Both the position numbers and the translations under genes were made by a program. Below are positions 1 through 64,000 of a stretch of DNA of 64,000 nucleotides, one piece after another (position 1 is the first letter of the stretch; the number at the start of each line of letters is the position of its first letter). This DNA is from Treponema sp. (GTDB lineage Bacteria; Spirochaetota; Spirochaetia; Treponematales; Treponemataceae). The notes beneath the pieces are model-generated. The model saw nothing but the letters and a program-made list of their open reading frames with translations. It ran no database searches and was not told the DNA's origin. The stretch is from assembly GCA_014803985.1 (NCBI GenBank), contig JAAVAO010000013.1, positions 1 through 64,000 of the forward strand. The letters run 5' to 3'.

Positions 1-405
1 AGCGGGATACTAACAAAAATAAGTCAAGACGACATAAACTGGGCGAGGCAGACGAGCATAGATATATGGGAGCGCGACCAACTCACTAACAAGAGCTATA
101 TGGAGGAGCTCACACGGGAGCTGGCGGAAAAACGAGCGGAGCTGGAGAAAAATCATGCGGCACTTGCAGAGAGCCATGCAGAGTTGGCGGAAAAACGGGC
201 GGAGTTGGAAAAAAATCATGCAGCACTTGCAGAGAGCCATGCAGTTATCGAGGAGAAAGACGCTGTTATCGAGGAGAAGGATGTAGCACTAGCAGAGAAA
301 GACTCGGTTATCGAAGAGAAAGACGTGCAACTTTTAGCTCAAATGCGTGAGATTGAATTGTTACGCGCAGAACTGGCGAAAGCAGGGAAAAACAGTCATT
401 TATAA
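1..405 (+). CDS. C-terminal part of a coiled-coil protein, probably Rpn/PD-(D/E)XK nuclease family (5' end outside window)
   Basis: The reading frame is open from base 1, so the gene starts upstream of the window; 134 codons are visible. The first visible residues (TKISQDDINWAR...) resemble the tail of Rpn-type PD-(D/E)XK nuclease/transposase proteins, but the catalytic domain is not in view, so the family is an inference. The rest is a heptad-repeat coiled coil: two near-identical 63-base units (118-180 and 181-243, 21 residues each) are followed by four 21-base units of the form VIEEKD-x (244-327). The protein ends at 405 after a short LLRAELAKAGK tail. A terminator was not obvious. An internal ATG at 100 is unlikely to be the true start because the frame continues upstream. 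Confidence 0.6.
   Translation, partial: SGILTKISQDDINWARQTSIDIWERDQLTNKSYMEELTRELAEKRAELEKNHAALAESHAELAEKRAELEKNHAALAESHAVIEEKDAVIEEKDVALAEKDSVIEEKDVQLLAQMREIELLRAELAKAGKNSHL
118..327 (+). repeat. In-frame coding tandem repeats (2 x 63 bp, then 4 x 21 bp)
   Basis: 118-180 and 181-243 differ at only a few positions, mostly silent. 244-264, 265-285, 286-306 and 307-327 are four 21-base heptad units. All unit lengths are multiples of 21, so copy-number change would lengthen or shorten the coiled coil without shifting the frame. Confidence 0.9.
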
Positions 406-449
406 ATGTTTTATTCAATATGCAATGTGTTTTTGATGATATGTGCCTC

Positions 450-479
450 TTGACACAATCCTTGTCTTTTTTGTATACT
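450..479 (+). promoter_or_regulatory. Sigma-70-type promoter for rpoZ-miaA
   Basis: TTGACA at 450-455 and TATACT at 474-479 with an 18-base spacer. The rpoZ start codon lies 32 bases downstream with GAGG at 501-504 as ribosome binding site. Confidence 0.75.
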
Positions 480-511
480 GAAAACTTGAATAATACTTTA
501 GAGGTTTTTGT

Positions 512-721
512 ATGAGCGATATGATTTTTCCGTTGGAGAAACTTGCGAGTTTTGAAGGCAATATTTATGAAATAACGGTTGCGGCTAGCAGGCGCGCTTT
601 TCAAATGTCAAAGATTGATGATCCTGAAATTGAAGAGAATGCAGGGAAATCGGTTTCTGTTGCCGCCGAGCAACTTTTTAGTAAAAAGGTGAACTATCGA
701 ATTGGAGGAACTTCTAAATAA
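512..721 (+). CDS. rpoZ: DNA-directed RNA polymerase omega subunit
   Basis: A 69-residue protein of omega size. The N-terminal part (PLEKL...EGNIYEITVAASRRAFQM) matches the helix that clamps the beta-prime C-terminus in omega subunits, where an arginine-rich helix follows a short hydrophobic turn; the C-terminal part ends in a VNYRI strand. Omega stabilises RNA polymerase assembly. Start ATG 512 has GAGG at 501-504; an internal ATG at 521 is possible. The gene is 4 bases before miaA, and a consensus promoter stands just upstream, so rpoZ and miaA are probably co-transcribed. Short divergent omegas are easily missed; the identification rests on size, motif and position. Confidence 0.75.
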   Translation: MSDMIFPLEKLASFEGNIYEITVAASRRAFQMSKIDDPEIEENAGKSVSVAAEQLFSKKVNYRIGGTSK

Positions 722-725
722 CTAG

Positions 726-1673
726 ATGCGTATTCCTGTTGTTGTTCTTTTTGCTCCGACTGCCACTGGAAAGACCGCTGTTGCCCTAAAGATATTTGGG
801 GCGGGCGGTCGTTCTTTTTTTAACGGAAGGGCAGAACTTATTAGTGCGGATTCCATGCAAGCATATCGAGGGTTGGATATCGGCACTGCAAAACCAACAG
901 CGTTGGAAATGGAGCGTCTTCCTCATCATCTTATTGATATACACAATTTTGATGAGCAATATACGGTGGCAGAATTTGTTGAAAGGGCGGATGCGCTTTG
1001 CCGTGATATATGGATGCGCGGAAAAATTCCTTTGGTTGCTGGAGGAACTGGTTTTTATATCCGAAATTTTCTTTTGGGGATGCCTGAAACTCCTCCATCT
1101 GATGAAAAAGTGCGCTGTGAGCTTCGAGCGCGAGCGGAAAAATGGGGAAGGGAGGCGATGTTCAAAGAACTTTGCAAGGTTGATTCAATAAGCGCAAAAA
1201 AAATAAACCCTAATGATGAGTACAGAATTCTTCGTGCCCTTGAAATTTTCTTTATTTCAGGCAAACCCCGCAGCGATTTTACATCTAGCAATACATTACG
1301 AGATGCCTTTGATTTTATTACAATAATTCTTGAGAGAAGTAGGTCGTCTTTGTATGAACGAATAAATGCCCGTGTTGATGCAATGTTTGAGATGGGGTTT
1401 GAGAGCGAAGTGAGAAATTTGATTTCAAAAGGGGCAACGAAAGATATGCCGGGGATGCAGGCGATTGGTTACAGGGAGTGGTTTGAGTTTGCGGGGGAGA
1501 GTGTTGAAAAAATCAAAGAGGAGATAAAGCATTCTAGCCGTAAATATGCCAAAAAGCAATATACGTTTACCAAAGGAATTCCGAATGCTTTTTTTATATG
1601 TACAGACAATGAAGATGAAATGGTTTTTAAGATAGAAGAGCACCTGATGTCTTTAAAACTGTTTGAAAATTAA
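726..1673 (+). CDS. miaA: tRNA dimethylallyltransferase (A37 isopentenylation)
   Basis: A 315-residue MiaA of normal length that transfers the dimethylallyl group from DMAPP to N6 of adenosine 37 in tRNAs reading UNN codons. Visible motifs: P-loop APTATGKT near residue 10, the substrate loop ISADSMQAYRGLDIGTAKP, AGGTGFYI, a DMPGMQAIGYREW segment and the C-terminal SRKYAKKQYTF. The usual GPTASGKT is changed to APTATGKT, which keeps the Walker A lysine. It starts 4 bases after rpoZ. The downstream dxs makes the precursor of the DMAPP it consumes. No terminator is obvious; the next gene has its own promoter at 1683-1711. Confidence 0.96.
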   Translation: MRIPVVVLFAPTATGKTAVALKIFGAGGRSFFNGRAELISADSMQAYRGLDIGTAKPTALEMERLPHHLIDIHNFDEQYTVAEFVERADALCRDIWMRGKIPLVAGGTGFYIRNFLLGMPETPPSDEKVRCELRARAEKWGREAMFKELCKVDSISAKKINPNDEYRILRALEIFFISGKPRSDFTSSNTLRDAFDFITIILERSRSSLYERINARVDAMFEMGFESEVRNLISKGATKDMPGMQAIGYREWFEFAGESVEKIKEEIKHSSRKYAKKQYTFTKGIPNAFFICTDNEDEMVFKIEEHLMSLKLFEN

Positions 1674-1682
1674 ATATCCCTC

Positions 1683-1711
1683 TTGACTGAATTTAAAATA
1701 AATGGGATAAT
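1683..1711 (+). promoter_or_regulatory. Promoter for the 29-residue ribosomal-type gene
   Basis: TTGACT (1683-1688), 17-base spacer, GATAAT (1706-1711). Twenty bases later comes AAGGAG (1731-1736), 7 bases before the GTG start at 1744. Confidence 0.7.
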
Positions 1712-1743
1712 AAAAGCCACTTTACTAGTAAAGGAGTATTGTT

Positions 1744-1833
1744 GTGCCTTGTGGAAAAAAGCGAAAGCGCCAGAAGATGGCAACTCATAAGCGTAAGAAA
1801 ATGCTTAGAAAAAACAGGCATAAGGCAAAGTAA
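1744..1833 (+). CDS. 29-residue AURKAIP1/COX24-type ribosomal peptide (bS22-like)
   Basis: GTG at 1744 opens a 29-codon frame ending at TAA 1831-1833. The peptide is almost wholly Lys/Arg (VPCGKKRKRQKMATHKRK, then KMLRKNRHKAK), the signature of the AURKAIP1/COX24 domain family, which includes the small-subunit protein bS22 of mycobacteria. A role as a tiny 30S protein is therefore likely but inferred. Support for expression is strong: a near-consensus promoter (1683-1711), a strong AAGGAG ribosome binding site with 7-base spacing, and an intrinsic terminator after the stop (1863-1902). It is easily missed because of its length. Confidence 0.85.
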   Translation: MPCGKKRKRQKMATHKRKKMLRKNRHKAK

Positions 1834-1839
1834 GTCAAA

Positions 1840-1902
1840 AAGACTTCTTGCAGATGTCTTATAAAGACCGCGAAAGTTTATGCTGGAGCGGTCTTTTTTT
1901 TA
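1840..1902 (+). terminator. Intrinsic terminator with competing upstream hairpins, before dxs
   Basis: AAAGACCGC (1863-1871) pairs with GCGGTCTTT (1888-1896), followed by a T run: a strong rho-independent terminator. Upstream, AAGAC (1840-1844) can pair with GTCTT (1856-1860), and that same GTCTT can pair instead with AAGAC at 1864-1868, which would break the terminator stem. This 1:2 / 2:3 / 3:4 arrangement resembles an attenuator controlling read-through into dxs. Confidence 0.75.
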
Positions 1903-1917
1903 ACGAATAGGTTTTAT

Positions 1918-3825
1918 ATGTTGCTATCAAAAATTAATTCTCCTGACGATGTGAAAAAACTTTCTCATGCTGAAATTGATTCTCTTGCTTCAGAAATTCG
2001 CAAGGTTATTATTGATGTTGTGGGAAAAAATGGCGGGCATCTTGCAAGCAACTTGGGTGTGGTGGAGCTGACAATTGCCTTGCACAGGGTTTTTGATAGT
2101 CCGAACGATGCGATTGTGTGGGATGTGAGCCATCAATGCTATGCTCATAAGTTGCTTACTGGCAGATATAAGGAATTTTCAACTTTACGGCAAAAAAACG
2201 GACTTTCCGGGTTTACAAAAAAGGGTGAAAGTCCTCATGATTTTTTTGATAACGGGCATTCTTCAACATCTATTTCTTCGGCTTTGGGGCTTTTAACTGC
2301 GTGGGACTTGCAAAAAAAACAAGGCAGGGTGATTGCCGTAATCGGTGATGGCGCGCTTACTGGCGGTCTTGCGATTGAAGCACTTTCCAACGCGGGGCAA
2401 CTTGCAAAAAATCTCATTGTTATTTTGAATGACAACCAAATGTCAATTGATCACAACACGGGGGCTCTTTCAAGTTATTTGAGCAGTCTCACCGTGTCCT
2501 CGCATTATCAGTCTGTGAGGCGAGTGATTGATTCTATTGTAACGCGCATTCCTTTTTTTGGAAAACATTTGGAAAAATTTATTTTTAAATTCAAGAGGGG
2601 GTTGAAGGGACTGTTCTTTTCAACGAATCTTTTTTCTGACTTTAAATTTGAATATGCAGGACCTTTTGACGGACACGATGAGGCGGGGCTTGAGAGGATT
2701 TTTAAACGGGTGAAAAAGACTAATCGCCCTGTTGTAGTGCATGTTCTGACGAAAAAGGGCAAAGGATATAGTCCTGCGGAAAATCATCCTGATAGATTTC
2801 ACGGCATCGGTCCGTTTTTTACAAGCGATGGAACTGTTGAAAAATTTGATACGGTGAGTTTTACGGAAAGTTTTAGCAATTCTTTGATGGATCTTGCACA
2901 GCGTCGCGATGATATTGTGTGCATAACTGCGGCTATGGCAAAGGGCACGGGGCTTTCTGCGTTTTCCCGCCACTATGCCGACCGCTTTTTTGACGTGGGA
3001 ATTGCGGAGGAGCATGCCGTTACATTTGCAGGCGGACTTTCGGCGGGCGGGCTTCTTCCGATTGTGTGTATATATTCAACTTTTGTGCAAAGGGCAGTTG
3101 ATCAGGTGATTCATGATCTTGCTTTGCAAAATGCGCATGCGATTTTAGTGTTGGACAGGGCGGGGGCTGTTCCAAATGATGGAGAAACTCACCAGGGGCT
3201 TTTTGACATTGCGCTTTTTCGACCTGTTCCCGATGTGAAAATAATAAGTCCTGCCACAGCAAAGGATTTGGATTTGTGTTTAAACTATGCGTGCGATCAT
3301 TCGGGGCTTTTTGTGATTCGCTATCCGAAGGCTTCTTGTCCAAGCGAGCGAGAGGAATTTTCTGCACCAGTGGAAGAGGGGCGTGGAATTTTAGTGAAAG
3401 CTGACAGTCTCAATCCTGCTCTTGAAGCCTCTTTTGAAGATAAAGAAGGCGTTCCAAAAATTTTGTTTGTTGTGACAGGGGGAATGTACTCTGAAGCGTT
3501 GGTTGCGGTGCGTTCTTTGCTTATGGACGATATTTTATCTGATATTCTTTCGCTCAGATTTATAAAACCCTTTGACGCTGAATATTTTTTGAATCTTGCA
3601 AAGGAATATGATGGCATTGTTTTTGCGGAGGACGGAGTTGTGACAGGGGGGATAAGCGAGTATATTTCTGGAATTTGTGCAATGAATGGAATTGACAATG
3701 TTGCGATCAAGGCGTTTCCCGATGCATTTTTTAGTCAAGGAACGAGGAAAGAGATTTGTTCAGCGGCAGGACTGGATTCTGAGTCCTTAACAGAGGCGGC
3801 GAAGAAACTTGTTTTGAAAGGATAA
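1918..3825 (+). CDS. dxs: 1-deoxy-D-xylulose-5-phosphate synthase
   Basis: A 635-residue DXS, the thiamine-diphosphate enzyme that condenses pyruvate and glyceraldehyde 3-phosphate to start the MEP isoprenoid route; DXP also feeds thiamine and pyridoxal synthesis. Seen: the DVSHQCYAHKLLTGR segment (normally DxGHQxYxHK), the TPP motif GDGALTGGLAIEALSNAG...LNDN near residues 142-170, and the transketolase pyrimidine domain FDVGIAEEHAVTFAGGLS. Length is typical. ATG 1918 has a poor ribosome binding site and sits 16 bases after a terminator, so translation and transcription may both be limited; no separate promoter was found after the terminator. Its product pathway supports miaA upstream. Confidence 0.96.
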   Translation: MLLSKINSPDDVKKLSHAEIDSLASEIRKVIIDVVGKNGGHLASNLGVVELTIALHRVFDSPNDAIVWDVSHQCYAHKLLTGRYKEFSTLRQKNGLSGFTKKGESPHDFFDNGHSSTSISSALGLLTAWDLQKKQGRVIAVIGDGALTGGLAIEALSNAGQLAKNLIVILNDNQMSIDHNTGALSSYLSSLTVSSHYQSVRRVIDSIVTRIPFFGKHLEKFIFKFKRGLKGLFFSTNLFSDFKFEYAGPFDGHDEAGLERIFKRVKKTNRPVVVHVLTKKGKGYSPAENHPDRFHGIGPFFTSDGTVEKFDTVSFTESFSNSLMDLAQRRDDIVCITAAMAKGTGLSAFSRHYADRFFDVGIAEEHAVTFAGGLSAGGLLPIVCIYSTFVQRAVDQVIHDLALQNAHAILVLDRAGAVPNDGETHQGLFDIALFRPVPDVKIISPATAKDLDLCLNYACDHSGLFVIRYPKASCPSEREEFSAPVEEGRGILVKADSLNPALEASFEDKEGVPKILFVVTGGMYSEALVAVRSLLMDDILSDILSLRFIKPFDAEYFLNLAKEYDGIVFAEDGVVTGGISEYISGICAMNGIDNVAIKAFPDAFFSQGTRKEICSAAGLDSESLTEAAKKLVLKG

Positions 3826-3831
3826 AATAAA

Positions 3832-3900
3832 AGGTCAAATGGCAAGTTTTATTGCAGCAAGGATTGTAGGGGGCTGGCAAGGTCGCACGACAAAGCAGCC
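3832..3900 (+). repeat. Dispersed intergenic repeat, copy 1 (after dxs)
   Basis: The segment beginning TCAAATGGCAAGTTTTATTG, followed by CAGCAAGGATTGTAGGG, matches 31806-31842 (TCAAATAGCGAATTTTACTG, CGGCAAGGATTTTAGGG) at most positions over about 37 bases. Both copies lie 6-35 bases after a stop codon. GGCTG and CAGCC arms further downstream (about 3872 and 3896) may form a hairpin. Confidence 0.6.
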
Positions 3901-3979
3901 ATGTTTATCGCCCATAATGTAAAAGTATAAAAGTAGAATTTTTACCTGCACAGTTGGCTTTTTGAGTGAGGGCTGTAAA

Positions 3980-4795
3980 ATGAAAAAACTTTTTCTTGCA
4001 AATAGAGAAATAGAAGCGAAAAATCTTGTGTTTGTTATGGGCATCGTGAACGCAACTCCTGACTCGTTTTGGAAGGACAGCAGGGGAGGACTTGACAAGG
4101 CTCTGCGTTTAATTGATGAGGGGGCGGATATTCTTGATATTGGCGGGGAGTCCACTCGTCCGGGGAGTGATTATGTGAGTGTGGAAGAAGAATTGCAACG
4201 TGTCATTCCCCTTGTTCGGCAGGTGAGAAAATATTCTGACATTCCTATTTCAATTGATACGAGAAAATTGGAAATTTTAAAACCTGCGTTTTATGAAGGG
4301 GCGGATATTTTAAACGACATTTCAGCGTTAGAAGATGATGAGTTGATTGCAGATTTTGCTGCTGGCGTTGAAATCCCTGTCATTTTAATGCATAAGCGAG
4401 GAATTCCAAAAACAATGCATCTTAATGAAAAGAAGGGCGATATTTTTAGCGAGGTTTCAGAGTATCTTGAATGTCGCGCGGAATTTGCCGTTTCAAAAGG
4501 AATTTCCCCTGAAAAAATAATTGTTGATCCCGGAATAGGATTTGGTAAGGATTTGGGCGAAAATAGTGAATTGATAAAGAACTGTGGAAATCTTTGTGAA
4601 AAAAAGTATCCTGTCCTTATGGCTCTTTCTCGAAAACGATGTATTGGAGAGATGACAGGGCGAGATGTTGATGAAAGATTGTGCGGAACTCTTGCGGCAA
4701 ACATAGTTTCAGTTTTAAATGGAGCGAGTTTTTTAAGAGTGCATGATGTGAAAGAAACTATAGATACTTTGAATGTTTTGCGTTATACTGTTTAA
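3980..4795 (+). CDS. folP: Dihydropteroate synthase
   Basis: A 271-residue DHPS that joins p-aminobenzoate to dihydropterin pyrophosphate in folate synthesis. Seen: MGIVNATPDSFWKDS near residue 21 (the classic MGxxNxTPDSF loop), DIGGESTRPGSDYVS, ISIDTRK, NDISA, MHKRG (usually MHMRG), DPGIGFGK, and the C-terminal SRKRCIGEMTGR. ATG 3980 is preferred over the in-frame TTG at 3962 because GAGGG (3968-3972) lies 7 bases before it. cdaA follows 26 bases later on the same strand, and the two may share a transcript. Trp replaces the usual Ser after DSF, a small deviation in the pterin-side loop. Confidence 0.95.
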   Translation: MKKLFLANREIEAKNLVFVMGIVNATPDSFWKDSRGGLDKALRLIDEGADILDIGGESTRPGSDYVSVEEELQRVIPLVRQVRKYSDIPISIDTRKLEILKPAFYEGADILNDISALEDDELIADFAAGVEIPVILMHKRGIPKTMHLNEKKGDIFSEVSEYLECRAEFAVSKGISPEKIIVDPGIGFGKDLGENSELIKNCGNLCEKKYPVLMALSRKRCIGEMTGRDVDERLCGTLAANIVSVLNGASFLRVHDVKETIDTLNVLRYTV

Positions 4796-4821
4796 TATAT
4801 TTGTGAAAATGGGAGAAAAAA

Positions 4822-5637
4822 TTGAAGTCTGCCAATACTCTGATTTTAATTTATAATTTTATTCGTCCGATTCTTGATATTGGAGTCTTGACCTTTTTGT
4901 TTTATAAGGCATACACATTGATTGTAAAGACAAACAGCATACAGATTATAAAGGCGGCTATTATTGTGGGGCTTTCCTATTTAGTTGCGTATTTGCTTCG
5001 TTTGGAAACACTTGTGTGGATTTTTAACACAATCGCGCCGATTTTGTTGCTTTCCTTTGCCATTGTTTTTCATCCTGAACTCCGAAAAATATTTTTGCGT
5101 TTAGGGCAAAGCCAGTGGTTTGCGTTTGGAAATCGTTCAAAACACACGTATGTGGATTCTGTTTTAATTGCTGCGGAAATGCTTTCAAAACAGCGGCGCG
5201 GAATGCTTGCAGTTTTTATGCGTCACACTAAAATGGACGACATTATCCAAACAGGAACAAGACTTAATGCGGATATTTCTTCTAGCCTGCTTGTTACGAT
5301 TTTTGGAATGGACACTCCCTTGCACGATGGGGCTTGTTTTATTCAGGGCGGAAAACTCATTTCCGCAGGCTGTTTTTTGCCTTTGAGCGAGCAGTATGAC
5401 ATAAAGAAAACGTTTGGTACTCGACACCGTGCGGCATTGGGGCTTTCAGAGGTTTCAGATGCAGTTGTTCTTGTTGTTTCTGAAGAAACCGGCGCAATGA
5501 GTCTTGCTTACGATTCTATGCTTCACTATGAACTTCCGTATACCACAATACAAAAGATACTTGAAAATTTGCTTGAAATAACGAGCGAGGCATATAGTAT
5601 GGAGGACACAATCGATGAACATAAAAAAATTGATTGA
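4822..5637 (+). CDS. cdaA: Diadenylate cyclase (c-di-AMP synthase), membrane bound
   Basis: A 271-residue CdaA-type enzyme making c-di-AMP from two ATP. About three N-terminal membrane helices (residues 8-30, 42-60, 65-85) precede the DAC domain. Catalytic motifs are intact: DGA at residues 169-171 in LHDGACF and RHR at 201-203 in GTRHRAALG. TTG start at 4822 with GGGAG at 4811-4815. Its last 23 bases overlap the next gene, the YbbR partner that modulates CdaA in Firmicutes, so the pair is probably translationally coupled. The messenger usually governs potassium and osmotic balance; no receptor or phosphodiesterase gene is visible in the window. Confidence 0.95.
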   Translation: MKSANTLILIYNFIRPILDIGVLTFLFYKAYTLIVKTNSIQIIKAAIIVGLSYLVAYLLRLETLVWIFNTIAPILLLSFAIVFHPELRKIFLRLGQSQWFAFGNRSKHTYVDSVLIAAEMLSKQRRGMLAVFMRHTKMDDIIQTGTRLNADISSSLLVTIFGMDTPLHDGACFIQGGKLISAGCFLPLSEQYDIKKTFGTRHRAALGLSEVSDAVVLVVSEETGAMSLAYDSMLHYELPYTTIQKILENLLEITSEAYSMEDTIDEHKKID

Positions 5638-6718
5638 AAAGGTCACTGAAAACTGGAGCGTAAAAATACTGTGCTTTGCACTTGCGGTTTTTATATATAT
5701 GTTTCATATTATTTCTATGCTTGATAGAAAATCTTTGATCGTTCCTTTAAATGTGGTGGCGGATGGCATTCTTGTTCCCCTTGATGCGCTGCCGCAAAAT
5801 ATCAAGGTAACTGTTCGGGCAAAGTCCGATGTCATTGCTACGATTACATCTTCTGGAATTTCAGCCCAACTGTATCTGACTGATTTTACAGAACCAGGCG
5901 TTTATGATGTTCCTATTAGTGTTAGTCTTTCAAATGAGTTGATGTTGGTTGAACCGCTTGAAGTCTTTGTAAAGCCCGATAAAATTCCAGTGTTACTTGA
6001 TAAAAAAGTGCAAAAATATCTTTCCGTAGAGCCTTCCATTTCTGGAGAGCCATCTCATGGGTATGTTATACATTCTGTGAGTGTTGTTCCGTCTAGTGTC
6101 AAGGTTGTGGGGCCCGCTTCAATTGTTGAAAAGACTGAATGTATTTATACAGACAAGGTGAATGTGAAAGGTGCATCAAAAGGGCTTTCGGCGGTTGTGG
6201 GACTTGATAGCACTATCAAAATTTTGACCGTATTGCCGGAAGAGGATTTTCGCGTGACTGTTGCAATAGAGGAGGCAAAAACGTCTGCTACCTTTAAAGA
6301 TATAACGCCACATATTTTGCATTTGAATGATGATTTGCTTATAAACTCTGCTGTTCCATCTGTTTCATTTACGATTGAAGGTTCTGTTTCTCAATTGGAA
6401 AAATACAAACTTACAGATTCCACGGTTTCTTTGGATTGTGCGTCTATTTTGCAGGACGGGGAGTATACTTTGCCGTTTATCTTTTCTTTGCCGCAGGGAC
6501 TTTCTGTTGGTGAGTATTCTCCTAAAACAGCTTTGCTTGCGGTGATTGTAAAGAATCCTGTTTTGTCTGAAGACGAAACAGATATTGATGATAATTTTGA
6601 GGAGCTTGATGCTCTGAAAGATGTTCCTGAAGTTGATGCAACAACAGACGTGCAGAACAAGAATGATAATGATGGTGATGTCAATGACGACAACAAGGAA
6701 GAAGGAGAGATTTTGTGA
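5615..6718 (+). CDS. cdaR: YbbR-domain protein (CdaA regulator type)
   Basis: A 367-residue protein with one N-terminal membrane anchor (about residues 15-36, ILCFALAVFIYMFHIIS) followed by about three YbbR beta-repeats facing outward, and an unusually acidic tail of about 45 residues rich in Asp/Glu/Asn. In CdaA-containing bacteria the YbbR protein (CdaR) binds and tunes the cyclase at the membrane; that role is inferred from position here. ATG 5615 with GGAGG at 5600-5604; overlap of 23 bases with cdaA and a 4-base GTGA overlap with acpS. Confidence 0.88.
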   Translation: MNIKKLIEKVTENWSVKILCFALAVFIYMFHIISMLDRKSLIVPLNVVADGILVPLDALPQNIKVTVRAKSDVIATITSSGISAQLYLTDFTEPGVYDVPISVSLSNELMLVEPLEVFVKPDKIPVLLDKKVQKYLSVEPSISGEPSHGYVIHSVSVVPSSVKVVGPASIVEKTECIYTDKVNVKGASKGLSAVVGLDSTIKILTVLPEEDFRVTVAIEEAKTSATFKDITPHILHLNDDLLINSAVPSVSFTIEGSVSQLEKYKLTDSTVSLDCASILQDGEYTLPFIFSLPQGLSVGEYSPKTALLAVIVKNPVLSEDETDIDDNFEELDALKDVPEVDATTDVQNKNDNDGDVNDDNKEEGEIL

Positions 6719-7089
6719 TTTTTGGAATCGGAGTTGATATTGTTGAAGTGAAAAGATTTGAACGATGGGTGAACAATCCCGACTTGATAGACCGCTATTT
6801 TAACAGTGCGGAAAAAAAATCCGGTCTTTCAGTAAGTGCCTTGTGTCAGCATTATGCGGTGCGTTTTGCCGCTAAAGAGGCGTTTTCAAAGGCGCTTGGA
6901 ACAGGGATTTCGGGATTTTTGCTTTCAGATGTGTATGTAAAGAGCGATGAGAGGGGGAAGCCCGAACTTGTTATTTGTGATTCTGCTAAAACGCTTTTAG
7001 ATTCTACATGTGGAAAATGCACTGTGCATATTTCACTTTCCCATGAAAAAGGGTATGCAGTTGCATTTGTTGTGATTGAAAAAGATTGA
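6715..7089 (+). CDS. acpS: Holo-[acyl-carrier-protein] synthase
   Basis: A 124-residue AcpS that moves 4'-phosphopantetheine from CoA to the serine of apo-ACP. Seen: N-terminal IFGIGVDIVEVKRFE (metal-binding Asp at GxGxDIVE), RFAAKEAFSKALGTG (catalytic Glu/Lys helix) and C-terminal SLSHEKGYAVAFV. GTG start overlaps the cdaR stop (GTGA, 6715-6718), with AAGGAGAG just upstream. Length is typical of the trimeric class. Confidence 0.95.
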   Translation: MIFGIGVDIVEVKRFERWVNNPDLIDRYFNSAEKKSGLSVSALCQHYAVRFAAKEAFSKALGTGISGFLLSDVYVKSDERGKPELVICDSAKTLLDSTCGKCTVHISLSHEKGYAVAFVVIEKD

Positions 7090-7121
7090 TTATTGCGAAG
7101 TGCCTTGATATGGAGGGATGA

Positions 7122-7991
7122 ATGGCTAAAAAAGTGGAAAAGAAACCTGCTATTTCATATTGGTCAAAGGATGAATTGGTGTGTCCTGTTTGCTCAACAT
7201 CGTTCAGAAGAGAGATTATGTTGAGTGGAAATGGACGAATGATTGCAGGGGGGCTTAACGATGACTTGCATCGAACATTTGAGCCGTCGTCGAAATTTGG
7301 CGTTATTTATCCGTTGATTTATGAAATTGGAGCGTGTCCAAAATGTTTTTCAGCGTTTTTATGGAATGATTTTAAGGATCTCAAAAAAAAAGATGTAATA
7401 GACACTCTGTATTCTAAAAGAGAGGAGCGAAAGTCAAAGGTAGAGGTTATTTTTCCCCATTTTAATTTGACAAGGGAGCGCACCCTTTATGACGGGGCGG
7501 CAATGTATTATTTGGCTCTGCTTACATATACTGATGTGAACAAGGAGTTGATCCCGACGATGAAATCCGCTTTTATTGCTTTGCGTTTAGCGTGGTTGTG
7601 TCATGACCTTGAGGAGACTTGTCCGGGATATAATTTTGAATATATTTCACAGATTTTTTACAGAAAGGCAATGTTTTTTTACAATCAAGCGATACTATAT
7701 GAAGCTGATGCGACTGAACGCTCTTCTGCATTGAATAATTTTGGTCCCGATATGGACAAAAATTATGGTTGGGATGGAGTTATTTATATTAGGGGGCTTT
7801 TAGAGTTCAAGTACGGGCAAACTGAAAATGTTCAACAGAGAATGAAAATGTTGACAGAGGCGAAAACTTCAATCGCTCGAATTTTTGGACTGGGAAAATC
7901 TTCTAAAGATAAACCAGGACCGTTGCTTGAAAAAGCTCGTGATTTATATGAGAAAATGACCAAAGAGCTGAATGAAAACGACATTTTGTAA
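7122..7991 (+). CDS. DUF2225 zinc-ribbon protein
   Basis: A 289-residue protein of the DUF2225 family, common in spirochaetes and Firmicutes. The N-terminus holds a split zinc site, CPVC at about residues 21-24 and CPKC at about 69-72, separated by a segment including YPLIYEIGACP. The remainder is alpha-helical and TPR-like (YYLALLTYTDV..., FYRKAMFFYNQAI). No enzymatic motif is seen and the function is unknown. It follows acpS after 32 bases with GGAGG upstream of ATG 7122. Confidence 0.85.
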   Translation: MAKKVEKKPAISYWSKDELVCPVCSTSFRREIMLSGNGRMIAGGLNDDLHRTFEPSSKFGVIYPLIYEIGACPKCFSAFLWNDFKDLKKKDVIDTLYSKREERKSKVEVIFPHFNLTRERTLYDGAAMYYLALLTYTDVNKELIPTMKSAFIALRLAWLCHDLEETCPGYNFEYISQIFYRKAMFFYNQAILYEADATERSSALNNFGPDMDKNYGWDGVIYIRGLLEFKYGQTENVQQRMKMLTEAKTSIARIFGLGKSSKDKPGPLLEKARDLYEKMTKELNENDIL

Positions 7992-8032
7992 TGTTTTGTA
8001 TTGCTATTTTTTCGGTTTTTAACGGTTGATAA

Positions 8033-8824
8033 ATGAAAAATATTCTTCTTACAATATCTTATGATGGAACGGACTTTTGCGGTTGGCAAAGACAGGATGC
8101 AAACGGTGTGAAAAATGTCCGCAGAACAGTACAGGGCGAACTTGAATGCGCCATTGAAAAACTAATCGGTTTTGAAACACCCCTGTGTGGTTCTGGGAGA
8201 ACGGATTCGGGCGTTCATGCGGAAGGACAGGCGGCTCATTTTTTTTCTCCAATCGATTCATTTCCTGTGAAAAATTATATCCGTGCTTTGAATGCTATTT
8301 TACCTCGCGATATACGCATAGTAAATGCGGAGGAACGGCCAATGCATTTTAACGCCCGATTTAATGCGACAAGCCGCGTCTACAGATATTTTATGTATGT
8401 TGGAGAAGATGCAGACGCGCTTATAAATCGTTTTGCCTGGTGCATACATTTTTGTCCAAATATAGATGCACTGAACGAAATGGCGGCATTTTTAAAAGGT
8501 GAAATGGATTTTGATGCGTTTTCCGCAAGTGGAGATAAAAGTCCTTCTAAAAAACGCTATATAGAACGGGCTCAGTTTTTTTATGAACGTTTTTTCCCGT
8601 CTGGAAAAGAGGCGTTGGTTTTTGAAATAGAGGCGAACGCGTTTCTGTGGAAAATGGTGCGCTCTATAACGGGTACATTGATGAATTTAGCGAGGGTAAA
8701 TGCCGCTCCTAGTGCATTCAAAAAAGTGCTGGATGGTAAAAACCGCAAAGATGCAGGTCCTACTGCCCCCCCAACAGGACTTTTTCTGTATAAAGTCAAT
8801 TTTGACGGAATCCGAAGGCATTAG
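8033..8824 (+). CDS. truA: tRNA pseudouridine(38-40) synthase
   Basis: A 263-residue TruA that converts uridines 38, 39 and 40 of the anticodon arm to pseudouridine. The catalytic Asp lies in GSGRTDSGVHAEGQAAHF (about residue 60). Other landmarks are the N-terminal ILLTISYDGTDFCGWQRQ, FNARFNATSRVYRYF, and ITGTLMNLARV near the end. ATG 8033 is preceded by a weak GGTTGAT site. It follows the DUF2225 gene after 41 bases and is the last gene of this plus-strand run. Confidence 0.96.
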   Translation: MKNILLTISYDGTDFCGWQRQDANGVKNVRRTVQGELECAIEKLIGFETPLCGSGRTDSGVHAEGQAAHFFSPIDSFPVKNYIRALNAILPRDIRIVNAEERPMHFNARFNATSRVYRYFMYVGEDADALINRFAWCIHFCPNIDALNEMAAFLKGEMDFDAFSASGDKSPSKKRYIERAQFFYERFFPSGKEALVFEIEANAFLWKMVRSITGTLMNLARVNAAPSAFKKVLDGKNRKDAGPTAPPTGLFLYKVNFDGIRRH

Positions 8825-8977
8825 GTGCATTCTTTGATTACTTGCAGATGGCTGGCGGATTTTCATTGCAGGGAAGTGATAGCGCAATTTTGAAATCGGT
8901 ACAACAAGTCTCCTGCATTATATAAAAGTGTCACATTTGCTATGAGGCTTATTATGTTCACTTGCTTGCCGAACTAC

Positions 8978-9006
8978 TTGCTGGTTTTGAAAAAATGTGG
9001 TATAGT
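8978..9006 (+). promoter_or_regulatory. Probable promoter of the acidic protein gene
   Basis: TTGCTG (8978-8983), 17-base spacer, TATAGT (9001-9006). AGGGA before ATG 9035 is the ribosome binding site. Confidence 0.5.
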
Positions 9007-9034
9007 TGTTGCATTATTGTTTTAGGGACGTAAA

Positions 9035-9496
9035 ATGGCTGACATAAAAACTGAAAAATCTATGACAATTGATCTTACTATGCCACCTCTTCCTGGAGAG
9101 GAAATTGATGAAGAGCCATTTACATTTAGCGACCCTGTTTTTTTAGACAACGAAAAGACAAACTTGCATTTTGCAAACGATTTTAAAGTTGAAAATCCAG
9201 TGAAGACGTTGATTTCCGCCTCTTTTTTAAATGACGAAAAGACAAATGTAAGTGCGGATGGTTCTCTTTCTTCTGATGATGAAATTTTTGACTTGGACAG
9301 CGTTGATTCTTCTCTTGAAACTCCATTTGTATTTGCAAAATTCGGTGAGAATAGCAACGATGTAAAAGAACTTTCAATCTCCGCTATAGTTGAAGATGAA
9401 GATGGCGTTTTTCAAGTTGCAAATGGCTTGAAAGCAAACGCGGATATTATCATCGATAAAAGTTTGCTTGATTTGGTTAAGTCTGTAATAGGATAA
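9035..9496 (+). CDS. Acidic protein of unknown function
   Basis: A 153-residue, strongly acidic soluble protein with no signal peptide or membrane segment. Two related stretches, FLDNEKTNLHFAND (around residue 35) and FLNDEKTNVSADG (around residue 68), look like an internal duplication. The last 40 residues (GVFQVANGLKA...DKSLLDLVKSVIG) look like a folded tail. It has its own promoter-like sequence and ribosome binding site, which argues that it is real, and the antisense frames lack these. I do not recognise the family and assign no function. Confidence 0.6.
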   Translation: MADIKTEKSMTIDLTMPPLPGEEIDEEPFTFSDPVFLDNEKTNLHFANDFKVENPVKTLISASFLNDEKTNVSADGSLSSDDEIFDLDSVDSSLETPFVFAKFGENSNDVKELSISAIVEDEDGVFQVANGLKANADIIIDKSLLDLVKSVIG

Positions 9497-9587
9497 TTTT
9501 TTATTGGTGCGAAATTTTTTGCGGAAAACAGGCATGGTGAGATTTGAAGAACTGAATATCGGTATTTGATTTCATTGAGAAACGGCA

Positions 9588-9662
9588 TTTTCAGCAACTC
9601 CCGAATCTGAATATTCGCTCGTTGCTGAAAAGTAAGGAACAAAAGTGCAATGATTTTTGCAC
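9588..9662 (+). repeat. Nested palindrome, TTTTCAGCAA family (copy at 9.6 kb)
   Basis: TTTTCAGCAAC (9588-9598) pairs with GTTGCTGAAAA (9621-9631) around an inner CGAAT/ATTCG stem; TAAGGAA follows, then a second hairpin GTGCAA (9645-9650) / TTGCAC (9657-9662) and a T-rich stretch. It lies between convergent genes and could end transcripts. Related copies are at 39141-39184, 62405-62447 and 63400-63443. Confidence 0.75.
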
Positions 9663-9686
9663 GAATTTTTAATTGTTTTTTCTGTT

Positions 9687-10973
9687 TTATTGTAAAATCA
9701 ATTGTTTTTTCCATTCTTTATAACGCTCTTCAAGCGTTAAAATTTTTCTGCCGTTATCTTCTGCTTTTATTGCGTCTTTTATGTATGGAATGATTGCTGC
9801 CTGCTTAATTTCATCCCAATGTACGGGCTTCCTTTCAAATATGATGAATTGTCCTGCCTGTGGAATGTTTGAAAGAAGTTTTGTGTACTGTCTTGGAAGT
9901 ATATAATCATTCACTTCCTTTACCGATGAAAAACCATTTGCAATTCCAAAGTTTGTTACATTTAAATGCATTGAATCGGTGTGCGCCAGCAATGCTTGCT
10001 GTGTTTCGTCATCAAAAAACCATGAGATAAATTCCACAGCCCCTGCTTTGTTTTTTGATGTGCGCGGAATTCCCATCATAATCATTGAGTCTTCAACTGG
10101 AATTGAGCCGTCCATTTGAATCCAACGGTAGTCTATTTTTTCAAGTTGATTTTTAGGAATTTGAAAGAGCCGGTCGCTCGTTGTGTATGCAAAAAGCGTT
10201 CTTCCTGAAAGCACTCTTTTGTCATCTGACTCTGAAAGATATTTATAAACAAAATCGCCTTCTGTTTGAACAGATCCATTTGAAGAGGAAATCCATTCTT
10301 TTAAATAGTCAATTGTTTCTGCAAGAAAGTCTTTGTTCCAAGTGAAGTCTCCGCTCTTTGTTTCGGCAAAATCTGCACCCATCGTTTTTGTGGCGAGATA
10401 CAAAAAATCGTTGCTACTTTGCAGGGCGAATCCCATTCTTGTGTATGCGCCGTTTTTGTTTTTTTTGTTGAAGGTTGTTCCTGCACTTTTTATTTGATCA
10501 AATGAGATTGTGTAATTGTCGGGAACTAATTCGCTGTTTTCAGAGGAAAATATGATTACAGGCAGGTTAAAACTGACGGGGAGAAGATATTGTTGTTTTG
10601 AAAGTTCTCCGTTCTTTAAAAAAATGGGGTAGAATATGCTTGAAGAGAGTATATTTTTTCTGAAAATAAAATTCATGGGGTAAAAATATTTTTTTGTCCG
10701 TTCGTTTTTTAACCACGAACCGATAATTATATCCGCATTCTGTTTGTCTGTTTTTGAAGCGATGGAAGCGGCTGGATTTTCCCGGTAAACTAAAATTGCC
10801 TTTTGGCTATGCGTTTCATTGAAAAATTCTATGTATGGCGCAAATTCTCTGTTTGCAGTGCAAATGGTGATTCGTTTTTCCTCGCTTTGCTTGCAGCCTG
10901 CGAAAAAATAAAGCGAGAAAATGACTGCAAGTGTGAGGAGAACATGTGTTTTTTTATGCGTATGAAAGTTCAT
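9687..10973 (-). CDS. Extracellular solute-binding lipoprotein
   Basis: A 428-residue lipoprotein with a signal peptide ending in the lipobox FFAGC (Cys about residue 27), then a mature chain of ABC-type family 1 binding-protein character (ITICTANREFAPYIEFFNE..., SSNDFLYLATKTMGADF, AGAVEFISWFFDDE). It would hold a solute, probably a sugar or peptide, at the cell surface; no permease or ATPase gene is adjacent, so the transporter is elsewhere. ATG at 10973 is chosen over 11024 because it gives a proper signal peptide. It overlaps the upstream aminotransferase gene by 20 bases, implying co-transcription. Confidence 0.8.
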   Translation of the reverse strand: MNFHTHKKTHVLLTLAVIFSLYFFAGCKQSEEKRITICTANREFAPYIEFFNETHSQKAILVYRENPAASIASKTDKQNADIIIGSWLKNERTKKYFYPMNFIFRKNILSSSIFYPIFLKNGELSKQQYLLPVSFNLPVIIFSSENSELVPDNYTISFDQIKSAGTTFNKKNKNGAYTRMGFALQSSNDFLYLATKTMGADFAETKSGDFTWNKDFLAETIDYLKEWISSSNGSVQTEGDFVYKYLSESDDKRVLSGRTLFAYTTSDRLFQIPKNQLEKIDYRWIQMDGSIPVEDSMIMMGIPRTSKNKAGAVEFISWFFDDETQQALLAHTDSMHLNVTNFGIANGFSSVKEVNDYILPRQYTKLLSNIPQAGQFIIFERKPVHWDEIKQAAIIPYIKDAIKAEDNGRKILTLEERYKEWKKQLILQ

Positions 10974-12252
10974 CTGCCACTTCATAAATTTTTGAGTACA
11001 CTTCTTCAATCTTTTCTTCGTCAAGGCTTGAGAATGCCACTCGAAGCGTGTTGTTGTCTATGGCGATTATGCCGATTCCTTTTTCCGAGAGTAATTTTAT
11101 TCGCATTTTTTCTGCATCAATTCCGTTTGTTTGGAATGCCATAAAATAACCTGAGTTGAACGGAAGCGGGGTCAGCGCGTTTGATGTGTGAGTGTCCACA
11201 AAAGAACGCACTTTTTTATATCGCCTTTCAAGAATTTTTCTGAATTCCAACTTTTCGCTTTCATTTTTTTGGTCTGTAAAAGATTTTAAAATGATATTCT
11301 GTGATGGAGTTGCGGCACAGGAAACAGACGAACGGATAATTCCCATCAGTTTTTTTACAAGAGCATCGTATTGGTTGTCTGTGTAGCCTTTGCATCCGAA
11401 AGTCAAAAAGCCGCATCTAAATCCCCATGCAAAATCCTCTTTTGTCGGACCGTCTGCCTTTATTGCAAGAATGTTTTCATGGAGATCGCAGATGTGGGCG
11501 AAAATAGATTCTTTTTCTATCGTATCTTCATAATTTAAGCCAAAGTATGCGTCATCGCTGATCACAAGAAGTTTTGCGCCACTTTCAGCGCATTCCTTTA
11601 AGATTTTGCAAATTTCATTAACTTCAGCAGAAGTAGGACTGTATCCCGATGGATTTTGCGGGAAATTCAATATCAAGCGGACAGAGCCGTATTTTTTTGC
11701 TTCGTCTTTTACGGCGTTTTCAAATGATTCAAGATTGAGTTTGCCATCTTTAAACATTTCAAACTGATGGAATTCTGCACCACGTCTTGCCTCCGCTATT
11801 AAAACATAGTTGTCCCATGATGGTTTTGGCGACAGGAGAGGCTTTTCTTCATCAATGAATAAGTCCATTGTATATGAAAGGGCTGCCGTAAGACCTGGCA
11901 CAACAACTGGAAGGGAGGTTGTTTTATTTTTTAGAGATGGATTTTTTTTAATTTGGCATTTTTTCCACTCTTCACGAATTGCGGGGATTCCTGCTGTCGG
12001 TGCATACGCCACAAGTTCTTTACTTGTCAATTCGGGCGCCCATTTTTGAATGGAAGGCAAGATTACAGGAGTTCCGTTTACAACGGTAGTTCCAATTGTT
12101 CCATTTGCTAAAGACGCATTTTTTCCTGCTTCCGCACCTTGTGCTATAATGCCTTTGGGGAAGTACATGCGCTTTCCAATATCTGAAAAAAGAAATTCGG
12201 CAGATGTGCCTTTAAGAATGTCGTTTAATTCTTGTGCTAAAGGGTTTAACAT
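10954..12252 (-). CDS. Class I/II PLP-dependent aminotransferase
   Basis: A 432-residue fold-type I aminotransferase. Seen: NFPQNPSGYSPT (the NPxG substrate loop), ISDDAYFGLNYED (Asp that holds the pyridine nitrogen), and AIKADGPTKEDFAWGFRCGF with the probable Schiff-base Lys and phosphate-binding Arg. The substrate cannot be read from sequence. The upstream 95 codons of the open frame are excluded: similarity begins at MLNPLAQELNDIL, and a promoter (TTGACA-17-AATAAT on the minus strand) lies only 10 bases before the ATG at 12252, so the mRNA is probably leaderless. No Shine-Dalgarno is present. Confidence 0.87.
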   Translation of the reverse strand: MLNPLAQELNDILKGTSAEFLFSDIGKRMYFPKGIIAQGAEAGKNASLANGTIGTTVVNGTPVILPSIQKWAPELTSKELVAYAPTAGIPAIREEWKKCQIKKNPSLKNKTTSLPVVVPGLTAALSYTMDLFIDEEKPLLSPKPSWDNYVLIAEARRGAEFHQFEMFKDGKLNLESFENAVKDEAKKYGSVRLILNFPQNPSGYSPTSAEVNEICKILKECAESGAKLLVISDDAYFGLNYEDTIEKESIFAHICDLHENILAIKADGPTKEDFAWGFRCGFLTFGCKGYTDNQYDALVKKLMGIIRSSVSCAATPSQNIILKSFTDQKNESEKLEFRKILERRYKKVRSFVDTHTSNALTPLPFNSGYFMAFQTNGIDAEKMRIKLLSEKGIGIIAIDNNTLRVAFSSLDEEKIEEVYSKIYEVADELSYA

Positions 12253-12262
12253 GATAAAGTAA

Positions 12263-12291
12263 ATTATTCTGAATTGATGAATATTTGTCAA
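12263..12291 (-). promoter_or_regulatory. Promoter of the aminotransferase gene
   Basis: On the minus strand TTGACA (12291-12286), 17-base spacer, AATAAT (12268-12263). The ATG at 12252 is 10 bases past the -10 box, leaving a leader of only a few bases at most. Confidence 0.7.
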
Positions 12292-12393
12292 GAACATTGT
12301 TATTGATAAATGAAATCTGCGTTCTGACGGCGAGGCGTGTTGCCGTGTGTGGGTGAAAGCTGCGCTAATGGTGGAATATTGAGAGAGGCATAT

Positions 12394-13383
12394 ATGAATT
12401 TTGAGAAAATTACTGAGGCTGATTTGGAAAAGTGTAGGGGGCTTGTTGAAAAGTGCCGTGAGGAGGCTCGAAAGCGGCTTGTAGGGCAGGAGTATCTGAT
12501 CGATGGAATTATGACGGCATTTATCGCAGGTGGTCATATTCTTCTTGAGGGAGTTCCAGGACTTGCAAAGACTTTGGCGATTAAAACATTCAGTGAAATT
12601 TCTGGTCTTGACTTCAAGAGAATTCAGTTTACCCCCGACTTGCTTCCTGCCGATGTCATAGGAACTTTAATTTATGAGCATGAACGCGCAACATTTTCTG
12701 CGCGCAAAGGTCCTATTTTTGCAAATGTTGTGCTTGCAGATGAAATTAACCGTGCGCCTGCAAAAGTTCAGTCGGCTATGCTTGAGGCGATGGAGGAAAA
12801 GCAGGTGACGATTGGCGAGAAGTCCTATCCACTTCCTGTTCCGTTTTTTGTCCTTGCAACCCAAAATCCAATTGAACAGGAGGGAACGTATAATCTTCCA
12901 GAGGCAGAGTTAGACAGGTTTTTGATGAAGTTGATCGTTACCTATCCTGAACCTGAAGACGAGTTACAGATAGTGAAGACGTGCGGTAATGCCTCAAAAA
13001 TTCCAGTTAATACGGTTTTGAGTGCAAAAGATTTGAACGAAATTCGAGGCATTTCAGAACACATTGTTTGTGATGATGCGATTATTGAATATATAGTGAA
13101 AATTGTTTCCGTAACTCGTCCATCTGAAAAAAAACAAAGTGAATATGATATAACTCGCTACATCACAATTGGGGTTTCCCCTCGTGCGGGAATCGCTCTT
13201 TTGCAGTGTGCAAAGGCTTGTGCGCTTATGGCAGGTCGTTCTTTTGTGATTCCAGAAGACATACAGGCGGTTTCTCATGGTGTTTTGCGACATAGAATAG
13301 GGCTTTCCTATGAAGCGGCGGCAGACGGAGTTTCATCAGACGATATTATTTCCAGAATTCTAGAGTATGTTCCAGTTCCGTAA
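12394..13383 (+). CDS. MoxR-family AAA+ ATPase
   Basis: A 329-residue MoxR ATPase. Walker A is EGVPGLAKT (about residue 52), Walker B is VLADEINRAP (about 115), then LATQNPIEQEGTYNLPEAELDRF with sensor 1 and the characteristic ELDRF. MoxR ATPases act as chaperones for VWA-domain partners, and four such partners or relatives follow directly. ATG 12394 with GAGAGAGG (12381-12388) is preferred over an upstream in-frame ATG at 12337. First gene of the Bat (aerotolerance-type) operon. Confidence 0.93.
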   Translation: MNFEKITEADLEKCRGLVEKCREEARKRLVGQEYLIDGIMTAFIAGGHILLEGVPGLAKTLAIKTFSEISGLDFKRIQFTPDLLPADVIGTLIYEHERATFSARKGPIFANVVLADEINRAPAKVQSAMLEAMEEKQVTIGEKSYPLPVPFFVLATQNPIEQEGTYNLPEAELDRFLMKLIVTYPEPEDELQIVKTCGNASKIPVNTVLSAKDLNEIRGISEHIVCDDAIIEYIVKIVSVTRPSEKKQSEYDITRYITIGVSPRAGIALLQCAKACALMAGRSFVIPEDIQAVSHGVLRHRIGLSYEAAADGVSSDDIISRILEYVPVP

Positions 13384-13409
13384 TGGTGTGATGTGTTTTT
13401 GAGGGGTAA

Positions 13410-14306
13410 ATGAAACATCTTTTATCGCTTTCCCGCGAATCATTGACTAAAAAGGCTTCTCTCTTGCGTTTGTCTGCCGGCGTTATTGCTGAAAATTTAA
13501 AGAGCGGCGGATTTAAATCGTTATACAGGGGGAATGGCGTTGAATTTTTTGGAGTGAGGGAGTATTTGCATGGAGATGACGTTCGATTTATTGATTGGAA
13601 TGTTACTGCGCGGATGGGCCGCCCCTTTGTGAAAGTGTTCAATGAAGAGCGAGAAATGCAAATTTTCTTAATCGTTGACAGATCCGCCTCTATGTTTTTT
13701 GGATCAAACGGGAAAATGAAATACAAGAGCGCGGCTGAAGCGGCAGCCCTTCTTTCAATTGCGGCGGAGTTGAACGACAGTCCTGTTGGGGCGGTGTTTT
13801 TTGATGGAAAAATACATTTTGCAAGCACGCCTGAAAGCGGTCGCCGCCAAACGATGAAAATTCTTTCGCAACTTGATGAGGTTGGAGTGGAAAAGAATGG
13901 TTCGGTTCTTTCAAATGCCATTACTGGTGCGGTGAAAATGCTTCGGGGAAACACACTTGTTTTTGTGATCACAGATTTTAGAAGCGCGAATTGGGAGGAA
14001 CCTTTTAAACTGCTTTCACAAAAAAATGATGTTGTTGCATTGCATATAACAGATCCGACTGAAATGGAAATGCCTGAAATAGGCTCTGTTCCTTTTGCTG
14101 ACATTGAAACGCACGAAAGGCGCATTTTATTCACGAGAAATTCAGCCTTTAAATCTGCTTGGAAAAATGACTTTAAAAAACGTTCCGCACATATTTCTGA
14201 TTTTTGTTTAAGACACGGTGCGTCTTATGTTCACATTTCAACGCAGGACGATCCCGCTTTTGTTCTTTCTGGATTTTTCGCTGCAAAGAGGCGGCATGAA
14301 AAATGA
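13410..14306 (+). CDS. DUF58 protein of the MoxR/Bat operon
   Basis: A 298-residue DUF58 protein. The family hallmark is DDVRFIDWNVTARMGRPFVKVFNEER (around residues 57-80), which joins a VWA-like half with LIVDRSASM as a MIDAS-type DxSxS. No membrane segment is seen. Partner of the MoxR ATPase. ATG 13410 has GAGGGG just upstream; its stop overlaps the next gene by 4 bases (ATGA). Confidence 0.9.
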   Translation: MKHLLSLSRESLTKKASLLRLSAGVIAENLKSGGFKSLYRGNGVEFFGVREYLHGDDVRFIDWNVTARMGRPFVKVFNEEREMQIFLIVDRSASMFFGSNGKMKYKSAAEAAALLSIAAELNDSPVGAVFFDGKIHFASTPESGRRQTMKILSQLDEVGVEKNGSVLSNAITGAVKMLRGNTLVFVITDFRSANWEEPFKLLSQKNDVVALHITDPTEMEMPEIGSVPFADIETHERRILFTRNSAFKSAWKNDFKKRSAHISDFCLRHGASYVHISTQDDPAFVLSGFFAAKRRHEK

Positions 14307-15298
14307 AAAAACTGTTTTCCGTCATTATAGTGTTTTTTCTTTTTTTTCAAGCGGTTTGCCAGTCTGAGGGTATTCAAATTGTTATGCCCAAAAAAATATA
14401 TGTAGGAGACACGGCAGAACTACACTATTTGTTTTCGTCTGAATTGGATTTGTTTTCTCATGTTTATGAAAAAAATGAGATGGAATTGCCGCTTGACCGC
14501 TTGTCCTATGAGAGCGATACTGACGATTTTTTGATAAAAAAGGCAGTTCTTCAAAAGAATGGAAAAAACTACACGCTTATAATAACCTTTGTTCCGTGGA
14601 TTACAGGCTTTTTAAAAATTCCCGACTTCATTCTTTCAGACTTGATTTTGATCGATTCTCTCATTCCTTTGAAAATCGCTCCACAGCCAGTTGAAGTTTT
14701 GTCTATGCTTTCTGAAAGCACAGATACTCCTTTAAAAGAACCTTGTCCACCTCTTTTGCTTCCTGGAACAATGTATGTTATGTATGCCTTGCTCATCGTT
14801 TTTCTTTTGTTTGTTGCAGTTATAGTCAATGTTGTTGTGAAAAGAAATAAAATTCGAGATGCAATAGAAAGGCGCATAACGCTTCATCGATATGCACGGA
14901 ATGCGCGAAAAACAGTTCGTTCTTTGAACGCGCTTTTAAAAAGTGAAAAGTCCATGTCCGATGCGGAATTTGCCATGCTTTTTGAAAATAGAATGCGTGA
15001 ATATCTGTCAGTCCGTTATGGAAAGAACTTTAAATCGCACGTTTCTTCTTCTATTGGCGTGCTTATTGAAGAGGCGACGGGCGGTTTTCTTGACGATGAA
15101 AAACGGGAGGCATGTTTTTCTCTTGTTTCGCTTTTTGTTCGTGCAGATTATATTCGGTTTGCCCGCAATTCCGTGGATTCTGAGAGATTGCCCCAAGAAA
15201 AATACAGAGCTTCGTTTAATGAAGGTGAAAAAAAGTCTCTGATCGAAAACGCGTGCTCTGCAATTTTTGCATTTGAGTTGAATAAAGGGAGTAGATAA
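14303..15298 (+). CDS. Membrane protein of the Bat operon
   Basis: A 331-residue protein with an N-terminal signal peptide (residues 1-20), an exported beta-rich domain, one membrane helix at about 155-177 (MYVMYALLIVFLLFVAVIVNVVV) and a basic, helical cytoplasmic tail. This topology is that of the DUF4381/BatD-like proteins found between DUF58 and BatA genes. No catalytic motif is visible. It begins by a 4-base overlap with the DUF58 gene. Confidence 0.65.
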   Translation: MKKLFSVIIVFFLFFQAVCQSEGIQIVMPKKIYVGDTAELHYLFSSELDLFSHVYEKNEMELPLDRLSYESDTDDFLIKKAVLQKNGKNYTLIITFVPWITGFLKIPDFILSDLILIDSLIPLKIAPQPVEVLSMLSESTDTPLKEPCPPLLLPGTMYVMYALLIVFLLFVAVIVNVVVKRNKIRDAIERRITLHRYARNARKTVRSLNALLKSEKSMSDAEFAMLFENRMREYLSVRYGKNFKSHVSSSIGVLIEEATGGFLDDEKREACFSLVSLFVRADYIRFARNSVDSERLPQEKYRASFNEGEKKSLIENACSAIFAFELNKGSR

Positions 15299-15338
15299 TA
15301 TATGTGCATTCTTGACTTAAAAAAGGAGATTTGAAAAA

Positions 15339-16340
15339 ATGCCCGACTTTGAAAATCCAGCGGCGTTTTGGCTGTTCATGCTTATCCCTGCGTTTTTTTT
15401 GCTTCGGAAATCTGGTTTTTTTTCCAGACCTGCATTTTATTTGACTCTTTCTGATTGGGGCGGAAAAACGTTTGATTTTGCTCAAGGCAAACATAGATTT
15501 TTTATTTTTCTTTCAACGATTTGTCTTTGCTTCGGATATATATGTGCTGTACTTGCACTTGCAAAACCTGTTTTTTACAAGCAGGAGCGAGTTTACACAT
15601 CGCGCGGAAGTGATATACTTTTTGTGATTGATGTTAGTCCTTCTATGGCGGCGATGGACATTGGCGGAGTTCGGAGGATCGACGCTGCAAAGCAAACAGT
15701 GAGGGATTTGGTTTTGGAAAATAGCGGTGCATCGTTTGGGATTGTTGCCATGGCAAAAGAAGCGTCTGTTATTGTGCCGCAGACTATGGACCATTCTCTT
15801 TTTTTGGAAAGGCTTGATTCTATTCAAATAGGTTTTTTGGGCGATGGCACGGCTCTGGGAACTGGGCTTTGCACGGCTGTGTATCATTTGCTTTCTTCCT
15901 CTGCATCAAAAAAATGCATTGTGCTTGTTACTGACGGTGAAAACAATTCTGGTGCAATCCATCCTGAAACTGCTTCCACTCTTGCTGCGAAAAACAACAT
16001 TACGGTGTATGCTCTTGGGGTTGGAACTTCAGGGACTGTTCCGATCGATTATGTTGACCCTAAAACAGGAAAAAATTATTCGGGATTTTTAAATTCATCG
16101 TTTGATTCTGCTTCCTTGCGACAGATTTCTTTGTTAGGTGGCGGACGATATTTTGAAGTCCTTTCGACAAATGATTTGTCGCTTGCGCTTTCTGTAATAA
16201 GCAGGAGCGAAAATACCGTGCAGACATATCATTCAAAGACGACAGGCGTTGATTTTTCTGAAAAAATTATTTTGCTTGCGGGCTTGTTCGTTGTCATAAG
16301 TTGGATTTTTAAGCGTTGTTTTTTACGCGAAATAATATAG
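15339..16340 (+). CDS. batA: BatA: membrane VWA protein
   Basis: A 333-residue protein with two N-terminal membrane helices (about 8-24 and 50-75), a VWA domain with intact MIDAS (DVSPSM at about 104, TDGENN at about 198) and a C-terminal helix near 307-325. The pattern is that of BatA of Bacteroides and spirochaetes, implicated in envelope stress and oxygen tolerance. A GGAG site lies about 8 bases before ATG 15339. The usual partner BatB follows 10 bases later. Confidence 0.88.
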   Translation: MPDFENPAAFWLFMLIPAFFLLRKSGFFSRPAFYLTLSDWGGKTFDFAQGKHRFFIFLSTICLCFGYICAVLALAKPVFYKQERVYTSRGSDILFVIDVSPSMAAMDIGGVRRIDAAKQTVRDLVLENSGASFGIVAMAKEASVIVPQTMDHSLFLERLDSIQIGFLGDGTALGTGLCTAVYHLLSSSASKKCIVLVTDGENNSGAIHPETASTLAAKNNITVYALGVGTSGTVPIDYVDPKTGKNYSGFLNSSFDSASLRQISLLGGGRYFEVLSTNDLSLALSVISRSENTVQTYHSKTTGVDFSEKIILLAGLFVVISWIFKRCFLREII

Positions 16341-16350
16341 AGGGTGTGAG

Positions 16351-17967
16351 ATGGAATTGACGTGCAATCGACCGTATGCATTTTATTTTCTTTTGCTATT
16401 GATACCTGCGATTGTTGTTTATATAGTTCAATATAGAAAGATTATTTCACTGAAAAAACATTCTTTTTATGAAGAACACTTGCGCCGTTTCCCCTTGATG
16501 CTTACTGCGCGCGCTTTTTTTTGGACGCTTGCATATACTATGCTTGTTTTTGCATATTCAGGTATTTCTTGGGGAACGTATCTCGAAGGCGTACAAAAAA
16601 ACGGTTCGGCGGTGAGCTTTGTATTTGACATTTCATACAGTATGAATGCACGCGATTCAATCGGAAAACTTTCTCGTCTTGAGGCGGCTGGAAAATACGC
16701 TTCAACGCTTCTTTCGCATATCCCTCAATCTTCAATTTCTGTTGTTCTTGCAAAAGGCGATGGTATTACTGTTGTTCCGCTCACAGAGGATAGGGCGGCA
16801 GTCGAATCCTTGCTAGACACGCTTTCTCCATCTCTTATGAGTGCAACTGGTACGAGTCTTGGAAAAGGAATTCGCGCGGCATTAAAAAGTTTTCCCGAAA
16901 ATTCAGGGGCGGCAAATGCAATTTGGCTTTTTACAGATGGAGATGAAACAGACGGTCTTCTTGAGGGCGCGCTTGGTGAATGCATGAAAAAGGGAATTCC
17001 CGTTTGCATTGTGGGCTTTGGCTCTGAAAAAGAAAGCACCGTTACTGCGGGAGATGGACACACGTTGGTTTCAACTGCTCTTCGTTCTGAAAAAATGCGA
17101 AAAATGTGTGCGGATGTTATGGCGCGTAATGCAAGTCAAGTGCAAGATATTTTTGTAACGTATGTGGATTCTTTTGAAGCTGGTTCGGCTCTTCCTCTGC
17201 TCACCTTTATTTCAAACGCCAGCAATAATTCCGATGGCTCATATATAACATATCAAATGAAACCTGTTGAACGTTATCAGTTATTTTTAATCCTTGCGAT
17301 CGTGTTTTTTTCACTTGGCTTTGTGATTGTTGAAGTTGACACAAAGCGTATTGCTGAAAAAGTGCATATAAAATTGGCAGCATCTATTGTCTGTCCGCTT
17401 TTGTTTTTGTCGTGCTCCTCTGATTTTTTGGCTGGAAAAAATATCCTTTACGGCACTTGGAATTGCTATCAGCGGAAATATAACTCCGCCGTTGCGTTAT
17501 TTTTGCAAACCTCCCTCAATGCCGCTCAATCTGAAGATGTTCTTTTGGAGCAGTATGCGCTTTATGATCTTGCCACCGTCTATCTTATGCAAAATGAAAA
17601 TGAAGCGGCATCTTTTAGATTTTTGCGTCTTTCCACGGACTCGCCAGAGAATATACAGTTTTGCTCCTTTTATAATCTGGGGATCATTGCATACAGGGGC
17701 GGAAAGTACGAAGAGGCTGCACACTATTTTAAAAATGCATTGAAAATTGACGGCAGCAATGTAAATGCAAAAATAAATTTTGAGCTTTCATCTCAAAAAA
17801 TTGAAAAGAATGTAAAAGCGCAGGGGAGTGGAATTCTTGAAGTTGCAGAAAACGAACAATTTTCTGCAATGGAAGAGGCGATTTTCCAAATAATACGGCA
17901 GCAGGATCGGGAGCAGTGGAAAAACTCCGAGTCGGAGGAATATTCTTCGTCTGGCATGGATTATTAA
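16351..17967 (+). CDS. BatB-BatC fusion: VWA domain plus TPR
   Basis: A 538-residue protein joining two usually separate components. Residues 1-310 match BatB: two N-terminal helices, a VWA domain with DISYSM MIDAS (about 90) and FTDGDETDG (about 196), and a membrane helix near 312-330. Residues 345-365 form a second hydrophobic stretch ending LLFLSCSSD that looks like an internal lipobox, followed by two or three TPR-like repeats (about 375-475, as in BatC) and an acidic tail. No frameshift or internal start is obvious, so the fusion appears real. It is separated from batA by 10 bases. Confidence 0.85.
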   Translation: MELTCNRPYAFYFLLLLIPAIVVYIVQYRKIISLKKHSFYEEHLRRFPLMLTARAFFWTLAYTMLVFAYSGISWGTYLEGVQKNGSAVSFVFDISYSMNARDSIGKLSRLEAAGKYASTLLSHIPQSSISVVLAKGDGITVVPLTEDRAAVESLLDTLSPSLMSATGTSLGKGIRAALKSFPENSGAANAIWLFTDGDETDGLLEGALGECMKKGIPVCIVGFGSEKESTVTAGDGHTLVSTALRSEKMRKMCADVMARNASQVQDIFVTYVDSFEAGSALPLLTFISNASNNSDGSYITYQMKPVERYQLFLILAIVFFSLGFVIVEVDTKRIAEKVHIKLAASIVCPLLFLSCSSDFLAGKNILYGTWNCYQRKYNSAVALFLQTSLNAAQSEDVLLEQYALYDLATVYLMQNENEAASFRFLRLSTDSPENIQFCSFYNLGIIAYRGGKYEEAAHYFKNALKIDGSNVNAKINFELSSQKIEKNVKAQGSGILEVAENEQFSAMEEAIFQIIRQQDREQWKNSESEEYSSSGMDY

Positions 17968-18012
17968 CTGTTTTTGCAAGAAATGAGAATACTGTAAAAA
18001 GCGAGGTGCAAA

Positions 18013-19437
18013 TTGCGCAGACTATATAAAAGGAACGAGTTTTTTTATAAAAAATATGTTTTTCTTGCTTGTGTTTTTTTCTTGTTGAGTCATTTGTTTT
18101 TTGCTCAAAATCAATCTCTCGGTGAACAGGAGGGGGCGCAAACACTTTCAGTGAAACTTGTCTCCGCAAAAAATTATGCGACAGAAGACTGTGGGGTTGT
18201 TCTTGAAATTCCATATACAAAGTCAACTGAAGTTTCTGCCACTATACCTGCCTTGCCGCAGAATGCGACATTCGTTTCAATGCGTCTTTCTGATTATGTC
18301 AACTTTGAAAATAATTCTGGAACAAAAATTGAACTGTGGCTGAATTTTTCAGAACCCGGCACATACAATTTGAACCCGTTGAACGTTACTGTAAAAAAAA
18401 GAGCATACACCGTTCCGTTTGACACAATTGAAATTACAGAAAACCCTAAAGACATTCTGCCAATCCTTGTTGTGGACTTTGAAAATGGAATGTCTGTTTC
18501 ATCGCACACTGTAAACGCTTCTCAAAAGGACTCGCCGTTGTTTTCTGTGCCAGTGTCTTCTTGCCTGCGTTTTACTGTTTCCTTGCAGTATGCAGTTCAA
18601 CTAGTTTCACTGTATTGGACGGCACCGAAAGATTCTCTTTTTGCAGAAGTGGAGCGATACGAGATTTCTCAAGAAAGAGTGGGAGACGATGTTTTTTTTG
18701 ACGTGAAAATTCCAATTGCACAATTTGAATGGCAGCCACTTGTGCGCGGAGAAATGCCTTTGCCGCTTTTGACAGTTGTAGCCACAGCGTATAACGGCAC
18801 TCAAACTGAATTGTATATGCCTGAGTGTATTATTGCGGTAACAGAGCCGTTATTTCAAAAAGATGCCGTTTTGCATCAACCGGAATATTTTTCAAACGCT
18901 TTTTCAGATGCTTCACATGATCACAATGTGATGACTCGGCTTTCTCCTTCAAAAGCAGATTGTAAAAAGATTGCAGAACTGCGAACAAAGGAGAGAATGG
19001 ATTTGCCGTTTAGCAAAATGAAAAATGTGCGAGCGGAGTTTGAAAAGTCGGTTGGAATTGGCATGGCAGATGACGAGCCTGTTTATTTTACACGAACTAT
19101 TTTTGTGTTCCTTGCTGTCATTTTCGTTATCCTATTGGTTTTTTCGATTATAATAAAAAAAGTGCCGAATATACTGGTGTTTTTATTTTCGATTCTTGTG
19201 ATTGTGTTCTTCGTATTTTTTTTAGTGTCAGAAAAAAGGCTTTCTGCAGAATATGGAATTTTTACGGGAGGAGGTTTGCGTTCTGTTCCTGAAGAGGAGG
19301 TGTCTGCATTTGAATCGATCGAAAGCGGGACGCGTGTAAAAATAGAACATCGAACAGGGAACTGGCTTTATATTTCAAAGGGAAATGCAGGTGGCTGGAC
19401 AAATAAAAACGCTGTTATGTTAATTGGCGAAGAATAA
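18013..19437 (+). CDS. BatD-like protein with C-terminal SH3-type domain
   Basis: A 474-residue protein with a signal peptide (about residues 16-33), a long exported beta-sandwich region typical of BatD, and two closely spaced membrane helices near 358-378 and 382-402. The last 65 residues (GGGLRSVPEEEVSAFESIESGT...GNWLYISKGNAGGWTNK) look like a bacterial SH3 domain. TTG start at 18013 with GAGGTG at 18003-18008. Final Bat gene of the operon; the Smr gene follows after 45 bases. Confidence 0.75.
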   Translation: MRRLYKRNEFFYKKYVFLACVFFLLSHLFFAQNQSLGEQEGAQTLSVKLVSAKNYATEDCGVVLEIPYTKSTEVSATIPALPQNATFVSMRLSDYVNFENNSGTKIELWLNFSEPGTYNLNPLNVTVKKRAYTVPFDTIEITENPKDILPILVVDFENGMSVSSHTVNASQKDSPLFSVPVSSCLRFTVSLQYAVQLVSLYWTAPKDSLFAEVERYEISQERVGDDVFFDVKIPIAQFEWQPLVRGEMPLPLLTVVATAYNGTQTELYMPECIIAVTEPLFQKDAVLHQPEYFSNAFSDASHDHNVMTRLSPSKADCKKIAELRTKERMDLPFSKMKNVRAEFEKSVGIGMADDEPVYFTRTIFVFLAVIFVILLVFSIIIKKVPNILVFLFSILVIVFFVFFLVSEKRLSAEYGIFTGGGLRSVPEEEVSAFESIESGTRVKIEHRTGNWLYISKGNAGGWTNKNAVMLIGEE

Positions 19438-19482
19438 TATTTTTCAAAATCGCAATTGACTTTTTATGGGAGGTGGATAAAA

Positions 19483-19959
19483 ATGGATTTTGGTGATATT
19501 TTGGAAAATTGGGAGTTGGCGGAAAAAAAGAAAAAACATGATAACGCTGAACAAGGCAAAGGACACAAAAATCCAATGGAAGCGTGGATTGATCGCTATG
19601 GAGTTATCGATAAAGATTCTTTGGCGGAACGAGATAGCAACCGTAAAAAATTTATCTCTCACAAAAATATAATTGCACTTCCTGTTGATGAAAAAATAGA
19701 CTTGCATGGATTGGATGCTGTGAAAGCGGAAAAAAAACTTTCACAATTTATTTCTGAATGCGAGAGAAATGGGTATAAAAAGATTTTGATTATACATGGA
19801 AAGGGCATTCATTCACCGAGCGGAAAAGTTGTTTTGGAAAGTATGGTTCGTAGATTTATTGAACAAGACAAAAGGTTAGGGATGAGCGATCATCCTGATG
19901 CATCAGAGGGCGGAAGCGGTGCAACATGGGTTATTCTAAAAAATAACTTGCTAAAGTGA
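19483..19959 (+). CDS. Smr/MutS2-type domain protein
   Basis: A 158-residue protein with a charged N-terminus and a C-terminal Smr domain: DLHGLDAVKAEKKL (about 70), IIHGKGIHSPSG (about 104) and GGSGATWVILK at the end. Smr domains are nucleic-acid binding and often endonucleolytic, and the LDLHG and HGKG motifs are both kept. ATG 19483 has GGGAGGTGG upstream; the in-frame ATG at 19456 lacks one. Confidence 0.9.
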   Translation: MDFGDILENWELAEKKKKHDNAEQGKGHKNPMEAWIDRYGVIDKDSLAERDSNRKKFISHKNIIALPVDEKIDLHGLDAVKAEKKLSQFISECERNGYKKILIIHGKGIHSPSGKVVLESMVRRFIEQDKRLGMSDHPDASEGGSGATWVILKNNLLK

Positions 19960-19975
19960 ATTTGGTGATAAAGCA

Positions 19976-20050
19976 AAATGGCTTTGTCGGAGGTAGCAAA
20001 ACGGGGTACGCAGGGAAAATTTCTGCGACTGGAAGGTGAGGAATAAAAAC
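19976..20050 (+). repeat. Degenerate palindromic-repeat remnant after the Smr gene
   Basis: CTGCGACTGGAAGGTGAGG followed by AATAAAAACTAAAAAGACAATGCAC resembles the right half of the 50.7-kb repeat unit (CTGCAACTGGAAGTCGAGG, then AATAGAAATAGAAAAATAATGCAC). The palindromic arms are largely lost, so this looks like a decayed copy. Confidence 0.45.
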
Positions 20051-20072
20051 TAAAAAGACAATGCACTTGTCT
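20051..20072 (-). terminator. Terminator after the nuclease-like gene
   Basis: On the minus strand AGACAA (20072-20067) pairs with TTGTCT (20061-20056) and is followed by TTTTTA. It lies three bases after the stop of the minus-strand gene. Confidence 0.6.
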
Positions 20073-20074
20073 CC

Positions 20075-20518
20075 CTATAATCGATATTCCACATATTTTA
20101 TGCGTCCATTTTTTACAGCGTCTTTTATTTCTTTTTCTCGCGCAGAAAGGGCAGATTGACCAGTTTTTACTTCGATAAAAAGCACTTCCTCAATTTTAGA
20201 GCCATCTGCCGCCCCTGGAAACGCAATAAAATCTATGGGTTTCCCAACGAAACGCACATCTGCTGGATTGCAGGGAAACTGTGGCAAATACGGCGCAACT
20301 TGTTCAATCATTTGACCGCTTAAAACTGCGCGCGATCTTTTTATAGCATCGTTTCGTCCGCTTTTTACCTTTTTTTCAAGATTGCGTTTTTCAATTGCTG
20401 CACCAAATGTCTTGCCTGCGCCAAAAGCAAGGAGCAAAAGCACAAGTAATATCAGTATGGTTGCGAGAATAAGTAGGTATGACGGATATGTTTCAAGTCG
20501 TTCAAAAAACGTTTTCAT
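20075..20518 (-). CDS. Membrane-anchored Holliday-junction-resolvase-like endonuclease domain
   Basis: A 147-residue protein with one N-terminal membrane helix (about residues 14-33, LLILATILILLVLLLLAFGAG) then a domain with ADVRFVGKPIDFIAF and VLFIEVKTGQSALSAREKEI, the PD-(D/E)XK-like signature (D...ExK) of the Holliday-junction-resolvase-related family. Ends ...NGRIKYVEYRL as family members do. Nuclease activity is inferred. It follows lysA on the minus strand with a 63-base gap. Confidence 0.82.
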   Translation of the reverse strand: MKTFFERLETYPSYLLILATILILLVLLLLAFGAGKTFGAAIEKRNLEKKVKSGRNDAIKRSRAVLSGQMIEQVAPYLPQFPCNPADVRFVGKPIDFIAFPGAADGSKIEEVLFIEVKTGQSALSAREKEIKDAVKNGRIKYVEYRL

Positions 20519-20581
20519 TGCCAGTAGTGTTTTGTGGAGGCTTTGATTGACATTTTTCTGCGGGTGACTTCTACTGCGGAA

Positions 20582-21847
20582 TTATTCAAAATTTTTTGCA
20601 CCGTCCAAATCAAGCGTTGCAAATAAATCTTCTATTGTTTCTCGGCGGCGAATTTCCACAATGCTTCCGTCTTCACGCAAGAGCAATTCTCCGCAGCGTA
20701 GTTTTCCATTGTAGTTGAAGCCCATTGCCCGTCCATGTGCACCTGCATCATGAATTATCAATATATCGCCCCTGTTGATTTTTGGCATATCGCGGTTGAT
20801 GGCAAATTTATCGCAGTTTTCGCACAGACTTCCAACAATGTCATAGCGTTCTGTTTTAGGTTCGTTCTCTTTTCCGCTTACGGTGATTTCGTGATATGCT
20901 CCATACATTCCAGGTCGCATCAAGTCTGCCATGCATGAATCAAGACCGATATACTCGCGGTAAATATGCTTTTCGTGAATGGCGGTTGAAACTAAATATC
21001 CATACGGACCAGTAATCGGGCGACCACACTCCCAATAGATTGAAAGCGGATCAAGTCCTGCCGGAATGATTATGTTATCGTAAAGCGCGCGGATTTTTTT
21101 TGAAACGTCAAAGTAGTCTATTTTTTTCTGATCAGGTTTATAGGGGATTCCCAAGCCACCGCCTAAATCGGTGAATTCAATTCTTACTCCACATTTATTT
21201 TTTATTTCAACGCACAAATCAAACAAAATTTTTGCAGTGTCGGCAAAAAAATCGGGGTTGAGTTCGTTTGACGCTACCATTGTGTGAAGACCGAAATGCT
21301 TTACGCCTTCTTTTTTGCAGATTTTATATGCTTCAAGCAGTTGCTCGCGCGTGAGACCGTATTTTGCTTCTTCTGGTTTTCCGATAATTGCATTTCCGCC
21401 TTGTTTTAACGGACCTGGATTGTATCTAAAACATATAGTTTCAGGAAGTGTGCCAAGCGTTTTTTTCAAGTATTCTATGTGCGTGAAGTCATCAAGATTG
21501 ATTATATTTCCTTTTTCAAATGCATATTCATATTCTTTTGCAGGTGTTTCGTTTGATGTGAACATAACATGATTGCCTTTAATGCCAACTGTGTCGCTCA
21601 AAATAAGTTCTGGCAAACTAGAGCAGTCCGTGCCACAACCTTCGCTTTTTAAAATTTTCAAAATGTATGGATTTGGACACGCTTTGACGGCAAAATATTC
21701 TCGAAAATCGGGGAAAATGCTAAACGCTTTTGAAAATTCCCGCATATTTTCACGAATTGCCTTTTCATCATACAAATAAAATGGAGTGGGGAATTTTTTT
21801 ACAACTTCAAGTAGTTTTTCATGTGAAAGTGGAAACTGTTTTGTCAT
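20582..21847 (-). CDS. lysA: Diaminopimelate decarboxylase-type PLP enzyme
   Basis: A 421-residue fold-type III (alanine racemase-like) decarboxylase. PLP Lys is K55 in YFAVKACPNP; other landmarks are FTDLGGGLGIPY (glycine-rich phosphate loop), YWECGRPITGPYG and the C-terminal GSLCENCDKFAINRDMP with the substrate-side Cys. This is the last step of lysine synthesis if the substrate is meso-DAP; a related ornithine or carboxynorspermidine decarboxylase is less likely. A GGTGA site precedes ATG 21847, and a 6-bp-arm palindrome (21876-21889) lies in the promoter region. Confidence 0.85.
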   Translation of the reverse strand: MTKQFPLSHEKLLEVVKKFPTPFYLYDEKAIRENMREFSKAFSIFPDFREYFAVKACPNPYILKILKSEGCGTDCSSLPELILSDTVGIKGNHVMFTSNETPAKEYEYAFEKGNIINLDDFTHIEYLKKTLGTLPETICFRYNPGPLKQGGNAIIGKPEEAKYGLTREQLLEAYKICKKEGVKHFGLHTMVASNELNPDFFADTAKILFDLCVEIKNKCGVRIEFTDLGGGLGIPYKPDQKKIDYFDVSKKIRALYDNIIIPAGLDPLSIYWECGRPITGPYGYLVSTAIHEKHIYREYIGLDSCMADLMRPGMYGAYHEITVSGKENEPKTERYDIVGSLCENCDKFAINRDMPKINRGDILIIHDAGAHGRAMGFNYNGKLRCGELLLREDGSIVEIRRRETIEDLFATLDLDGAKNFE

Positions 21848-21875
21848 AAAATCACCATGCGGTTTTTATATATAC

Positions 21876-21889
21876 ACTCGATTTCGAGT
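21876..21889. promoter_or_regulatory. Palindrome upstream of lysA
   Basis: ACTCGA-TT-TCGAGT, a perfect 6-base inverted repeat 29 bases before the lysA start and next to a TATATA stretch. Possible operator; no regulator can be named. Confidence 0.4.
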
Positions 21890-21946
21890 TTTGAAAATAC
21901 ATTTTTACAAGTAGGTTGCAGTAGGGGTTGTCAATGGCGCCTCGTT

Positions 21947-22233
21947 CGCTCCGTTTCAAATCCTATTGTTTTTTCTACACTAGATTTTTCTACAAAAAAA
22001 GCAACTTTTTAAAGTAAATCTATCGGGATGACAGGATTTGGCGTTACGGTCGTTGCCGTCCTAGCAACTCCCTCCACGCCGCCTGCGCTCGCTGTCGGCG
22101 GCATCCGTGCCGCCTAATCCTCCCGTAGGTCGGCGCTCGCTCCGTTTCAAATCCTACTGTTTTTTCTACAGCTAGAATTTTTTACGAAAGAAAGCAACTT
22201 TTTAAAGTAAATCTATCGGGATGACAGGATTTG
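21947..22233. repeat. Direct repeat of about 95 bp including the tRNA-Pro 3' end
   Basis: 21947-22040 and 22138-22233 are two copies of one segment, about 90% alike, in the same orientation. Each ends with CGGGATGACAGGATTTG, which is the 3' 17 bases of the tRNA-Pro on the minus strand; only the second copy continues into the full tRNA. The 97 bases between the copies are markedly GC-rich (CGCC/GGCG runs). Both copies also contain TTTCAAATCCTA, close to a T-arm sequence in the opposite orientation. Confidence 0.85.
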
Positions 22234-22288
22234 AACCTGCGACATCCTGCTCCCAAAGCAGACGCGCTACCAGCTGCGCTACATCCCG
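22216..22288 (-). tRNA. tRNA-Pro (anticodon UGG)
   Basis: On the minus strand the acceptor stem is CGGGATG / CATCCCG, D arm GCGC-AGCTGGTA-GCGC, anticodon loop TTTGGGA (anticodon TGG), T arm GCAGG-TTCAAAT-CCTGT, discriminator A at 22216. CCA is not encoded (next bases TAG). The promoter is at 22301-22329. Confidence 0.97.
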
Positions 22289-22300
22289 TTGATGAAAAGC

Positions 22301-22329
22301 ACTATATCATAAAAATAAAAAATGGTCAA
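22301..22329 (-). promoter_or_regulatory. Promoter of tRNA-Pro
   Basis: Minus strand TTGACC (22329-22324), 17-base spacer, TATAGT (22306-22301), 12 bases before the mature tRNA 5' end. Confidence 0.8.
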
Positions 22330-22374
22330 TATATGATGTAAGGTGTCAATAATAAAAATATTTTCAACATCTTA

Positions 22375-22403
22375 TTGACACAAATACTCCAAAAGTATAT
22401 ATT
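22375..22403 (+). promoter_or_regulatory. Promoter of the rimP-nusA-infB-rbfA-truB operon
   Basis: TTGACA (22375-22380), 17-base spacer, TATATT (22398-22403). No other plus-strand promoter is closer to rimP. Confidence 0.75.
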
Positions 22404-22431
22404 TTTCATTGTACATTTTATTGATAAAATG

Positions 22432-22459
22432 GACTCGTGACACACGGGTCTTTTTTTTT
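22432..22459 (+). terminator. Terminator-like hairpin in the rimP-nusA leader
   Basis: GACTCGTG (22432-22439) and CACGGGTC (22443-22450) pair (one T-G wobble) across a 3-base loop and are followed by nine Ts (22451-22459). It lies between the promoter and the rimP start, with no upstream plus-strand gene to terminate, so it looks like an attenuator. Confidence 0.7.
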
Positions 22460-22491
22460 GTAAGATGACTTTTTTGTCGTCGGGAGTATGG

Positions 22492-22956
22492 GTGGATTTT
22501 ATTCCTCTTGAATCTATAAAATATTATAAAGAGTGCGCTCCTCTTGTGGAGGGGTTGGGGTATGTTCTTGTTGACTTGAAGATTTCTGTTTCAGGGGGGC
22601 AAGGGCATACGCAAAAAATTTCCGCAGTAATATCGTCAAAAAATCCAGAGCAGGACATTGGAATTGATGACTGCGCTAAAGTTCATCATGCTCTTCTGCC
22701 TCGCTTGGAGGCGTTGTTAGGAACTGATGACACGTATATGGAATTGACATCGCCTGGATTGGAGCGAAACATTAAGAATGCGGCGGAATTTTCAATTTTT
22801 ATCGGTCGAATGGTGCGTGTTTGGGACAAAACGGTTTCAGATTGGGTTCAAGGAGAAATCGTGTTGTCAGATGAAAAGTCTATTGCGCTAAAAAATAATG
22901 AAGAGCAGAAAATTGTACTGTATGAAAATATAGCAAAGGCAAAACTTATACAATAA
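22492..22956 (+). CDS. rimP: Ribosome maturation factor RimP
   Basis: A 154-residue RimP needed for 30S assembly. N-terminal domain: CAPLVEGLGYVLVDLKIS and DDCAKVHHALLPRLEAL; the ELTSPGLER motif (about residue 87) is the family signature; the C-terminal barrel is GRMVRVWDK...IALKN. I place the start at GTG 22492 (GGGAG at 22482-22486) rather than ATG 22465, which has no ribosome binding site and directly follows the T run of a terminator. First gene of the conserved rimP-nusA-infB-rbfA-truB operon. Confidence 0.88.
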   Translation: MDFIPLESIKYYKECAPLVEGLGYVLVDLKISVSGGQGHTQKISAVISSKNPEQDIGIDDCAKVHHALLPRLEALLGTDDTYMELTSPGLERNIKNAAEFSIFIGRMVRVWDKTVSDWVQGEIVLSDEKSIALKNNEEQKIVLYENIAKAKLIQ

Positions 22957-22976
22957 ATCTATTTTGGAGGCTAAAA

Positions 22977-24467
22977 ATGTCAGAGATGGCAGATGCGATC
23001 CATGCTTTGATTGCAGAAAAAGGGTATACAGAGGAATCTGTTAAGCGAACTATTGAAAATGCGCTAAAATCCGCTTACAAGAGAACTTATGGCACTTCAG
23101 ACAATGCCATTGTTAAGTTTTCTGATGATATGTCAGATGTTAAAATTTATTCAAGAAAAACGGTTGTTGACGGAGTTTATGATCCAGTTATGGAGATAGA
23201 GCTTGAGGAGGCAAAGGAGTATGCCTCTGATATTGCCTTGGGTGATGAAATTGACATTGAAGAAAATCCAAAGGCGTTTGACCGTTCTGCCGTTTCAACA
23301 GGAAAACAGGCTGCGCATCAAGGATTGAATGAAACTATTCGCGATTCTCTGTATAACCAATACAGGGACAAGATAGGAGAGATGATCAATGGATATTATC
23401 AGAGAGAGCGAAACGGAAATATTTATGTTGACTTGGGCAATTCAGGCAGAATTGAAGGCTATCTGCCGGTAAAAAATCAGTCGCCACGTGAAACGTATGA
23501 ACAGGGAGACAAAATAAAGGCGATAATTTCCGATATAAAAACAACTTCCTCTGGAATTCAAATTGTGCTTTCTCGAAGCGATCCTCGTCTCGTTCAAATT
23601 ACTATGGAAATGGAAATTCCTGAAATCGCTGATGGGACTGTAAAAATTGAAAAGTGCGTTCGAGAGGCTGGCTATAGAACAAAGATGGCGGTTTCCACGT
23701 CGCGAGAGGAAATCGACCCTGTTGGCGCATGTGTTGGTACAAAAGGCGTTAGAATACAAAATGTCATACGAGAGTTGTTGGGAGAAAAAATCGATGTTCT
23801 TCGCTATGATGCTGATCCAGCAATTTTCATTCAAAATGCGCTTTCTCCAGCGCAAGTGAGTCGTGTTATTATTCTTGACGCTGATAAAAGAGAAGCATTG
23901 GCAATTGTTGAGGATTCTCAATTCTCGCTTGCAATTGGAAAACAGGGGCAGAATGTTCGCCTTGCAAATCGGCTGTGCGATTGGAATATCAATGTTAAGA
24001 CTGAAGAGCAGTGTGAGGGGATGGACTTTTCTGACAAGGCAACTTCTCTTGCGGCTAAAAATCTGTTCCGTGATGATGAGCCTATTGAAAAAGAGGAAAT
24101 TACTGCTGTTGCTGAACTCCCTGGCGTTGATATGCGCGTGTCTGAAATCTTGAAGGAGAACGGAATAGAAGATATTGTTCAATTTATGGAGGCGAATGAA
24201 AGCGGACAACTTGACAATATTGGAGGCATTTCAAAAGAAGATGTTAATGCCATTGATACATTGATAAAAGAAAACGTTGAATTTATTGAAGAAGGGTCGG
24301 AAACAGAAAATGAATCTGATTCTGATGAAAATAGAGAGGAGTCACAAGAAACAGCGGCAGATGATGAAAAATACTACTGTCCTGAATGTGGCGCGGAAAT
24401 TACACTCGACATGACTCAGTGTCCGAAATGTGGTGTTGAGTTTGAATTTACAGAGGACGAGGAATAG
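22977..24467 (+). CDS. nusA: Transcription factor NusA with C-terminal zinc ribbon
   Basis: A 496-residue NusA. Order of domains: N-terminal polymerase-binding domain (1-125), S1 (about 135-200), KH1 and KH2 (about 230-345; GACVGTKGVRIQNVIREL and SLAIGKQGQNVRLANRL), a helix-hairpin-helix region (GVDMRVSEILKENGI...NIGGISKEDV), a Glu/Ser/Asp linker, and finally CPEC...CPKC at about residues 466-483. The terminal zinc ribbon is not part of standard NusA. ATG 22977 has GGAGG at 22966-22970. NusA sets pausing and termination and may act on the hairpin in its own leader. Confidence 0.96.
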   Translation: MSEMADAIHALIAEKGYTEESVKRTIENALKSAYKRTYGTSDNAIVKFSDDMSDVKIYSRKTVVDGVYDPVMEIELEEAKEYASDIALGDEIDIEENPKAFDRSAVSTGKQAAHQGLNETIRDSLYNQYRDKIGEMINGYYQRERNGNIYVDLGNSGRIEGYLPVKNQSPRETYEQGDKIKAIISDIKTTSSGIQIVLSRSDPRLVQITMEMEIPEIADGTVKIEKCVREAGYRTKMAVSTSREEIDPVGACVGTKGVRIQNVIRELLGEKIDVLRYDADPAIFIQNALSPAQVSRVIILDADKREALAIVEDSQFSLAIGKQGQNVRLANRLCDWNINVKTEEQCEGMDFSDKATSLAAKNLFRDDEPIEKEEITAVAELPGVDMRVSEILKENGIEDIVQFMEANESGQLDNIGGISKEDVNAIDTLIKENVEFIEEGSETENESDSDENREESQETAADDEKYYCPECGAEITLDMTQCPKCGVEFEFTEDEE

Positions 24468-24475
24468 GGTAGAGA

Positions 24476-27172
24476 ATGGCTGAAGAATCAGAAAAAAAGC
24501 CGGAAGTTGTTGTTCACAAAAAACAGGCGGAGCCTTCTGGGGCTTCTCAAGCGGACAAGCCAACTTCAAACAAGTCCACTTCAAAAAAACTTAAAGTGGT
24601 TCTTGCAAAGAAGACGGGTTCATCTCCGCAAGCGACACAAAATGTTTCATCTTCGCAAAACGCTCAGAAATCTGACGGGCAGAGAAAGCGCGTTGTGGTA
24701 AAGTCGAAGACAGATCAAAAGGTAGCGCAAAAAACGCCGCAACCGCAGAAAAGCCAAGGCGCGGAACGACAGCAGCATCAGGGGCAGCAAAAGGACGAAA
24801 ATCGTTCGCAAAAGAAAGTATATGAATTGAACACTACACGACCGAATGTAAAGGCGGGAAATCTTTCTGATTCTGCTCATTATGACAGAGGCGGCTATAA
24901 TCGCGGAGGTTATGGCGGGCAAAACCGTCAAGGGCGTGGCGATGGATTTACGGGTACACAAGCGCGAAAGAGCTATCAAAACCGTGAAAGAAATGATGGT
25001 CAAAATAGGGGCAAGGAAGGAGGATTCCAGCAGCGAGGTTTCCAGGGCAAAAATGGAGTTTTCAAAAAGCAGGACGGTACTTCTTTTCCTAAATACAAAC
25101 AAAATCGTGCTCCAGGACAGGGACAACGATCTGGCGGTGGATTCCACATCGGCGGGGGAGATAGTTCTGTTCCATCGATGATGCAGCAAGGACGAACTCC
25201 ATCGAAAAAGACATTTAAAGGCAAAAAGCCTGTAAAGCAAGTATATAACCGCAAGGATGAAGAGCAGTATGATGATACACTCTTTGAACAAAAGAAAAAG
25301 ACCGAAACTCCTGCAAGTGCTGTTCCTAAGTCAATAGAAATTATGGAAACAGTGTCAATTTCAGATCTTGCAAAGAAAATGAATTTACGGGCATCTGAAA
25401 TTATTGCAAAGCTTATGGCAATGGGAACAATGGTTAAAATTACTCAAGCCATTGACTCTGACACGGCGACCATTCTTGCGTCTGAATACGGGTGTGAAGT
25501 TAAGATTATAAATCTGTACGATGAAACAGTGATTGAGGGCGACAAGGACACGGAAAATTCATTGAAGCCTCGCGCTCCTGTTGTCACCGTAATGGGGCAT
25601 GTTGATCACGGAAAGACAAAAACTCTTGACGCAATCCGTCATTCCTATGTTGCAGAGGGTGAAGCAGGCGGAATCACACAGTCAATTGGTGCGTATTCCG
25701 TTCACACTGAAAAGGGAGACATTACATTCCTTGACACTCCAGGTCATGAAGCGTTTACGATGATGAGGGCTCGGGGTGCGCAAGTTACCGATATTGTTGT
25801 TTTGGTTGTTGCCGCAGATGATGGCGTAATGCCTCAAACGCTGGAAGCAATTGCCCATGCAAGAGATGCAAAGGTTCCTATTATTGTTGCCGTAAATAAA
25901 GTTGATAAACCCGATGCAAACCCAGACCGTGTAAAAACGCAGTTGAGCGAGCAAGGGCTTGCACCTGAAGAATGGGGTGGAGACACGCAATATGTTCATA
26001 TTTCCGCACTCAAGAAAGAAGGTATTGACGACTTGCTGGACGCAATTCTTTTGCAAGCTGAAATGCTTGAATTGAAGGCAACGTATGAATGTCGTGCTGA
26101 AGGAAAAATACTTGAATCGCGCATTGACCAAGGAAGAGGTGTTGTTTCTTCCGTCCTTATTCAGCGCGGAACTCTTCATCAGGGAGATCCATTTGTTGCT
26201 GGCGTTTATTCAGGGCGTGTTCGCGCTATGTTTGATGATTTGGGGCGTCGCGTAAAGGAGGCATGTCCATCCACACCTGTTGAAGTTATTGGAATGGAGG
26301 AAATGCCAAATGCCGGCGATCCGCTGCAAGTTACTGAAAACGAAAAAGAAGCGAAGGCGATTTCTACAAAACGACAGGAATTAAAGAGATTTGAAGATGC
26401 AAAGGCAGTTAAGAAAGTTACTCTTGAAAATCTTGACAAGACAATCAAGGACAAAGAAATTCAGGAGTTTAAGGTTATCATCAAAGCGGATTTGCAGGGT
26501 TCTGCGGAGGCGTTGAAGTCTTCCCTTGAAAAACTTTCTACAAGCGATATTCGACTTGTTGTCATTCATTCGTCTGCTGGAGCGATAAATGAAAGCGATG
26601 TTACTCTTGCATCTGCCGACTCTAATGCCATTATCATTGGCTTTAATGTTCGTCCCACTCCAAAGGCAAAAATTCTTGCGGAGCAGGAGGGCGTTGAAAT
26701 TCGCAAGTATAATATCATTTATAAGTGCGTTGAAGAAATAAAGGCGGCGATGGAAGGCACTTTGCAACCTAATACAAAAGAACAGGTAATTGGTGGCGTG
26801 GAAGTGCGAAATACTTTCAAAGTGCCAAAAATTGGAATTATCGCTGGTTGCTATGTTACGGACGGCGTTGTCAAACGAAATGCGCTTGTTAATCTTGTGC
26901 GCGATGGAATTGTTAAGTTTACAGGAAAAATTTCGTCACTCAAGCGATTTAAGGATGATGCAAAAGAAGTTGCCAATGGATTTGAATGTGGAATTGGACT
27001 TGAGAATTGGCAGGACATTCAAGTTGGCGACCATTTTGAAATTTTTGAGTATGTTGAAATTGCTAGAAAGTTGGGCGATGAGTTCCATGACGAACGCGCG
27101 GAAAATGAACGCAAAGCGGCTGAGGCTCTTGCTGCAAATTCTGACAATGCGAACAGTGCAGGAGAAAAATAA
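24476..27172 (+). CDS. infB: Translation initiation factor IF-2 with RGG-like N-terminal region
   Basis: An 898-residue IF-2 that delivers initiator fMet-tRNA. The G domain begins at about residue 373 with [12 protein letters not shown], then DTPGHEAF and NKVDKP (G1, G3, G4). Domains II-IV follow to the C-terminus. The first 290 residues are low-complexity: Lys/Gln/Ser-rich, then a Gly/Arg/Asn/Gln stretch (about 135-225) with [17 protein letters not shown]-type repeats. The usual IF2-N segment ([10 protein letters not shown]) precedes the G domain. It starts 8 bases after nusA. Confidence 0.97.
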
Positions 27173-27570
27173 TGAGGCAATACAGAATGCAACGGTTAAA
27201 CGGACAGTTGCGTGATGAAATCTCTAAAATTCTCTTGCACGAAGACATAAAAGACCCGCGCGTTTCTACATTCCTTTCAATAAATCGAGTTGAAATAACA
27301 AAGGATTTGAGATACGCAAAGGTCTTTGTTTCAAGTTTTTTGTCTGATGCACAACTTGAAAAGGGCGTTGATGGTTTGAATAGTGCGGCAGGTTTTATTC
27401 AGTGTGTGATTGCAAAAAAACTGCGGATTTATCAGTTTCCAAAATTGACATTTTATGTTGATAAAGCAATGAAAGACGGTTTTAGAATGGTGGAAACTTT
27501 AAATGCGCTTGAAAGACAGTCTAAAGAACGCGAAAGCCAAGCTGCGGAAAACGTTCCGTCCGATGATTAA
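27172..27570 (+). CDS. rbfA: Ribosome-binding factor A
   Basis: A 132-residue RbfA, a KH-fold protein that binds the 30S subunit near the 16S 5' end during maturation and cold growth. Seen: RMQRLNGQLRDEISKIL, the strand VEITKDLRYAKVFVS, and RIYQFPKLTFYVDKA with the terminal PxLxF motif. It overlaps infB by one base (TAATG), so translation is probably coupled. Confidence 0.94.
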   Translation: MRQYRMQRLNGQLRDEISKILLHEDIKDPRVSTFLSINRVEITKDLRYAKVFVSSFLSDAQLEKGVDGLNSAAGFIQCVIAKKLRIYQFPKLTFYVDKAMKDGFRMVETLNALERQSKERESQAAENVPSDD

Positions 27571-28612
27571 CAATTCTGAAAACAAAATGGACTGTCTTCC
27601 AAAAGACTGCATAGTCCTGTTTGCAAAACAGGCAGGACTTACCAGTTTTTCATCATTATACACAATAAAGCATGCATTAAAAACAAAAAAAGTCGGTCAT
27701 ACAGGCACATTGGACAGTTTTGCAGAGGGACTTTTAGTTGTGTGTTGTGGTGCACTCACTCGCCTTGCTGGAAAAATCACTGAATTTGACAAGACTTATC
27801 AAGCGGTTATACAATTTGGCGCGGAAACAGACACCCTTGAATACACAGGTTCTCTTGTGAGGACCGCTCCTCTTCCAACAAGGGAAAGTGTTGAGCGCGC
27901 AATCGATCATTTTACAGGTGAAATTATGCAAGTGCCCCCTGCCTTTAGTGCAATTCATGTTGATGGAAAACGTGCAAGTGATGTTGCCCGCTCAGGAGCA
28001 GCAGTTTCAATTCCTGCACGTAAAGTTACCGTCTATTCATCAAAGATACTCGACGTGAAATATGCAGATGACAATTCACATGCACTTGATTCTGCCCTTG
28101 TGGAGTTTTCTGTTTCAAAAGGCACCTATATCAGAAGTCTTGCAAGAGATATTGGAAATTTTGCTTCGAGTGCGGCGCATTTAACAGGTCTTTTTAGGAC
28201 GAAAGTTGGAGATTTTAAAGTCAATGAAGCGGCGGGCTTTGAACTTTTAGAGCCTTTTACAATTGAGCGCGTGAAAAAAAACGTTGCAAAATATGTCGCT
28301 TTAAAGAATTCAACGGACACAGATTTTAAGAGCGTGAAAAATGAAGCATTTTTGCATGGCGAAGTTATAAAAAAATCTCTCCCGATGACTCGTTCTCTTG
28401 CAAAACAGTGCGGTTTTTCTGTTTTGAATTTAAACTGCGGAAAGGAAAATTGGTTTTTTAACGGGGGAAAACTTTCGTCTTCTTTGTTTGATGTTTCTCC
28501 GTTTTCTCTAAAAACAGAATTTGCAGCAGTTTTTACCTCACACAATACATTCGCAGGCCTTTTGCAAAAAAATGAAAGCGGGTATTTTTCCTATAGTTTT
28601 GTTTGCCATTAA
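27563..28612 (+). CDS. truB: tRNA pseudouridine(55) synthase
   Basis: A 349-residue TruB (from ATG 27563) that makes pseudouridine 55 in the T loop. Catalytic Asp lies in VGHTGTLDSFAEGLLVV; KTYQAVIQFGAETDT and SKGTYIRSLARDIG are further family landmarks. The C-terminal 100 residues are less conserved. ATG 27563 overlaps the rbfA stop by 8 bases; the frame extends upstream to 27503 but that region lies inside rbfA. Last gene of the operon; a palindromic-repeat array begins 20 bases after its stop. Confidence 0.94.
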   Translation: MINNSENKMDCLPKDCIVLFAKQAGLTSFSSLYTIKHALKTKKVGHTGTLDSFAEGLLVVCCGALTRLAGKITEFDKTYQAVIQFGAETDTLEYTGSLVRTAPLPTRESVERAIDHFTGEIMQVPPAFSAIHVDGKRASDVARSGAAVSIPARKVTVYSSKILDVKYADDNSHALDSALVEFSVSKGTYIRSLARDIGNFASSAAHLTGLFRTKVGDFKVNEAAGFELLEPFTIERVKKNVAKYVALKNSTDTDFKSVKNEAFLHGEVIKKSLPMTRSLAKQCGFSVLNLNCGKENWFFNGGKLSSSLFDVSPFSLKTEFAAVFTSHNTFAGLLQKNESGYFSYSFVCH

Positions 28613-28632
28613 GATCCCGCCTAAAAACGTGA

Positions 28633-28997
28633 GGCGAATGCAAAACCCATATTTTTATAACAAGAAATTTAGGCATTCGCCATCGTTCAAAAAACTGCTA
28701 GTCAGTTTTGCTAAAAACCGAGCGTTGCGATGTAGCAAAACTGAAGGCGAATGCAAAATCCATATTTTATAACAAGAAATTTAGGCATTCTCAACCGCAT
28801 AAAAATCCGCTAGCCAGTTTTGGTAGCGGTAGCGCACAAAACTGAAGGCGAGTGCTAAATCCATATGTTTATAACAAGAAATTTAGGCATTCTCAACTGC
28901 ATAAAAATCCGCTAGTCAGTTTTGGTAGCGGTAGCGCACAAAACTGAAGGCGAATGCAAAATCCATATTTTTATAAAAAGAAATTTTAGCATTCGCC
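28633..28997. repeat. Modular palindrome array A, site 1 (truB-ruvA)
   Basis: Fills most of the 430-base gap between truB and ruvA. It alternates two hairpins. H1: GGCGAATGC / GCATTC(GCC) at 28633-28681, 28746-28790, 28847-28892 and 28949-28997, each around a 30-base AT-rich loop. H2: CAGTTTTG / CAAAACTG at 28703-28743, 28815-28844 and 28917-28946, around a 25-base core (first) or 14-base core GTAGCGGTAGCGCA (second and third). Period 113, 101, 102. The orientation is opposite to site 2. Confidence 0.95.
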
Positions 28998-29030
28998 CCT
29001 TTTCCTGCTGATTTTTTTTTCACTTTATAG

Positions 29031-29036
29031 TATAGT
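29031..29036 (+). promoter_or_regulatory. -10 box of a probable leaderless ruvA promoter
   Basis: TATAGT at 29031-29036 (a second overlaps at 29026-29031) lies 6 bases before ATG 29043. No Shine-Dalgarno is present and the -35 match is weak. Confidence 0.45.
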
Positions 29037-29042
29037 TTTAGT

Positions 29043-29657
29043 ATGTTCAATTCTATTACAGGAACAATCACTGCAAAACTTCCTCACCAGATTTTTTTAG
29101 ACAATAATGGTGTGGAATGGGATGTGTGCGTTCCAGATTCCAGCATTGATATGCTTCCACCTGTGGGAAACAGCGCGAAAATTTTTACATTTTTACAGCA
29201 CACTGATGCGGCTATGCAACTTTTTGGTTTTGCAAATGACAATGAGCGTACATTGTTTTTTGATTTGCTAAAGGTTGAAGGAATTGGCGCAAAATCTGCG
29301 GTTAAAATTATGAGTAGTGTTTCATCTGCTCGATTGACGGAGCTTTTGGATAAGGGCGACTTGGAAAACCTTGAAAAAATACCTGGCGTAGGGAAAAAAA
29401 GCGCGGGAAAAATGCTGCTTGCATTAAAAGGAAAAATCCAATTTCATAAAAATGAAACGGTGCAGTCGCTTACAACCGTTTCCGCCTATTCTGATGTCGT
29501 GCTTTCGCTTTTGAGTATGGGCTATGACAAGCAGAGTGCGGAGCAAAAGGTTGCTCTTCTTGCTGAAAGTTTAAAGAACGATGAAAATTTTTCTTCAAAA
29601 TCTGAAAAAGAACGTGAAGAAATTATATTTCGTCGTGCAATTATGGAATTGGCTTAA
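29043..29657 (+). CDS. ruvA: Holliday junction DNA helicase subunit RuvA
   Basis: A 204-residue RuvA that binds four-way junctions and loads RuvB. The N-terminal OB domain starts FNSITGTITAKLPHQIFLDNNGVEWDV; two helix-hairpin-helix motifs follow (FDLLKVEGIGAKSAVKIMS and LEKIPGVGKKSAGKMLL), then a flexible linker and the RuvB-binding domain III (VVLSLLSMGYDKQSAEQKV). ATG 29043 lies 6 bases after a TATAGT box with no ribosome binding site, so the mRNA may be leaderless. ruvB starts 11 bases after the stop. Confidence 0.95.
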   Translation: MFNSITGTITAKLPHQIFLDNNGVEWDVCVPDSSIDMLPPVGNSAKIFTFLQHTDAAMQLFGFANDNERTLFFDLLKVEGIGAKSAVKIMSSVSSARLTELLDKGDLENLEKIPGVGKKSAGKMLLALKGKIQFHKNETVQSLTTVSAYSDVVLSLLSMGYDKQSAEQKVALLAESLKNDENFSSKSEKEREEIIFRRAIMELA

Positions 29658-29668
29658 AGGTTTAAAGT

Positions 29669-30730
29669 ATGACTGATTTTACTAATTCGGAAGACAGCGG
29701 TTTTTCTTCAATTGTACGTGCAGATTCACGGAATACTCTTGATGAACAAGACTCTTCTCTGAGACCGCAGCTTTTAAAAGACTTTTTAGGGCAAACTACC
29801 GTTAAAAACAACCTTGCAACATTTATTGCAGCGGCTCGAAAACGAGAAGAGCCACTTGATCACCTGCTTTTGATAGGACCTCCTGGACTTGGAAAAACCA
29901 CTCTCGCTCAAATTACTGCCCATGAACTTGGCGTTGATTTTAAAGTAACGTCCGCCCCCGCGCTTGACAAGCCAAAAGATTTGGCAGGCATTCTTTCAAC
30001 GATTACTCCACGAACCGTTTTCTTTATCGATGAAATTCACCGCTTGAAACCTGCCATTGAAGAAATGCTTTATATTGCGATGGAAGATTTTGAACTTGAC
30101 TGGATTATTGGGCAGGGGGCGGCGGCGCGCACTGTGCGCATTCCGATTCCTCCGTTCACGTTAGTTGGTGCAACTACAAAAGCGGGGAGTGTTTCAAGTC
30201 CATTGCGCAGTCGATTTGGAATAATCCCTCGGTTTGAATTTTATACGATTGATGAGCTTTCGTCTATTATTTGTCGTTCCGCTGATATTTTGAATGTTTT
30301 TGTGGAACAAAATGCCGCCTCTCTGATGGCAAAATGTTCTCGTGGAACTCCTCGTGTGGCAAATCGAGTTTTACGGCGTATGAGGGATTTCGCTCAAGTC
30401 TATGGAGATGGAAAAATTACTCTTTCTGTAGTGGAAGAAGGATTAAAACGTTTGGAGATAGATGGAATGGGGCTTGAAAAATGTGATCGCGATATTCTGC
30501 AATCTGTGATCCATAATTTTGGCGGCGGTCCTGTTGGAGCAGAAACACTTGCCATTTCTATTGGTGAGTCGATTGACACTTTAGAAGATTATTATGAACC
30601 GTATTTAATTCAGTGTGGTTTTTTACAAAGAACGCCTCGCGGTCGAATTGCAACGGAGAAAGCATATATGCACTTGAATCTTGAACCAAAAGAAAAACAT
30701 TCTGATTCTTCACAAGGAAAATTATTCTAA
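29669..30730 (+). CDS. ruvB: Holliday junction DNA helicase motor RuvB
   Basis: A 353-residue AAA+ motor that drives branch migration with RuvA. Walker [10 protein letters not shown] (about residue 70), Walker B IDEIHRL, sensor 1 [18 protein letters not shown] with the arginine finger, and the C-terminal winged helix ([16 protein letters not shown]). The N-terminus is about 15 residues longer than usual and acidic/serine-rich. AAAGG lies upstream of ATG 29669; the stop overlaps queA by one base. Confidence 0.97.
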
Positions 30731-31770
30731 TGAAAACAGCTGATTTTAATTTTGAACTTCCTGAAAACCTTATTGCACAGTGTCCGAGCGATGTGAGGGG
30801 GCAGGATAGACTTATGTTGCTTTCACGGCAAAGCGGAATCACCAAAGACTATATGATGGATGATCTTCCAGATTTGATTTCAAAAGACACTCTGATGGTT
30901 TTTAATAACTCAAAGGTTCGCAGGGCGAGATGTTTTGGAATAAAAGAAACAACGGAACGCGAAACGGAATTTATGTTTTTGAATCAAATTGACAAAGATT
31001 GTCTTGTGTGGAATACAATGGTGAAAAACGCAAAAAAGCAAAAGCCGGGAATGCGCTATACATTTCCAGATGGAACTATTGGAACTATTATTGATGAAAA
31101 AGGAAATGAAGGCACTGAATTTCGTGCGTTGAAGTTTGACTTTGTGTTGACAGAAGACTGGTTTGAAAAAAATGGGCATATTCCACTTCCGCCGTATATA
31201 AAGCGCAGTGATACCGCAGAGGATGGGGAACGCTATCAAAATGTCTATGCAGAAAAGACGGGAAGTGCGGCTTGTCCAACGGCAGGGCTTCATTTTACAA
31301 ACGAAATGCTTTCACGATTGTCTGAAAAAGGGGTTGAACGGGTGTTTTTGACATTGCATGTTGGATTGGGGACTTTTTTGCCAGTTCGCGAGGAAAACAT
31401 CGAAAATCACAAAATGCACGAGGAATTCTTTACGATTTCAGAAGAAGCGGCAGAAAAAATAAATCAAGCGAAAAAAGAGGGGCGACCAATTTTAGCGGTT
31501 GGCACAACGTCCGTTAGAACTCTTGAAGCATCTGCCGATGAAAACGGTTTTGTAAAGGCAGGCACGTCATCCACGAGAATTTTTATGTATCCGGGATATA
31601 CATTTAAGATTGTTGACCAAATGTTCACGAATTTTCATACGCCTGAAAGTACCCTGATAATGCTGGTGAGTGCTTTTGCTGGGCGTGAAACTGTTTTGCA
31701 TGCCTATAAATCTGCCGTTGAAAAAAAATATCGCTTTTTCAGTTATGGAGACTGTATGCTGATTAAGTAA
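30730..31770 (+). CDS. queA: S-adenosylmethionine:tRNA ribosyltransferase-isomerase
   Basis: A 346-residue QueA that builds epoxyqueuosine on tRNA from SAM. Seen: FNFELPENLIAQCP at the start, FNNSKVRRARCFG, the HIPLPPYIKR motif, SAACPTAGLHFTNEML (usually SVAAPTAGLHF; here Cys for Ala) and the C-terminal MLVSAFAGRE. It overlaps ruvB by one base (TAATG), which ties it to the ruv operon. The 3' gap to yaiI holds a structured repeat. Confidence 0.96.
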   Translation: MKTADFNFELPENLIAQCPSDVRGQDRLMLLSRQSGITKDYMMDDLPDLISKDTLMVFNNSKVRRARCFGIKETTERETEFMFLNQIDKDCLVWNTMVKNAKKQKPGMRYTFPDGTIGTIIDEKGNEGTEFRALKFDFVLTEDWFEKNGHIPLPPYIKRSDTAEDGERYQNVYAEKTGSAACPTAGLHFTNEMLSRLSEKGVERVFLTLHVGLGTFLPVREENIENHKMHEEFFTISEEAAEKINQAKKEGRPILAVGTTSVRTLEASADENGFVKAGTSSTRIFMYPGYTFKIVDQMFTNFHTPESTLIMLVSAFAGRETVLHAYKSAVEKKYRFFSYGDCMLIK

Positions 31771-31798
31771 AATACATACGATTTGTTTTTATATTTTT

Positions 31799-31884
31799 AT
31801 TTTCAGTCAAATAGCGAATTTTACTGCGGCAAGGATTTTAGGGCGAGCGAAAATAGCCACCCAAATAATATAAAAACTGAAAAT
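31799..31884. repeat. Dispersed intergenic repeat, copy 2, with outer inverted arms (queA-yaiI)
   Basis: Contains the second copy of the sequence seen after dxs (31806-31842). Here it is enclosed by ATTTTCAGT (31799-31807) and ACTGAAAAT (31876-31884), flanked by T-rich and A-rich stretches, so it could terminate the convergent queA and yaiI transcripts. Confidence 0.6.
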
Positions 31885-31903
31885 CGATGCTCTCTCCGCC
31901 ATT

Positions 31904-32365
31904 CTACCAATATTCATTTAAAAGGCGTTTTAGTTCTTTGTCGAATGTTTGGGTGAATTTTAAAAATTGTTGCGTTGAGTATGATTTTTGTTTACTTCCT
32001 TTAAAGCCGATTTGTGAAAGTTGCAGGTTGAATTCCCTGTCCTTAAGCAGTCCTCTTATATTATCCTTTGTGAAGGAAGTTCCTCTGTCATTCATTGCAC
32101 AGATATTTCTTTCAACAAGCCGAGAAGCAAGCAAAATATCTTTTGTTATAACAATGTCGTGTTTTTTTACATTTTCAAAAATAAAGTTGTCCGCAGAATC
32201 CTTTTCTTTTGGGCAAACAATCATTGTAACACAAGTGCTTTCTGTCGGGATTTCTTTATTTGCAACAAAATATAAATGGATTTCAAGTTTTTTTATGCGT
32301 TGTGCAACATAGTCTCTCACTTTTCTAGGACACGAATCAGCATCAATATATATATTTTCAATCAT
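31904..32365 (-). CDS. YaiI/YqxD family protein (DUF188, PIN-like)
   Basis: A 153-residue UPF0178 protein. Seen: IYIDADSCPRKVRDYV (paired Asp of a PIN-like fold), KHDIVITKDILLASRLVER and the C-terminal FTKDNIRGLLKDRE. Members are thought to be metal-dependent nucleases but this is unproven. It overlaps zapA by 4 bases, making it the last gene of the infC transcript group. Confidence 0.88.
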   Translation of the reverse strand: MIENIYIDADSCPRKVRDYVAQRIKKLEIHLYFVANKEIPTESTCVTMIVCPKEKDSADNFIFENVKKHDIVITKDILLASRLVERNICAMNDRGTSFTKDNIRGLLKDREFNLQLSQIGFKGSKQKSYSTQQFLKFTQTFDKELKRLLNEYW

Positions 32366-32664
32366 AAAACAGAGTCGAGTTTTTTCAACAGTTCGTCCAC
32401 AACCTTTGTAGATTTTGAATTTGTTACATCGTTTTTATATGCAAGTTGCGTTTTTTGTTTTTCCATTTTATCTTTGTACACTTCTTCGCACATAGAAATG
32501 CCTGCCATAATTGCAATTTGGATGTCATCCTTTAAATTGCCCTGTTTTTCGATTGCATTTACCTCGTGCTTGTAGTAAGTAAGAAGTTGATTTAAAAATT
32601 CTGAGTCGTAATTGTTTTCGATGGTAAAAGAAGTTCCTAGCATATCTATTCTAAGAGTACCCAT
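32362..32664 (-). CDS. zapA: Cell division protein ZapA-like
   Basis: A 100-residue protein of ZapA size and pattern: an N-terminal beta-rich region (LRIDMLGTSFTIENN) followed by a long helix with IQIAIMAGISMCEEVYK and a coiled-coil tail. ZapA cross-links FtsZ filaments at the division ring. It sits directly after a coiled-coil protein gene and overlaps yaiI by 4 bases. Confidence 0.75.
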   Translation of the reverse strand: MGTLRIDMLGTSFTIENNYDSEFLNQLLTYYKHEVNAIEKQGNLKDDIQIAIMAGISMCEEVYKDKMEKQKTQLAYKNDVTNSKSTKVVDELLKKLDSVL

Positions 32665-32676
32665 CGCTAATCACCC

Positions 32677-33420
32677 TTAATAAATATCTATGTTAGAAGC
32701 ATCCTGCTCGTTGTTTGATGAATTGCTTTCAGGAGACTCTTGCTCTTCATAAAAATCATCTATTTCTGTGTCCGTGTCTTCAGGATCTGGAGAAAATAAC
32801 AATCCATCGTCAAACGAATTCTCTATTTCTTGGTTATATAGTGTATTCTCTTCTTCAACGGGTTCTTCGCCGTAAGAGACATTTTGCTGTAAAGATGGCT
32901 CTTGTTGTTCTACCGTGTTTTGCTGCACAAAATTTTGCGGTTCTGGAGAGACGTTTTCTTGTGTGTAGGGAGAAATGCGTTCTTGTTCAATATCCTGCGA
33001 TTTTTGAGGAGCACTTTCCTGCATAGAGGGATGTACGTTTTCTTGGGGGGCAGAAACAGTGTTGATTTGCGAAATGTCATTCTGTGGGGCAGGGGGAACA
33101 ATGGTAGTTTCAACAGGCTGTTCAATCTGTTCTACAGTTTGCTCCACAGGCTTTTGAATATCTTGAGGCTTTTGAGAGGTTGCTTCAAGCACTGAATTTT
33201 CAATTGCCGTCAACCTCTCAAGCGCATTTTTGATTCCACTCTCAATCTGACTTTGTTCTTGTTCAAATTGAGAAAGTTGCTCCGACTTTACAGAAAGCGC
33301 ATTTGTGAGCTCTTCACAAGACTTGCGAAGAGCATCGTTTTCTGCTTGCAGCCGTTTTATTTTTTCAACGGCACTTTCAACTTTTTGTTCAAGTAAAAGA
33401 ATCTGATTGAGAGAAATCAT
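32677..33420 (-). CDS. Coiled-coil protein with Gln/Pro/Glu-rich tail, candidate ZapB-like partner
   Basis: A 247-residue protein. Residues 1-80 are a heptad coiled coil (LLLEQKVESAVEKIKRLQAEN...); residues 85-200 are low-complexity with repeated QENVSPEPQ / PQNDIS / QESAPQ units; the tail is acidic (PDPEDTDTEIDDF). ZapA lies directly downstream with 12 bases between them, so a ZapB-like or ZapA-recruiting role is plausible but inferred. It starts 3 bases after the rplT stop. Confidence 0.6.
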   Translation of the reverse strand: MISLNQILLLEQKVESAVEKIKRLQAENDALRKSCEELTNALSVKSEQLSQFEQEQSQIESGIKNALERLTAIENSVLEATSQKPQDIQKPVEQTVEQIEQPVETTIVPPAPQNDISQINTVSAPQENVHPSMQESAPQKSQDIEQERISPYTQENVSPEPQNFVQQNTVEQQEPSLQQNVSYGEEPVEEENTLYNQEIENSFDDGLLFSPDPEDTDTEIDDFYEEQESPESNSSNNEQDASNIDIY

Positions 33421-33423
33421 ATT

Positions 33424-33783
33424 TTACGCCTCTAATGCTTTTTTTGCAGCGTCAACTACAGCCTTGAAAGCAACTGGGTCTTCAATAGCCATATTTGAAA
33501 GTGCCTTCCTGTTGAGTGTGATTCCAGCCTTTGTGCAGCCGTTTATAAACCTTGAGTAGGTAAGTCCTTCTTCTCGAACAGCCGCATTGATACGGGCAAT
33601 CCAAAGCTTTCGGAAATTCCCTTTTCGGTCTCTGCGATCCACATAGGCGTGAACAAGTGCTTTTGTTACAGCATCTTTTGCCGCTTTATAATTTGACTTT
33701 CTGTCACCTCTAAAACCCTTTGCGAGTTTGAGAAGTTTTTTTCGACGATTTTTTCGTTTTGGTCCGTCTATCGCTCTTGACAT
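33424..33783 (-). CDS. rplT: 50S ribosomal protein L20
   Basis: A 119-residue bL20, an early 23S rRNA-binding assembly protein. Basic N-terminus ([24 protein letters not shown]) and the helical [26 protein letters not shown] core are typical. Third gene of the infC-rpmI-rplT operon, where L20 often represses its own operon. Confidence 0.97.
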
Positions 33784-33796
33784 ATTCTATACCTCA

Positions 33797-33997
33797 TTAA
33801 CCGTATGGCAGCATCTGCTTGCGTATTTTCTTTGCATCGGCTTCGTCAACATAACCTGCTGCGCGAAGCTGCCTTTTTCTTTTTGGAGAACGCTTTGTCA
33901 AAATATGACGAAGGTTCTGTTTTTTGTGCTTAACTTTGCCAGTTCCTGTCAAGGAATAGCGTTTTGCAGCACTTCGTTTTGTTTTTTGTTTGGGCAT
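33797..33997 (-). CDS. rpmI: 50S ribosomal protein L35
   Basis: A 66-residue bL35: [20 protein letters not shown] at the N-terminus and [15 protein letters not shown] in the middle are diagnostic. Lies between infC (17 bases) and rplT (13 bases), the conserved order. Confidence 0.97.
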
Positions 33998-34014
33998 TTC
34001 CTTACCTCAAAAAA

Positions 34015-34545
34015 TTATTTGGCTTTTGCAGATATTGTCATTGACATAGTTTTTCCGTCCATCGCTGGATTTTTTTCAATGACATACGCGGAAGTAAGCC
34101 TTTTTAAAACTTCCTGCAAGACATCATAGCCGAGTTCCGTGTGTGCAAGTTCCCTTCCGCGGAAACGGATGGTAACCTTGACCTTGCATCCCTCGTCAAG
34201 AAATTCCTGTACATGCTTGGCTTTTGTGTCAAGATCACCCGAACCAATTTTTGGTTGCATTCGGATTTCCTTGAGTTTTAGAACCTTCTGATTTTTGCGG
34301 GATTCACGGAGCTTTTTCTCCTGTTCAAATCGGAATTTGCCATAATCGAGAATTTTACAAACAGGCGGATTGGCATTCGGTGAAACTTCAACAAGGTCAA
34401 GATCCAATTCCCTAGCCATTTTCAGCGCTTCCAAAGTGGGAACGATTCCTCTCTGGTTACCCTCATCGTCTATGAGCCTGACCTCACGCACTCGAATCAT
34501 TTCATTGACTCGCTGCCCCTTATTGTTGTTATTTGTGTATGCCAA
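34015..34545 (-). CDS. infC: Translation initiation factor IF-3 (TTG start)
   Basis: A 176-residue IF-3. N domain: [21 protein letters not shown]; linker; C domain with [18 protein letters not shown] and [11 protein letters not shown]. The only start with a matching upstream site is TTG at 34545, four bases after GGGAGG; IF-3 genes in several bacteria use rare starts so that IF-3 can repress itself, which could apply here. A hairpin (GTGTTT/AAACAC, 34571-34557) stands just upstream of the GGGAGG. First gene of the infC-rpmI-rplT operon and divergent from thiI. Confidence 0.94.
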
Positions 34546-34556
34546 CTATCCTCCCA

Positions 34557-34571
34557 GTGTTTGAAAAACAC
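34557..34571 (-). promoter_or_regulatory. Hairpin before the infC ribosome binding site
   Basis: GTGTTT (34571-34566 on minus) and AAACAC (34562-34557) with a 3-base loop, one base before GGGAGG (34555-34550). Confidence 0.45.
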
Positions 34572-34594
34572 ATTAACATGTATCGTATTTCATC

Positions 34595-34624
34595 ATTATA
34601 TAAAAATTATAGGTGTTTTGTCTA
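34595..34624 (-). promoter_or_regulatory. Probable infC promoter
   Basis: Minus strand TAGACA (34624-34619), 18-base spacer, TATAAT (34600-34595). Confidence 0.55.
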
Positions 34625-34680
34625 GTGGAGTTTTAAAAAACTATAGGCGTTTTTGCGTAAAATTGGTATCATTGTCTATT

Positions 34681-35862
34681 ATGGCTACATATTTAGGAAA
34701 ATTAGGCGAATTGACTCTTAAGGGGTCAAATTTGCATAGCTTTGAAAAATTGCTTTTGGCTAACACAAAAGAGTATTTGGAGGGAACGGACTCTGTTGTT
34801 TCTCTGCATGCTGGGCGACTGTACATTGACTGCGGAGAAGAGTTTTGTTCACGAGTGGAATTTGCTCTGTCTCATCTTTTGGGAATTACAGGCTGGGCAA
34901 AAACGATGGTTTGCGAAAAAGAAATACATGCGATACAAGATGCAATCCTTTTGCTTGCAAAAGCGGCTTCTGAAAAAGGGGCGAAGACTTTTAAAATTGA
35001 GGCAAAACGTTCCGATAAGTCTTTCCCGCTTACTTCTTACGAAATTGCGTGTGAGGGGGCGACTCCTGTTTTTGATGCGAGCATTTTGCAGGTCGATGTT
35101 CATAATCCTGATGTGACGATCGTTGTGGAGGTGCGGGAGCGATGCTTTGTATATTGCAACTCAGAAAATTCTTGCAGAGGGCTTCCAGTTGGGTCTTCGG
35201 GGAAGGGGCTTTTGCTTCTTTCTGGGGGAATAGATTCTCCTGTTGCAGGGTATCGAATGATGCGACGGGGAATGCGGATAGACTGCTGTTATTTCCACTC
35301 GTATCCATACACTTCTCCTGAGGCGCAAAAAAAAGTTGAAGATTTGGCGAAAAATCTTTCTGCTTACGGACTTCGTACTTATTTGAATATCATTTCATTC
35401 ACTGATGTTCAAATGAAAATAAAGGAGAAGGCTCCTGAAGAGTGGTCCACGCTAATGCTTCGTGTGTGTATGATGAAGGCAGCGAATATGGTGGCGTTTC
35501 GTGTGCATGCGGATTGCATAGTGACTGGCGAAAGTTTGGGGCAGGTTGCAAGTCAAACGCTTGAAAATTTGCGGGTGACAGAGCATTTTGCGGAGTATCC
35601 ATTGTTTCGTCCTTTGATTGGACTTGATAAAGAGGAAATTATAAGGGATGCACGATTTATAGGCTCTTATGAAACATCGATTCTTCCGTACGAGGATTGT
35701 TGCGTGCTTTTTACTCCTCGCCATCCAATTTTACGCGGCAGAATAGAAGACGCAGAACGGATTTTTGCCCAATTGGAAGTTGACTCTCTCATTCAAACTG
35801 CTTATGAAACGCGCGTGGTGAAGGAGTTTAGGGCAGGGACGGGGGCGGGGGCGAATGCGTAA
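34681..35862 (+). CDS. thiI: tRNA 4-thiouridine synthase / thiamine sulfur transferase ThiI
   Basis: A 393-residue ThiI without rhodanese domain. N-terminal ferredoxin-like and THUMP domains (MATYLGKLGELTLKG...), then the PP-loop ATPase with LLLLSGGIDSPVAGYRMMRRG (about residue 180) and CCYFHSYPYTS. It makes 4-thiouridine in tRNA or the thiazole sulfur. ATG 34681 matches family starts; the frame runs back to 34561 but that part is not conserved. No ribosome binding site; an extended -10 (TGG-TATCAT, 34664-34672) lies 8 bases upstream, suggesting a leaderless mRNA. The last codons (GANA, stop) are made of a palindromic repeat arm, GGCGAATGC at 35850. Confidence 0.93.
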   Translation: MATYLGKLGELTLKGSNLHSFEKLLLANTKEYLEGTDSVVSLHAGRLYIDCGEEFCSRVEFALSHLLGITGWAKTMVCEKEIHAIQDAILLLAKAASEKGAKTFKIEAKRSDKSFPLTSYEIACEGATPVFDASILQVDVHNPDVTIVVEVRERCFVYCNSENSCRGLPVGSSGKGLLLLSGGIDSPVAGYRMMRRGMRIDCCYFHSYPYTSPEAQKKVEDLAKNLSAYGLRTYLNIISFTDVQMKIKEKAPEEWSTLMLRVCMMKAANMVAFRVHADCIVTGESLGQVASQTLENLRVTEHFAEYPLFRPLIGLDKEEIIRDARFIGSYETSILPYEDCCVLFTPRHPILRGRIEDAERIFAQLEVDSLIQTAYETRVVKEFRAGTGAGANA

Positions 35863-36258
35863 ATCCTTTGTTGACAGAGTATTGATTTAGCATTCGCCTT
35901 CAGTTTGGCTACCTCGCACGGCTCGGCTTTACGCCAAACTGACTAGTGGGTTTTAAAACGGTAGAGAATGCCTTAATCCCTCGTTAAGAGGATACTGGTT
36001 TAGCATTCGCCTTCAGTTTTGTATGCGAGTTTGCAATGCAAACTCGGTAGTAATTCCGTAGGAATTACGTACTTCGCTACCAAAACTGACTAGTTGGTTT
36101 TAAGACGATAGAGAATGCTTAAATTCCTCGTTCAATGAATGCTGGTTCTGCATTCGCCTTCAGTTTTGTACGCTACCGCTACCAAAACTGACTAGTGGGT
36201 TTAAGACGGTAGAGAATGCCTGAATTCCTCATTCAAAAGGTACGGGATTTGCATTCGC
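35850..36258. repeat. Modular palindrome array A, site 2 (thiI-glycosyltransferase)
   Basis: Fills the 403-base gap between convergent genes. Four H1 hairpins (GGCGAATGC/GCATTCGCC type, first arm 35850-35858 inside thiI, last arm ending 36258) alternate with three H2 hairpins. H2 stems: CAGTTTGG / CCAAACTG (35901-35941, both arms changed together), CAGTTTTG / CAAAACTG around a 54-base core holding two smaller palindromes, and CAGTTTTG / CAAAACTG around TACGCTACCGCTAC. CTAGT follows each H2. The last arm is 7 bases from the neighbouring gene's stop. Confidence 0.95.
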
Positions 36259-36265
36259 GTTTAGT

Positions 36266-37396
36266 TTATTTCTCCAATAGAAGTTTTGCCACTTTGTTAG
36301 AATCTGTGTCTATTACAACCGATTCAAATCGCTCTTTCATTTTTTCATCGAATTGTGAGTCGTTGAGCAAATGATTGATTTTTTTGTAGATTTTTCTTGG
36401 CTTTCTAATAAAGTAGCCCACCTTGTTTTTTACGGCAAAACGCATATTGCCCAACTCTTGATTGTGTATATACTTGCATATTATCACCGGTTTTCTGCAT
36501 GAAAGAACTTCCATAAGGGTTGCAGGGCCTGCCTTTATTACTGCGCAATCACATATTTTCACAAGCTCGTCAAGATTGTTTACAAATCCATAGATGTGCA
36601 GGTCAAGTTTTGGGTGTGCAAGACGCAGAAGCTTTAGGTTTCTCATTTTTACTTTGTCACGTCCGCAAATTACTGTTATGGCAAAATCGGCGCGGTTAAT
36701 AATGCAGTTGTTTATGATTTCCGTTGCGCCGGGAAGTCCTTCTCCACCACCCACGAGCAGAACCATTTTTTTGTTTGGGGCAAATCCGAGTTTTTTTCGC
36801 AAAGCATTTTTCTCTTCCGTGCTTATTTGTTTGTGGAATTTTTCGTTCATTAAAAATGGAATGACCGTTATATTTTCAGCGGGAACGTTGCATTCTTGAA
36901 CTCCTATGTTTTTTGCTTCCTCTGAATAGACCATATAGGTGATGTTTTTTTCATAGAACCACGGATAAGGAACGGTAAAGGGATCTGTTACGATGACTGT
37001 AAAATTGATTTTCCAGGGAATGTTCTTTAAAACATCTTTGATAAACGGAGTTACTGCAAAATGAAAGCATACAATGTCAGTGGGGCGTTCTTTGAGTATA
37101 ATTTTTCTTAAGTAAGGGCGGGTTTCTGGACCGAGCAGGTGCTTTAAAAGAGACTGGAAAAATGCGTGCTGCCCCAATTCATAGGCGAGCGGAAATGCGC
37201 CTTGAAAGTAATTTACGTAAAATTTATATCCTCGTTCAAAGAGCAAATGCCCCAGTTTATGCGGTCTAAATCCGTTTATCATTTTTATGTGACAAGAGGG
37301 ATCTTCCTTTTGTATGGCAGAGGACAGGACTTTTGCTGCGGAAATATGACCGGCTCCAGTGTTTAAGTAAAAAAATAGGAATTTTTTGTTTTCCAT
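36266..37396 (-). CDS. Diacylglycerol glycosyltransferase (MGDG-synthase / GT28 type)
   Basis: A 376-residue GT-B enzyme of the MGDG synthase/processive diacylglycerol glucosyltransferase group. The N-terminal FFYLNTGAGHISAAKVL is the family motif; the C-terminal nucleotide-sugar domain has VLLVGGGEGLPGATEII and DCAVIKAGPATLMEVLSCRKPVI. It would add Gal or Glc to diacylglycerol in the inner membrane. Its ATG overlaps the upstream outer-membrane protein stop by one base (TAATG), so the two are coupled. Confidence 0.87.
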   Translation of the reverse strand: MENKKFLFFYLNTGAGHISAAKVLSSAIQKEDPSCHIKMINGFRPHKLGHLLFERGYKFYVNYFQGAFPLAYELGQHAFFQSLLKHLLGPETRPYLRKIILKERPTDIVCFHFAVTPFIKDVLKNIPWKINFTVIVTDPFTVPYPWFYEKNITYMVYSEEAKNIGVQECNVPAENITVIPFLMNEKFHKQISTEEKNALRKKLGFAPNKKMVLLVGGGEGLPGATEIINNCIINRADFAITVICGRDKVKMRNLKLLRLAHPKLDLHIYGFVNNLDELVKICDCAVIKAGPATLMEVLSCRKPVIICKYIHNQELGNMRFAVKNKVGYFIRKPRKIYKKINHLLNDSQFDEKMKERFESVVIDTDSNKVAKLLLEK

Positions 37397-39123
37397 TAGT
37401 ATCTATACTTAACTCCTATCGTGAAATAATGATTGTGGCTGTCGTGCAGTTTATTTTTCCACGCTTTAAGCTCACGATTTGCTTGTTCAATGCGTTCTTG
37501 CTCTGTTTCCGCCGTGTAATTTCCTGAATAAATGTTTGAGTCAACTCCGTTATTTGAAATATATTCATAGATATACTGTGCAGAAATAGAAATTCGTCCG
37601 GCTTTTTTCAAAATAAATTCATATTCAAGAAACGTTCCTGCCTGAACTATATACATTGTGGTATCCTGTTTTAGAAATCCTGTTACATTCTTTACACTGT
37701 CAAAGCCCCTTGTGTCTGCGCTGATTGAACCGTTTGATGGATGACCTGAAGGAATTTGTATTGCTTCTTCAGGAGACAGTGATTCATAACTATTTGCATG
37801 CCTTATAAATGACGAGAATGTTTGAACTTTAAAGTTTGGCATTGGCTTGAAATGTATTGTTAAGTTTACTCTATCCGAATTCGGGGGGAGATTTGAACCG
37901 AGGCTCATTCCGAAGTTTGTGTAGTCCAAATAATGGTACTTGTCATCACTTTGCGCATATCGAGTGTATGTGTATGGCGTGATAAGAGTATAATTTAGAG
38001 AAAGAAAGTTGCAGGCAGAGTCAAATGGAGCGTAAATAAATCCCATTTTAAATCCCGTTCGTATTCCTGCATCATTTAATTTTAACTTAAAAAGCGATTT
38101 TACGTTTTCTATGTCATCAATTATAAAGTCCATTAAAATTGCAATGCCGTGTAGAGGTTTCCATTCAAAGTTTAGCCCCGAAATGACGTTTTCATCAAAT
38201 TTGAGCAAATTTGCCGCCGCACAATAGGGAATTGGCCAAAGGTAGACTGGATTAAACGGTTTTGAAATTATTATTGATTCATATAAAGAGAATGAAATAT
38301 GTGCTTTTGGAATCGGAATTTTCATGCTGTGAAATGAAATGAATTTTCTTGCTGAATATCCAAAACTCCCGTCCTCCTTATCTGCGGCGAGAAGACCGAG
38401 ATAGCGGGATATGCTCACGTATTTTCCTTGATAATTTATTGTTGCGTTTATTGCTTGATATGTTGATGGATTCATAATAAGGCCATCGTCTTGAAAAAGT
38501 CCGAATCCTGTTTTGTTCATTCCTATCGTTGCATACAGATTTTGCTTGCCAAATGTTGCTATGAAATTCGGGTTCAATGCAAAATCCACTTTATCCGCAT
38601 TTATTTTTAGTGCATTTTTTTTGTTGATGTCATTGCCAAACGTATAGAGCGGAAAAACGTTTTCGGAGGGAACACGAGAATAATACACTCGTCCTGAAAG
38701 GTCAAATGCTATTCCCGTCTTTTCATTTATAGGAATGTCGCCAGCAACAGCGATGTTTTCAGAAAAAAACTCGTTGTGTGTAAATCTTTCTATTTCTTCA
38801 CTTCCTGAATCAAGGAATTTTAACTTTATATTTGCGTTTGTGTCAGAAGAAGCGCTTATTTTCTTTGAAAAATACTTGTCCTTGTAATATTCTGCAATGA
38901 CTTGCTCCGCTTGTGGAGCATTTGCTATTACTTCGTCCAACAGGTCGTTTATTATATTTATGGGGTAGGGCTTTAATTGTGGAAGGCTTTGTATGTACCC
39001 CTTTAGAAACCATGCGGTTGCGTCTGTGTAAAAGTCGTCCTCTGTGTCAACGCTTACTTGTGCAAAGACTGGTAAAAGAGAAAGAAAAGCGAACAGAAAA
39101 ATTGTGAAAATATGTCTTTTCAA
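37396..39123 (-). CDS. Outer-membrane beta-barrel protein, Wzi/capsule-assembly-like
   Basis: A 575-residue exported protein: TTG start at 39123 with GAAGGA six bases upstream, signal peptide LKRHIFTIFLFAFLSLLPVFAQ, then an N-terminal helical part and a long run of amphipathic strands ending with YFTIGVKYRY, a C-terminal Tyr as in barrel proteins. The pattern (about 450 residues of alternating strands, KTGIAFDLSGRVYYSR, FMNPSTYQ-like loops) resembles the capsule assembly Wzi family; the identity is tentative. The ribosome binding site is the end of a palindromic repeat. Coupled to the glycolipid synthase gene. Confidence 0.65.
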   Translation of the reverse strand: MKRHIFTIFLFAFLSLLPVFAQVSVDTEDDFYTDATAWFLKGYIQSLPQLKPYPINIINDLLDEVIANAPQAEQVIAEYYKDKYFSKKISASSDTNANIKLKFLDSGSEEIERFTHNEFFSENIAVAGDIPINEKTGIAFDLSGRVYYSRVPSENVFPLYTFGNDINKKNALKINADKVDFALNPNFIATFGKQNLYATIGMNKTGFGLFQDDGLIMNPSTYQAINATINYQGKYVSISRYLGLLAADKEDGSFGYSARKFISFHSMKIPIPKAHISFSLYESIIISKPFNPVYLWPIPYCAAANLLKFDENVISGLNFEWKPLHGIAILMDFIIDDIENVKSLFKLKLNDAGIRTGFKMGFIYAPFDSACNFLSLNYTLITPYTYTRYAQSDDKYHYLDYTNFGMSLGSNLPPNSDRVNLTIHFKPMPNFKVQTFSSFIRHANSYESLSPEEAIQIPSGHPSNGSISADTRGFDSVKNVTGFLKQDTTMYIVQAGTFLEYEFILKKAGRISISAQYIYEYISNNGVDSNIYSGNYTAETEQERIEQANRELKAWKNKLHDSHNHYFTIGVKYRY

Positions 39124-39140
39124 TTTTATTCCTTCTTTGA

Positions 39141-39228
39141 TTTTCAGTAACGAGCGAATTGTCAAATTCGGGAGTTTCTGAAAAAGCGATTTCGCAACGA
39201 AGTGAGAAATCACAGTAAAAATTCGCCT
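39141..39228. repeat. Nested palindrome, TTTTCAGCAA family (copy at 39.1 kb)
   Basis: TTTTCAGTAAC (39141-39151) pairs with GTTTCTGAAAA (39174-39184) around CGAATT/AATTCG; a second stem (GCGATTT...AAATCAC) follows to about 39213. On the minus strand it leads directly into the GAAGGA ribosome binding site of the outer-membrane protein gene. Confidence 0.75.
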
Positions 39229-39245
39229 TTTATTATAATTATTTC

Positions 39246-39275
39246 TTGCTTGAATTACAAGATATATGCTATTCT
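39246..39275 (+). promoter_or_regulatory. Promoter of the uracil-DNA glycosylase gene
   Basis: TTGCTT (39246-39251), 18-base spacer, TATTCT (39270-39275), preceded by TG-C (extended -10). The GTG start at 39282 is 6 bases past the -10, so transcription would begin at or within the start codon. Confidence 0.6.
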
Positions 39276-39281
39276 AAAAGC

Positions 39282-40103
39282 GTGACCTGCACAGAAAAAG
39301 AAAAAATTTACAATTTACTAAAAACTATCTCAGACAATTTTTATGGATATAGCTCCCCCGAATTTGAGGAATCAATATCCTTTGAGGATGACGCGCCTCT
39401 TTTGGAAAGTGATGCAACATATAGTTTATCAAATGGCGATTCTCACGCTGCTTTTACTGCCGTGCATTCTGGAGAGAGTGTTGAAGATGTTTCCCCTAAA
39501 GATTTTGGCAACGGACTTTCGCTTGAAAAAATCGCCGCTCGAATTGCTGAGTGCAAGTGCTGCCGTCTTTGCGAGACGAGAAACAAAACTGTTGCTGGAC
39601 AAGGGGTTGAAAATCCTGTTGTACTAGTGATTGGCGAAGGTCCTGGAGAAGAGGAGGATCATCAGGGACTGCCGTTTGTCGGTCCTGCTGGAAAATTGCT
39701 TGATAAAATGCTCGCTTCAATTTTTCTTTCAAGAACAGTGAACTGTTATATTGCAAACATTGTAAAGTGCCGTCCGCCTAAAAACCGCACTCCGTTTTTG
39801 GATGAGGCGGATAGTTGCCGTGCTTTTTTGGATGCACAAATACAGGTTTTAAAGCCGAAAATGATTTTATGCGCTGGAAGATGCGCAATTCAAAATCTTT
39901 TGCACACTGAAGATTCCCTTTCTCGTCTTCGGGGCAAATTCTTTGAATATGGAACTATTCCCGTTCTTGCAACATATCATCCGAGTGCGCTTTTGAGGGA
40001 TGCTTCAAATAAAAGGCCTGCATGGGAGGACTTGAAAATGTTTCGGGCGAAGTTGCTTGAAATTGCGCCTGACTATGCAAATGGGTTTGGGAGTGACTCT
40101 TGA
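39282..40103 (+). CDS. udg: Uracil-DNA glycosylase, type 4/5 (Fe-S)
   Basis: A 273-residue family-4 type UDG that removes uracil from DNA. Seen: CKCCRLCETR and a later VKCRPPKNR with further Cys giving the 4Fe-4S site, VLVIGEGPGEEEDHQGLPFVGPAGKLLD (motif A GEAPG-like), and TYHPSALLR (motif B). The N-terminal 85 residues are acidic and unconserved. GTG 39282 is favoured because a promoter covers 39246-39275; the in-frame TTG at 39246 is then the -35 box. Its stop overlaps priA by 4 bases. Confidence 0.85.
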   Translation: MTCTEKEKIYNLLKTISDNFYGYSSPEFEESISFEDDAPLLESDATYSLSNGDSHAAFTAVHSGESVEDVSPKDFGNGLSLEKIAARIAECKCCRLCETRNKTVAGQGVENPVVLVIGEGPGEEEDHQGLPFVGPAGKLLDKMLASIFLSRTVNCYIANIVKCRPPKNRTPFLDEADSCRAFLDAQIQVLKPKMILCAGRCAIQNLLHTEDSLSRLRGKFFEYGTIPVLATYHPSALLRDASNKRPAWEDLKMFRAKLLEIAPDYANGFGSDS

Positions 40104-42097
40104 CGTTCCTTGAAATTGTCTTGAACATTCCGCTCAATCAAACCTTTACATACTCTTATGTTCCTCCTGAAAATGAAAAAGATGAATTAAAGCCTGAAGT
40201 TGGTAAGCGCGCGGAAGTGAGGCTTGGAAACAGAAAAATGACGGGTTTTATAATCGCACTTTATGACCATATTCCGTCTTCTTGTCCTGTTGGAGAGGAG
40301 AAAATTCGGCACATAACAAAAATAATAGATGAAGAGCCACTCTTTACTGATGAAATTTTTGAAATGGCACAGTGGCTTTCATGCTATTATGTGTGTTCGA
40401 TAGGAGAGGCACTTTTTGCAATGATTCCATCTACAGGAAAGCGGGAAAGCAGCTCTCCCTCCTTTGCCTTTGAGTCAGACATATCTGAAAAATCGACAAC
40501 CATTCTTTCTGATGAACAGACACGTGCCGTTGATGAAATCATTTCACAATCGGAAAAGAACATCTATCATTATCTTTATGGACCGACTGGAACTGGAAAG
40601 ACGGAGGTTTTTCTTCAGGCAGCGGAACGTGTGCTTGCACAAGGAAAAGGCGTTATTTATCTTGTGCCGGAAATCGGATTAACTCCGCAGGTTGTGAAAG
40701 CGGTTCAATCTCGTTTTGGAAACACTGCCGCAATTCTTCACTCCGCGCTCACTCCGAGCCAAAAACTTACACAATGGAAGAAAATTATGCGCAGAGAGTC
40801 GCGAATTGCAATTGGGGCTCGAAGCGCGGTTTTTGCTCCAATGCCAGATTTGGGGCTTATAATAATTGACGAGGAACACGATGGCTCGTACAAGTCAGGC
40901 GACACTCCTCGTTACCATGCCCGTCAATTTGCAATGTATCGTTGCTCTCGTTTGAAAATTCCTTTGGTTATGGGAAGTGCAACTCCGTCTGTCGAAGCGT
41001 ATCATTTTATGAAACAGGGAAAAATTATTCGCCACACGTTGACAAAACGACTTGCAGGCGGTGAAATGCCGTCGATAAAGACAATAAATCTTTCTGCCAT
41101 TCCATCGTCAGGATGCATTTCAAAGGAACTTGAGGATGAAATCCGAAGGACGGTTGAGAATAAAAGGCAGGTGATTTTGTTTTTGAACAGGAGGGGGTTC
41201 AACCATTTCTTTCGGTGCAATTCATGCGGATATGAATTGTTGTGCAAAAACTGTTCTGTTCCAATGACATATCACATAAAGGATAACAGGTTGCGGTGTC
41301 ACTACTGCAACTGGTCAATTGTTCCTCCTGTTTCATGTCCTGTTTGCGGCTCTGTTGATATTGGGTACTCTGGCTTTGGGACGGAGTATATTGAGGTGGA
41401 GGCGCGCACTAAATTTCCTAATTCACGTATTATTCGCATAGATCGCGACAGTCTCACTAAAAAAGGCGAATTGGAAAAGGCTCTTGATGACTTTAGGCGC
41501 GGTGAATACGACATCATGCTGGGAACGCAAATGATTGCAAAAGGCTTGAACTTTCCGAACTTGCAGTTGGTCGGGGTGGTGCTTGCCGATACTGCCCTGC
41601 ATCTTCCAGATTTTAGGGCGGCAGAAAGAACGTTTTCTCTGATAACGCAAGTGGCAGGGCGCGCGGGACGGTATTTTCCAGACGGAAAAGTTTTTGTGCA
41701 GACATATAATCCATTTTGTGAGCCTATAAAATATGCGTGTGAGGGCGATGTAAATGCATTTTACCAGTACGAACTTTCTCAACGAAAGACTCAGTGCTTT
41801 CCGCCGTTTTCCCGCTTGGTCAGACTTGTGTTTCGCTCGGCGTTTCAGAATGTTGCAGAGGCAAATGCAGAGCAGGCGGCAAAAATCCTTTCTGATTTTT
41901 TAGGCGAAAATGGAGAGGTTCTCGGTCCTGCTGAATGTCCGATATTGCTCATTGCAAAAAATTACCGCTATCAGATTTTGTTGCGCGGTCAAACTATTAC
42001 CCCGTTGCAAAATGCCGCAGAGCATCTTCTTCGCAGTTATAACCATCCCCAAAATGTCTATATAGAGTGCGATGTTGATCCAGTGTCTCTGATGTAG
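40100..42097 (+). CDS. priA: Primosomal replication restart helicase PriA
   Basis: A 665-residue PriA. N-terminal 3'-DNA-end binding region; helicase motif I YGPTGTGKTEVF (about residue 154), DEEH (motif II), eight zinc-binding Cys in CNSCGYELLCKNC...CHYCNW...CPVCGS, and GTQMIAKGLNFPNLQ (motif IV/V). It restarts stalled forks. TTG start (40100) overlaps the glycosylase stop by 4 bases with GGGAG at 40089. An array of palindromes begins five bases after the stop. Confidence 0.95.
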   Translation: MTFLEIVLNIPLNQTFTYSYVPPENEKDELKPEVGKRAEVRLGNRKMTGFIIALYDHIPSSCPVGEEKIRHITKIIDEEPLFTDEIFEMAQWLSCYYVCSIGEALFAMIPSTGKRESSSPSFAFESDISEKSTTILSDEQTRAVDEIISQSEKNIYHYLYGPTGTGKTEVFLQAAERVLAQGKGVIYLVPEIGLTPQVVKAVQSRFGNTAAILHSALTPSQKLTQWKKIMRRESRIAIGARSAVFAPMPDLGLIIIDEEHDGSYKSGDTPRYHARQFAMYRCSRLKIPLVMGSATPSVEAYHFMKQGKIIRHTLTKRLAGGEMPSIKTINLSAIPSSGCISKELEDEIRRTVENKRQVILFLNRRGFNHFFRCNSCGYELLCKNCSVPMTYHIKDNRLRCHYCNWSIVPPVSCPVCGSVDIGYSGFGTEYIEVEARTKFPNSRIIRIDRDSLTKKGELEKALDDFRRGEYDIMLGTQMIAKGLNFPNLQLVGVVLADTALHLPDFRAAERTFSLITQVAGRAGRYFPDGKVFVQTYNPFCEPIKYACEGDVNAFYQYELSQRKTQCFPPFSRLVRLVFRSAFQNVAEANAEQAAKILSDFLGENGEVLGPAECPILLIAKNYRYQILLRGQTITPLQNAAEHLLRSYNHPQNVYIECDVDPVSLM

Positions 42098-42101
42098 GGC
42101 G

Positions 42102-42412
42102 GGCGAATGCTTCAATTCCTCGTACAGTGAGTACGGGTTTTGCATTCGCCTTCAGTTTTGCTACCTCGCAACGCTCGGCTTTACGCAAAACTGGCTAGGG
42201 GATTTTAAAATTGTGGAAAATGCCTCAATTCCTCGTTCAATGAGTATTAGTTTTGCATTCGCCTCGGTTTTGTACGCGAGTTTGCATTGCAAACTCGATA
42301 GCAATTCCGTAGGAATTGCGTATTTTGCTACCTCGCAACGCTCAGGCTTACGCAAAACTGACTAGGGGATTTCCACACTATGGGGAATGCCTCAATTCCT
42401 TGTTTGGAATTT
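42102..42412. repeat. Modular palindrome array A, site 3 (priA-rnf locus)
   Basis: Three H1 and two H2 hairpins in the same orientation as site 2. H1: GGCGAATGC (42102) / GCATTCGCC (42142-42150), then GAATGCC / GCATTCGCC (to 42263); the third is truncated, its closing arm missing. H2: CAGTTTTG (42153) / CAAAACTG (42186-42193) with the 25-base core, and CGGTTTTG (42265) / CAAAACTG (42353-42360) with an 80-base core that joins the 54-base and 25-base core types. The rest of the 366-base gap is AT-rich and holds a TATAGA box (42451). Confidence 0.93.
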
Positions 42413-42463
42413 TTGATTTTGCTGTTCACATAAAGTGTTGTTTTTGATAGTATAGACAAATCA

Positions 42464-43864
42464 ATGAAATACATAAAAGAATATATTGTGCCGTTTAGTA
42501 TCGCTGTTTTCTCTCTTGTGCTGTTGTGCTTATGTAAATCTGCGCCTGCATCAAAGTTGTGGAGAGGGTATTCGATTTTGTATGTTCCCATTGAGGCGGA
42601 TTGGGCGGAGGCTTCAAGAATTTTGCGGGATGCGGGCTGCGATGAAGTCATAGATGTAGAAAATCAATATGTTCCGCTTGAAATTTCTGAAAAAACGCCA
42701 GAGGTTTCGCTCTCTTTGTTGTCAATTGAAAAATCCGACTATCTTACCAAGAGAAATCTATATTTCTTTGATAAAAGCAATCGATATAGAATATGTTATG
42801 TTCCCGACTCGCAACTACACAGTGCAGAAAAAGCCGTTTTTGAAATGAATAGAAATGGAATATCAGCGGGAATGAACGGAAATGCGGCGTTTCCGTTTAT
42901 TGTTCCGATTGCTTGTCTTGTCTTTGCGGTGCTTCTCGTCCTTTTTTCTCATAAGAGAAAATCTTTGGCAATTCTTCTGTTTCTACCTGTATTCTTTTCG
43001 TTTTCACAAGCCTTTTATTCTTCGGCGGTTATTTCCTGTCTGTTTATGTATGTCGTATACCTTTTTATTGAAATAGGGGATAGAACGGGTGCTCTTCTCT
43101 GTATTTTTAGAAACGTTGCCATCGTTTTGTTTTTAGCGATTTCGTTTTTGGCGGCGATATTCAATGGAATCAAGTGTTCATTGCTGTTTATCGGCATGAC
43201 ATTCGGAGTTGCGGCGCTGACCGTTCTATTGTCAAACTACGAAAAATTTTTAAACTCAAAAAAAATGTTTGTTTCCGTAAAAATAATTCCTGCAAAAATG
43301 ATTTCTCTTTCAACAAAAAAATCTAGAGGCGCGCTTTTGATTTTTGCCGCATTGACTGTGTGTGTTCTTTTGAGTGCCTCTTTTTCCTCATCGGTGTCTC
43401 AGTTTGGCTCAGCTTCAAACATTGTTGTGCCAGGACCTTCATATAGCCTTGAAAGCCTGCCAACAATCAATGACTATGTTGACTGGAGATGGGAAACGAT
43501 GACATTTCCATATATTTCGCTTAACGGACGAGAAAGGTTTCAAAGACCAAAACGCGGAAGCAAAATTGTCTTTACTGAATATGATGATTCTAGTGGCATT
43601 ATAGAACCTTTGGAACGTTCCATTGAATATAACTCGGACTTTGTTTCAAACGCAATGGCTGTTGTTGATGGCTTTGATTATCCTGCACTAGAAAAGTTTC
43701 TAAAGGTGCAAAATAATACATCAACAGGATATGTTTCATCTGGAAATATAAGACTGTCGCTTTCAACAATTATGTTTCTTTTGCTGGCAATTTTTATTTC
43801 CGTAGGATTGTACATTGTTCAAAGGCATTTTAGAAAAACAATGATTTTGTGGGGGAGAGGATGA
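42464..43864 (+). CDS. Polytopic membrane protein, first gene of the rnf operon (unknown function)
   Basis: A 466-residue protein. Topology: one N-terminal helix (8-25), an exported domain of about 115 residues (YVPIEADWAEASRILRDAGCDE...), four or five helices at about 143-250, one at about 285-305, a second exported region containing WRWETMTFPYISLNGRERF, and a final helix near 425-447. No catalytic motif. The stop overlaps the rnfC start (ATGA, 43861-43864), so it is part of the rnf transcript. ATG 42464 has no ribosome binding site and follows a TATAGA box (42451-42456) by 7 bases. I do not recognise the family. Confidence 0.75.
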   Translation: MKYIKEYIVPFSIAVFSLVLLCLCKSAPASKLWRGYSILYVPIEADWAEASRILRDAGCDEVIDVENQYVPLEISEKTPEVSLSLLSIEKSDYLTKRNLYFFDKSNRYRICYVPDSQLHSAEKAVFEMNRNGISAGMNGNAAFPFIVPIACLVFAVLLVLFSHKRKSLAILLFLPVFFSFSQAFYSSAVISCLFMYVVYLFIEIGDRTGALLCIFRNVAIVLFLAISFLAAIFNGIKCSLLFIGMTFGVAALTVLLSNYEKFLNSKKMFVSVKIIPAKMISLSTKKSRGALLIFAALTVCVLLSASFSSSVSQFGSASNIVVPGPSYSLESLPTINDYVDWRWETMTFPYISLNGRERFQRPKRGSKIVFTEYDDSSGIIEPLERSIEYNSDFVSNAMAVVDGFDYPALEKFLKVQNNTSTGYVSSGNIRLSLSTIMFLLLAIFISVGLYIVQRHFRKTMILWGRG

Positions 43865-45240
43865 CTGTATTTTCACATATTTCCACATTAAAAAAAGATG
43901 CATTTAAAAACACCGCAAACGCTTTTGTTCCCAATTCAGTTTTAGTTCCCATCAAGCAGGATTGCGAAAACGACTGTGAATGGCTTGTGAAAGCAGGGGA
44001 TATAGTGAGTGAAGGACAGATTATTGCAGCGTCGTATGGAGGCGATTTTAAATCGTCTGTTTATTCTCCTATTCCTGGAGTTGTAAAGGGCATTGAACTT
44101 TGTGTATGTCCGGACGGAAGAATGTGCGAGGCGGCACGGATAAATCTTTCAGGAAAATTTTCTTTTTTGGGAAAGACTCTCAAAAAATCAGACGCCACTT
44201 TATATTCTGACAGACTCTTGCTTTCTGAAATAGAGAAAAATGGGATTATAAACACGTTTACAGTGAACGAGCCGCGCCTTTTGGCAAGCGATATTTCAAA
44301 GGCAAAAAAACACTCAGGCTCAAAATTACTTGTTGTGCGCCTTTTTGATGAAGACCCCAGCCGATTGACCGATGCATTGATTACAAAAATGTTTACAGAA
44401 AATGTGCTGTCTGGCGCAGAAATTGTTGCAGCGGCGCTTGGAGCGGATGGAATTGTGCTAGCTTCGGAAAAGGGCTTTGAAATTCCCAGCCATTCAACTA
44501 AAGAAAAGAGTGAAAAATCACCCGACCTTGTGAAGCCCACAGACAAAAAAATTCCGCTGTTTTCAATAGCATTGAATCCAAAAAAATATCCGGTAGGCTA
44601 TAAAGACGAAATTATACGCGCAGTGAAAAAATCACTGAAATCTTCACCGTTGTGCAAGGGAATTTCAAAAAAATCGCTTTTTATCGATTCATCTACGGCT
44701 TTTGAAACATTTCGCACCGTTTCCTTTACTATGCCGGTGATTGATAGATATGTATATATTTCGGGAAGTTGCATTCCGACTACAGGCATTCTAAAAGTTG
44801 CCATCGGAACTTCTATAAGAGATTTGGCTGAACAGTGCGGAGGTTTTATAAAGTCTCCAGAGGCGATAATTATCAATGGAATTGTATGCGGCGTTTCTTC
44901 AGGAACATTGGACGCACCTATTACAAAATATGTAAAGTCCATAACATTCCTTCCGCAGTCAAAAATGCCCTGCCAAAAGCAATTTGAATGCATTCAGTGT
45001 GGGAATTGTCGCCGCATTTGTCCATTGCATCTTTCTCCTGATGTGATTTATAGCAAAATGGTTTTTCCGTACACAAGAGATGCAGACGATGTGTATATAA
45101 AAACTTCGGAACTATGCAATGGCTGCGGACTGTGCAGTGCTTGTTGTCCCGCACGATTACCATTGAGTCAAGTGATTTATAAAATTGCCGCCGTGCAAAA
45201 TGCAAGCACGGAGATAGGCAGTGGAATGGAGGAAAGGTAG
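43861..45240 (+). CDS. rnfC: RnfC-like subunit lacking NADH/FMN signatures
   Basis: A 459-residue RnfC homologue. N-terminal barrel (1-85), a central region where the Rossmann-type domain should be, an SLBB-like strand set (YISGSCIPTTGILKVAIGTSIRDLAEQCGG, about 298-327), and two 4Fe-4S motifs with Cys at about 377, 380, 383, 387 and 419, 422, 425, 428. The canonical GGAGFPT glycine loop and the GAECEP loop are absent: the equivalent stretches (about 124-145 and 160-170) read IEKNGIINTFTVNEP and VVRLFDEDPSRL. ATG 43861 (ATGA overlap) is preferred to GTG 43849. Homology to RnfC is clear in order and Fe-S pattern, but nucleotide binding is doubtful. Confidence 0.85.
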   Translation: MTVFSHISTLKKDAFKNTANAFVPNSVLVPIKQDCENDCEWLVKAGDIVSEGQIIAASYGGDFKSSVYSPIPGVVKGIELCVCPDGRMCEAARINLSGKFSFLGKTLKKSDATLYSDRLLLSEIEKNGIINTFTVNEPRLLASDISKAKKHSGSKLLVVRLFDEDPSRLTDALITKMFTENVLSGAEIVAAALGADGIVLASEKGFEIPSHSTKEKSEKSPDLVKPTDKKIPLFSIALNPKKYPVGYKDEIIRAVKKSLKSSPLCKGISKKSLFIDSSTAFETFRTVSFTMPVIDRYVYISGSCIPTTGILKVAIGTSIRDLAEQCGGFIKSPEAIIINGIVCGVSSGTLDAPITKYVKSITFLPQSKMPCQKQFECIQCGNCRRICPLHLSPDVIYSKMVFPYTRDADDVYIKTSELCNGCGLCSACCPARLPLSQVIYKIAAVQNASTEIGSGMEER

Positions 45241-45243
45241 AAT

Positions 45244-46323
45244 ATGAATATGAGAAAGGTTATTATTCGCCCATTCACTTATTTAAAGTCTTCAATGGAA
45301 ATGGAGTGCAATCGAATCATTGCATTGCTTGCACTACAGGTGCTTCTTCTATTTATGAGCAAGAGTTTTATGGCGGTTGTAGTTATTTTTTCCGCTGTTG
45401 CCGCGTCTGTAGTTTCCACTATTATTTGCAATCGAACAAAATGTTTTACAAGCGGAAACCATTACTCGTATTCTGTAAGTATAGTGCAGGGGCTTTTAGT
45501 TGGGATGTTATTGCCAGAAACATATCCGCCGCTTACTGTCTTTGTTGTGACATTTTGCACGATGCTTATCGGAAAATACATTTACAAGAATTTCTACTAT
45601 AATTTTATGAATCCCAGTGTTTTTGCGCTTGCTGTTCTTTATATCATCGGAGCGGGAGTGTTTGCCTCGTCTGTCGTTTCACTTGACTTGCTTTCCTCTA
45701 GAAATCCATCTCAAATTCTTATAGAAAGCGGTTTTTTCCCGACTGTATCCTTTGACACAACGGTAACCGATTTTTTGAACAAAACTGTTTTTAGTGTGTT
45801 CAAGTTTTCAATTCCCGAAGGCTATATTTCACTGTTATGGGACACACACTCTGCAATTCCTGCATTTCGCTTTAATTTTTTGACTTTGATTTCATCTGTT
45901 GTGTTATTTATGTTTGATGAAATTAAAATAATTATCCCCGCTTTTTTTGTGATTGTCTATCTTGCATTGGTCAGAATGATGGCCCCGTTGTTTTTCAATG
46001 GCATTCCAATGCAGGGGGATATTTTGCTTGCCGTTTTTACGAGCGGAACTTTGTTTACTGCGGTTTTTGTTATAAATTGGTACGGCTCTATTCCTGAAAC
46101 TATTGGCGGAAAAATTGTATTTGGAGTGATTGCAGGAATTTTGGCATTTTTTATTTGTGGATGCGGGGATTCTCCCATCGGAATGGTGTTTACCGTTTTT
46201 GTTGCAGACTTCATTGCACTGTTTATACAGCATTTTGAGATGAAGAATGATTTTGTTCATGCAAGTCGTCTTGCAGATTCGCTTGTGCGCAGCAAAGAGT
46301 CTGGCGTTCTGGAGGTGAAGTAA
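45244..46323 (+). CDS. rnfD: RnfD-like membrane subunit
   Basis: A 359-residue polytopic protein of RnfD/NqrB type (about nine helices). NPSVFALAVLYI and GCGDSPIGMVFTVFVADFIAL match conserved RnfD positions. Standard RnfD carries FMN on Thr in an S/T-G-A-T motif; here the corresponding stretch reads SFDTTVTDFL (about residues 176-185), keeping a Thr but not the Gly-Ala. Four bases from rnfC; one-base overlap with rnfG. Confidence 0.82.
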   Translation: MNMRKVIIRPFTYLKSSMEMECNRIIALLALQVLLLFMSKSFMAVVVIFSAVAASVVSTIICNRTKCFTSGNHYSYSVSIVQGLLVGMLLPETYPPLTVFVVTFCTMLIGKYIYKNFYYNFMNPSVFALAVLYIIGAGVFASSVVSLDLLSSRNPSQILIESGFFPTVSFDTTVTDFLNKTVFSVFKFSIPEGYISLLWDTHSAIPAFRFNFLTLISSVVLFMFDEIKIIIPAFFVIVYLALVRMMAPLFFNGIPMQGDILLAVFTSGTLFTAVFVINWYGSIPETIGGKIVFGVIAGILAFFICGCGDSPIGMVFTVFVADFIALFIQHFEMKNDFVHASRLADSLVRSKESGVLEVK

Positions 46324-46796
46324 TGCTTGAAATAAACACACGGGAAACCTTTAGAGTGTTTGGAATTTTTACGGGTGTTCTTGTCGTTCTTTTTTTTCTT
46401 GATTTTGGATTTGTTCGTCTTGCCCAAAAAAGCTGGAATTCAGGAATGTATAATGCGCTTGGTGCAATTCTTGATGAAAAACAGCCTGGTGTTTGGAGAA
46501 TTGACCACCCCATAAAAATAGATTCTCCATTTGCAACAAGCGCGCAGGCTTTTGAAGTTCAAAATATGCAAAATGGAAAAAGATCACGTGCGATTATTGT
46601 GCGAACGACTACAATTTTTGGACCGTATCCCGCTGTTTTTATTTATGACAGTGCGTCTGGATCTGAATTCATAGGGTATGCTTGTGTTTCAGGGAGAATA
46701 AAGAAACTCCTTGAGGAAAATGGCAATTCAGTTATAAGAGATTACTGGGCGGCTAGAATCAAAAGTATAATAGGTGCGGAAAAGGAGGCAAAATAA
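46323..46796 (+). CDS. rnfG: RnfG-like subunit without flavinylation motif
   Basis: A 157-residue protein with one N-terminal helix (about 13-32) and an exported domain, at the position and with the topology of RnfG. The S/T-G-A-T FMN attachment motif is not present anywhere; the best local match is YDSASGSEFIGYAC. Assigned by operon position and shape, so moderate confidence. ATG overlaps rnfD and rnfE by one base on each side. Confidence 0.65.
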   Translation: MLEINTRETFRVFGIFTGVLVVLFFLDFGFVRLAQKSWNSGMYNALGAILDEKQPGVWRIDHPIKIDSPFATSAQAFEVQNMQNGKRSRAIIVRTTTIFGPYPAVFIYDSASGSEFIGYACVSGRIKKLLEENGNSVIRDYWAARIKSIIGAEKEAK

Positions 46797-47410
46797 TGAC
46801 AAGAAAGGCAGTTTCCATTTATATGGCAATGACATGCGCAACAGCAATAGTTGTTCCTGGTCGATTTGCCATAGGAATAATTTTTGCGTTTGAGGCTCTT
46901 TTTATCTATTTTTTCTGCACGCTTTTTCGTTGCCTTTTAAATATTTTAAAGATGAAACAGGTTGTTTCTGTCTTGATGTGTGTGTTTATTGTTTCAATGA
47001 CAATTATTTTTAAACAGCTGCTCATTCTTTTTATGCCGCAAACTGCAATGCAACTCAGTTTTGTGCTTTATCTTCCTGCCATATCATCTTTTTCAACGGC
47101 ATTTCTTTTTGAAGATGAGAAATTTTCATTTGTTGACGACATAAAAAACACTATCTCTCCTGCCGTGGTTTTTTCAATTTATATGATAATAACAACGCTT
47201 TTTCGAGATATTTTTGGCTATGGCACATTGACGTTTCCAGCCCCGCGCAAAATGATTGAAATAGTGCTTTTTCCTGAAAATTACGTCTTTGCGGGCTCTT
47301 TTATTGCGACAATACCTGGTGCATTGATTTTTTCTGCAGTATTCTTATGCTTCTTCCTTGGAGTTGAAAATAAATTCCACATTTTGAGTAGAGCGGGGGT
47401 GCAAAAATGA
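46796..47410 (+). CDS. rnfE: RnfE-like membrane subunit
   Basis: A 204-residue protein with about six helices, aligning with RnfE by length, order and a retained TLFRDIFGYGTL motif (standard REIIGNGTL) around residue 134. RnfE normally has two conserved Cys, in GLCP and TNC; here the first is probably kept (MTCAT, residue 14) while the second is replaced (LPAISSFSTAF, about 94-103). Coupled to neighbours by 1- and 4-base overlaps. Confidence 0.7.
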   Translation: MTRKAVSIYMAMTCATAIVVPGRFAIGIIFAFEALFIYFFCTLFRCLLNILKMKQVVSVLMCVFIVSMTIIFKQLLILFMPQTAMQLSFVLYLPAISSFSTAFLFEDEKFSFVDDIKNTISPAVVFSIYMIITTLFRDIFGYGTLTFPAPRKMIEIVLFPENYVFAGSFIATIPGALIFSAVFLCFFLGVENKFHILSRAGVQK

Positions 47411-47970
47411 TCTATACACTTTTATATTACATATTCTTTTCCTCCGCCGTTTTGATTTATGGAGTGGGATTGAACGATGCAACTATTGTTTGTACGTCCA
47501 TTTCTGAATTACGATTGAATTTTACAAAGGTTGTGGCGTCAATTATAGGGACGGTTTGTCTTTCATGGACTATAATAAAATATTTTTTGCTCCCTCTCAA
47601 TTTGGCGGAACTGTATCCATTTGTTGCCGTGCTTATATTTCTTGCCATTTCAGTGTTTTTTGAAACTATGATACGCATCACCACAAAACGCACAACCGCT
47701 GACTTTAACTTTTCAATGCTGATAATAATTCTTACGCTTAATGAAAGCGTGCATATAATCGATGTGCTTTTGATTTCCGCTGCAAGTCTTGTTTCATTCT
47801 TTATAGTGCTTCCGTTTTTGTATGTGATTATGTCAAAATTTCATTTGACTGAGCAAAATGACAGTAGAAGGATGCTCTGCAAGCCGATTTTTTTGATTTC
47901 ATTTGCGGTTTTAATTATGGCTATATATGTTGTCAATGTTAGTTTCTTTTATCCAGGGAGTTTAAAATGA
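47407..47970 (+). CDS. rnfA: RnfA-like membrane subunit lacking both conserved Cys
   Basis: A 187-residue, six-helix protein matching RnfA in length and order. Standard RnfA has GLCP in its first helix and TTNCA in the fourth, whose Cys help bind a [2Fe-2S] cluster in the membrane. Here these read VGLNDAT (about 20-26) and LTLNESV (about 109-115), with no Cys at either. Starts by a 4-base overlap with rnfE. Confidence 0.7.
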   Translation: MIYTLLYYIFFSSAVLIYGVGLNDATIVCTSISELRLNFTKVVASIIGTVCLSWTIIKYFLLPLNLAELYPFVAVLIFLAISVFFETMIRITTKRTTADFNFSMLIIILTLNESVHIIDVLLISAASLVSFFIVLPFLYVIMSKFHLTEQNDSRRMLCKPIFLISFAVLIMAIYVVNVSFFYPGSLK

Positions 47971-48581
47971 TACTTAAGATTATTCTCTTTATCATTCTAT
48001 TTTTGGTCATCGTTGCAGTTCTTTTTTTCTTGATCTGCATTCTTTCCCCCGCAGTGAGCGAGCAAACCAGAATTGATGATAATATATTGCTTTCAAAATT
48101 TGAGCACAACTTTAAAAAAATTGACGGTCAATCTTCATCTTTTAAGACGGCTTCCAGTGAAAAAAGGGCTGTTGTACTTTGTTCCTGTGACAAACATTTT
48201 TCTTCCCCTCATCTTATGAAAAACACTTCAAGTCAATCTTGTGCAGTTATTGCCGCAGAATATTCATCTCTTTCAGACTGTCCGTTTATGTGCATAGGGA
48301 AGGGGGATTGCATTTCATCGTGTCCGCAAAACGCAATTGTAATAAAAAATGAAACCGCGGTGATTTCAAATGTATGCATAGGATGCGGCAACTGTGTTTC
48401 TGCATGTCCAAAGGGCATTATTTCTCTGATTGACAAGCGCATTGAAAAGACGGTGATTTGCTCAAACACCACAACGCGCCTGACCACGTGCGATTCATTA
48501 AAAAAAGAGCAAATAATTCCGCACCCCGAGAAAAAATACTTTAAAATATTTCAAAGTTGCTATAGAATATTGTTTGAGTAG
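47967..48581 (+). CDS. rnfB: RnfB-like ferredoxin subunit, shortened
   Basis: A 204-residue protein with an N-terminal helix (2-27) and two 4Fe-4S motifs: CPFMCIGKGDCISSCP (Cys 105, 109, 115, 119) and CIGCGNCVSACP (137, 140, 143, 147), matching the first two ferredoxin clusters of clostridial-type RnfB. The Fe-S module usually following the helix (CGxCGxxxC pattern) is absent; only CSCDK at about 72 remains. The chain ends soon after the second cluster. Last of six rnf genes; the GH57-like gene starts 11 bases later. Confidence 0.8.
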   Translation: MILKIILFIILFLVIVAVLFFLICILSPAVSEQTRIDDNILLSKFEHNFKKIDGQSSSFKTASSEKRAVVLCSCDKHFSSPHLMKNTSSQSCAVIAAEYSSLSDCPFMCIGKGDCISSCPQNAIVIKNETAVISNVCIGCGNCVSACPKGIISLIDKRIEKTVICSNTTTRLTTCDSLKKEQIIPHPEKKYFKIFQSCYRILFE

Positions 48582-48592
48582 TGTAAAAAGAA

Positions 48593-50590
48593 ATGCCAGT
48601 TTGTTTAAATATATGCATAGACTCATCGATTGTTGACACATCTAAAAAAAATGCGTTAGAAAAGGAATTCTCTTCGATTTTCAAGCCGATTTTGAAATTT
48701 TCTTATAGAAACGCGGATTTTAAATTAGCATTTCATTTTCATGGAACGCAATTAGAATTTTATAAAAAAGAGCATCCCGAATCCATAGAAATTATGCGAA
48801 CTTTGACAGATAGAAAGCAACTTGAAATCTTGGGCGGTGGATATTACGATCCTCTTTTTCCCTTGCTTTTTCCGCGAGACAGAACTACTCAACTGGATAT
48901 GCTTTCATATCTTGTTCGAGAAACGGTTGGAAAGAGACCTCGTGGAATAGTGCTGTGTGCGAGTGCGTGGGATGCATCTTTAGTACAATGTTTTTCTATA
49001 AGTGGCATGGAATATGTTATTCTTGACGAGGCTTTGATTCCTGCGCAAAAGCATAAATTCATTCCGCTCATTATGTCCGATAAGGGCAAGTCCATTACCA
49101 TTCTTTCCGCTGAAAATTCACTGAAGAAGAACACGACCCTTCCTCCTGATGAATTTCTTGCTGTTATTTTAAAGGCTGTAGAAAACGCAAATAAAACTTC
49201 TGAAGATTATATTTCATCTCTTGATAAAATTGTCACTATCCAATTTTCACTTCAAGAATTTGGCTCTCTCTTTTCCAATGGCTGGATGCAAAGCCTTTAT
49301 TCCCGTGTTTTAGAGCGCGATGACTTTTACTTTGGAAATCCAAATAACTATTTGAAGTCCGTTTCATTTAAAGTTCCACTTTATATTCCTTCTGGAATAT
49401 GCACTGAAATTGCACAACGGGCATATACTCCTTATAAATCCATAAACGATGAAAATGCATTGTCCGCCTCGATCTTTGACTTTTTGCAGGTTTATCCTCA
49501 AACGAACAGGCTTTACAGTCGGTTGCTCTATGTATGTCTGCTTGCAAACCAAAAGAAGGGCGATAAAATCCGAAAAAAAGTCGCCCGCGATAAAATTTTA
49601 GAGGCGCAGCGGGGAAGTGCTTTTATTGGTTTTCCAAGCGAAGCGTTTTTAAATTTTACTGATCGCCAGAATTCCTATAGAAATTTGATTGAAGCGGAAA
49701 AAATAATTCGTGAAATAGAAGATTTTTCGGAATCCCTTTTGGGTTTTGACTACAATGGGGATGGCTTGAACGAATATATCTTTAAAATGAAAGGGTATTT
49801 TGCCGTTGTTGACTTGAAAAGCGGAGCAATTCGAGAATTTGACGTAATGCAGTCAGGAGGAAATTACGCGGACAATTTAAGTCGAATGACTGAATTTGAT
49901 GGCTATGATGACGCCTATGAGAGGGGTTTTTTTATTGACCATATTTTCACGGACGATGAATTTAATCAGTATTTGAAAAACAAACCTGTTCGATCCGCAG
50001 TCTTTTCTCGCTCTGTATACACGGAAACAAAATGCGCTCCGCAACACAAGGAGTTGGAAATCCTTGCAAAATCAGTTTTTGGAAACAAGCAGCCTGTTTC
50101 TCTGCGTAAAAGATATATTGCCACTTCAAGCGGTATGATGATCCAGTATATTTTGAAAAATGAAAGTGCTGCACCACTTAACGCGAAATTCGCCGTTGAA
50201 ACAAGCCTTGCCCATATACATTTTAAAACGCAGGATTTTGAACCGTATAATTTGGAAATAGTTGTAAACGGCGAAAAGCAAAATATTGCCACGACTTCGT
50301 CTTCTGCTGATTTAATGCAAACGGGCTTTTATTCAAATGCGGAGTGCTTTTTACTCACCGATTCCAATAACTCTATTAGCTTCCTGTTTGAACCAAACGA
50401 ACCTTGCAATCTTTCTTTTGTTCCAATCGTTTTTAAACGTCCTAACTCAAATGGAGAAATAAATCCTGCAAGCATGTCCTTTGCAAGCACCTTGTTTTGG
50501 GATGTAAACTTACCTGCTGGAATGGAAATGGAAAAAACAATAAATTTCAGTTTCTTTTCCAAACGTAAAAAGACAAAAAAATCTTCGTAG
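48593..50590 (+). CDS. GH57-type alpha-amylase/glucanotransferase homologue, probably inactive
   Basis: A 665-residue protein with the GH57 order: N-terminal barrel, DUF1925-like and DUF1926-like C-terminal parts (DYNGDGLNEYIFKMKG at about 384). LGGGYYDPLFPLLFPRDRTTQ (about 80-100) matches the canonical GGFYEPIL...RDR block. The nucleophile segment, normally TERVWEP with catalytic Glu, reads CASAWDAS (about 122-129), and the acid/base segment, normally DDGEKFG, reads FSLQEFGS (about 218-225), so both carboxylates appear missing. It follows rnfB after 11 bases and probably belongs to the rnf transcript. Confidence 0.75.
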   Translation: MPVCLNICIDSSIVDTSKKNALEKEFSSIFKPILKFSYRNADFKLAFHFHGTQLEFYKKEHPESIEIMRTLTDRKQLEILGGGYYDPLFPLLFPRDRTTQLDMLSYLVRETVGKRPRGIVLCASAWDASLVQCFSISGMEYVILDEALIPAQKHKFIPLIMSDKGKSITILSAENSLKKNTTLPPDEFLAVILKAVENANKTSEDYISSLDKIVTIQFSLQEFGSLFSNGWMQSLYSRVLERDDFYFGNPNNYLKSVSFKVPLYIPSGICTEIAQRAYTPYKSINDENALSASIFDFLQVYPQTNRLYSRLLYVCLLANQKKGDKIRKKVARDKILEAQRGSAFIGFPSEAFLNFTDRQNSYRNLIEAEKIIREIEDFSESLLGFDYNGDGLNEYIFKMKGYFAVVDLKSGAIREFDVMQSGGNYADNLSRMTEFDGYDDAYERGFFIDHIFTDDEFNQYLKNKPVRSAVFSRSVYTETKCAPQHKELEILAKSVFGNKQPVSLRKRYIATSSGMMIQYILKNESAAPLNAKFAVETSLAHIHFKTQDFEPYNLEIVVNGEKQNIATTSSSADLMQTGFYSNAECFLLTDSNNSISFLFEPNEPCNLSFVPIVFKRPNSNGEINPASMSFASTLFWDVNLPAGMEMEKTINFSFFSKRKKTKKSS

Positions 50591-50602
50591 CAAAAATCAA
50601 TG

Positions 50603-51127
50603 TACCGTCCGCCCACTCACAACCCTCTAGTCAGTTTTGCGTAAAGCCGAACATTGTAAGATGCAAAATACGCAATTCCTGCAGAATTGCTACCGAGTTT
50701 TTCGTTGCAAAATGCGCAGACTGTCAGTCCTCACAATAACGAAACTAAGCGAGCAAAGTTTTGTCCTGCAACTGGAAGTCGAGGAATAGAAATAGAAAAA
50801 TAATGCACCTTTGGCAACCATCACACCCCCTAGTCAGTTTTGCGTAAAGCCGAACATTGTGAGGTAGCAAAATACGCAATTCCTACAGAATTGCTACCGG
50901 GTTTTTCGTTGCAAAACTCGCAGACTGTCAATCCTCGCAATAACGAAACTAGGCGAGCAGAGTTTTGTCCTGCAACTGGAAGTCGAGGAATAGAAATGGA
51001 AAAATAATGTACCTTTGGCAACCATCACACCCCCTAGTCAGTTTTGCGTAAAGCCGAACATTGTGAGGTAGCAAAACTGAAGGCGGAAGTCGAGGAATAG
51101 AAATGGAAAAATAATGCACCTTCCGCC
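50603..51127. repeat. Modular palindrome array A, site 4 (variant arms, ~204 bp units)
   Basis: In the 592-base gap before metG. CTAGTCAGTTTTG occurs at about 50627, 50830 and 51034; two long units of about 204 bases and one short unit follow. The long core is CGTAAAGCC...TAG CAAAA ... AATTGC ... GTTTTG, an enlarged form of the site-3 core. Outer arms here are GGCGGAAG (51083) / CTTCCGCC (51120-51127) instead of GGCGAATGC/GCATTCGCC, with an internal CGAGGAATA shared with the H1 loops elsewhere. The remaining bases to 51182 hold the metG promoter. Confidence 0.9.
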
Positions 51128-51145
51128 ATGTACCTTCCGTCCCTA

Positions 51146-51174
51146 TTGTAATTTTAGAGTGTTTTCTTTATACT
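51146..51174 (+). promoter_or_regulatory. Promoter of metG
   Basis: TTGTAA (51146-51151), 17-base spacer, TATACT (51169-51174); the ATG at 51183 is 8 bases downstream with no ribosome binding site between. Confidence 0.6.
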
Positions 51175-51182
51175 ATTTTATT

Positions 51183-53507
51183 ATGAAAAGAAGACTTATA
51201 ACATCAGCATTACCTTATGTAAATAATATTCCTCATCTTGGCAATTTAATTCAAATGCTTTCGGGCGATGTTTTTGCACGTTTTTGCCGATTGCGTGGTT
51301 ATGACACCCTTTATGTTTGCGGAACAGATGAATACGGAACTGCAACTGAAACAAAGGCACTGGAAGAAGGAAAAACTCCAAAGGAGTTGTGTGATTATTA
51401 TTATAACGAACATATAAAAATTTACGATTGGTTTCATATCAATTTTGATAAATTTGGACGAACTTCAAATCCTCAATGTACAGAAATTACACAAAGTCTT
51501 TTTAAAGACCTGGAGGACGGTGGCTATATCACAGAAAAGAACAACAAGCAGCTTTTCTGTCCAAAGTGCAAGAGATTTTTAGCAGATCGATATGTGACAG
51601 GAACGTGCCCAAAATGTGGCAGTGAAAAGGCGAGAGGAGATCAATGCGAAGACTGTAGCACTCTTCTTGACCCCGTGGAACTAAAAAATCCAAAATGTTT
51701 AACGTGTGGTACTACGCCTGAAATTCAAGAAACAAAGCATTTATACATTGATTTGCCGCGTCTTTCAAAAAAACTTGATGACTGGATGGAGCAGGCTAGT
51801 GTAAAGGGCAGATGGAGCGACAACGCAATAAATATAACAAAAGCATGGATTCGCGATGGCTTGAACGAACGGGCAATCACCCGCGATTTAAAGTGGGGTA
51901 TCCCCGTTCCTCGAGTTGGCTATGAAAACAAAGTGTTTTATGTTTGGTTTAATGCTCCAATAGGCTATATGTCAATTACCAGTCAACTTGCCGATGAATT
52001 AAAGTCCGCAGGGAAAAAATCGTTTGACTGGAAATCGTGGTGGCTTCCGTCTGAGTCCGACGAGGCGAAGGGCAAGGAGGATGTGGAGTTGTTTCAGTTT
52101 ATCGGAAAAGATAACATTCCATTTCACACAGTGATTTTCCCAAGCACGCTTTTAGGCTCTCCGCATGACTGGACAAAACTTTTTCACATGAGTTCTACCG
52201 AATATATGAACTATGAAAATGACAAATTTTCAAAAACGAGGGGAGTTGGTGTTTTTGGAACAGATGCAATAGAAACAGGCATTCCTGCGGATGCATGGCG
52301 ATTTTATATTTATTATAACAGACCTGAACGCCAGGACTTTCAGTTTATGTGGAAGGATTTTCAAGAAAAAATGAATTCTGAATTGATTGGAAATCTTGGA
52401 AATCTGGTGAATCGCACGTTGCTTTTTGTAAACAAATACTATAACGGCGTTATTCCCGACGGCAAAATTGATGAAGAGTTGTGGGCTAAAGTTCACGAAC
52501 ACGAGGAAAAGATAACGGCTTGTTTGGAATGGGCTGAAATAAAAGAGGCTTTCAGGGAAATTTTTGCGATTTCTGACATTGCGAACAAGGCATTTCAGGC
52601 AGCAGAGCCGTGGAAAACCCGTAACACGGAGCCTGAAAAAGCGGCGAATCTTATTTTTAATCTTTGCTATGTGATAAAAGACCTGATGATTATGGCAAAT
52701 CCTTATATGCCGCAGTATACGCAAAAAGTTATGGGGTATTTTGGAAAGTCAATTCGAGAGACTACAATTTCTCAAGAGGATTTAACTGCTGACGCTCTTG
52801 ATTGGAGCGACATTGGGAAAAAAGAGGGGCTTTCATCTATATGTGCAACGGAAGTGTATTTTAAGCCAATGGATGACAAAACAATGTGTGCGTTCCGTGA
52901 AAAATTCAGCGGAAATCAAAAGCAGCGCAAAGCAGTTGAATCTGAAAAGTCTAAAAAAGCAGAAAAATCAAAGGCAAAAGAAGAGGAAGTGCATCTTGCA
53001 GAAGATCAGGAGAAATTTTTCAATGAAAATATAGAACTGCGCGTTGCAAAAATTATAAAAGTTGAAAATAATCCTGATGGAGACAAACTGTATGTTGAAA
53101 CGATGGATGACGGCAGTGGAGTTGAGCGCATCGTGCAATCGGGGCTTCGTCCGTATCTAAAGCCGGAAGATTTGCTTGAAAAAAATATCATTTTAGCCGC
53201 AAGCCTTGCTCCGAGAAAAATGCGTGGAATAGAAAGTCACGGAATGTTGCTTGCCGCTGACTATAAAGATGAAAACGGTGCTGATTGTGTTGAAATTTTA
53301 ACTGCCCCGTGGGCAGTTCCAGGAGACGCAGTCTATCTTGAAGGGGCAGACCCTGCATTTAAAAAGCCGGAGCAAATCGATATAGACACTTTCTTTTCTG
53401 TTGAAGTAAAAGTTGTTGAAAAGTATGTGAAAATTGCAGGCAAAAACCTTATGGTAAACGGTCGAGCTATCCAAACAGAAAAAACAATAAATGGTGAAGT
53501 ACATTGA
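51183..53507 (+). CDS. metG: Methionyl-tRNA synthetase with C-terminal tRNA-binding domain
   Basis: A 774-residue MetRS. HIGH-like YVNNIPHLGNLIQ at the N-terminus, zinc motifs CPKC...CPKC...CEDC...CLTC (about 120-185), KFSK(T) near residue 345, and a C-terminal EMAP/Trbp-type domain (ELRVAKIIKVENNPDGDKLYVE, about 625-774) after a Lys/Glu linker. It charges tRNA-Met. Family starts align with ATG 51183, not the in-frame ATG at 51114 inside the repeat. ATG follows a -10 box by 8 bases and lacks a ribosome binding site, so a leaderless mRNA is likely. Confidence 0.95.
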   Translation: MKRRLITSALPYVNNIPHLGNLIQMLSGDVFARFCRLRGYDTLYVCGTDEYGTATETKALEEGKTPKELCDYYYNEHIKIYDWFHINFDKFGRTSNPQCTEITQSLFKDLEDGGYITEKNNKQLFCPKCKRFLADRYVTGTCPKCGSEKARGDQCEDCSTLLDPVELKNPKCLTCGTTPEIQETKHLYIDLPRLSKKLDDWMEQASVKGRWSDNAINITKAWIRDGLNERAITRDLKWGIPVPRVGYENKVFYVWFNAPIGYMSITSQLADELKSAGKKSFDWKSWWLPSESDEAKGKEDVELFQFIGKDNIPFHTVIFPSTLLGSPHDWTKLFHMSSTEYMNYENDKFSKTRGVGVFGTDAIETGIPADAWRFYIYYNRPERQDFQFMWKDFQEKMNSELIGNLGNLVNRTLLFVNKYYNGVIPDGKIDEELWAKVHEHEEKITACLEWAEIKEAFREIFAISDIANKAFQAAEPWKTRNTEPEKAANLIFNLCYVIKDLMIMANPYMPQYTQKVMGYFGKSIRETTISQEDLTADALDWSDIGKKEGLSSICATEVYFKPMDDKTMCAFREKFSGNQKQRKAVESEKSKKAEKSKAKEEEVHLAEDQEKFFNENIELRVAKIIKVENNPDGDKLYVETMDDGSGVERIVQSGLRPYLKPEDLLEKNIILAASLAPRKMRGIESHGMLLAADYKDENGADCVEILTAPWAVPGDAVYLEGADPAFKKPEQIDIDTFFSVEVKVVEKYVKIAGKNLMVNGRAIQTEKTINGEVH

Positions 53508-54163
53508 TGTATGTGTTTTTATTGATTTTAATGCCGCTTCTCTGTCTCTTTTGCTATTTTATTTCACGGAATAAAATTTCTCTAGTGCTTTCAGGAATTG
53601 GAGGCGTGACCTGTGTGTTGTTTTGCATTTTGCGTTCTCTTCTTTCGTTTAGACATAGAGTTCCTCTATTTTCTTTTGCGTCTAATTTTTCCTATTATTG
53701 CATTACCGAGTATGCTTTTCCGCTTGTCATTTTATATGCGCTGTATTTTCTTATCTCCAGAGATACAATTGAACTGAAGGTAAAGTCGTTTTTGCCGCTT
53801 GAAGCGGGCTTTTTTGCAGTTTATATGCCGTACTTGATCATAACGGCCAATTCATCTCCCGTTCGCTCCTTTTTTGAATTGTTTGTAAAGCCCGCTCTTT
53901 TTGCCGCTCTTTTAATTTTGTGCGCCGCACTTATATTCTTCATTGCGCGATCTGTGCTGGAAAAAACAACAAAAAAGAGTGTTTTATACAGCGCATTGCT
54001 TGCAGTGGCTCTCTTTATTCCGATTTTTCTAAATACGTTGTGGCTTTTGGGAATTTTTATTCCGTTTGTGTATGCCGCAAGCGGTGTTTTTATTCTTTGT
54101 GGTTTTGCCATCGCTGTTCTGATGATGATTTTTAAAGATGTTCTACAGTCGCCGTTGGAATAA
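53504..54163 (+). CDS. Polytopic membrane protein of unknown function
   Basis: A 219-residue protein with six or seven hydrophobic segments (at about 3-20, 26-45, 65-83, 98-115, 125-145, 155-172, 178-205) and no recognised motif. It starts inside the metG stop (4-base overlap), so it is co-translated with metG, but a functional link is not evident. It ends 40 bases before repeat array site 5. Confidence 0.65.
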   Translation: MMYVFLLILMPLLCLFCYFISRNKISLVLSGIGGVTCVLFCILRSLLSFRHRVPLFSFASNFSYYCITEYAFPLVILYALYFLISRDTIELKVKSFLPLEAGFFAVYMPYLIITANSSPVRSFFELFVKPALFAALLILCAALIFFIARSVLEKTTKKSVLYSALLAVALFIPIFLNTLWLLGIFIPFVYAASGVFILCGFAIAVLMMIFKDVLQSPLE

Positions 54164-54164
54164 A

Positions 54165-54410
54165 TGCAGGACTTACGCACGAAATAACAATGGAAAAATG
54201 TGTCAATTTCGACTTCTATAACCTAAAAAAATATTCGCAAAGGCGCAGAGAAAAAGTCGCACGGCAAAGCCGTGCTTACCGACATTGAGCGTAGCCCTCG
54301 CTAATGAGCGCATGCTTTTTTATTTTTACAACCCTCTAGCCAGTTTTGATTACAAAACGGAGGCGGAAGTCAAGAAATTAAAATTATAGAAGAGAAATGT
54401 ACCTTCCGCC
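54165..54410. repeat. Composite repeat region, site 5 of palindrome family A
   Basis: The right half has CTAGCCAGTTTTG (54336-54348), a four-base core ATTA, CAAAACGG (54353-54360), and GGCGGAAG (54362-54369) / CTTCCGCC (54403-54410), a minimal H2-H1 pair. The left half holds AGGACTTACGCA, CGCAAAGGCGCAGAG and the hairpin GCACGGC-AAA-GCCGTGC (54259-54275). The last arm touches the stop codon of the minus-strand gene (54411). Confidence 0.8.
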
Positions 54411-56243
54411 CTATTGCCCGCTGTTTAATTTTGCAATTTTTGAAAGATTTTTTCGTGCAGATTCATTAACGCTTGTGTCGTATTTATTTGAAATGAGGGA
54501 GGAAAGCGTTTTTATGCATCTTTGATACAGTTCTTTTTTACCCATAAATCGGCAAATTTCATAAAGCGCATCGCTTACAGCAACAATGTTCAGGGAGTTT
54601 TGCGAGGGTATTTTTAAAAGAGATGCTTCTAGGGCGGAAAACAGTTTTTCATCAGGGTCATAGCCTGCATTTCCTGCCGCCTTTGTCAAAAGCAAAAGAG
54701 TGTCATAATCATTTTTGTATGAAAGTATTTCGGCAAGCAAATCGCTTGTTTTTCTTCCGCCTAAAAGACATCCTTGATGCAAAATGCATTCAAATTCTTT
54801 TTTATCATACACAAGAGAGCCTTTTTTTGCACTTCTTGAAACCTCCGATGAAATCATATTTTTATAGGCATTTAACACAGAAAAAATCGATGAAGAAAAG
54901 TCCTTTTCTTTTTCAGCATAAAAGCCACTTTCAAGAATTTTTTCGCGCTTTGCATTCGTCAATTCTGTCATAAGACTCTCTGAAAACAGCCCTGTGTATG
55001 AAGGTGAAATGTCATCATAAAAATTTTCATAGTATGGATACAGATTTTTTTTTGCGTCTTTTTTTGTCTGACGTGAGTTTGTTTGGAGAGTTCTATACGC
55101 ACTAACCATCCATGATTTTGAGCAAATAAGTAAAAAATCATTTTTTGTATAGGCAATATAGTTCCATGCGGTTTTTCGAGATTCAAGAGACGGAAGGTTT
55201 GCGCTCCACAAAACAGTTCCTGTAAAATCAAAAATGCTTGCTATGCTCTTGTTGCACAAAAAAACTGCGTCTCCTGCCATTGCGCGCGAATAGCACATCA
55301 ACTCTGCAAGAGACATTGTCGGTTGGAACAGTGTCTGTATGATTCCCGTGCTGTTTTCAAAGATTACAACCGTTGTTGAAAATGATGAGCCTTCTATAAT
55401 CATCGCTGAAATAGTATTCTTTAAAGGAAAAAATGCCATTCCTTTTATGTATGTTTTTTCTGAAAGCCCCAAATTTTCTAGCGGCACAGACCAAATTTGC
55501 TCCGTCTTTTTGTTTCTCTTTGCATAAAGGGCAAATTCTCCTGTGTGAAAGCCAACGACAACTCCTTGTTCACACGAAAATGCAGAATGTACAGATGTAG
55601 AAAAATGCACAGTATTCGTTATGTTTCCAAACGGACTTATGATGAATGCGCCGAATTTTTTGTTTTCTCCGTTGCCGTCACCATTGTTATAAACGACAAA
55701 CAGGCTTCCATCATTTAACTCCAAAAGGGGAATGCTTTTGTCAGTTTGCACTTGAATGCTCCATTTGCAAATTCCATTTATTCCAAAGCACGCTATGTTT
55801 TTTTCACCACGCACAAAAATGCGTCCATCTCGCCCCTGTTTTGGTTCTTCTGTTATTTCAAAGTCAACTCCCCTTGTCCACAGTGTGCTTCCGCTCGCGT
55901 TTAAGAGTTCCAGCGTTTTTTTTCCGTTTACTACTGCTATAAAATCATCTGGAAGAACAGAACAAAGCGGGTGAGAGATGTTCTTCAGTTTTTTTTCCCA
56001 GAGTGTATCTCCTGTTTCCGAACAAGATAAAAGTGTTTTTCCGTCTGTCAATACTATAAAGCCGTTTGAAGTTTCTTTTGGGGCGACTATTGCTTCTCCC
56101 TCAACAATGCAATTCCAGTTTGCATTGTACATTGAAAGGGTGATATTTTCAGATTCAGAGAAAACGCTCTGGCAGAATGCAAGAAAAAGCAAGAAAAAGA
56201 AAAGAAAAATGCACACTCTGTATGTTTTTTTATACATATTCAT
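54411..56243 (-). CDS. Exported PQQ-type beta-propeller protein
   Basis: A 610-residue protein with a signal peptide (about 10-30, CIFLFFFLLFLAFCQSVFS) and a seven-to-eight-blade pattern in residues 30-370: repeated GxTLWxxxL motifs (GDTLWEKKL, GSTLWTRGV, GTVLWSANL). The C-terminal 230 residues are helical and repeat-like. Similar to Treponema exported PQQ-binding-like WD proteins; cofactor use and role unknown. It follows rlmD by 6 bases, so is probably co-transcribed. Confidence 0.75.
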   Translation of the reverse strand: MNMYKKTYRVCIFLFFFLLFLAFCQSVFSESENITLSMYNANWNCIVEGEAIVAPKETSNGFIVLTDGKTLLSCSETGDTLWEKKLKNISHPLCSVLPDDFIAVVNGKKTLELLNASGSTLWTRGVDFEITEEPKQGRDGRIFVRGEKNIACFGINGICKWSIQVQTDKSIPLLELNDGSLFVVYNNGDGNGENKKFGAFIISPFGNITNTVHFSTSVHSAFSCEQGVVVGFHTGEFALYAKRNKKTEQIWSVPLENLGLSEKTYIKGMAFFPLKNTISAMIIEGSSFSTTVVIFENSTGIIQTLFQPTMSLAELMCYSRAMAGDAVFLCNKSIASIFDFTGTVLWSANLPSLESRKTAWNYIAYTKNDFLLICSKSWMVSAYRTLQTNSRQTKKDAKKNLYPYYENFYDDISPSYTGLFSESLMTELTNAKREKILESGFYAEKEKDFSSSIFSVLNAYKNMISSEVSRSAKKGSLVYDKKEFECILHQGCLLGGRKTSDLLAEILSYKNDYDTLLLLTKAAGNAGYDPDEKLFSALEASLLKIPSQNSLNIVAVSDALYEICRFMGKKELYQRCIKTLSSLISNKYDTSVNESARKNLSKIAKLNSGQ

Positions 56244-56249
56244 ACTAAT

Positions 56250-57434
56250 TCAAGATTTCTTTAGCACAACAAGACTTTCAATGTGGCTTGTGTTTGGATA
56301 AAAGTCAAGCAAAAACGCCTTTTCAATGTTGTAGCCCGCTTTTACCAGCCGTGAAACATCTCGTGCTTGTGTAGCCGCATCGCACGAAAGGCATCTTATA
56401 TCTGGAATGTTTGAGTTGCATAAAAAATCCACCATTTCCTTTTCCATTCCGCTTCGGGGAGGGTCAATGACGGCTGCGTCAAACTGTTCATTGTGTGAAA
56501 GCCTTGCCCATTTCGCTCCGGTTAATCCGAATGATTCGTGTTTTTTTCCAATAAGATTGTATTCCGCAAAAACCAATGCATCTCGATTGTGTTCCACAAG
56601 CACAATGTTTTCAAAAAGAGCGCTCAAAAACACAGAAAAAGTGCCGCATCCTGCGTAAATGTCCAGCGCGTTTTTTCCGTGAAGATCGCGGCATATTTCT
56701 GTTATAGCAAGTTCCAAAAGTTCTACATTCGACTGAAAAAAGCCTCTCGCATCGAATCGAATTTTTTTCCCAAGAATAGAAACTTCCACTGTGTTTTCCT
56801 CTGATAAAATCGTGCCTTCGTAATGCTTTTTTTTGGGAGATTTGTCAGACGTTTTATGTTCTGCCGCCACTGCAACACGCCGTGCGTCATTTCCTCCAAC
56901 TGAAACAACCTTTTCGCTTCCAAAAATATGACATCTCCCTTTTGGACGGTTTTGCGCCGGCGTTTCTAAAAGCCAATCGTTTATCACCTGTTCGGCAATC
57001 GGACAATTTTCAATGGGAATCCGTTCGTTTGAGAATTTTACGGAAAATCCACCATCGGATAATTGCAGTCGGCATCTGTATCCAGTTTCTTTTCCACCGA
57101 TTATTTTAACATCAGGCAATTCTATGCCGTTTTGTAAAAATGCGTCATGCAAAACAGCTGCCTTCAACTCCCTTTGGAACTGTATGTCTGAATGCATTAA
57201 GTTGCAACCGCCGCATTTTTCGTAAAGCGGACAAACTGGTTTTACCCTGTGAGAAGACGGCTTTAAAATCCTTTTGATTTTTGCATATCCGTAATCAGGT
57301 TTTTCATTTGTAATTTCTATTTCAAGATGTTCGTTTGGCAAGGAAAATGGAACGAAAATGGTTTTTCCATCAATTTTTGTTAAACAATTTCCCCCAAAAA
57401 CAAATTTATCTGTTATAATAGTATGTATACTCAT
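56250..57434 (-). CDS. rlmD: 23S rRNA (uracil-C5)-methyltransferase, RlmD/TrmA family
   Basis: A 394-residue TrmA/RumA-family enzyme with an N-terminal TRAM domain, the Fe-S Cys set CPLYEKCGGCNLMH (about 68-81), SAM motif NALDIYAGCGTFSVFLS and the catalytic CLSCDAATQARDV (usually SCNPxTxARD). It methylates U in rRNA or tRNA; which of RlmD or TrmA it is cannot be fixed from sequence. No ribosome binding site precedes ATG 57434. Divergent from the lipase gene. Confidence 0.85.
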   Translation of the reverse strand: MSIHTIITDKFVFGGNCLTKIDGKTIFVPFSLPNEHLEIEITNEKPDYGYAKIKRILKPSSHRVKPVCPLYEKCGGCNLMHSDIQFQRELKAAVLHDAFLQNGIELPDVKIIGGKETGYRCRLQLSDGGFSVKFSNERIPIENCPIAEQVINDWLLETPAQNRPKGRCHIFGSEKVVSVGGNDARRVAVAAEHKTSDKSPKKKHYEGTILSEENTVEVSILGKKIRFDARGFFQSNVELLELAITEICRDLHGKNALDIYAGCGTFSVFLSALFENIVLVEHNRDALVFAEYNLIGKKHESFGLTGAKWARLSHNEQFDAAVIDPPRSGMEKEMVDFLCNSNIPDIRCLSCDAATQARDVSRLVKAGYNIEKAFLLDFYPNTSHIESLVVLKKS

Positions 57435-57548
57435 TTACATAAGATATTAACAGATTTACTATTTTATGTGGAGTAGGAAGGTGGTGCAAAAGCGAGAAAC
57501 TTTTGATAGTCCTTCAAAATAAAATAATATAAAAGAAGAGGCAAACTT

Positions 57549-58499
57549 ATGCAAATGAAAAATTTTTTGCAAGTTATGAATGATGGTACGGAAATTTCAG
57601 TGAATTATTGGAGTCCAGATGAAAAGGAAAACGCAAAGGCTGTTATAGTCCTCTCTCACGGTATGCAGGAGCATGCGATTCGCTATGATAAAACAGGCTC
57701 TATTTTTGCTGAAAACGGATATGCCTTTTATGCGCATGACCATCGTGGACACGGAAAAACAGCGGCAACGGCTGAAAAAAATGGCAAGGGAATGTTTGGA
57801 CTCCTCGCAAAGAAAAATGGATTTAACAAGGTCGTTTCAGATCTTGCTGAGATAATAAAAAAGGCAAAGGAAGAATTCCCGGGAAAAAAGATTGTTCTTT
57901 TTGGACATTCGTTTGGTTCTTTTGTGTCTCAAGCATACATTGAAAGGTATGGCGATACTATCGATGGAGTAATACTCTGCGGTTCTTCAGGTCCTATGAA
58001 TTCTCTTGCAAAAAAAGGAAGGGCGGCTGTTCGTCTTATGTCTATTTTCCATCGTCCTACCTATAAGTCAAAATCCCTTCAAAGAAAAATGTTTGAAACG
58101 TATTTGGATAAAATTGATAATGCGAAAACGGAACTTGATTGGATTTCAAAGAATGCTATGAATGTAGAAATGTATATGAATGATGCATGGTGCGGTGGAG
58201 TTGCTACATTGGGATTCTGGAGAGATTTGATGAACGGTTTGCTTACGATTCACAATCCAGCAGAAATGAAAAAAATTCCTGCTTCTCTTCCTGTGTTTAT
58301 AATTTCAGGTTCTGAAGATCCTGTTGGTGATTATGGAAAGAGAGTTACAGAGTTGGCAGAAATCTATAAGGCAAACGGAATGACTTCAGTCGCTCTAAAA
58401 CTCTATGAGGGTGACAGACATGAAATCCTCAATGAAGATGATAGCGACACTGTTATTGCCGATGTGAAAAAATGGATTGAAGAAAGCATTTTAGCATAA
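57549..58499 (+). CDS. Alpha/beta hydrolase, monoacylglycerol lipase/lysophospholipase type
   Basis: A 316-residue serine hydrolase. Nucleophile in LFGHSFGSFVS (Ser about 120), oxyanion HG in VLSHGMQEHAIRYD, Asp in ISGSEDPVGDYGK and His in YEGDRHEILNED make the triad. Typically cleaves monoacylglycerol or lysophospholipid. No signal peptide. AGAGG precedes ATG 57549. The GH3 gene lies downstream after a hairpin-rich region. Confidence 0.9.
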   Translation: MQMKNFLQVMNDGTEISVNYWSPDEKENAKAVIVLSHGMQEHAIRYDKTGSIFAENGYAFYAHDHRGHGKTAATAEKNGKGMFGLLAKKNGFNKVVSDLAEIIKKAKEEFPGKKIVLFGHSFGSFVSQAYIERYGDTIDGVILCGSSGPMNSLAKKGRAAVRLMSIFHRPTYKSKSLQRKMFETYLDKIDNAKTELDWISKNAMNVEMYMNDAWCGGVATLGFWRDLMNGLLTIHNPAEMKKIPASLPVFIISGSEDPVGDYGKRVTELAEIYKANGMTSVALKLYEGDRHEILNEDDSDTVIADVKKWIEESILA

Positions 58500-58652
58500 A
58501 TTGCAAAGCAGGTAATTCTTACGAATTGCTTGCTTGAATTTTGCTCTGTCATTTTCAAGCAGAAGTCACAACGACAGCGAGAGTGAAGTTGGAAATTGGA
58601 ATTTGCAAAAATGATTTTTTGCGATTGTATTTTTTGCAATTTTATGGGAGAT

Positions 58653-58724
58653 ATGATAAAAGCACCGCACAAATGGCGCGATGCTTTTATCATGTCAAGT
58701 TTCCAAGTGAAACTTGCATATTAA
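58653..58724 (+). CDS. Possible 23-residue leader peptide
   Basis: ATG 58653 is preceded by GGGAG (58646-58650) and opens 23 codons to TAA 58722-58724 (MIKAPHKWRDAFIM, then SSFQVKLAY). It spans the TGATAAAAGCA hairpin and lies 130 bases before the GH3 start. Its ribosome binding site copies that of GH3. Expression is unproven; no run of one amino acid signals a classical attenuator. Confidence 0.35.
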   Translation: MIKAPHKWRDAFIMSSFQVKLAY

Positions 58725-58756
58725 ATGCACATTCTCACTGCGTTGCGAATGTGCGT

Positions 58757-58798
58757 AAAAAGTCACGAAGAAAGTTGAAACTTTCTTCGTGACTTTTT
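58757..58798 (+). terminator. 20-bp perfect inverted repeat before the GH3 ribosome binding site
   Basis: AAAAAGTCACGAAGAAAGTT, GA, AACTTTCTTCGTGACTTTTT: a perfect stem with an A-rich 5' side and five Ts on the 3' side, like a bidirectional terminator. The GH3 GGGAG follows two bases later, leaving no room for a promoter after it, so transcription into GH3 must pass it. Confidence 0.65.
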
Positions 58799-58810
58799 AT
58801 GGGAGAAAAA

Positions 58811-60487
58811 ATGAATAAAGCTACATTGTTGTTAAGTATCGCTGGAGGTATTAACAAAAAGAAACTGATTAAGGCATCTAAAAACTGTGCAAAGGCGCAG
58901 GAAAATACTTTAAGGTCAATTCTTGAGTATGCAAAGGATTCTGAATATGGCAAAGAGCATCATTATGCGGAAATACTTCAGGCAAAAACTGCTGATGAGT
59001 TATATGCTTTGTATCAGAAAAACGTGCCGCCAATTCACTACGAGGACATACGCCCTTTGGTTGAACGACATAAAAATGGCGAGGCGAATATTTTGTTCCC
59101 CGGCAAGCCAAAAATGTATGCAACAACGAGCGGCACCTCCTCAGAGCCAAAATGGATTCCTATCACCGAAGAATATTACGAAAATATTTATAACAAGATG
59201 ACAAAAGTGTGGCTTTATTCTTTGATCGAACAACGCCCTAAGGTTTTCAGTGGAAAAATCGTTTCAATTGTTGGAAAATCAATAGAGGGTGCCGCCCCTG
59301 ATGGAACTGTTTATGGTTCTGTAAGCGGCGTTACACAACGCGATTGCCCGCAATTTGTAAAGGATCTGTATACCGCTCCGGCTTGCGTTTTTGAAATTTC
59401 GGATTATAAGGCGCGTTATTATGCAATTATGAGAATGGGCATTGAACAGGATGTAACATTAATCGTTACGGCAAACCCATCGACGATTGTTGAAATGCAA
59501 AACAATGTCAATGAATTTTATGACAGGTATTGTGAGGATATTGAAAACGGAACAATCAATGCAGATTTGAAAATTGACCAAAGGATTCGCGATGAGCTGA
59601 AAGCGTATCTTAAACCAAATCCAAAGAGGGCGGCAGAACTTCGTGCATTGAAAGAAAAATATGGCACTGTTCTTCCAAAACAGTATTGGCCGAATATGCA
59701 GGTTTTAAACACGTGGAAGTGCGGAAACACCCATGTGTATCTTGATAAGTTCAAGGATTCGTTCCCGTCCAAAATGTGTCATGTAGAATTCAGTTATTTT
59801 TCAAGCGAGTGTCGTTCTGGTCTTGTTCTTGATGAAACGATAAACACCGTTGTTTTCCCTCACATGCATTATTTTGAGTTTGTTCCCGAAGAGGAGATTG
59901 GAAGTGATAATCCGCATTTTGTTCAACTTTCTGATTTGAAGCCGGGAAAACGCTATTCAATCTATGTTACAACGTATTCAGGGCTTTACCGCTACAATAT
60001 GGACGACTTAATTGAGGTTTCCGATTACTATAATACTATTCCGCGTATACATCTTGTGCAAAAAATTAACGGTATTATTTCGCTTACAGGAGAAAAACTT
60101 GCTGAAAATCAATTTATAGAGGCTGTTCGCAAAGCGGAAACTGAAACTGGCTTAAAAACACAGTTCTTTGTTGGTTTTGCGAGTTTGAATGATTCTGCCT
60201 ATCACTTTTACTATGAATTTGTAAGACAAGATGTTTCACAGGAAGAGGCGGAAAAGTTTACGGCGGCGGTTGACGCTCTATTGAAAAAAGACAATATAGA
60301 ATACGCAGCGAAAAGAGATTCTTTTAGACTAAAAGATCCAATTACGCATATTATGCAAAAGGATTCTTTTGAAGAATACAAAAAGACTTGCATTAACAAT
60401 GGTGCACGTGATGGTCAGTTTAAATTGAATTTGCTTATGCAAGACGAAAAACGCCAAGAGATGTTTGATCAATTGATTCGTCGCTAG
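58811..60487 (+). CDS. GH3-family acyl-adenylating protein
   Basis: A 558-residue member of the GH3 (ANL-type) family, known in plants for amino-acid conjugation of jasmonate and auxin and present in some bacteria. ATP motifs: YATTSGTSSEPKWIPIT (about 104), the VEFSYFSSECRSG region and ISLTGEKLAENQFIEAV (about 423). C-terminal domain is complete. It would adenylate an acyl acid and join it to an amino acid; substrates unknown. Start ATG 58811 has GGGAG at 58801; ATG 58799 is an alternative. It follows the lipase gene, which may supply an acyl acid. Confidence 0.85.
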   Translation: MNKATLLLSIAGGINKKKLIKASKNCAKAQENTLRSILEYAKDSEYGKEHHYAEILQAKTADELYALYQKNVPPIHYEDIRPLVERHKNGEANILFPGKPKMYATTSGTSSEPKWIPITEEYYENIYNKMTKVWLYSLIEQRPKVFSGKIVSIVGKSIEGAAPDGTVYGSVSGVTQRDCPQFVKDLYTAPACVFEISDYKARYYAIMRMGIEQDVTLIVTANPSTIVEMQNNVNEFYDRYCEDIENGTINADLKIDQRIRDELKAYLKPNPKRAAELRALKEKYGTVLPKQYWPNMQVLNTWKCGNTHVYLDKFKDSFPSKMCHVEFSYFSSECRSGLVLDETINTVVFPHMHYFEFVPEEEIGSDNPHFVQLSDLKPGKRYSIYVTTYSGLYRYNMDDLIEVSDYYNTIPRIHLVQKINGIISLTGEKLAENQFIEAVRKAETETGLKTQFFVGFASLNDSAYHFYYEFVRQDVSQEEAEKFTAAVDALLKKDNIEYAAKRDSFRLKDPITHIMQKDSFEEYKKTCINNGARDGQFKLNLLMQDEKRQEMFDQLIRR

Positions 60488-60535
60488 AAAGACAAAACTG
60501 GACAAGCAGGGCAAAACCCTGCAACCAAAAGTCAA

Positions 60536-60665
60536 ACAGTTAGAATCTGCAACTAAAATTATGCGAAAGGCTGCACTCACTATGCTACCAAATTTTGTTT
60601 GCTTGAAAAACTTGCATTTTGCCCGAATTGCGAGCAAAAACGTGCATTGCGGATTCTAACTGTGC
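60536..60665. repeat. Inverted repeat between GH3 and pdxR
   Basis: CAGTTAGAATC-T-GCAA (about 60536-60551) and TTGC-G-GATTCTAACTG (about 60647-60663) bracket about 95 bases. A CAGGG/CCCTG hairpin lies just upstream at about 60507. Placed between convergent genes, it may terminate both. Confidence 0.6.
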
Positions 60666-60670
60666 GTTTC

Positions 60671-62137
60671 TTATGCAAACTCGTACACAAAACGGGAAGC
60701 GGAAGTTGCCTCATTATATTTTTGACAGAGAATTTTCACCGCTTGTTCAATTTCATCTTGTTTTAGCGACGAGCAGTTTGCAATGAATATGTTTTCTCTG
60801 TCAGGATGTGAATGCGGTGTTTCTTCAAAAAAATATTCTTGCAGCGAGTTTATTTTTATCCCCGAATGAAACAAAATTTTTTTAAAGTCCTTCGGGCAGT
60901 TTTTGATTTTTACAAGAAAATACAGTCCTGAATCGGCATTTAAAACGTGAATTTGTTTTTTTTCGTCATATTTTTGCAGGGAGTGGATAAATGCATCCCG
61001 CTTTAAAAGCGCGTTTTTTCTCTGCCTGTTTATGTGCCTTTCAAAAAATCCGTCACTTATAAATTGTGCGAGGGTTAACTGTTCGATTGAAGAAACGGTG
61101 CAAGAATAAAATCCTAAAATCTGTCTGAATTTTTTTTCGAGTGATTCTGGCAAAACCATATAGCTGATTCTTATTGAAGAAAAAAGGGTTTGTGAAAAAG
61201 TGTTTATATATATGACGCGCTCGCCTTTGTCCATACTTTGCAGGCTTGGAATAGGATTTCCCGAAAAACGAAATTCGCTGTCATAGTCGTCTTCGATTAT
61301 GTATCGATTTGGAGATGAATACGCCCAGTCCAAAAGTTCCACACGCCGGTCTGCCGCCATAACAGTGCCAGTTGGAAAATGATGACTTGGACTTACATGC
61401 ATAATGTCTATGTTTTCTTGTTTTAAAAACTGGATTTTCACTCCTTTTTCATCGATGGGAATGGGAGCGCATTTTATTCCAAAGTTTTTGTAAATCGCCC
61501 ACAATTTTCTATAGCCAGGGTTTTCAAATCCATATTTTTTATCAAATCCAAACAGTTGAATCAAAAGACCGTAGAGATATTCCGCTCCCGCCCCTACGAT
61601 TATCTGATGTTCATTGACATTTATTCCTCTAAATCCACGAATATGAGTTGCAATAGCCGCTCGCAGTTGATATGTTCCCGATACATCAAGTTGTTTTATT
61701 AACTTCTCCTGCCGATCTGAAAGAATCTTGCGCAGTAAGCGCACCCAAACGGAAAATGGAAAATCGGATGCGGATGACTGGCTTGAGGAAAAATCATATA
61801 AAATGTGTTCATCTGTATGAACAGTGGAATGTACGCTTTCGTTTTTTATACTATGAGAGCAGGAGGGATTTTTCTGTTCGTTTATTTTTAGAGGCTTGAT
61901 TTTGGCAACAAAAAATCCTTTTCTCTCTTTTGAATAAATATATCCCTCGTCAATTAACTGCGCATAGCAAGAGTCAACTGTAACAACGCTCACTCCTAAA
62001 TTTTTGGCAAACATTCGTTTTGAAGGAAGCTTCTGTTCCGAAGTGAGAATGCCTTGCAAAATGTCTTGGCGAATGCAGTGAGAAAGAAATTCATACATCG
62101 GTCGATTACCGCGCTTTGAAATGTCATACGTCAACAT
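60671..62137 (-). CDS. pdxR: MocR/PdxR-type regulator with Gln in place of the PLP Lys
   Basis: A 488-residue protein: N-terminal GntR winged helix (PMYEFLSHCIRQDILQGIL...KLPSKRMFAKNLGVSVVTV, residues 13-75), then a fold-type I aminotransferase domain (IIVGAGAEYLYGLLIQL..., IEDDYDSEFRF). The PLP Lys segment, usually GTFSKxLxPxLRxGY, reads NTFSQTLFSSIRISY with Gln at residue 316 (CAA at 61192-61190), so no Schiff base can form there. Divergent from pdxK, hence a probable regulator of pyridoxal salvage. Candidate operator repeats at 62171-62216. Confidence 0.85.
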   Translation of the reverse strand: MLTYDISKRGNRPMYEFLSHCIRQDILQGILTSEQKLPSKRMFAKNLGVSVVTVDSCYAQLIDEGYIYSKERKGFFVAKIKPLKINEQKNPSCSHSIKNESVHSTVHTDEHILYDFSSSQSSASDFPFSVWVRLLRKILSDRQEKLIKQLDVSGTYQLRAAIATHIRGFRGINVNEHQIIVGAGAEYLYGLLIQLFGFDKKYGFENPGYRKLWAIYKNFGIKCAPIPIDEKGVKIQFLKQENIDIMHVSPSHHFPTGTVMAADRRVELLDWAYSSPNRYIIEDDYDSEFRFSGNPIPSLQSMDKGERVIYINTFSQTLFSSIRISYMVLPESLEKKFRQILGFYSCTVSSIEQLTLAQFISDGFFERHINRQRKNALLKRDAFIHSLQKYDEKKQIHVLNADSGLYFLVKIKNCPKDFKKILFHSGIKINSLQEYFFEETPHSHPDRENIFIANCSSLKQDEIEQAVKILCQKYNEATSASRFVYEFA

Positions 62138-62170
62138 AGTTCTATTTTCTCGTTTGTAGAATGCCGTTAT

Positions 62171-62216
62171 CTGGTATTATTAAATTTTATTATTTTGATA
62201 CTTTTGATAATATCAG
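62171..62216. promoter_or_regulatory. Candidate PdxR operator in the pdxR-pdxK gap
   Basis: CTGGTATTAT (62171-62180) and ATAATATCAG (62207-62216) form an inverted repeat with one wobble pair. Inside, TTTTGATA occurs twice in tandem (62193-62200 and 62202-62209), a direct repeat as favoured by MocR proteins. Confidence 0.45.
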
Positions 62217-62262
62217 ATTTTGTATAAACTTGCAATCGTACTATTTCAGTTGCTGAAATAGT

Positions 62263-62457
62263 AAGGAAGGTTTAAAACAGGCAACTAAAATTGAGTTGCC
62301 TGTTTTAATGGCGAGTTTTTTCAAAACTCGCTTATTTACTGTCATTTTTGCTTGAAACTTCGCGCTATGCGCTTGTTGCGAAAGCACTGCGTTGCAAAAT
62401 GACGTTTTCAGCAATTCAAAAGTTGAAACTTTTTTCATTGCTGAAAATTAAGGAAGG
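62263..62457. repeat. Multi-hairpin element B, left copy (upstream of pdxK)
   Basis: Bounded by AAGGAAGG at 62263 and 62450. In order: AAAACAGGCAACT / AGTTGCCTGTTTT (62274-62306), GCGAGTTTT / AAAACTCGC (62311-62331), GTCATTTTTGC / GCAAAATGAC (62341-62403), TTTTCAGCAAT / ATTGCTGAAAA (62405-62447). A palindrome CTATTTCAG-TTG-CTGAAATAG (62241-62261) precedes it, and TTAAAATC / GATTTTAA (62459-62492) follows. Confidence 0.92.
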
Positions 62458-62516
62458 ATTAAAATCCGCACAAAATGCTGTGCAGATTTTAACTTCGAGT
62501 TTGCATGGAGGATTAT

Positions 62517-63371
62517 ATGAAACCAAAACGAATTGTTACCATACAGGATATTTCTTGCGTAGGAAAATGCTCTCTGACTGTTGCATTGCCGATCATAAGT
62601 GCAATGGGAGTTGAAACTGCCATTATTCCAACAGCAGTACTTTCAACTCATACTATGTTCAAGAATTTTACATTTTGCGATTTGACTTCTGAAATTGATA
62701 AGATTACATCTCATTGGAAAGCTGAAGGCATAGAGTTTGACGGAATTTATACGGGATATTTAGGAAGTTTTGAGCAACTTGACTTGATGAAAAAACTTTT
62801 TGCTGATTTTGGAAACGGCAAGCTCGTTCTTGTCGATCCATGCATGGCGGACAACGGGACGCTCTATCCAGGATTTACAAAGGAATTTGCTATTGCAATG
62901 GCATCTCTGTGTTCTAAAGCCGATATTATCACTCCCAATATAACAGAAGCCTGCTTTATGCTTGGAGAGAAATGTCCAAACCCAATCGACAATTACGATG
63001 AAAACTATATTTTTGGCTTGCTTGAACGACTTTCTGCTCTTGGCGCAAAAAAAATTATCCTAAAGGGAATTGCGTATAAGAAAAATCTCTGCGGAGTCAT
63101 TGGCTATGATTGTCAAACAAAACAACGTTTGGAATACTTTCATGAACTGCTTCCAGTAAAATTTCACGGAACGGGAGATATTTTTGCATCGGTGGCATTT
63201 GGCGCACTCGTCATAGGCAAATCTCTTGAAACTGCGATTCAACTTGCCGCGGACTTTACGGTTGACTCAATAAAAAGGACAATAGCATATACAAACCACA
63301 ATAATTATGGCGTGGATTTTGAAAGTGCAATTCCATCCTTAATTTTAGCAACAAGCGAATCTTCAGATTAG
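62517..63371 (+). CDS. pdxK: Pyridoxal/pyridoxamine kinase
   Basis: A 284-residue ribokinase-fold pyridoxamine kinase. N-terminal KRIVTIQDISCVGKCSLTVALPIISAMG (phosphate and substrate contacts), VDPCMADNGTLYPGF, ITPNITEACFMLGE, and the anion-hole HGTGDIFASVAFGALV with catalytic Asp. It phosphorylates pyridoxal to PLP. GGAGG at 62507-62511 supports ATG 62517; ATG 62505 is less likely. Flanked on both sides by inverted copies of element B and divergent from pdxR. Confidence 0.93.
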   Translation: MKPKRIVTIQDISCVGKCSLTVALPIISAMGVETAIIPTAVLSTHTMFKNFTFCDLTSEIDKITSHWKAEGIEFDGIYTGYLGSFEQLDLMKKLFADFGNGKLVLVDPCMADNGTLYPGFTKEFAIAMASLCSKADIITPNITEACFMLGEKCPNPIDNYDENYIFGLLERLSALGAKKIILKGIAYKKNLCGVIGYDCQTKQRLEYFHELLPVKFHGTGDIFASVAFGALVIGKSLETAIQLAADFTVDSIKRTIAYTNHNNYGVDFESAIPSLILATSESSD

Positions 63372-63389
63372 GGAGTTGCTGATTTTAAA

Positions 63390-63549
63390 CCTTCCTTATT
63401 TTTCAGCAATGAGCGAATTGTCAAATTCGGGAGTTGCTGAAAACGCGATTTTATAGCGAAGCGAAAAATCGCAATACAATAAGCGAGTTTTGAAAAAACT
63501 CGCATTAAAACAGGCAACTCAATTTTAGTTGCCTGTTTTAAACCTTCCC
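63390..63549. repeat. Multi-hairpin element B, right copy (downstream of pdxK, inverted)
   Basis: Reverse complement of the left copy in order: CCTTCCTTA (63390), TTTTCAGCAA / TTGCTGAAAA (63400-63443, inner CGAATT/AATTCG), GCGATTTT / AAAATCGC (63445-63472), GCGAGTTTT / AAAACTCGC (63483-63503), AAAACAGGCAACT / AGTTGCCTGTTTT (63507-63539), CCTTCCC (63543). It lies between convergent pdxK and plsC and could terminate both. Confidence 0.92.
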
Positions 63550-63603
63550 TTGTGAAAAGACTGTAGTGCGCCTTTGCTTTAGTGGAGGTAGAATATATTC
63601 TGT

Positions 63604-64000
63604 TTAATCCCCGTCACATTGCCAGCAGTTGTTTTTGATGCCTGCCATTTCCACCATCTTTTTGTGACAGGTTTCTCGCAGATAGTGTATGTTTTCTTTT
63701 CGTGAAAGGTCGGATCGTGGTGTTATGGGATCTCCCACTGTTATTGTAATCAAAGGATGCTTTGGCTTTAAAATTTTCTCATATAAAAATCCTGTTGGCT
63801 TCCTGTATGAAATGACCATTGGAAGAATAGGGGCGTTCCATTTTTGAGCCAATACAAACGCTCCTTTTTTAAACGGACGGATAGGTTCGTAAAAATCCCA
63901 GCGGCAACTTTCAGGAAAGACATGAATCCATTTTTTTCGCTTATGAAGATAGTCAAGTGTTTCGTTGAATTTATGCCCTGCATGAATGCCATCGGGCAGG
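63604..64000 (-). CDS. Phospholipid/glycerol acyltransferase, C-terminal part (5' end outside window)
   Basis: Open from the window end; 131 codons are visible. HVFPESCRWDFYEPIRPFKKG (usually FPEGxRS...PFKKG) followed by AFVLAQKWNAPILPMVISYR is the PlsC block III/IV pattern, with VGDPI before the C-terminal helices. The HX4D catalytic motif would lie beyond the window edge. Probably 1-acyl-glycerol-3-phosphate acyltransferase; the exact acceptor is not readable. It is convergent with pdxK. Confidence 0.8.
   Translation of the reverse strand, partial: LPDGIHAGHKFNETLDYLHKRKKWIHVFPESCRWDFYEPIRPFKKGAFVLAQKWNAPILPMVISYRKPTGFLYEKILKPKHPLITITVGDPITPRSDLSRKENIHYLRETCHKKMVEMAGIKNNCWQCDGD

Follow-up and report, generated by a model that had tools for sequence, protein, structure and literature searches.

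A divergent Rnf paralogue of Treponemataceae with predicted loss of NADH and membrane cofactor sites

Genes at the locus and their homology to Rnf

The window analyzed here is a 64,000-nucleotide stretch of Treponema sp. DNA (GCA_014803985.1, contig JAAVAO010000013.1, positions 1-64,000), and window coordinates are used throughout. ORF calls place six overlapping or nearly overlapping reading frames at 43861-48581, in the order RnfC-D-G-E-A-B. They are preceded by a gene for an RND-like membrane protein of 466 aa (42464..43864, plus strand), which overlaps the start of RnfC, and followed by a gene for a GH57/4-alpha-glucanotransferase-like protein (48593..50590, plus strand; Pfam PF03065, 5e-23). 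Across families, these genes belong to a linked cluster of nine: DUF212, the RND-fold protein, C-D-G-E-A-(B) and the GH57 protein. The DUF212 (divergent PAP2) gene lies upstream on the same strand in 91 of 92 loci; in the window genome it is displaced and located elsewhere. A search of this genome for a second, canonical rnf locus showed that the same contig carries an rnfCDGEAB operon ~62 kb farther downstream.

Three of the window subunits matched NCBIfam models (RnfC TIGR01945, 2.8e-45; RnfD TIGR01946, 4.7e-16; RnfB PRK07118, 7e-19), all below the curated cut-offs, and no Pfam or NCBIfam model matched RnfG, RnfE or RnfA. In profile-profile comparison (hhalign), the closest relative of each window subunit was its own canonical treponemal counterpart, with E-values of 2e-45 for C, 1e-31 for D, 3e-24 for B, 1.2e-11 for A and 1.9e-11 for E. 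The best PDB match of RnfA was 8ahx_A (2.9e-8), and the best PDB chains for RnfE were 8ahx_E, 7xk3_D and 7zc6_E. For RnfG the hhalign match was weak (0.002) and covered the TM anchor only. Its profile gave no Rnf match among PDB sequences, and its likeness to Rnf proteins of known structure comes only from the predicted structure, the best structural matches of which are RnfG chains (9eri_G, Z 6.4; 7zc6_G, 6.2; 8rb8_G, 6.0). As judged from these comparisons, the six window subunits are homologues of Rnf subunits and keep the predicted Rnf membrane architecture.

Cofactor and redox sites

Motifs were counted in 61 divergent Treponemataceae sequences and 21 canonical treponemal sequences. In the RnfC-like subunit (43861..45240, plus strand; residues counted from the start of the aligned 463-aa ORF), the GGAxFP and ECEP motifs of the FMN/NADH loops are present in 21/21 canonical and 0/61 divergent sequences. 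In place of the old loops stand residues that are conserved specifically within the clade (N131-T132-F133, D163-x-D165-P166, D276, N339 and K359-S360), and this altered pocket suggests a different ligand. The two [4Fe-4S] motifs of RnfC are invariant in the divergent set (61/61).

The membrane sites are changed as well. Both Cys residues of the RnfA-like subunit (47407..47970, plus strand) occur in 21/21 canonical and 0/61 divergent sequences, and the segment with the second cluster Cys is deleted in all 61 of the latter. The RnfE-like subunit (46796..47410, plus strand) lacks the [2Fe-2S] ligands; both Cys are found in 21/21 canonical and 0/61 divergent sequences, and a single Cys in 11/61. 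In the RnfG-like subunit (46323..46796, plus strand), which is shortened, the FMN-attachment motif [ST]GA[TS] is missing (0/61 divergent sequences) whereas it is present in most canonical RnfG. The RnfB-like subunit (47967..48581, plus strand) carries two [4Fe-4S] motifs, as do 41 of the 44 listed RnfB rows, the other three being a Cys-free ORF assigned by position. The first CGxCG module is absent from all 44, and many relatives have no RnfB gene.

The FMN threonine column of the RnfD-like subunit (45244..46323, plus strand) holds T in 21/21 canonical versus 4/61 divergent sequences, in a region that is poorly aligned, and the window residue is F177. At the position of the riboflavin Asp (D249 in A. 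woodii), the window protein has W279 and 8/61 sequences still have Asp, while the riboflavin Asn is retained (Asn123 in the window; 57/61). Given these counts, other residues could bind flavins non-covalently. Loss of the riboflavin Asp had not been listed in the first-pass annotation of this DNA. Isolated SGAT and TGAS strings were seen in two RnfD sequences.

That annotation, made by eye, had reported an RnfC without its GGAGFPT and GAECEP loops, an RnfA without both Cys, an RnfD and RnfG without the FMN attachment motif and an RnfB without the first CGxCG module, with the ferredoxin clusters of RnfB and RnfC remaining; the counts bear out each of these observations. It had also reported loss of one of the two RnfE Cys. 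The loss is real, but the remaining Cys14 misses the column of aligned ligands by one residue and shows no conservation; in effect, RnfE is without both. Displacement of the motifs to nearby positions was ruled out: a free-pattern search over the full length of the proteins found none in RnfC or RnfG, and the RnfA segment is deleted.

Thus, as far as sequence can tell, the sites for NADH/FMN (RnfC), [2Fe-2S] (RnfA/E) and covalent FMN (RnfG and RnfD), together with one riboflavin ligand (RnfD), are gone clade-wide, and the Treponemataceae version has no visible membrane electron path. Since RnfC and often RnfB retain Fe-S motifs, some cytoplasmic electron transfer is likely.

Distribution, retention and descent

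In the RnfC tree, the divergent and canonical sequences form separate clades, each with support 100. The paralogous clade that includes the window locus was found in 190 of 195 Treponemataceae genomes and extends to several other families of spirochaetes, and matches to the divergent locus were found in 124/124 good family genomes. For scans of genome contigs, alignment-based searching gave matches and a single sequence as query gave none. Comparison with other treponemes shows losses common to the whole clade and not confined to one decayed genome. All eight genes tested are under purifying selection (omega up to 0.5, mostly <0.3). The six homologous genes, rnfC-D-G-E-A-B, lie in one operon. 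The many motif losses and the repeated loss of RnfB are what a locus decaying neutrally might show, but low omega, near-universal retention, the invariant Cys residues and the new conserved residues rule this out, and we give it negligible weight.

Most genomes carry both the canonical and the divergent locus. This co-occurrence would suit a regulatory or assembly partner of canonical Rnf that forms mixed complexes with its subunits. We consider such a role very improbable: at least 15 genomes, including that of T. pallidum, have lost canonical Rnf and kept the divergent copy, and a helper of the canonical complex was rejected on this ground. The divergent set is retained more faithfully than the working pump, so it has probably been put to a different use, which we propose to lie in the cell envelope.

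Early-branching relatives keep the A/E sites, the D sites and in part the G sites, and do not keep the NADH loops. Since these older branches retain pieces of the electron route, the losses were stepwise. In the history that we propose, a paralogue of the Rnf operon would have split off before the sampled spirochaete families diverged; the NADH site would have been lost first and the membrane sites later, with the complex itself kept.

The early-branching relatives also bear on a second suggestion of the first-pass annotation, that the complex has another electron partner; it fits these relatives, with their membrane redox sites, but not the Treponemataceae version, which lacks the membrane path. 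Another alternative is an enzyme whose redox path has been shortened: electrons from ferredoxin or flavodoxin would pass on the cytoplasmic side only, through the Fe-S clusters of RnfB and RnfC and perhaps the RnfD riboflavin, and reduce a non-NAD acceptor. The conserved RnfC and RnfB clusters, the RnfD Asn and the sites kept without NADH loops in the early branches all speak for such an enzyme. Against it, RnfB is missing from 20 of 60 Treponemataceae loci and did not turn up in the f3 loci that were sampled, with the other genes kept in both cases; RnfC shows no motif for a flavin or a nucleotide; and it would go unexplained why A, E, D and G are kept and why they are linked to DUF212, the RND-like and the GH57-like genes. 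We regard it as unlikely.

The T. pallidum genes have been described in print as a flavodoxin-driven Rnf pump (PMC7512555, PMC11371664). The published position of TPASS_20151 (T. pallidum TP0151, rnfD) falls within the locus of genome G020, which is of the divergent type, so that, by sequence and position, the genes described as a pump are the divergent set. A functional ion pump whose replacement cofactor sites have escaped recognition would agree with this proposal and with the kept gene order and topology. It is nonetheless very improbable, as the membrane cofactor sites are altered almost without exception and the RnfA cluster-ligand segment is deleted. Moreover, among genomes that keep the divergent locus, FMN_bind proteins are absent from two (G059 and G097, 98% and 96% complete) and ApbE from three (G052, G097 and G107). 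In the window genome, FMN_bind occurs only in the canonical RnfG, which rules out a stray FMN_bind subunit replacing RnfG.

We favor, with a probability of about 0.6, a reading of the window locus as an Rnf paralogue that keeps the Rnf architecture and, in Treponemataceae, would be unable to pass electrons through the membrane. That the divergent locus is not a ferredoxin:NAD+ ion pump is very probable. The clade-wide losses, purifying selection and second canonical locus agree with the earlier proposal of a repurposed or simplified Rnf-derived membrane complex.

Neighbor genes, proposed role and relation to known systems

The RND-like gene adjoins RnfC in 59 of 60 Treponemataceae loci and is absent from the genome of T. 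pallidum size. Its product has no Pfam family, and its profile gave no meaningful PDB sequence match. The predicted topology is TM1, a periplasmic domain, TM2-7, a second periplasmic domain and TM8. The last TMs of the RND fold are missing, and TM4 has no conserved proton-relay acid. For the AF2 model (pLDDT 92.8), the best Foldseek match was MmpL4 (E 0.012); VIA-align rows were RND proteins, with Patched1 best (Z 9.9, rmsd 7.5, 233 aligned), a match of fold only and at modest Z. In the downstream protein, the GH57 catalytic pair of 1K1W (nucleophile E123, acid/base D214) is not kept: alignment places A at the nucleophile, and the DDGEKFG and HNHQP motifs are absent from the window protein. 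Among 57 Treponemataceae members the nucleophile E is absent in 53, and DDGEKFG is found in none.

These neighbor genes point, tentatively and at rather less than even odds, to Rnf-like subunits that now serve an envelope lipid or glycan, either as a scaffold in the membrane or as its transporter. Lipid handling would fall to the RND-like and PAP2-like proteins, while the GH57-like protein would bind glycan without cutting it. RnfC, through its Fe-S clusters, would control the complex from the cytoplasm as a redox relay or sensor.

In anaerobes, Rnf serves as a primary energy converter, and its proposed presence in T. pallidum is the published answer for the ion gradient of the syphilis spirochete. 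In the literature, TP0151 and its neighbors belong to a pump; judged by their sequences, the redox sites have gone, and RnfB too. With this 'Rnf' lacking the sites a pump needs, the data reopen the ion-gradient question. No description of a degenerate Rnf was found in the literature searched. With the ordered series of cofactor losses, what use an Rnf scaffold has once it carries no electrons becomes a question for direct tests in treponemes that grow in culture.

With the Rnf complexes of A. woodii (9eri), C. tetanomorphum (7zc6) and A. vinelandii (8ahx), the divergent family shares six homologous subunits, the gene order, two [4Fe-4S] motifs in RnfC and, where RnfB is present, two in RnfB. 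It differs in having no NADH/FMN loops, A/E ligands or covalent-FMN sites, in a riboflavin Asp that is mostly lost, in an RnfB that is reduced or absent, and in its fixed DUF212, RND-like and GH57-like neighbors. Nqr remodelled its RnfC homologue. It has retained its membrane cofactors and acquired NqrF, whereas the divergent family lost the membrane cofactors and kept the RnfC Fe-S motifs. Nqr branched off from a duplicated rnf operon and lost rnfB (PMC12174285), and the divergent family would be a separate offshoot, in spirochaetes. It is conceivable, though somewhat short of an even bet, that in this second offshoot a redox pump became, step by step, a non-redox envelope machine with RND-like, PAP2-like and dead GH57 partners, one that is conserved across spirochaetes and is the only 'Rnf' of T. 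pallidum.

An Rnf-derived cluster and its canonical counterpart

Six plus-strand ORFs of the window encode RnfC-like (43861-45240), RnfD-like (45244-46323), RnfG-like (46323-46796), RnfE-like (46796-47410), RnfA-like (47407-47970) and RnfB-like (47967-48581) proteins. On the same strand, rnfC is overlapped by an upstream gene for an RND-like membrane protein (42464-43864), and rnfB is closely followed by a GH57-like gene (48593-50590). The flanks beyond are ordinary, with uracil-DNA glycosylase and priA ahead of the cluster and methionyl-tRNA synthetase behind it. Short minus-strand ORFs between priA and the RND-like gene (41900-42651), with common repeated peptides (GIEAF, ERCEVAK), look like an intergenic repeat element.

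Profile alignment (hhalign; 61 divergent rows, 44 for RnfB, versus 21 canonical rows, 17 for RnfB), a check proposed in the first-pass annotation, paired each subunit with its own canonical counterpart, with E values of 2.3e-45 (C), 1.3e-31 (D), 3.1e-24 (B), 1.2e-11 (A) and 1.9e-11 (E); the exception to one-to-one pairing was ferredoxin-domain cross-matches between B and C. Against the PDB, the divergent A profile matches RnfA chains at 3e-8, and RnfE/NqrD chains rank top for E (E 0.02-0.2). The divergent RnfG sequence was too diverged (best hhalign E 0.002, TM anchor). The five best structural matches of its AlphaFold model (pLDDT 92.6, pTM 0.81) are RnfG of A. woodii, C. tetanomorphum and A. 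vinelandii, in a modest range (Z 6.4-5.5, 130-149 residues aligned, rmsd 5.0-7.2). Together with gene position, these modelled matches make RnfG the likely identity of the third subunit.

The search for a second, canonical locus in this genome, also proposed there, found a full rnfCDGEAB operon with the usual motifs on the same contig as the window (L003, C14:107308-112658), its RnfC matched by PF01512 at C14:107686. Canonical RnfG is the sole FMN_bind protein found in this assembly, which is 90% complete. Several treponemes have a canonical RnfG of ~373-387 aa (loci L212, L213, L214, L218, L219 and L222); two SGAT sites in three of these suggest tandem FMN_bind domains.

Loss of cofactor sites

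Sites were counted in canonical treponemal (n=21) and divergent Treponemataceae (n=61) sets; the reference residues, taken from the published A. woodii structure (PMC11889175), are RnfA C25/C113, RnfE C25/C108, RnfD T156, D249 and N123, and RnfG T185. The losses read by eye in the window largely hold across the family. The RnfC GGAxFP and ECEP loops and the RnfA Cys pair are each present in 21/21 canonical but 0/61 divergent members, the segment holding the second RnfA Cys being deleted in all 61. The RnfE pair follows the same pattern (21/21 versus 0/61), with one Cys left in 11. The RnfG FMN motif is found in 0/61, and the first RnfB module is absent from all 44 rows. The claimed loss of the RnfD FMN Thr stands for the window type, with four of the 61 divergent members retaining it (canonical, 21/21); the riboflavin Asp persists in 8/61 and the Asn in 57/61 (each 21/21 in canonical RnfD). 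As noted at first pass, the RnfC clusters remain (two CxxCxxCxxxC motifs in 61/61), and two RnfB cluster motifs are kept in 41/44 rows, the other three being a Cys-free ORF placed by position. RnfB is missing from 20/60 Treponemataceae loci. In one genus-g20 group, a Cys-free ~213-aa protein that has a signal-like N-terminus and matches no Pfam family replaces RnfB and the GH57-like gene (L086 3583-4224, L087 7292-7936, L088 3635-4276).

The old RnfC FMN/NADH pocket has new conserved residues (N131 56/61, T132 57/61, D163 59/61, D165 57/61, D276 60/61, N339 61/61, K359 59/61), which is not what free decay yields. In one genome the RnfC-like gene is split into two ORFs (L086 6996-8272), possibly by a frameshift or assembly error.

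The divergent RnfD profile finds an order- and class-wide family, with related clusters in 32 loci from spirochaete families f2, f3, f4, f5, f17 and f60. In an RnfC tree built by a quick method, with treponemal and three solved sequences as the canonical members, divergent and canonical proteins form two clades (support 100 each); among the former, the deepest branches are f60 and f17, followed by f2/f4 and then by f5, f3 and Treponemataceae. Every divergent member lacks the RnfC GGAxFP loop and retains both RnfC cluster motifs. The four A/E cysteines survive in f60 and in several members of f4/f2; most f2/f4/f17/f60 members retain the RnfD FMN and riboflavin motifs, and RnfG SGAT is kept by one f4 member and the f17 member. 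Treponemataceae and f3 have lost these, except for the riboflavin Asp in many f3 members. Thus, the NADH site was lost first and the membrane path later.

Conservation and neighbor genes

Window RnfD is matched in 190/195 family genomes and 124/124 good ones, nearly all matches being of divergent type by score; a few genomes of lower completeness give a single weak match, which may come from the canonical operon. Among the relatives with species names are T. porcinum, T. bryantii, T. socranskii, T. parvum, T. ruminis, T. saccharophilum and T. zioleckii. The 60 loci compared share one gene order (RND-like, C, D, G, E, A, (B), GH57-like), save three with another ORF for B and GH57 and genome G020, which has no RND-like gene. 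Pairwise omega is ≤0.5, mostly <0.3, for all eight genes, close pairs being noisy. Canonical RnfD is missing from at least 14 family genomes (≥90% complete) that keep the divergent locus, and also from G020. No FMN_bind protein was found in G059 and G097, and no ApbE in G052, G097 and G107, which means that the divergent complex can do without these flavin functions.

In 91/92 loci a same-strand DUF212 (divergent PAP2) gene precedes the cluster, usually ≤25 bases from the RND-like gene. The window's genome is an exception to this position: the stretch just before its RND-like gene (window 42098-42463) does not hold the DUF212 gene, which lies away from the cluster, at G000:C16:60906-61319. The confident model of the 466-aa RND-like protein (pLDDT 92.8) best matches the RND proteins MmpL4, Patched1, NPC1L1, AcrB and SecDF (best Foldseek E 0.012, highest Z 9.9); its last TMs are missing and it has no conserved TM4 acid. 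The GH57-like nucleophile is lost in 53/57 Treponemataceae members and in aligned f3 members; it persists in the f17 member and in the majority of those from f2 and f4. The DDGEKFG acid/base motif occurs in no member.

Possible function and the T. pallidum locus

It follows from the site counts that the divergent complex would not act as a pump. What it might do instead is tentative: the PAP2-like and RND-like neighbors would suggest that the substrates are envelope lipids or lipid-linked compounds, the catalytically dead GH57 could bind glycans, and the invariant RnfC Fe-S motifs may sense redox state or form a short relay in the cytoplasm. We give this combined mechanism roughly a 30% chance.

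On the single contig of G020 (1,139,633 bases), the RnfD-like gene (173892-174908) covers position 174177, which is TPASS_20151 RnfD in the literature (PMC6103504); G020 is therefore taken as T. pallidum. Neither RnfB nor the redox sites are present in its locus. TPASS_20151 has been described as belonging to an Rnf complex that oxidizes flavodoxin and builds an ion gradient (PMC11371664), and a noncanonical RNF pump has been postulated (PMC7512555). The findings reported here argue against an Rnf-pump description of the T. pallidum gene.
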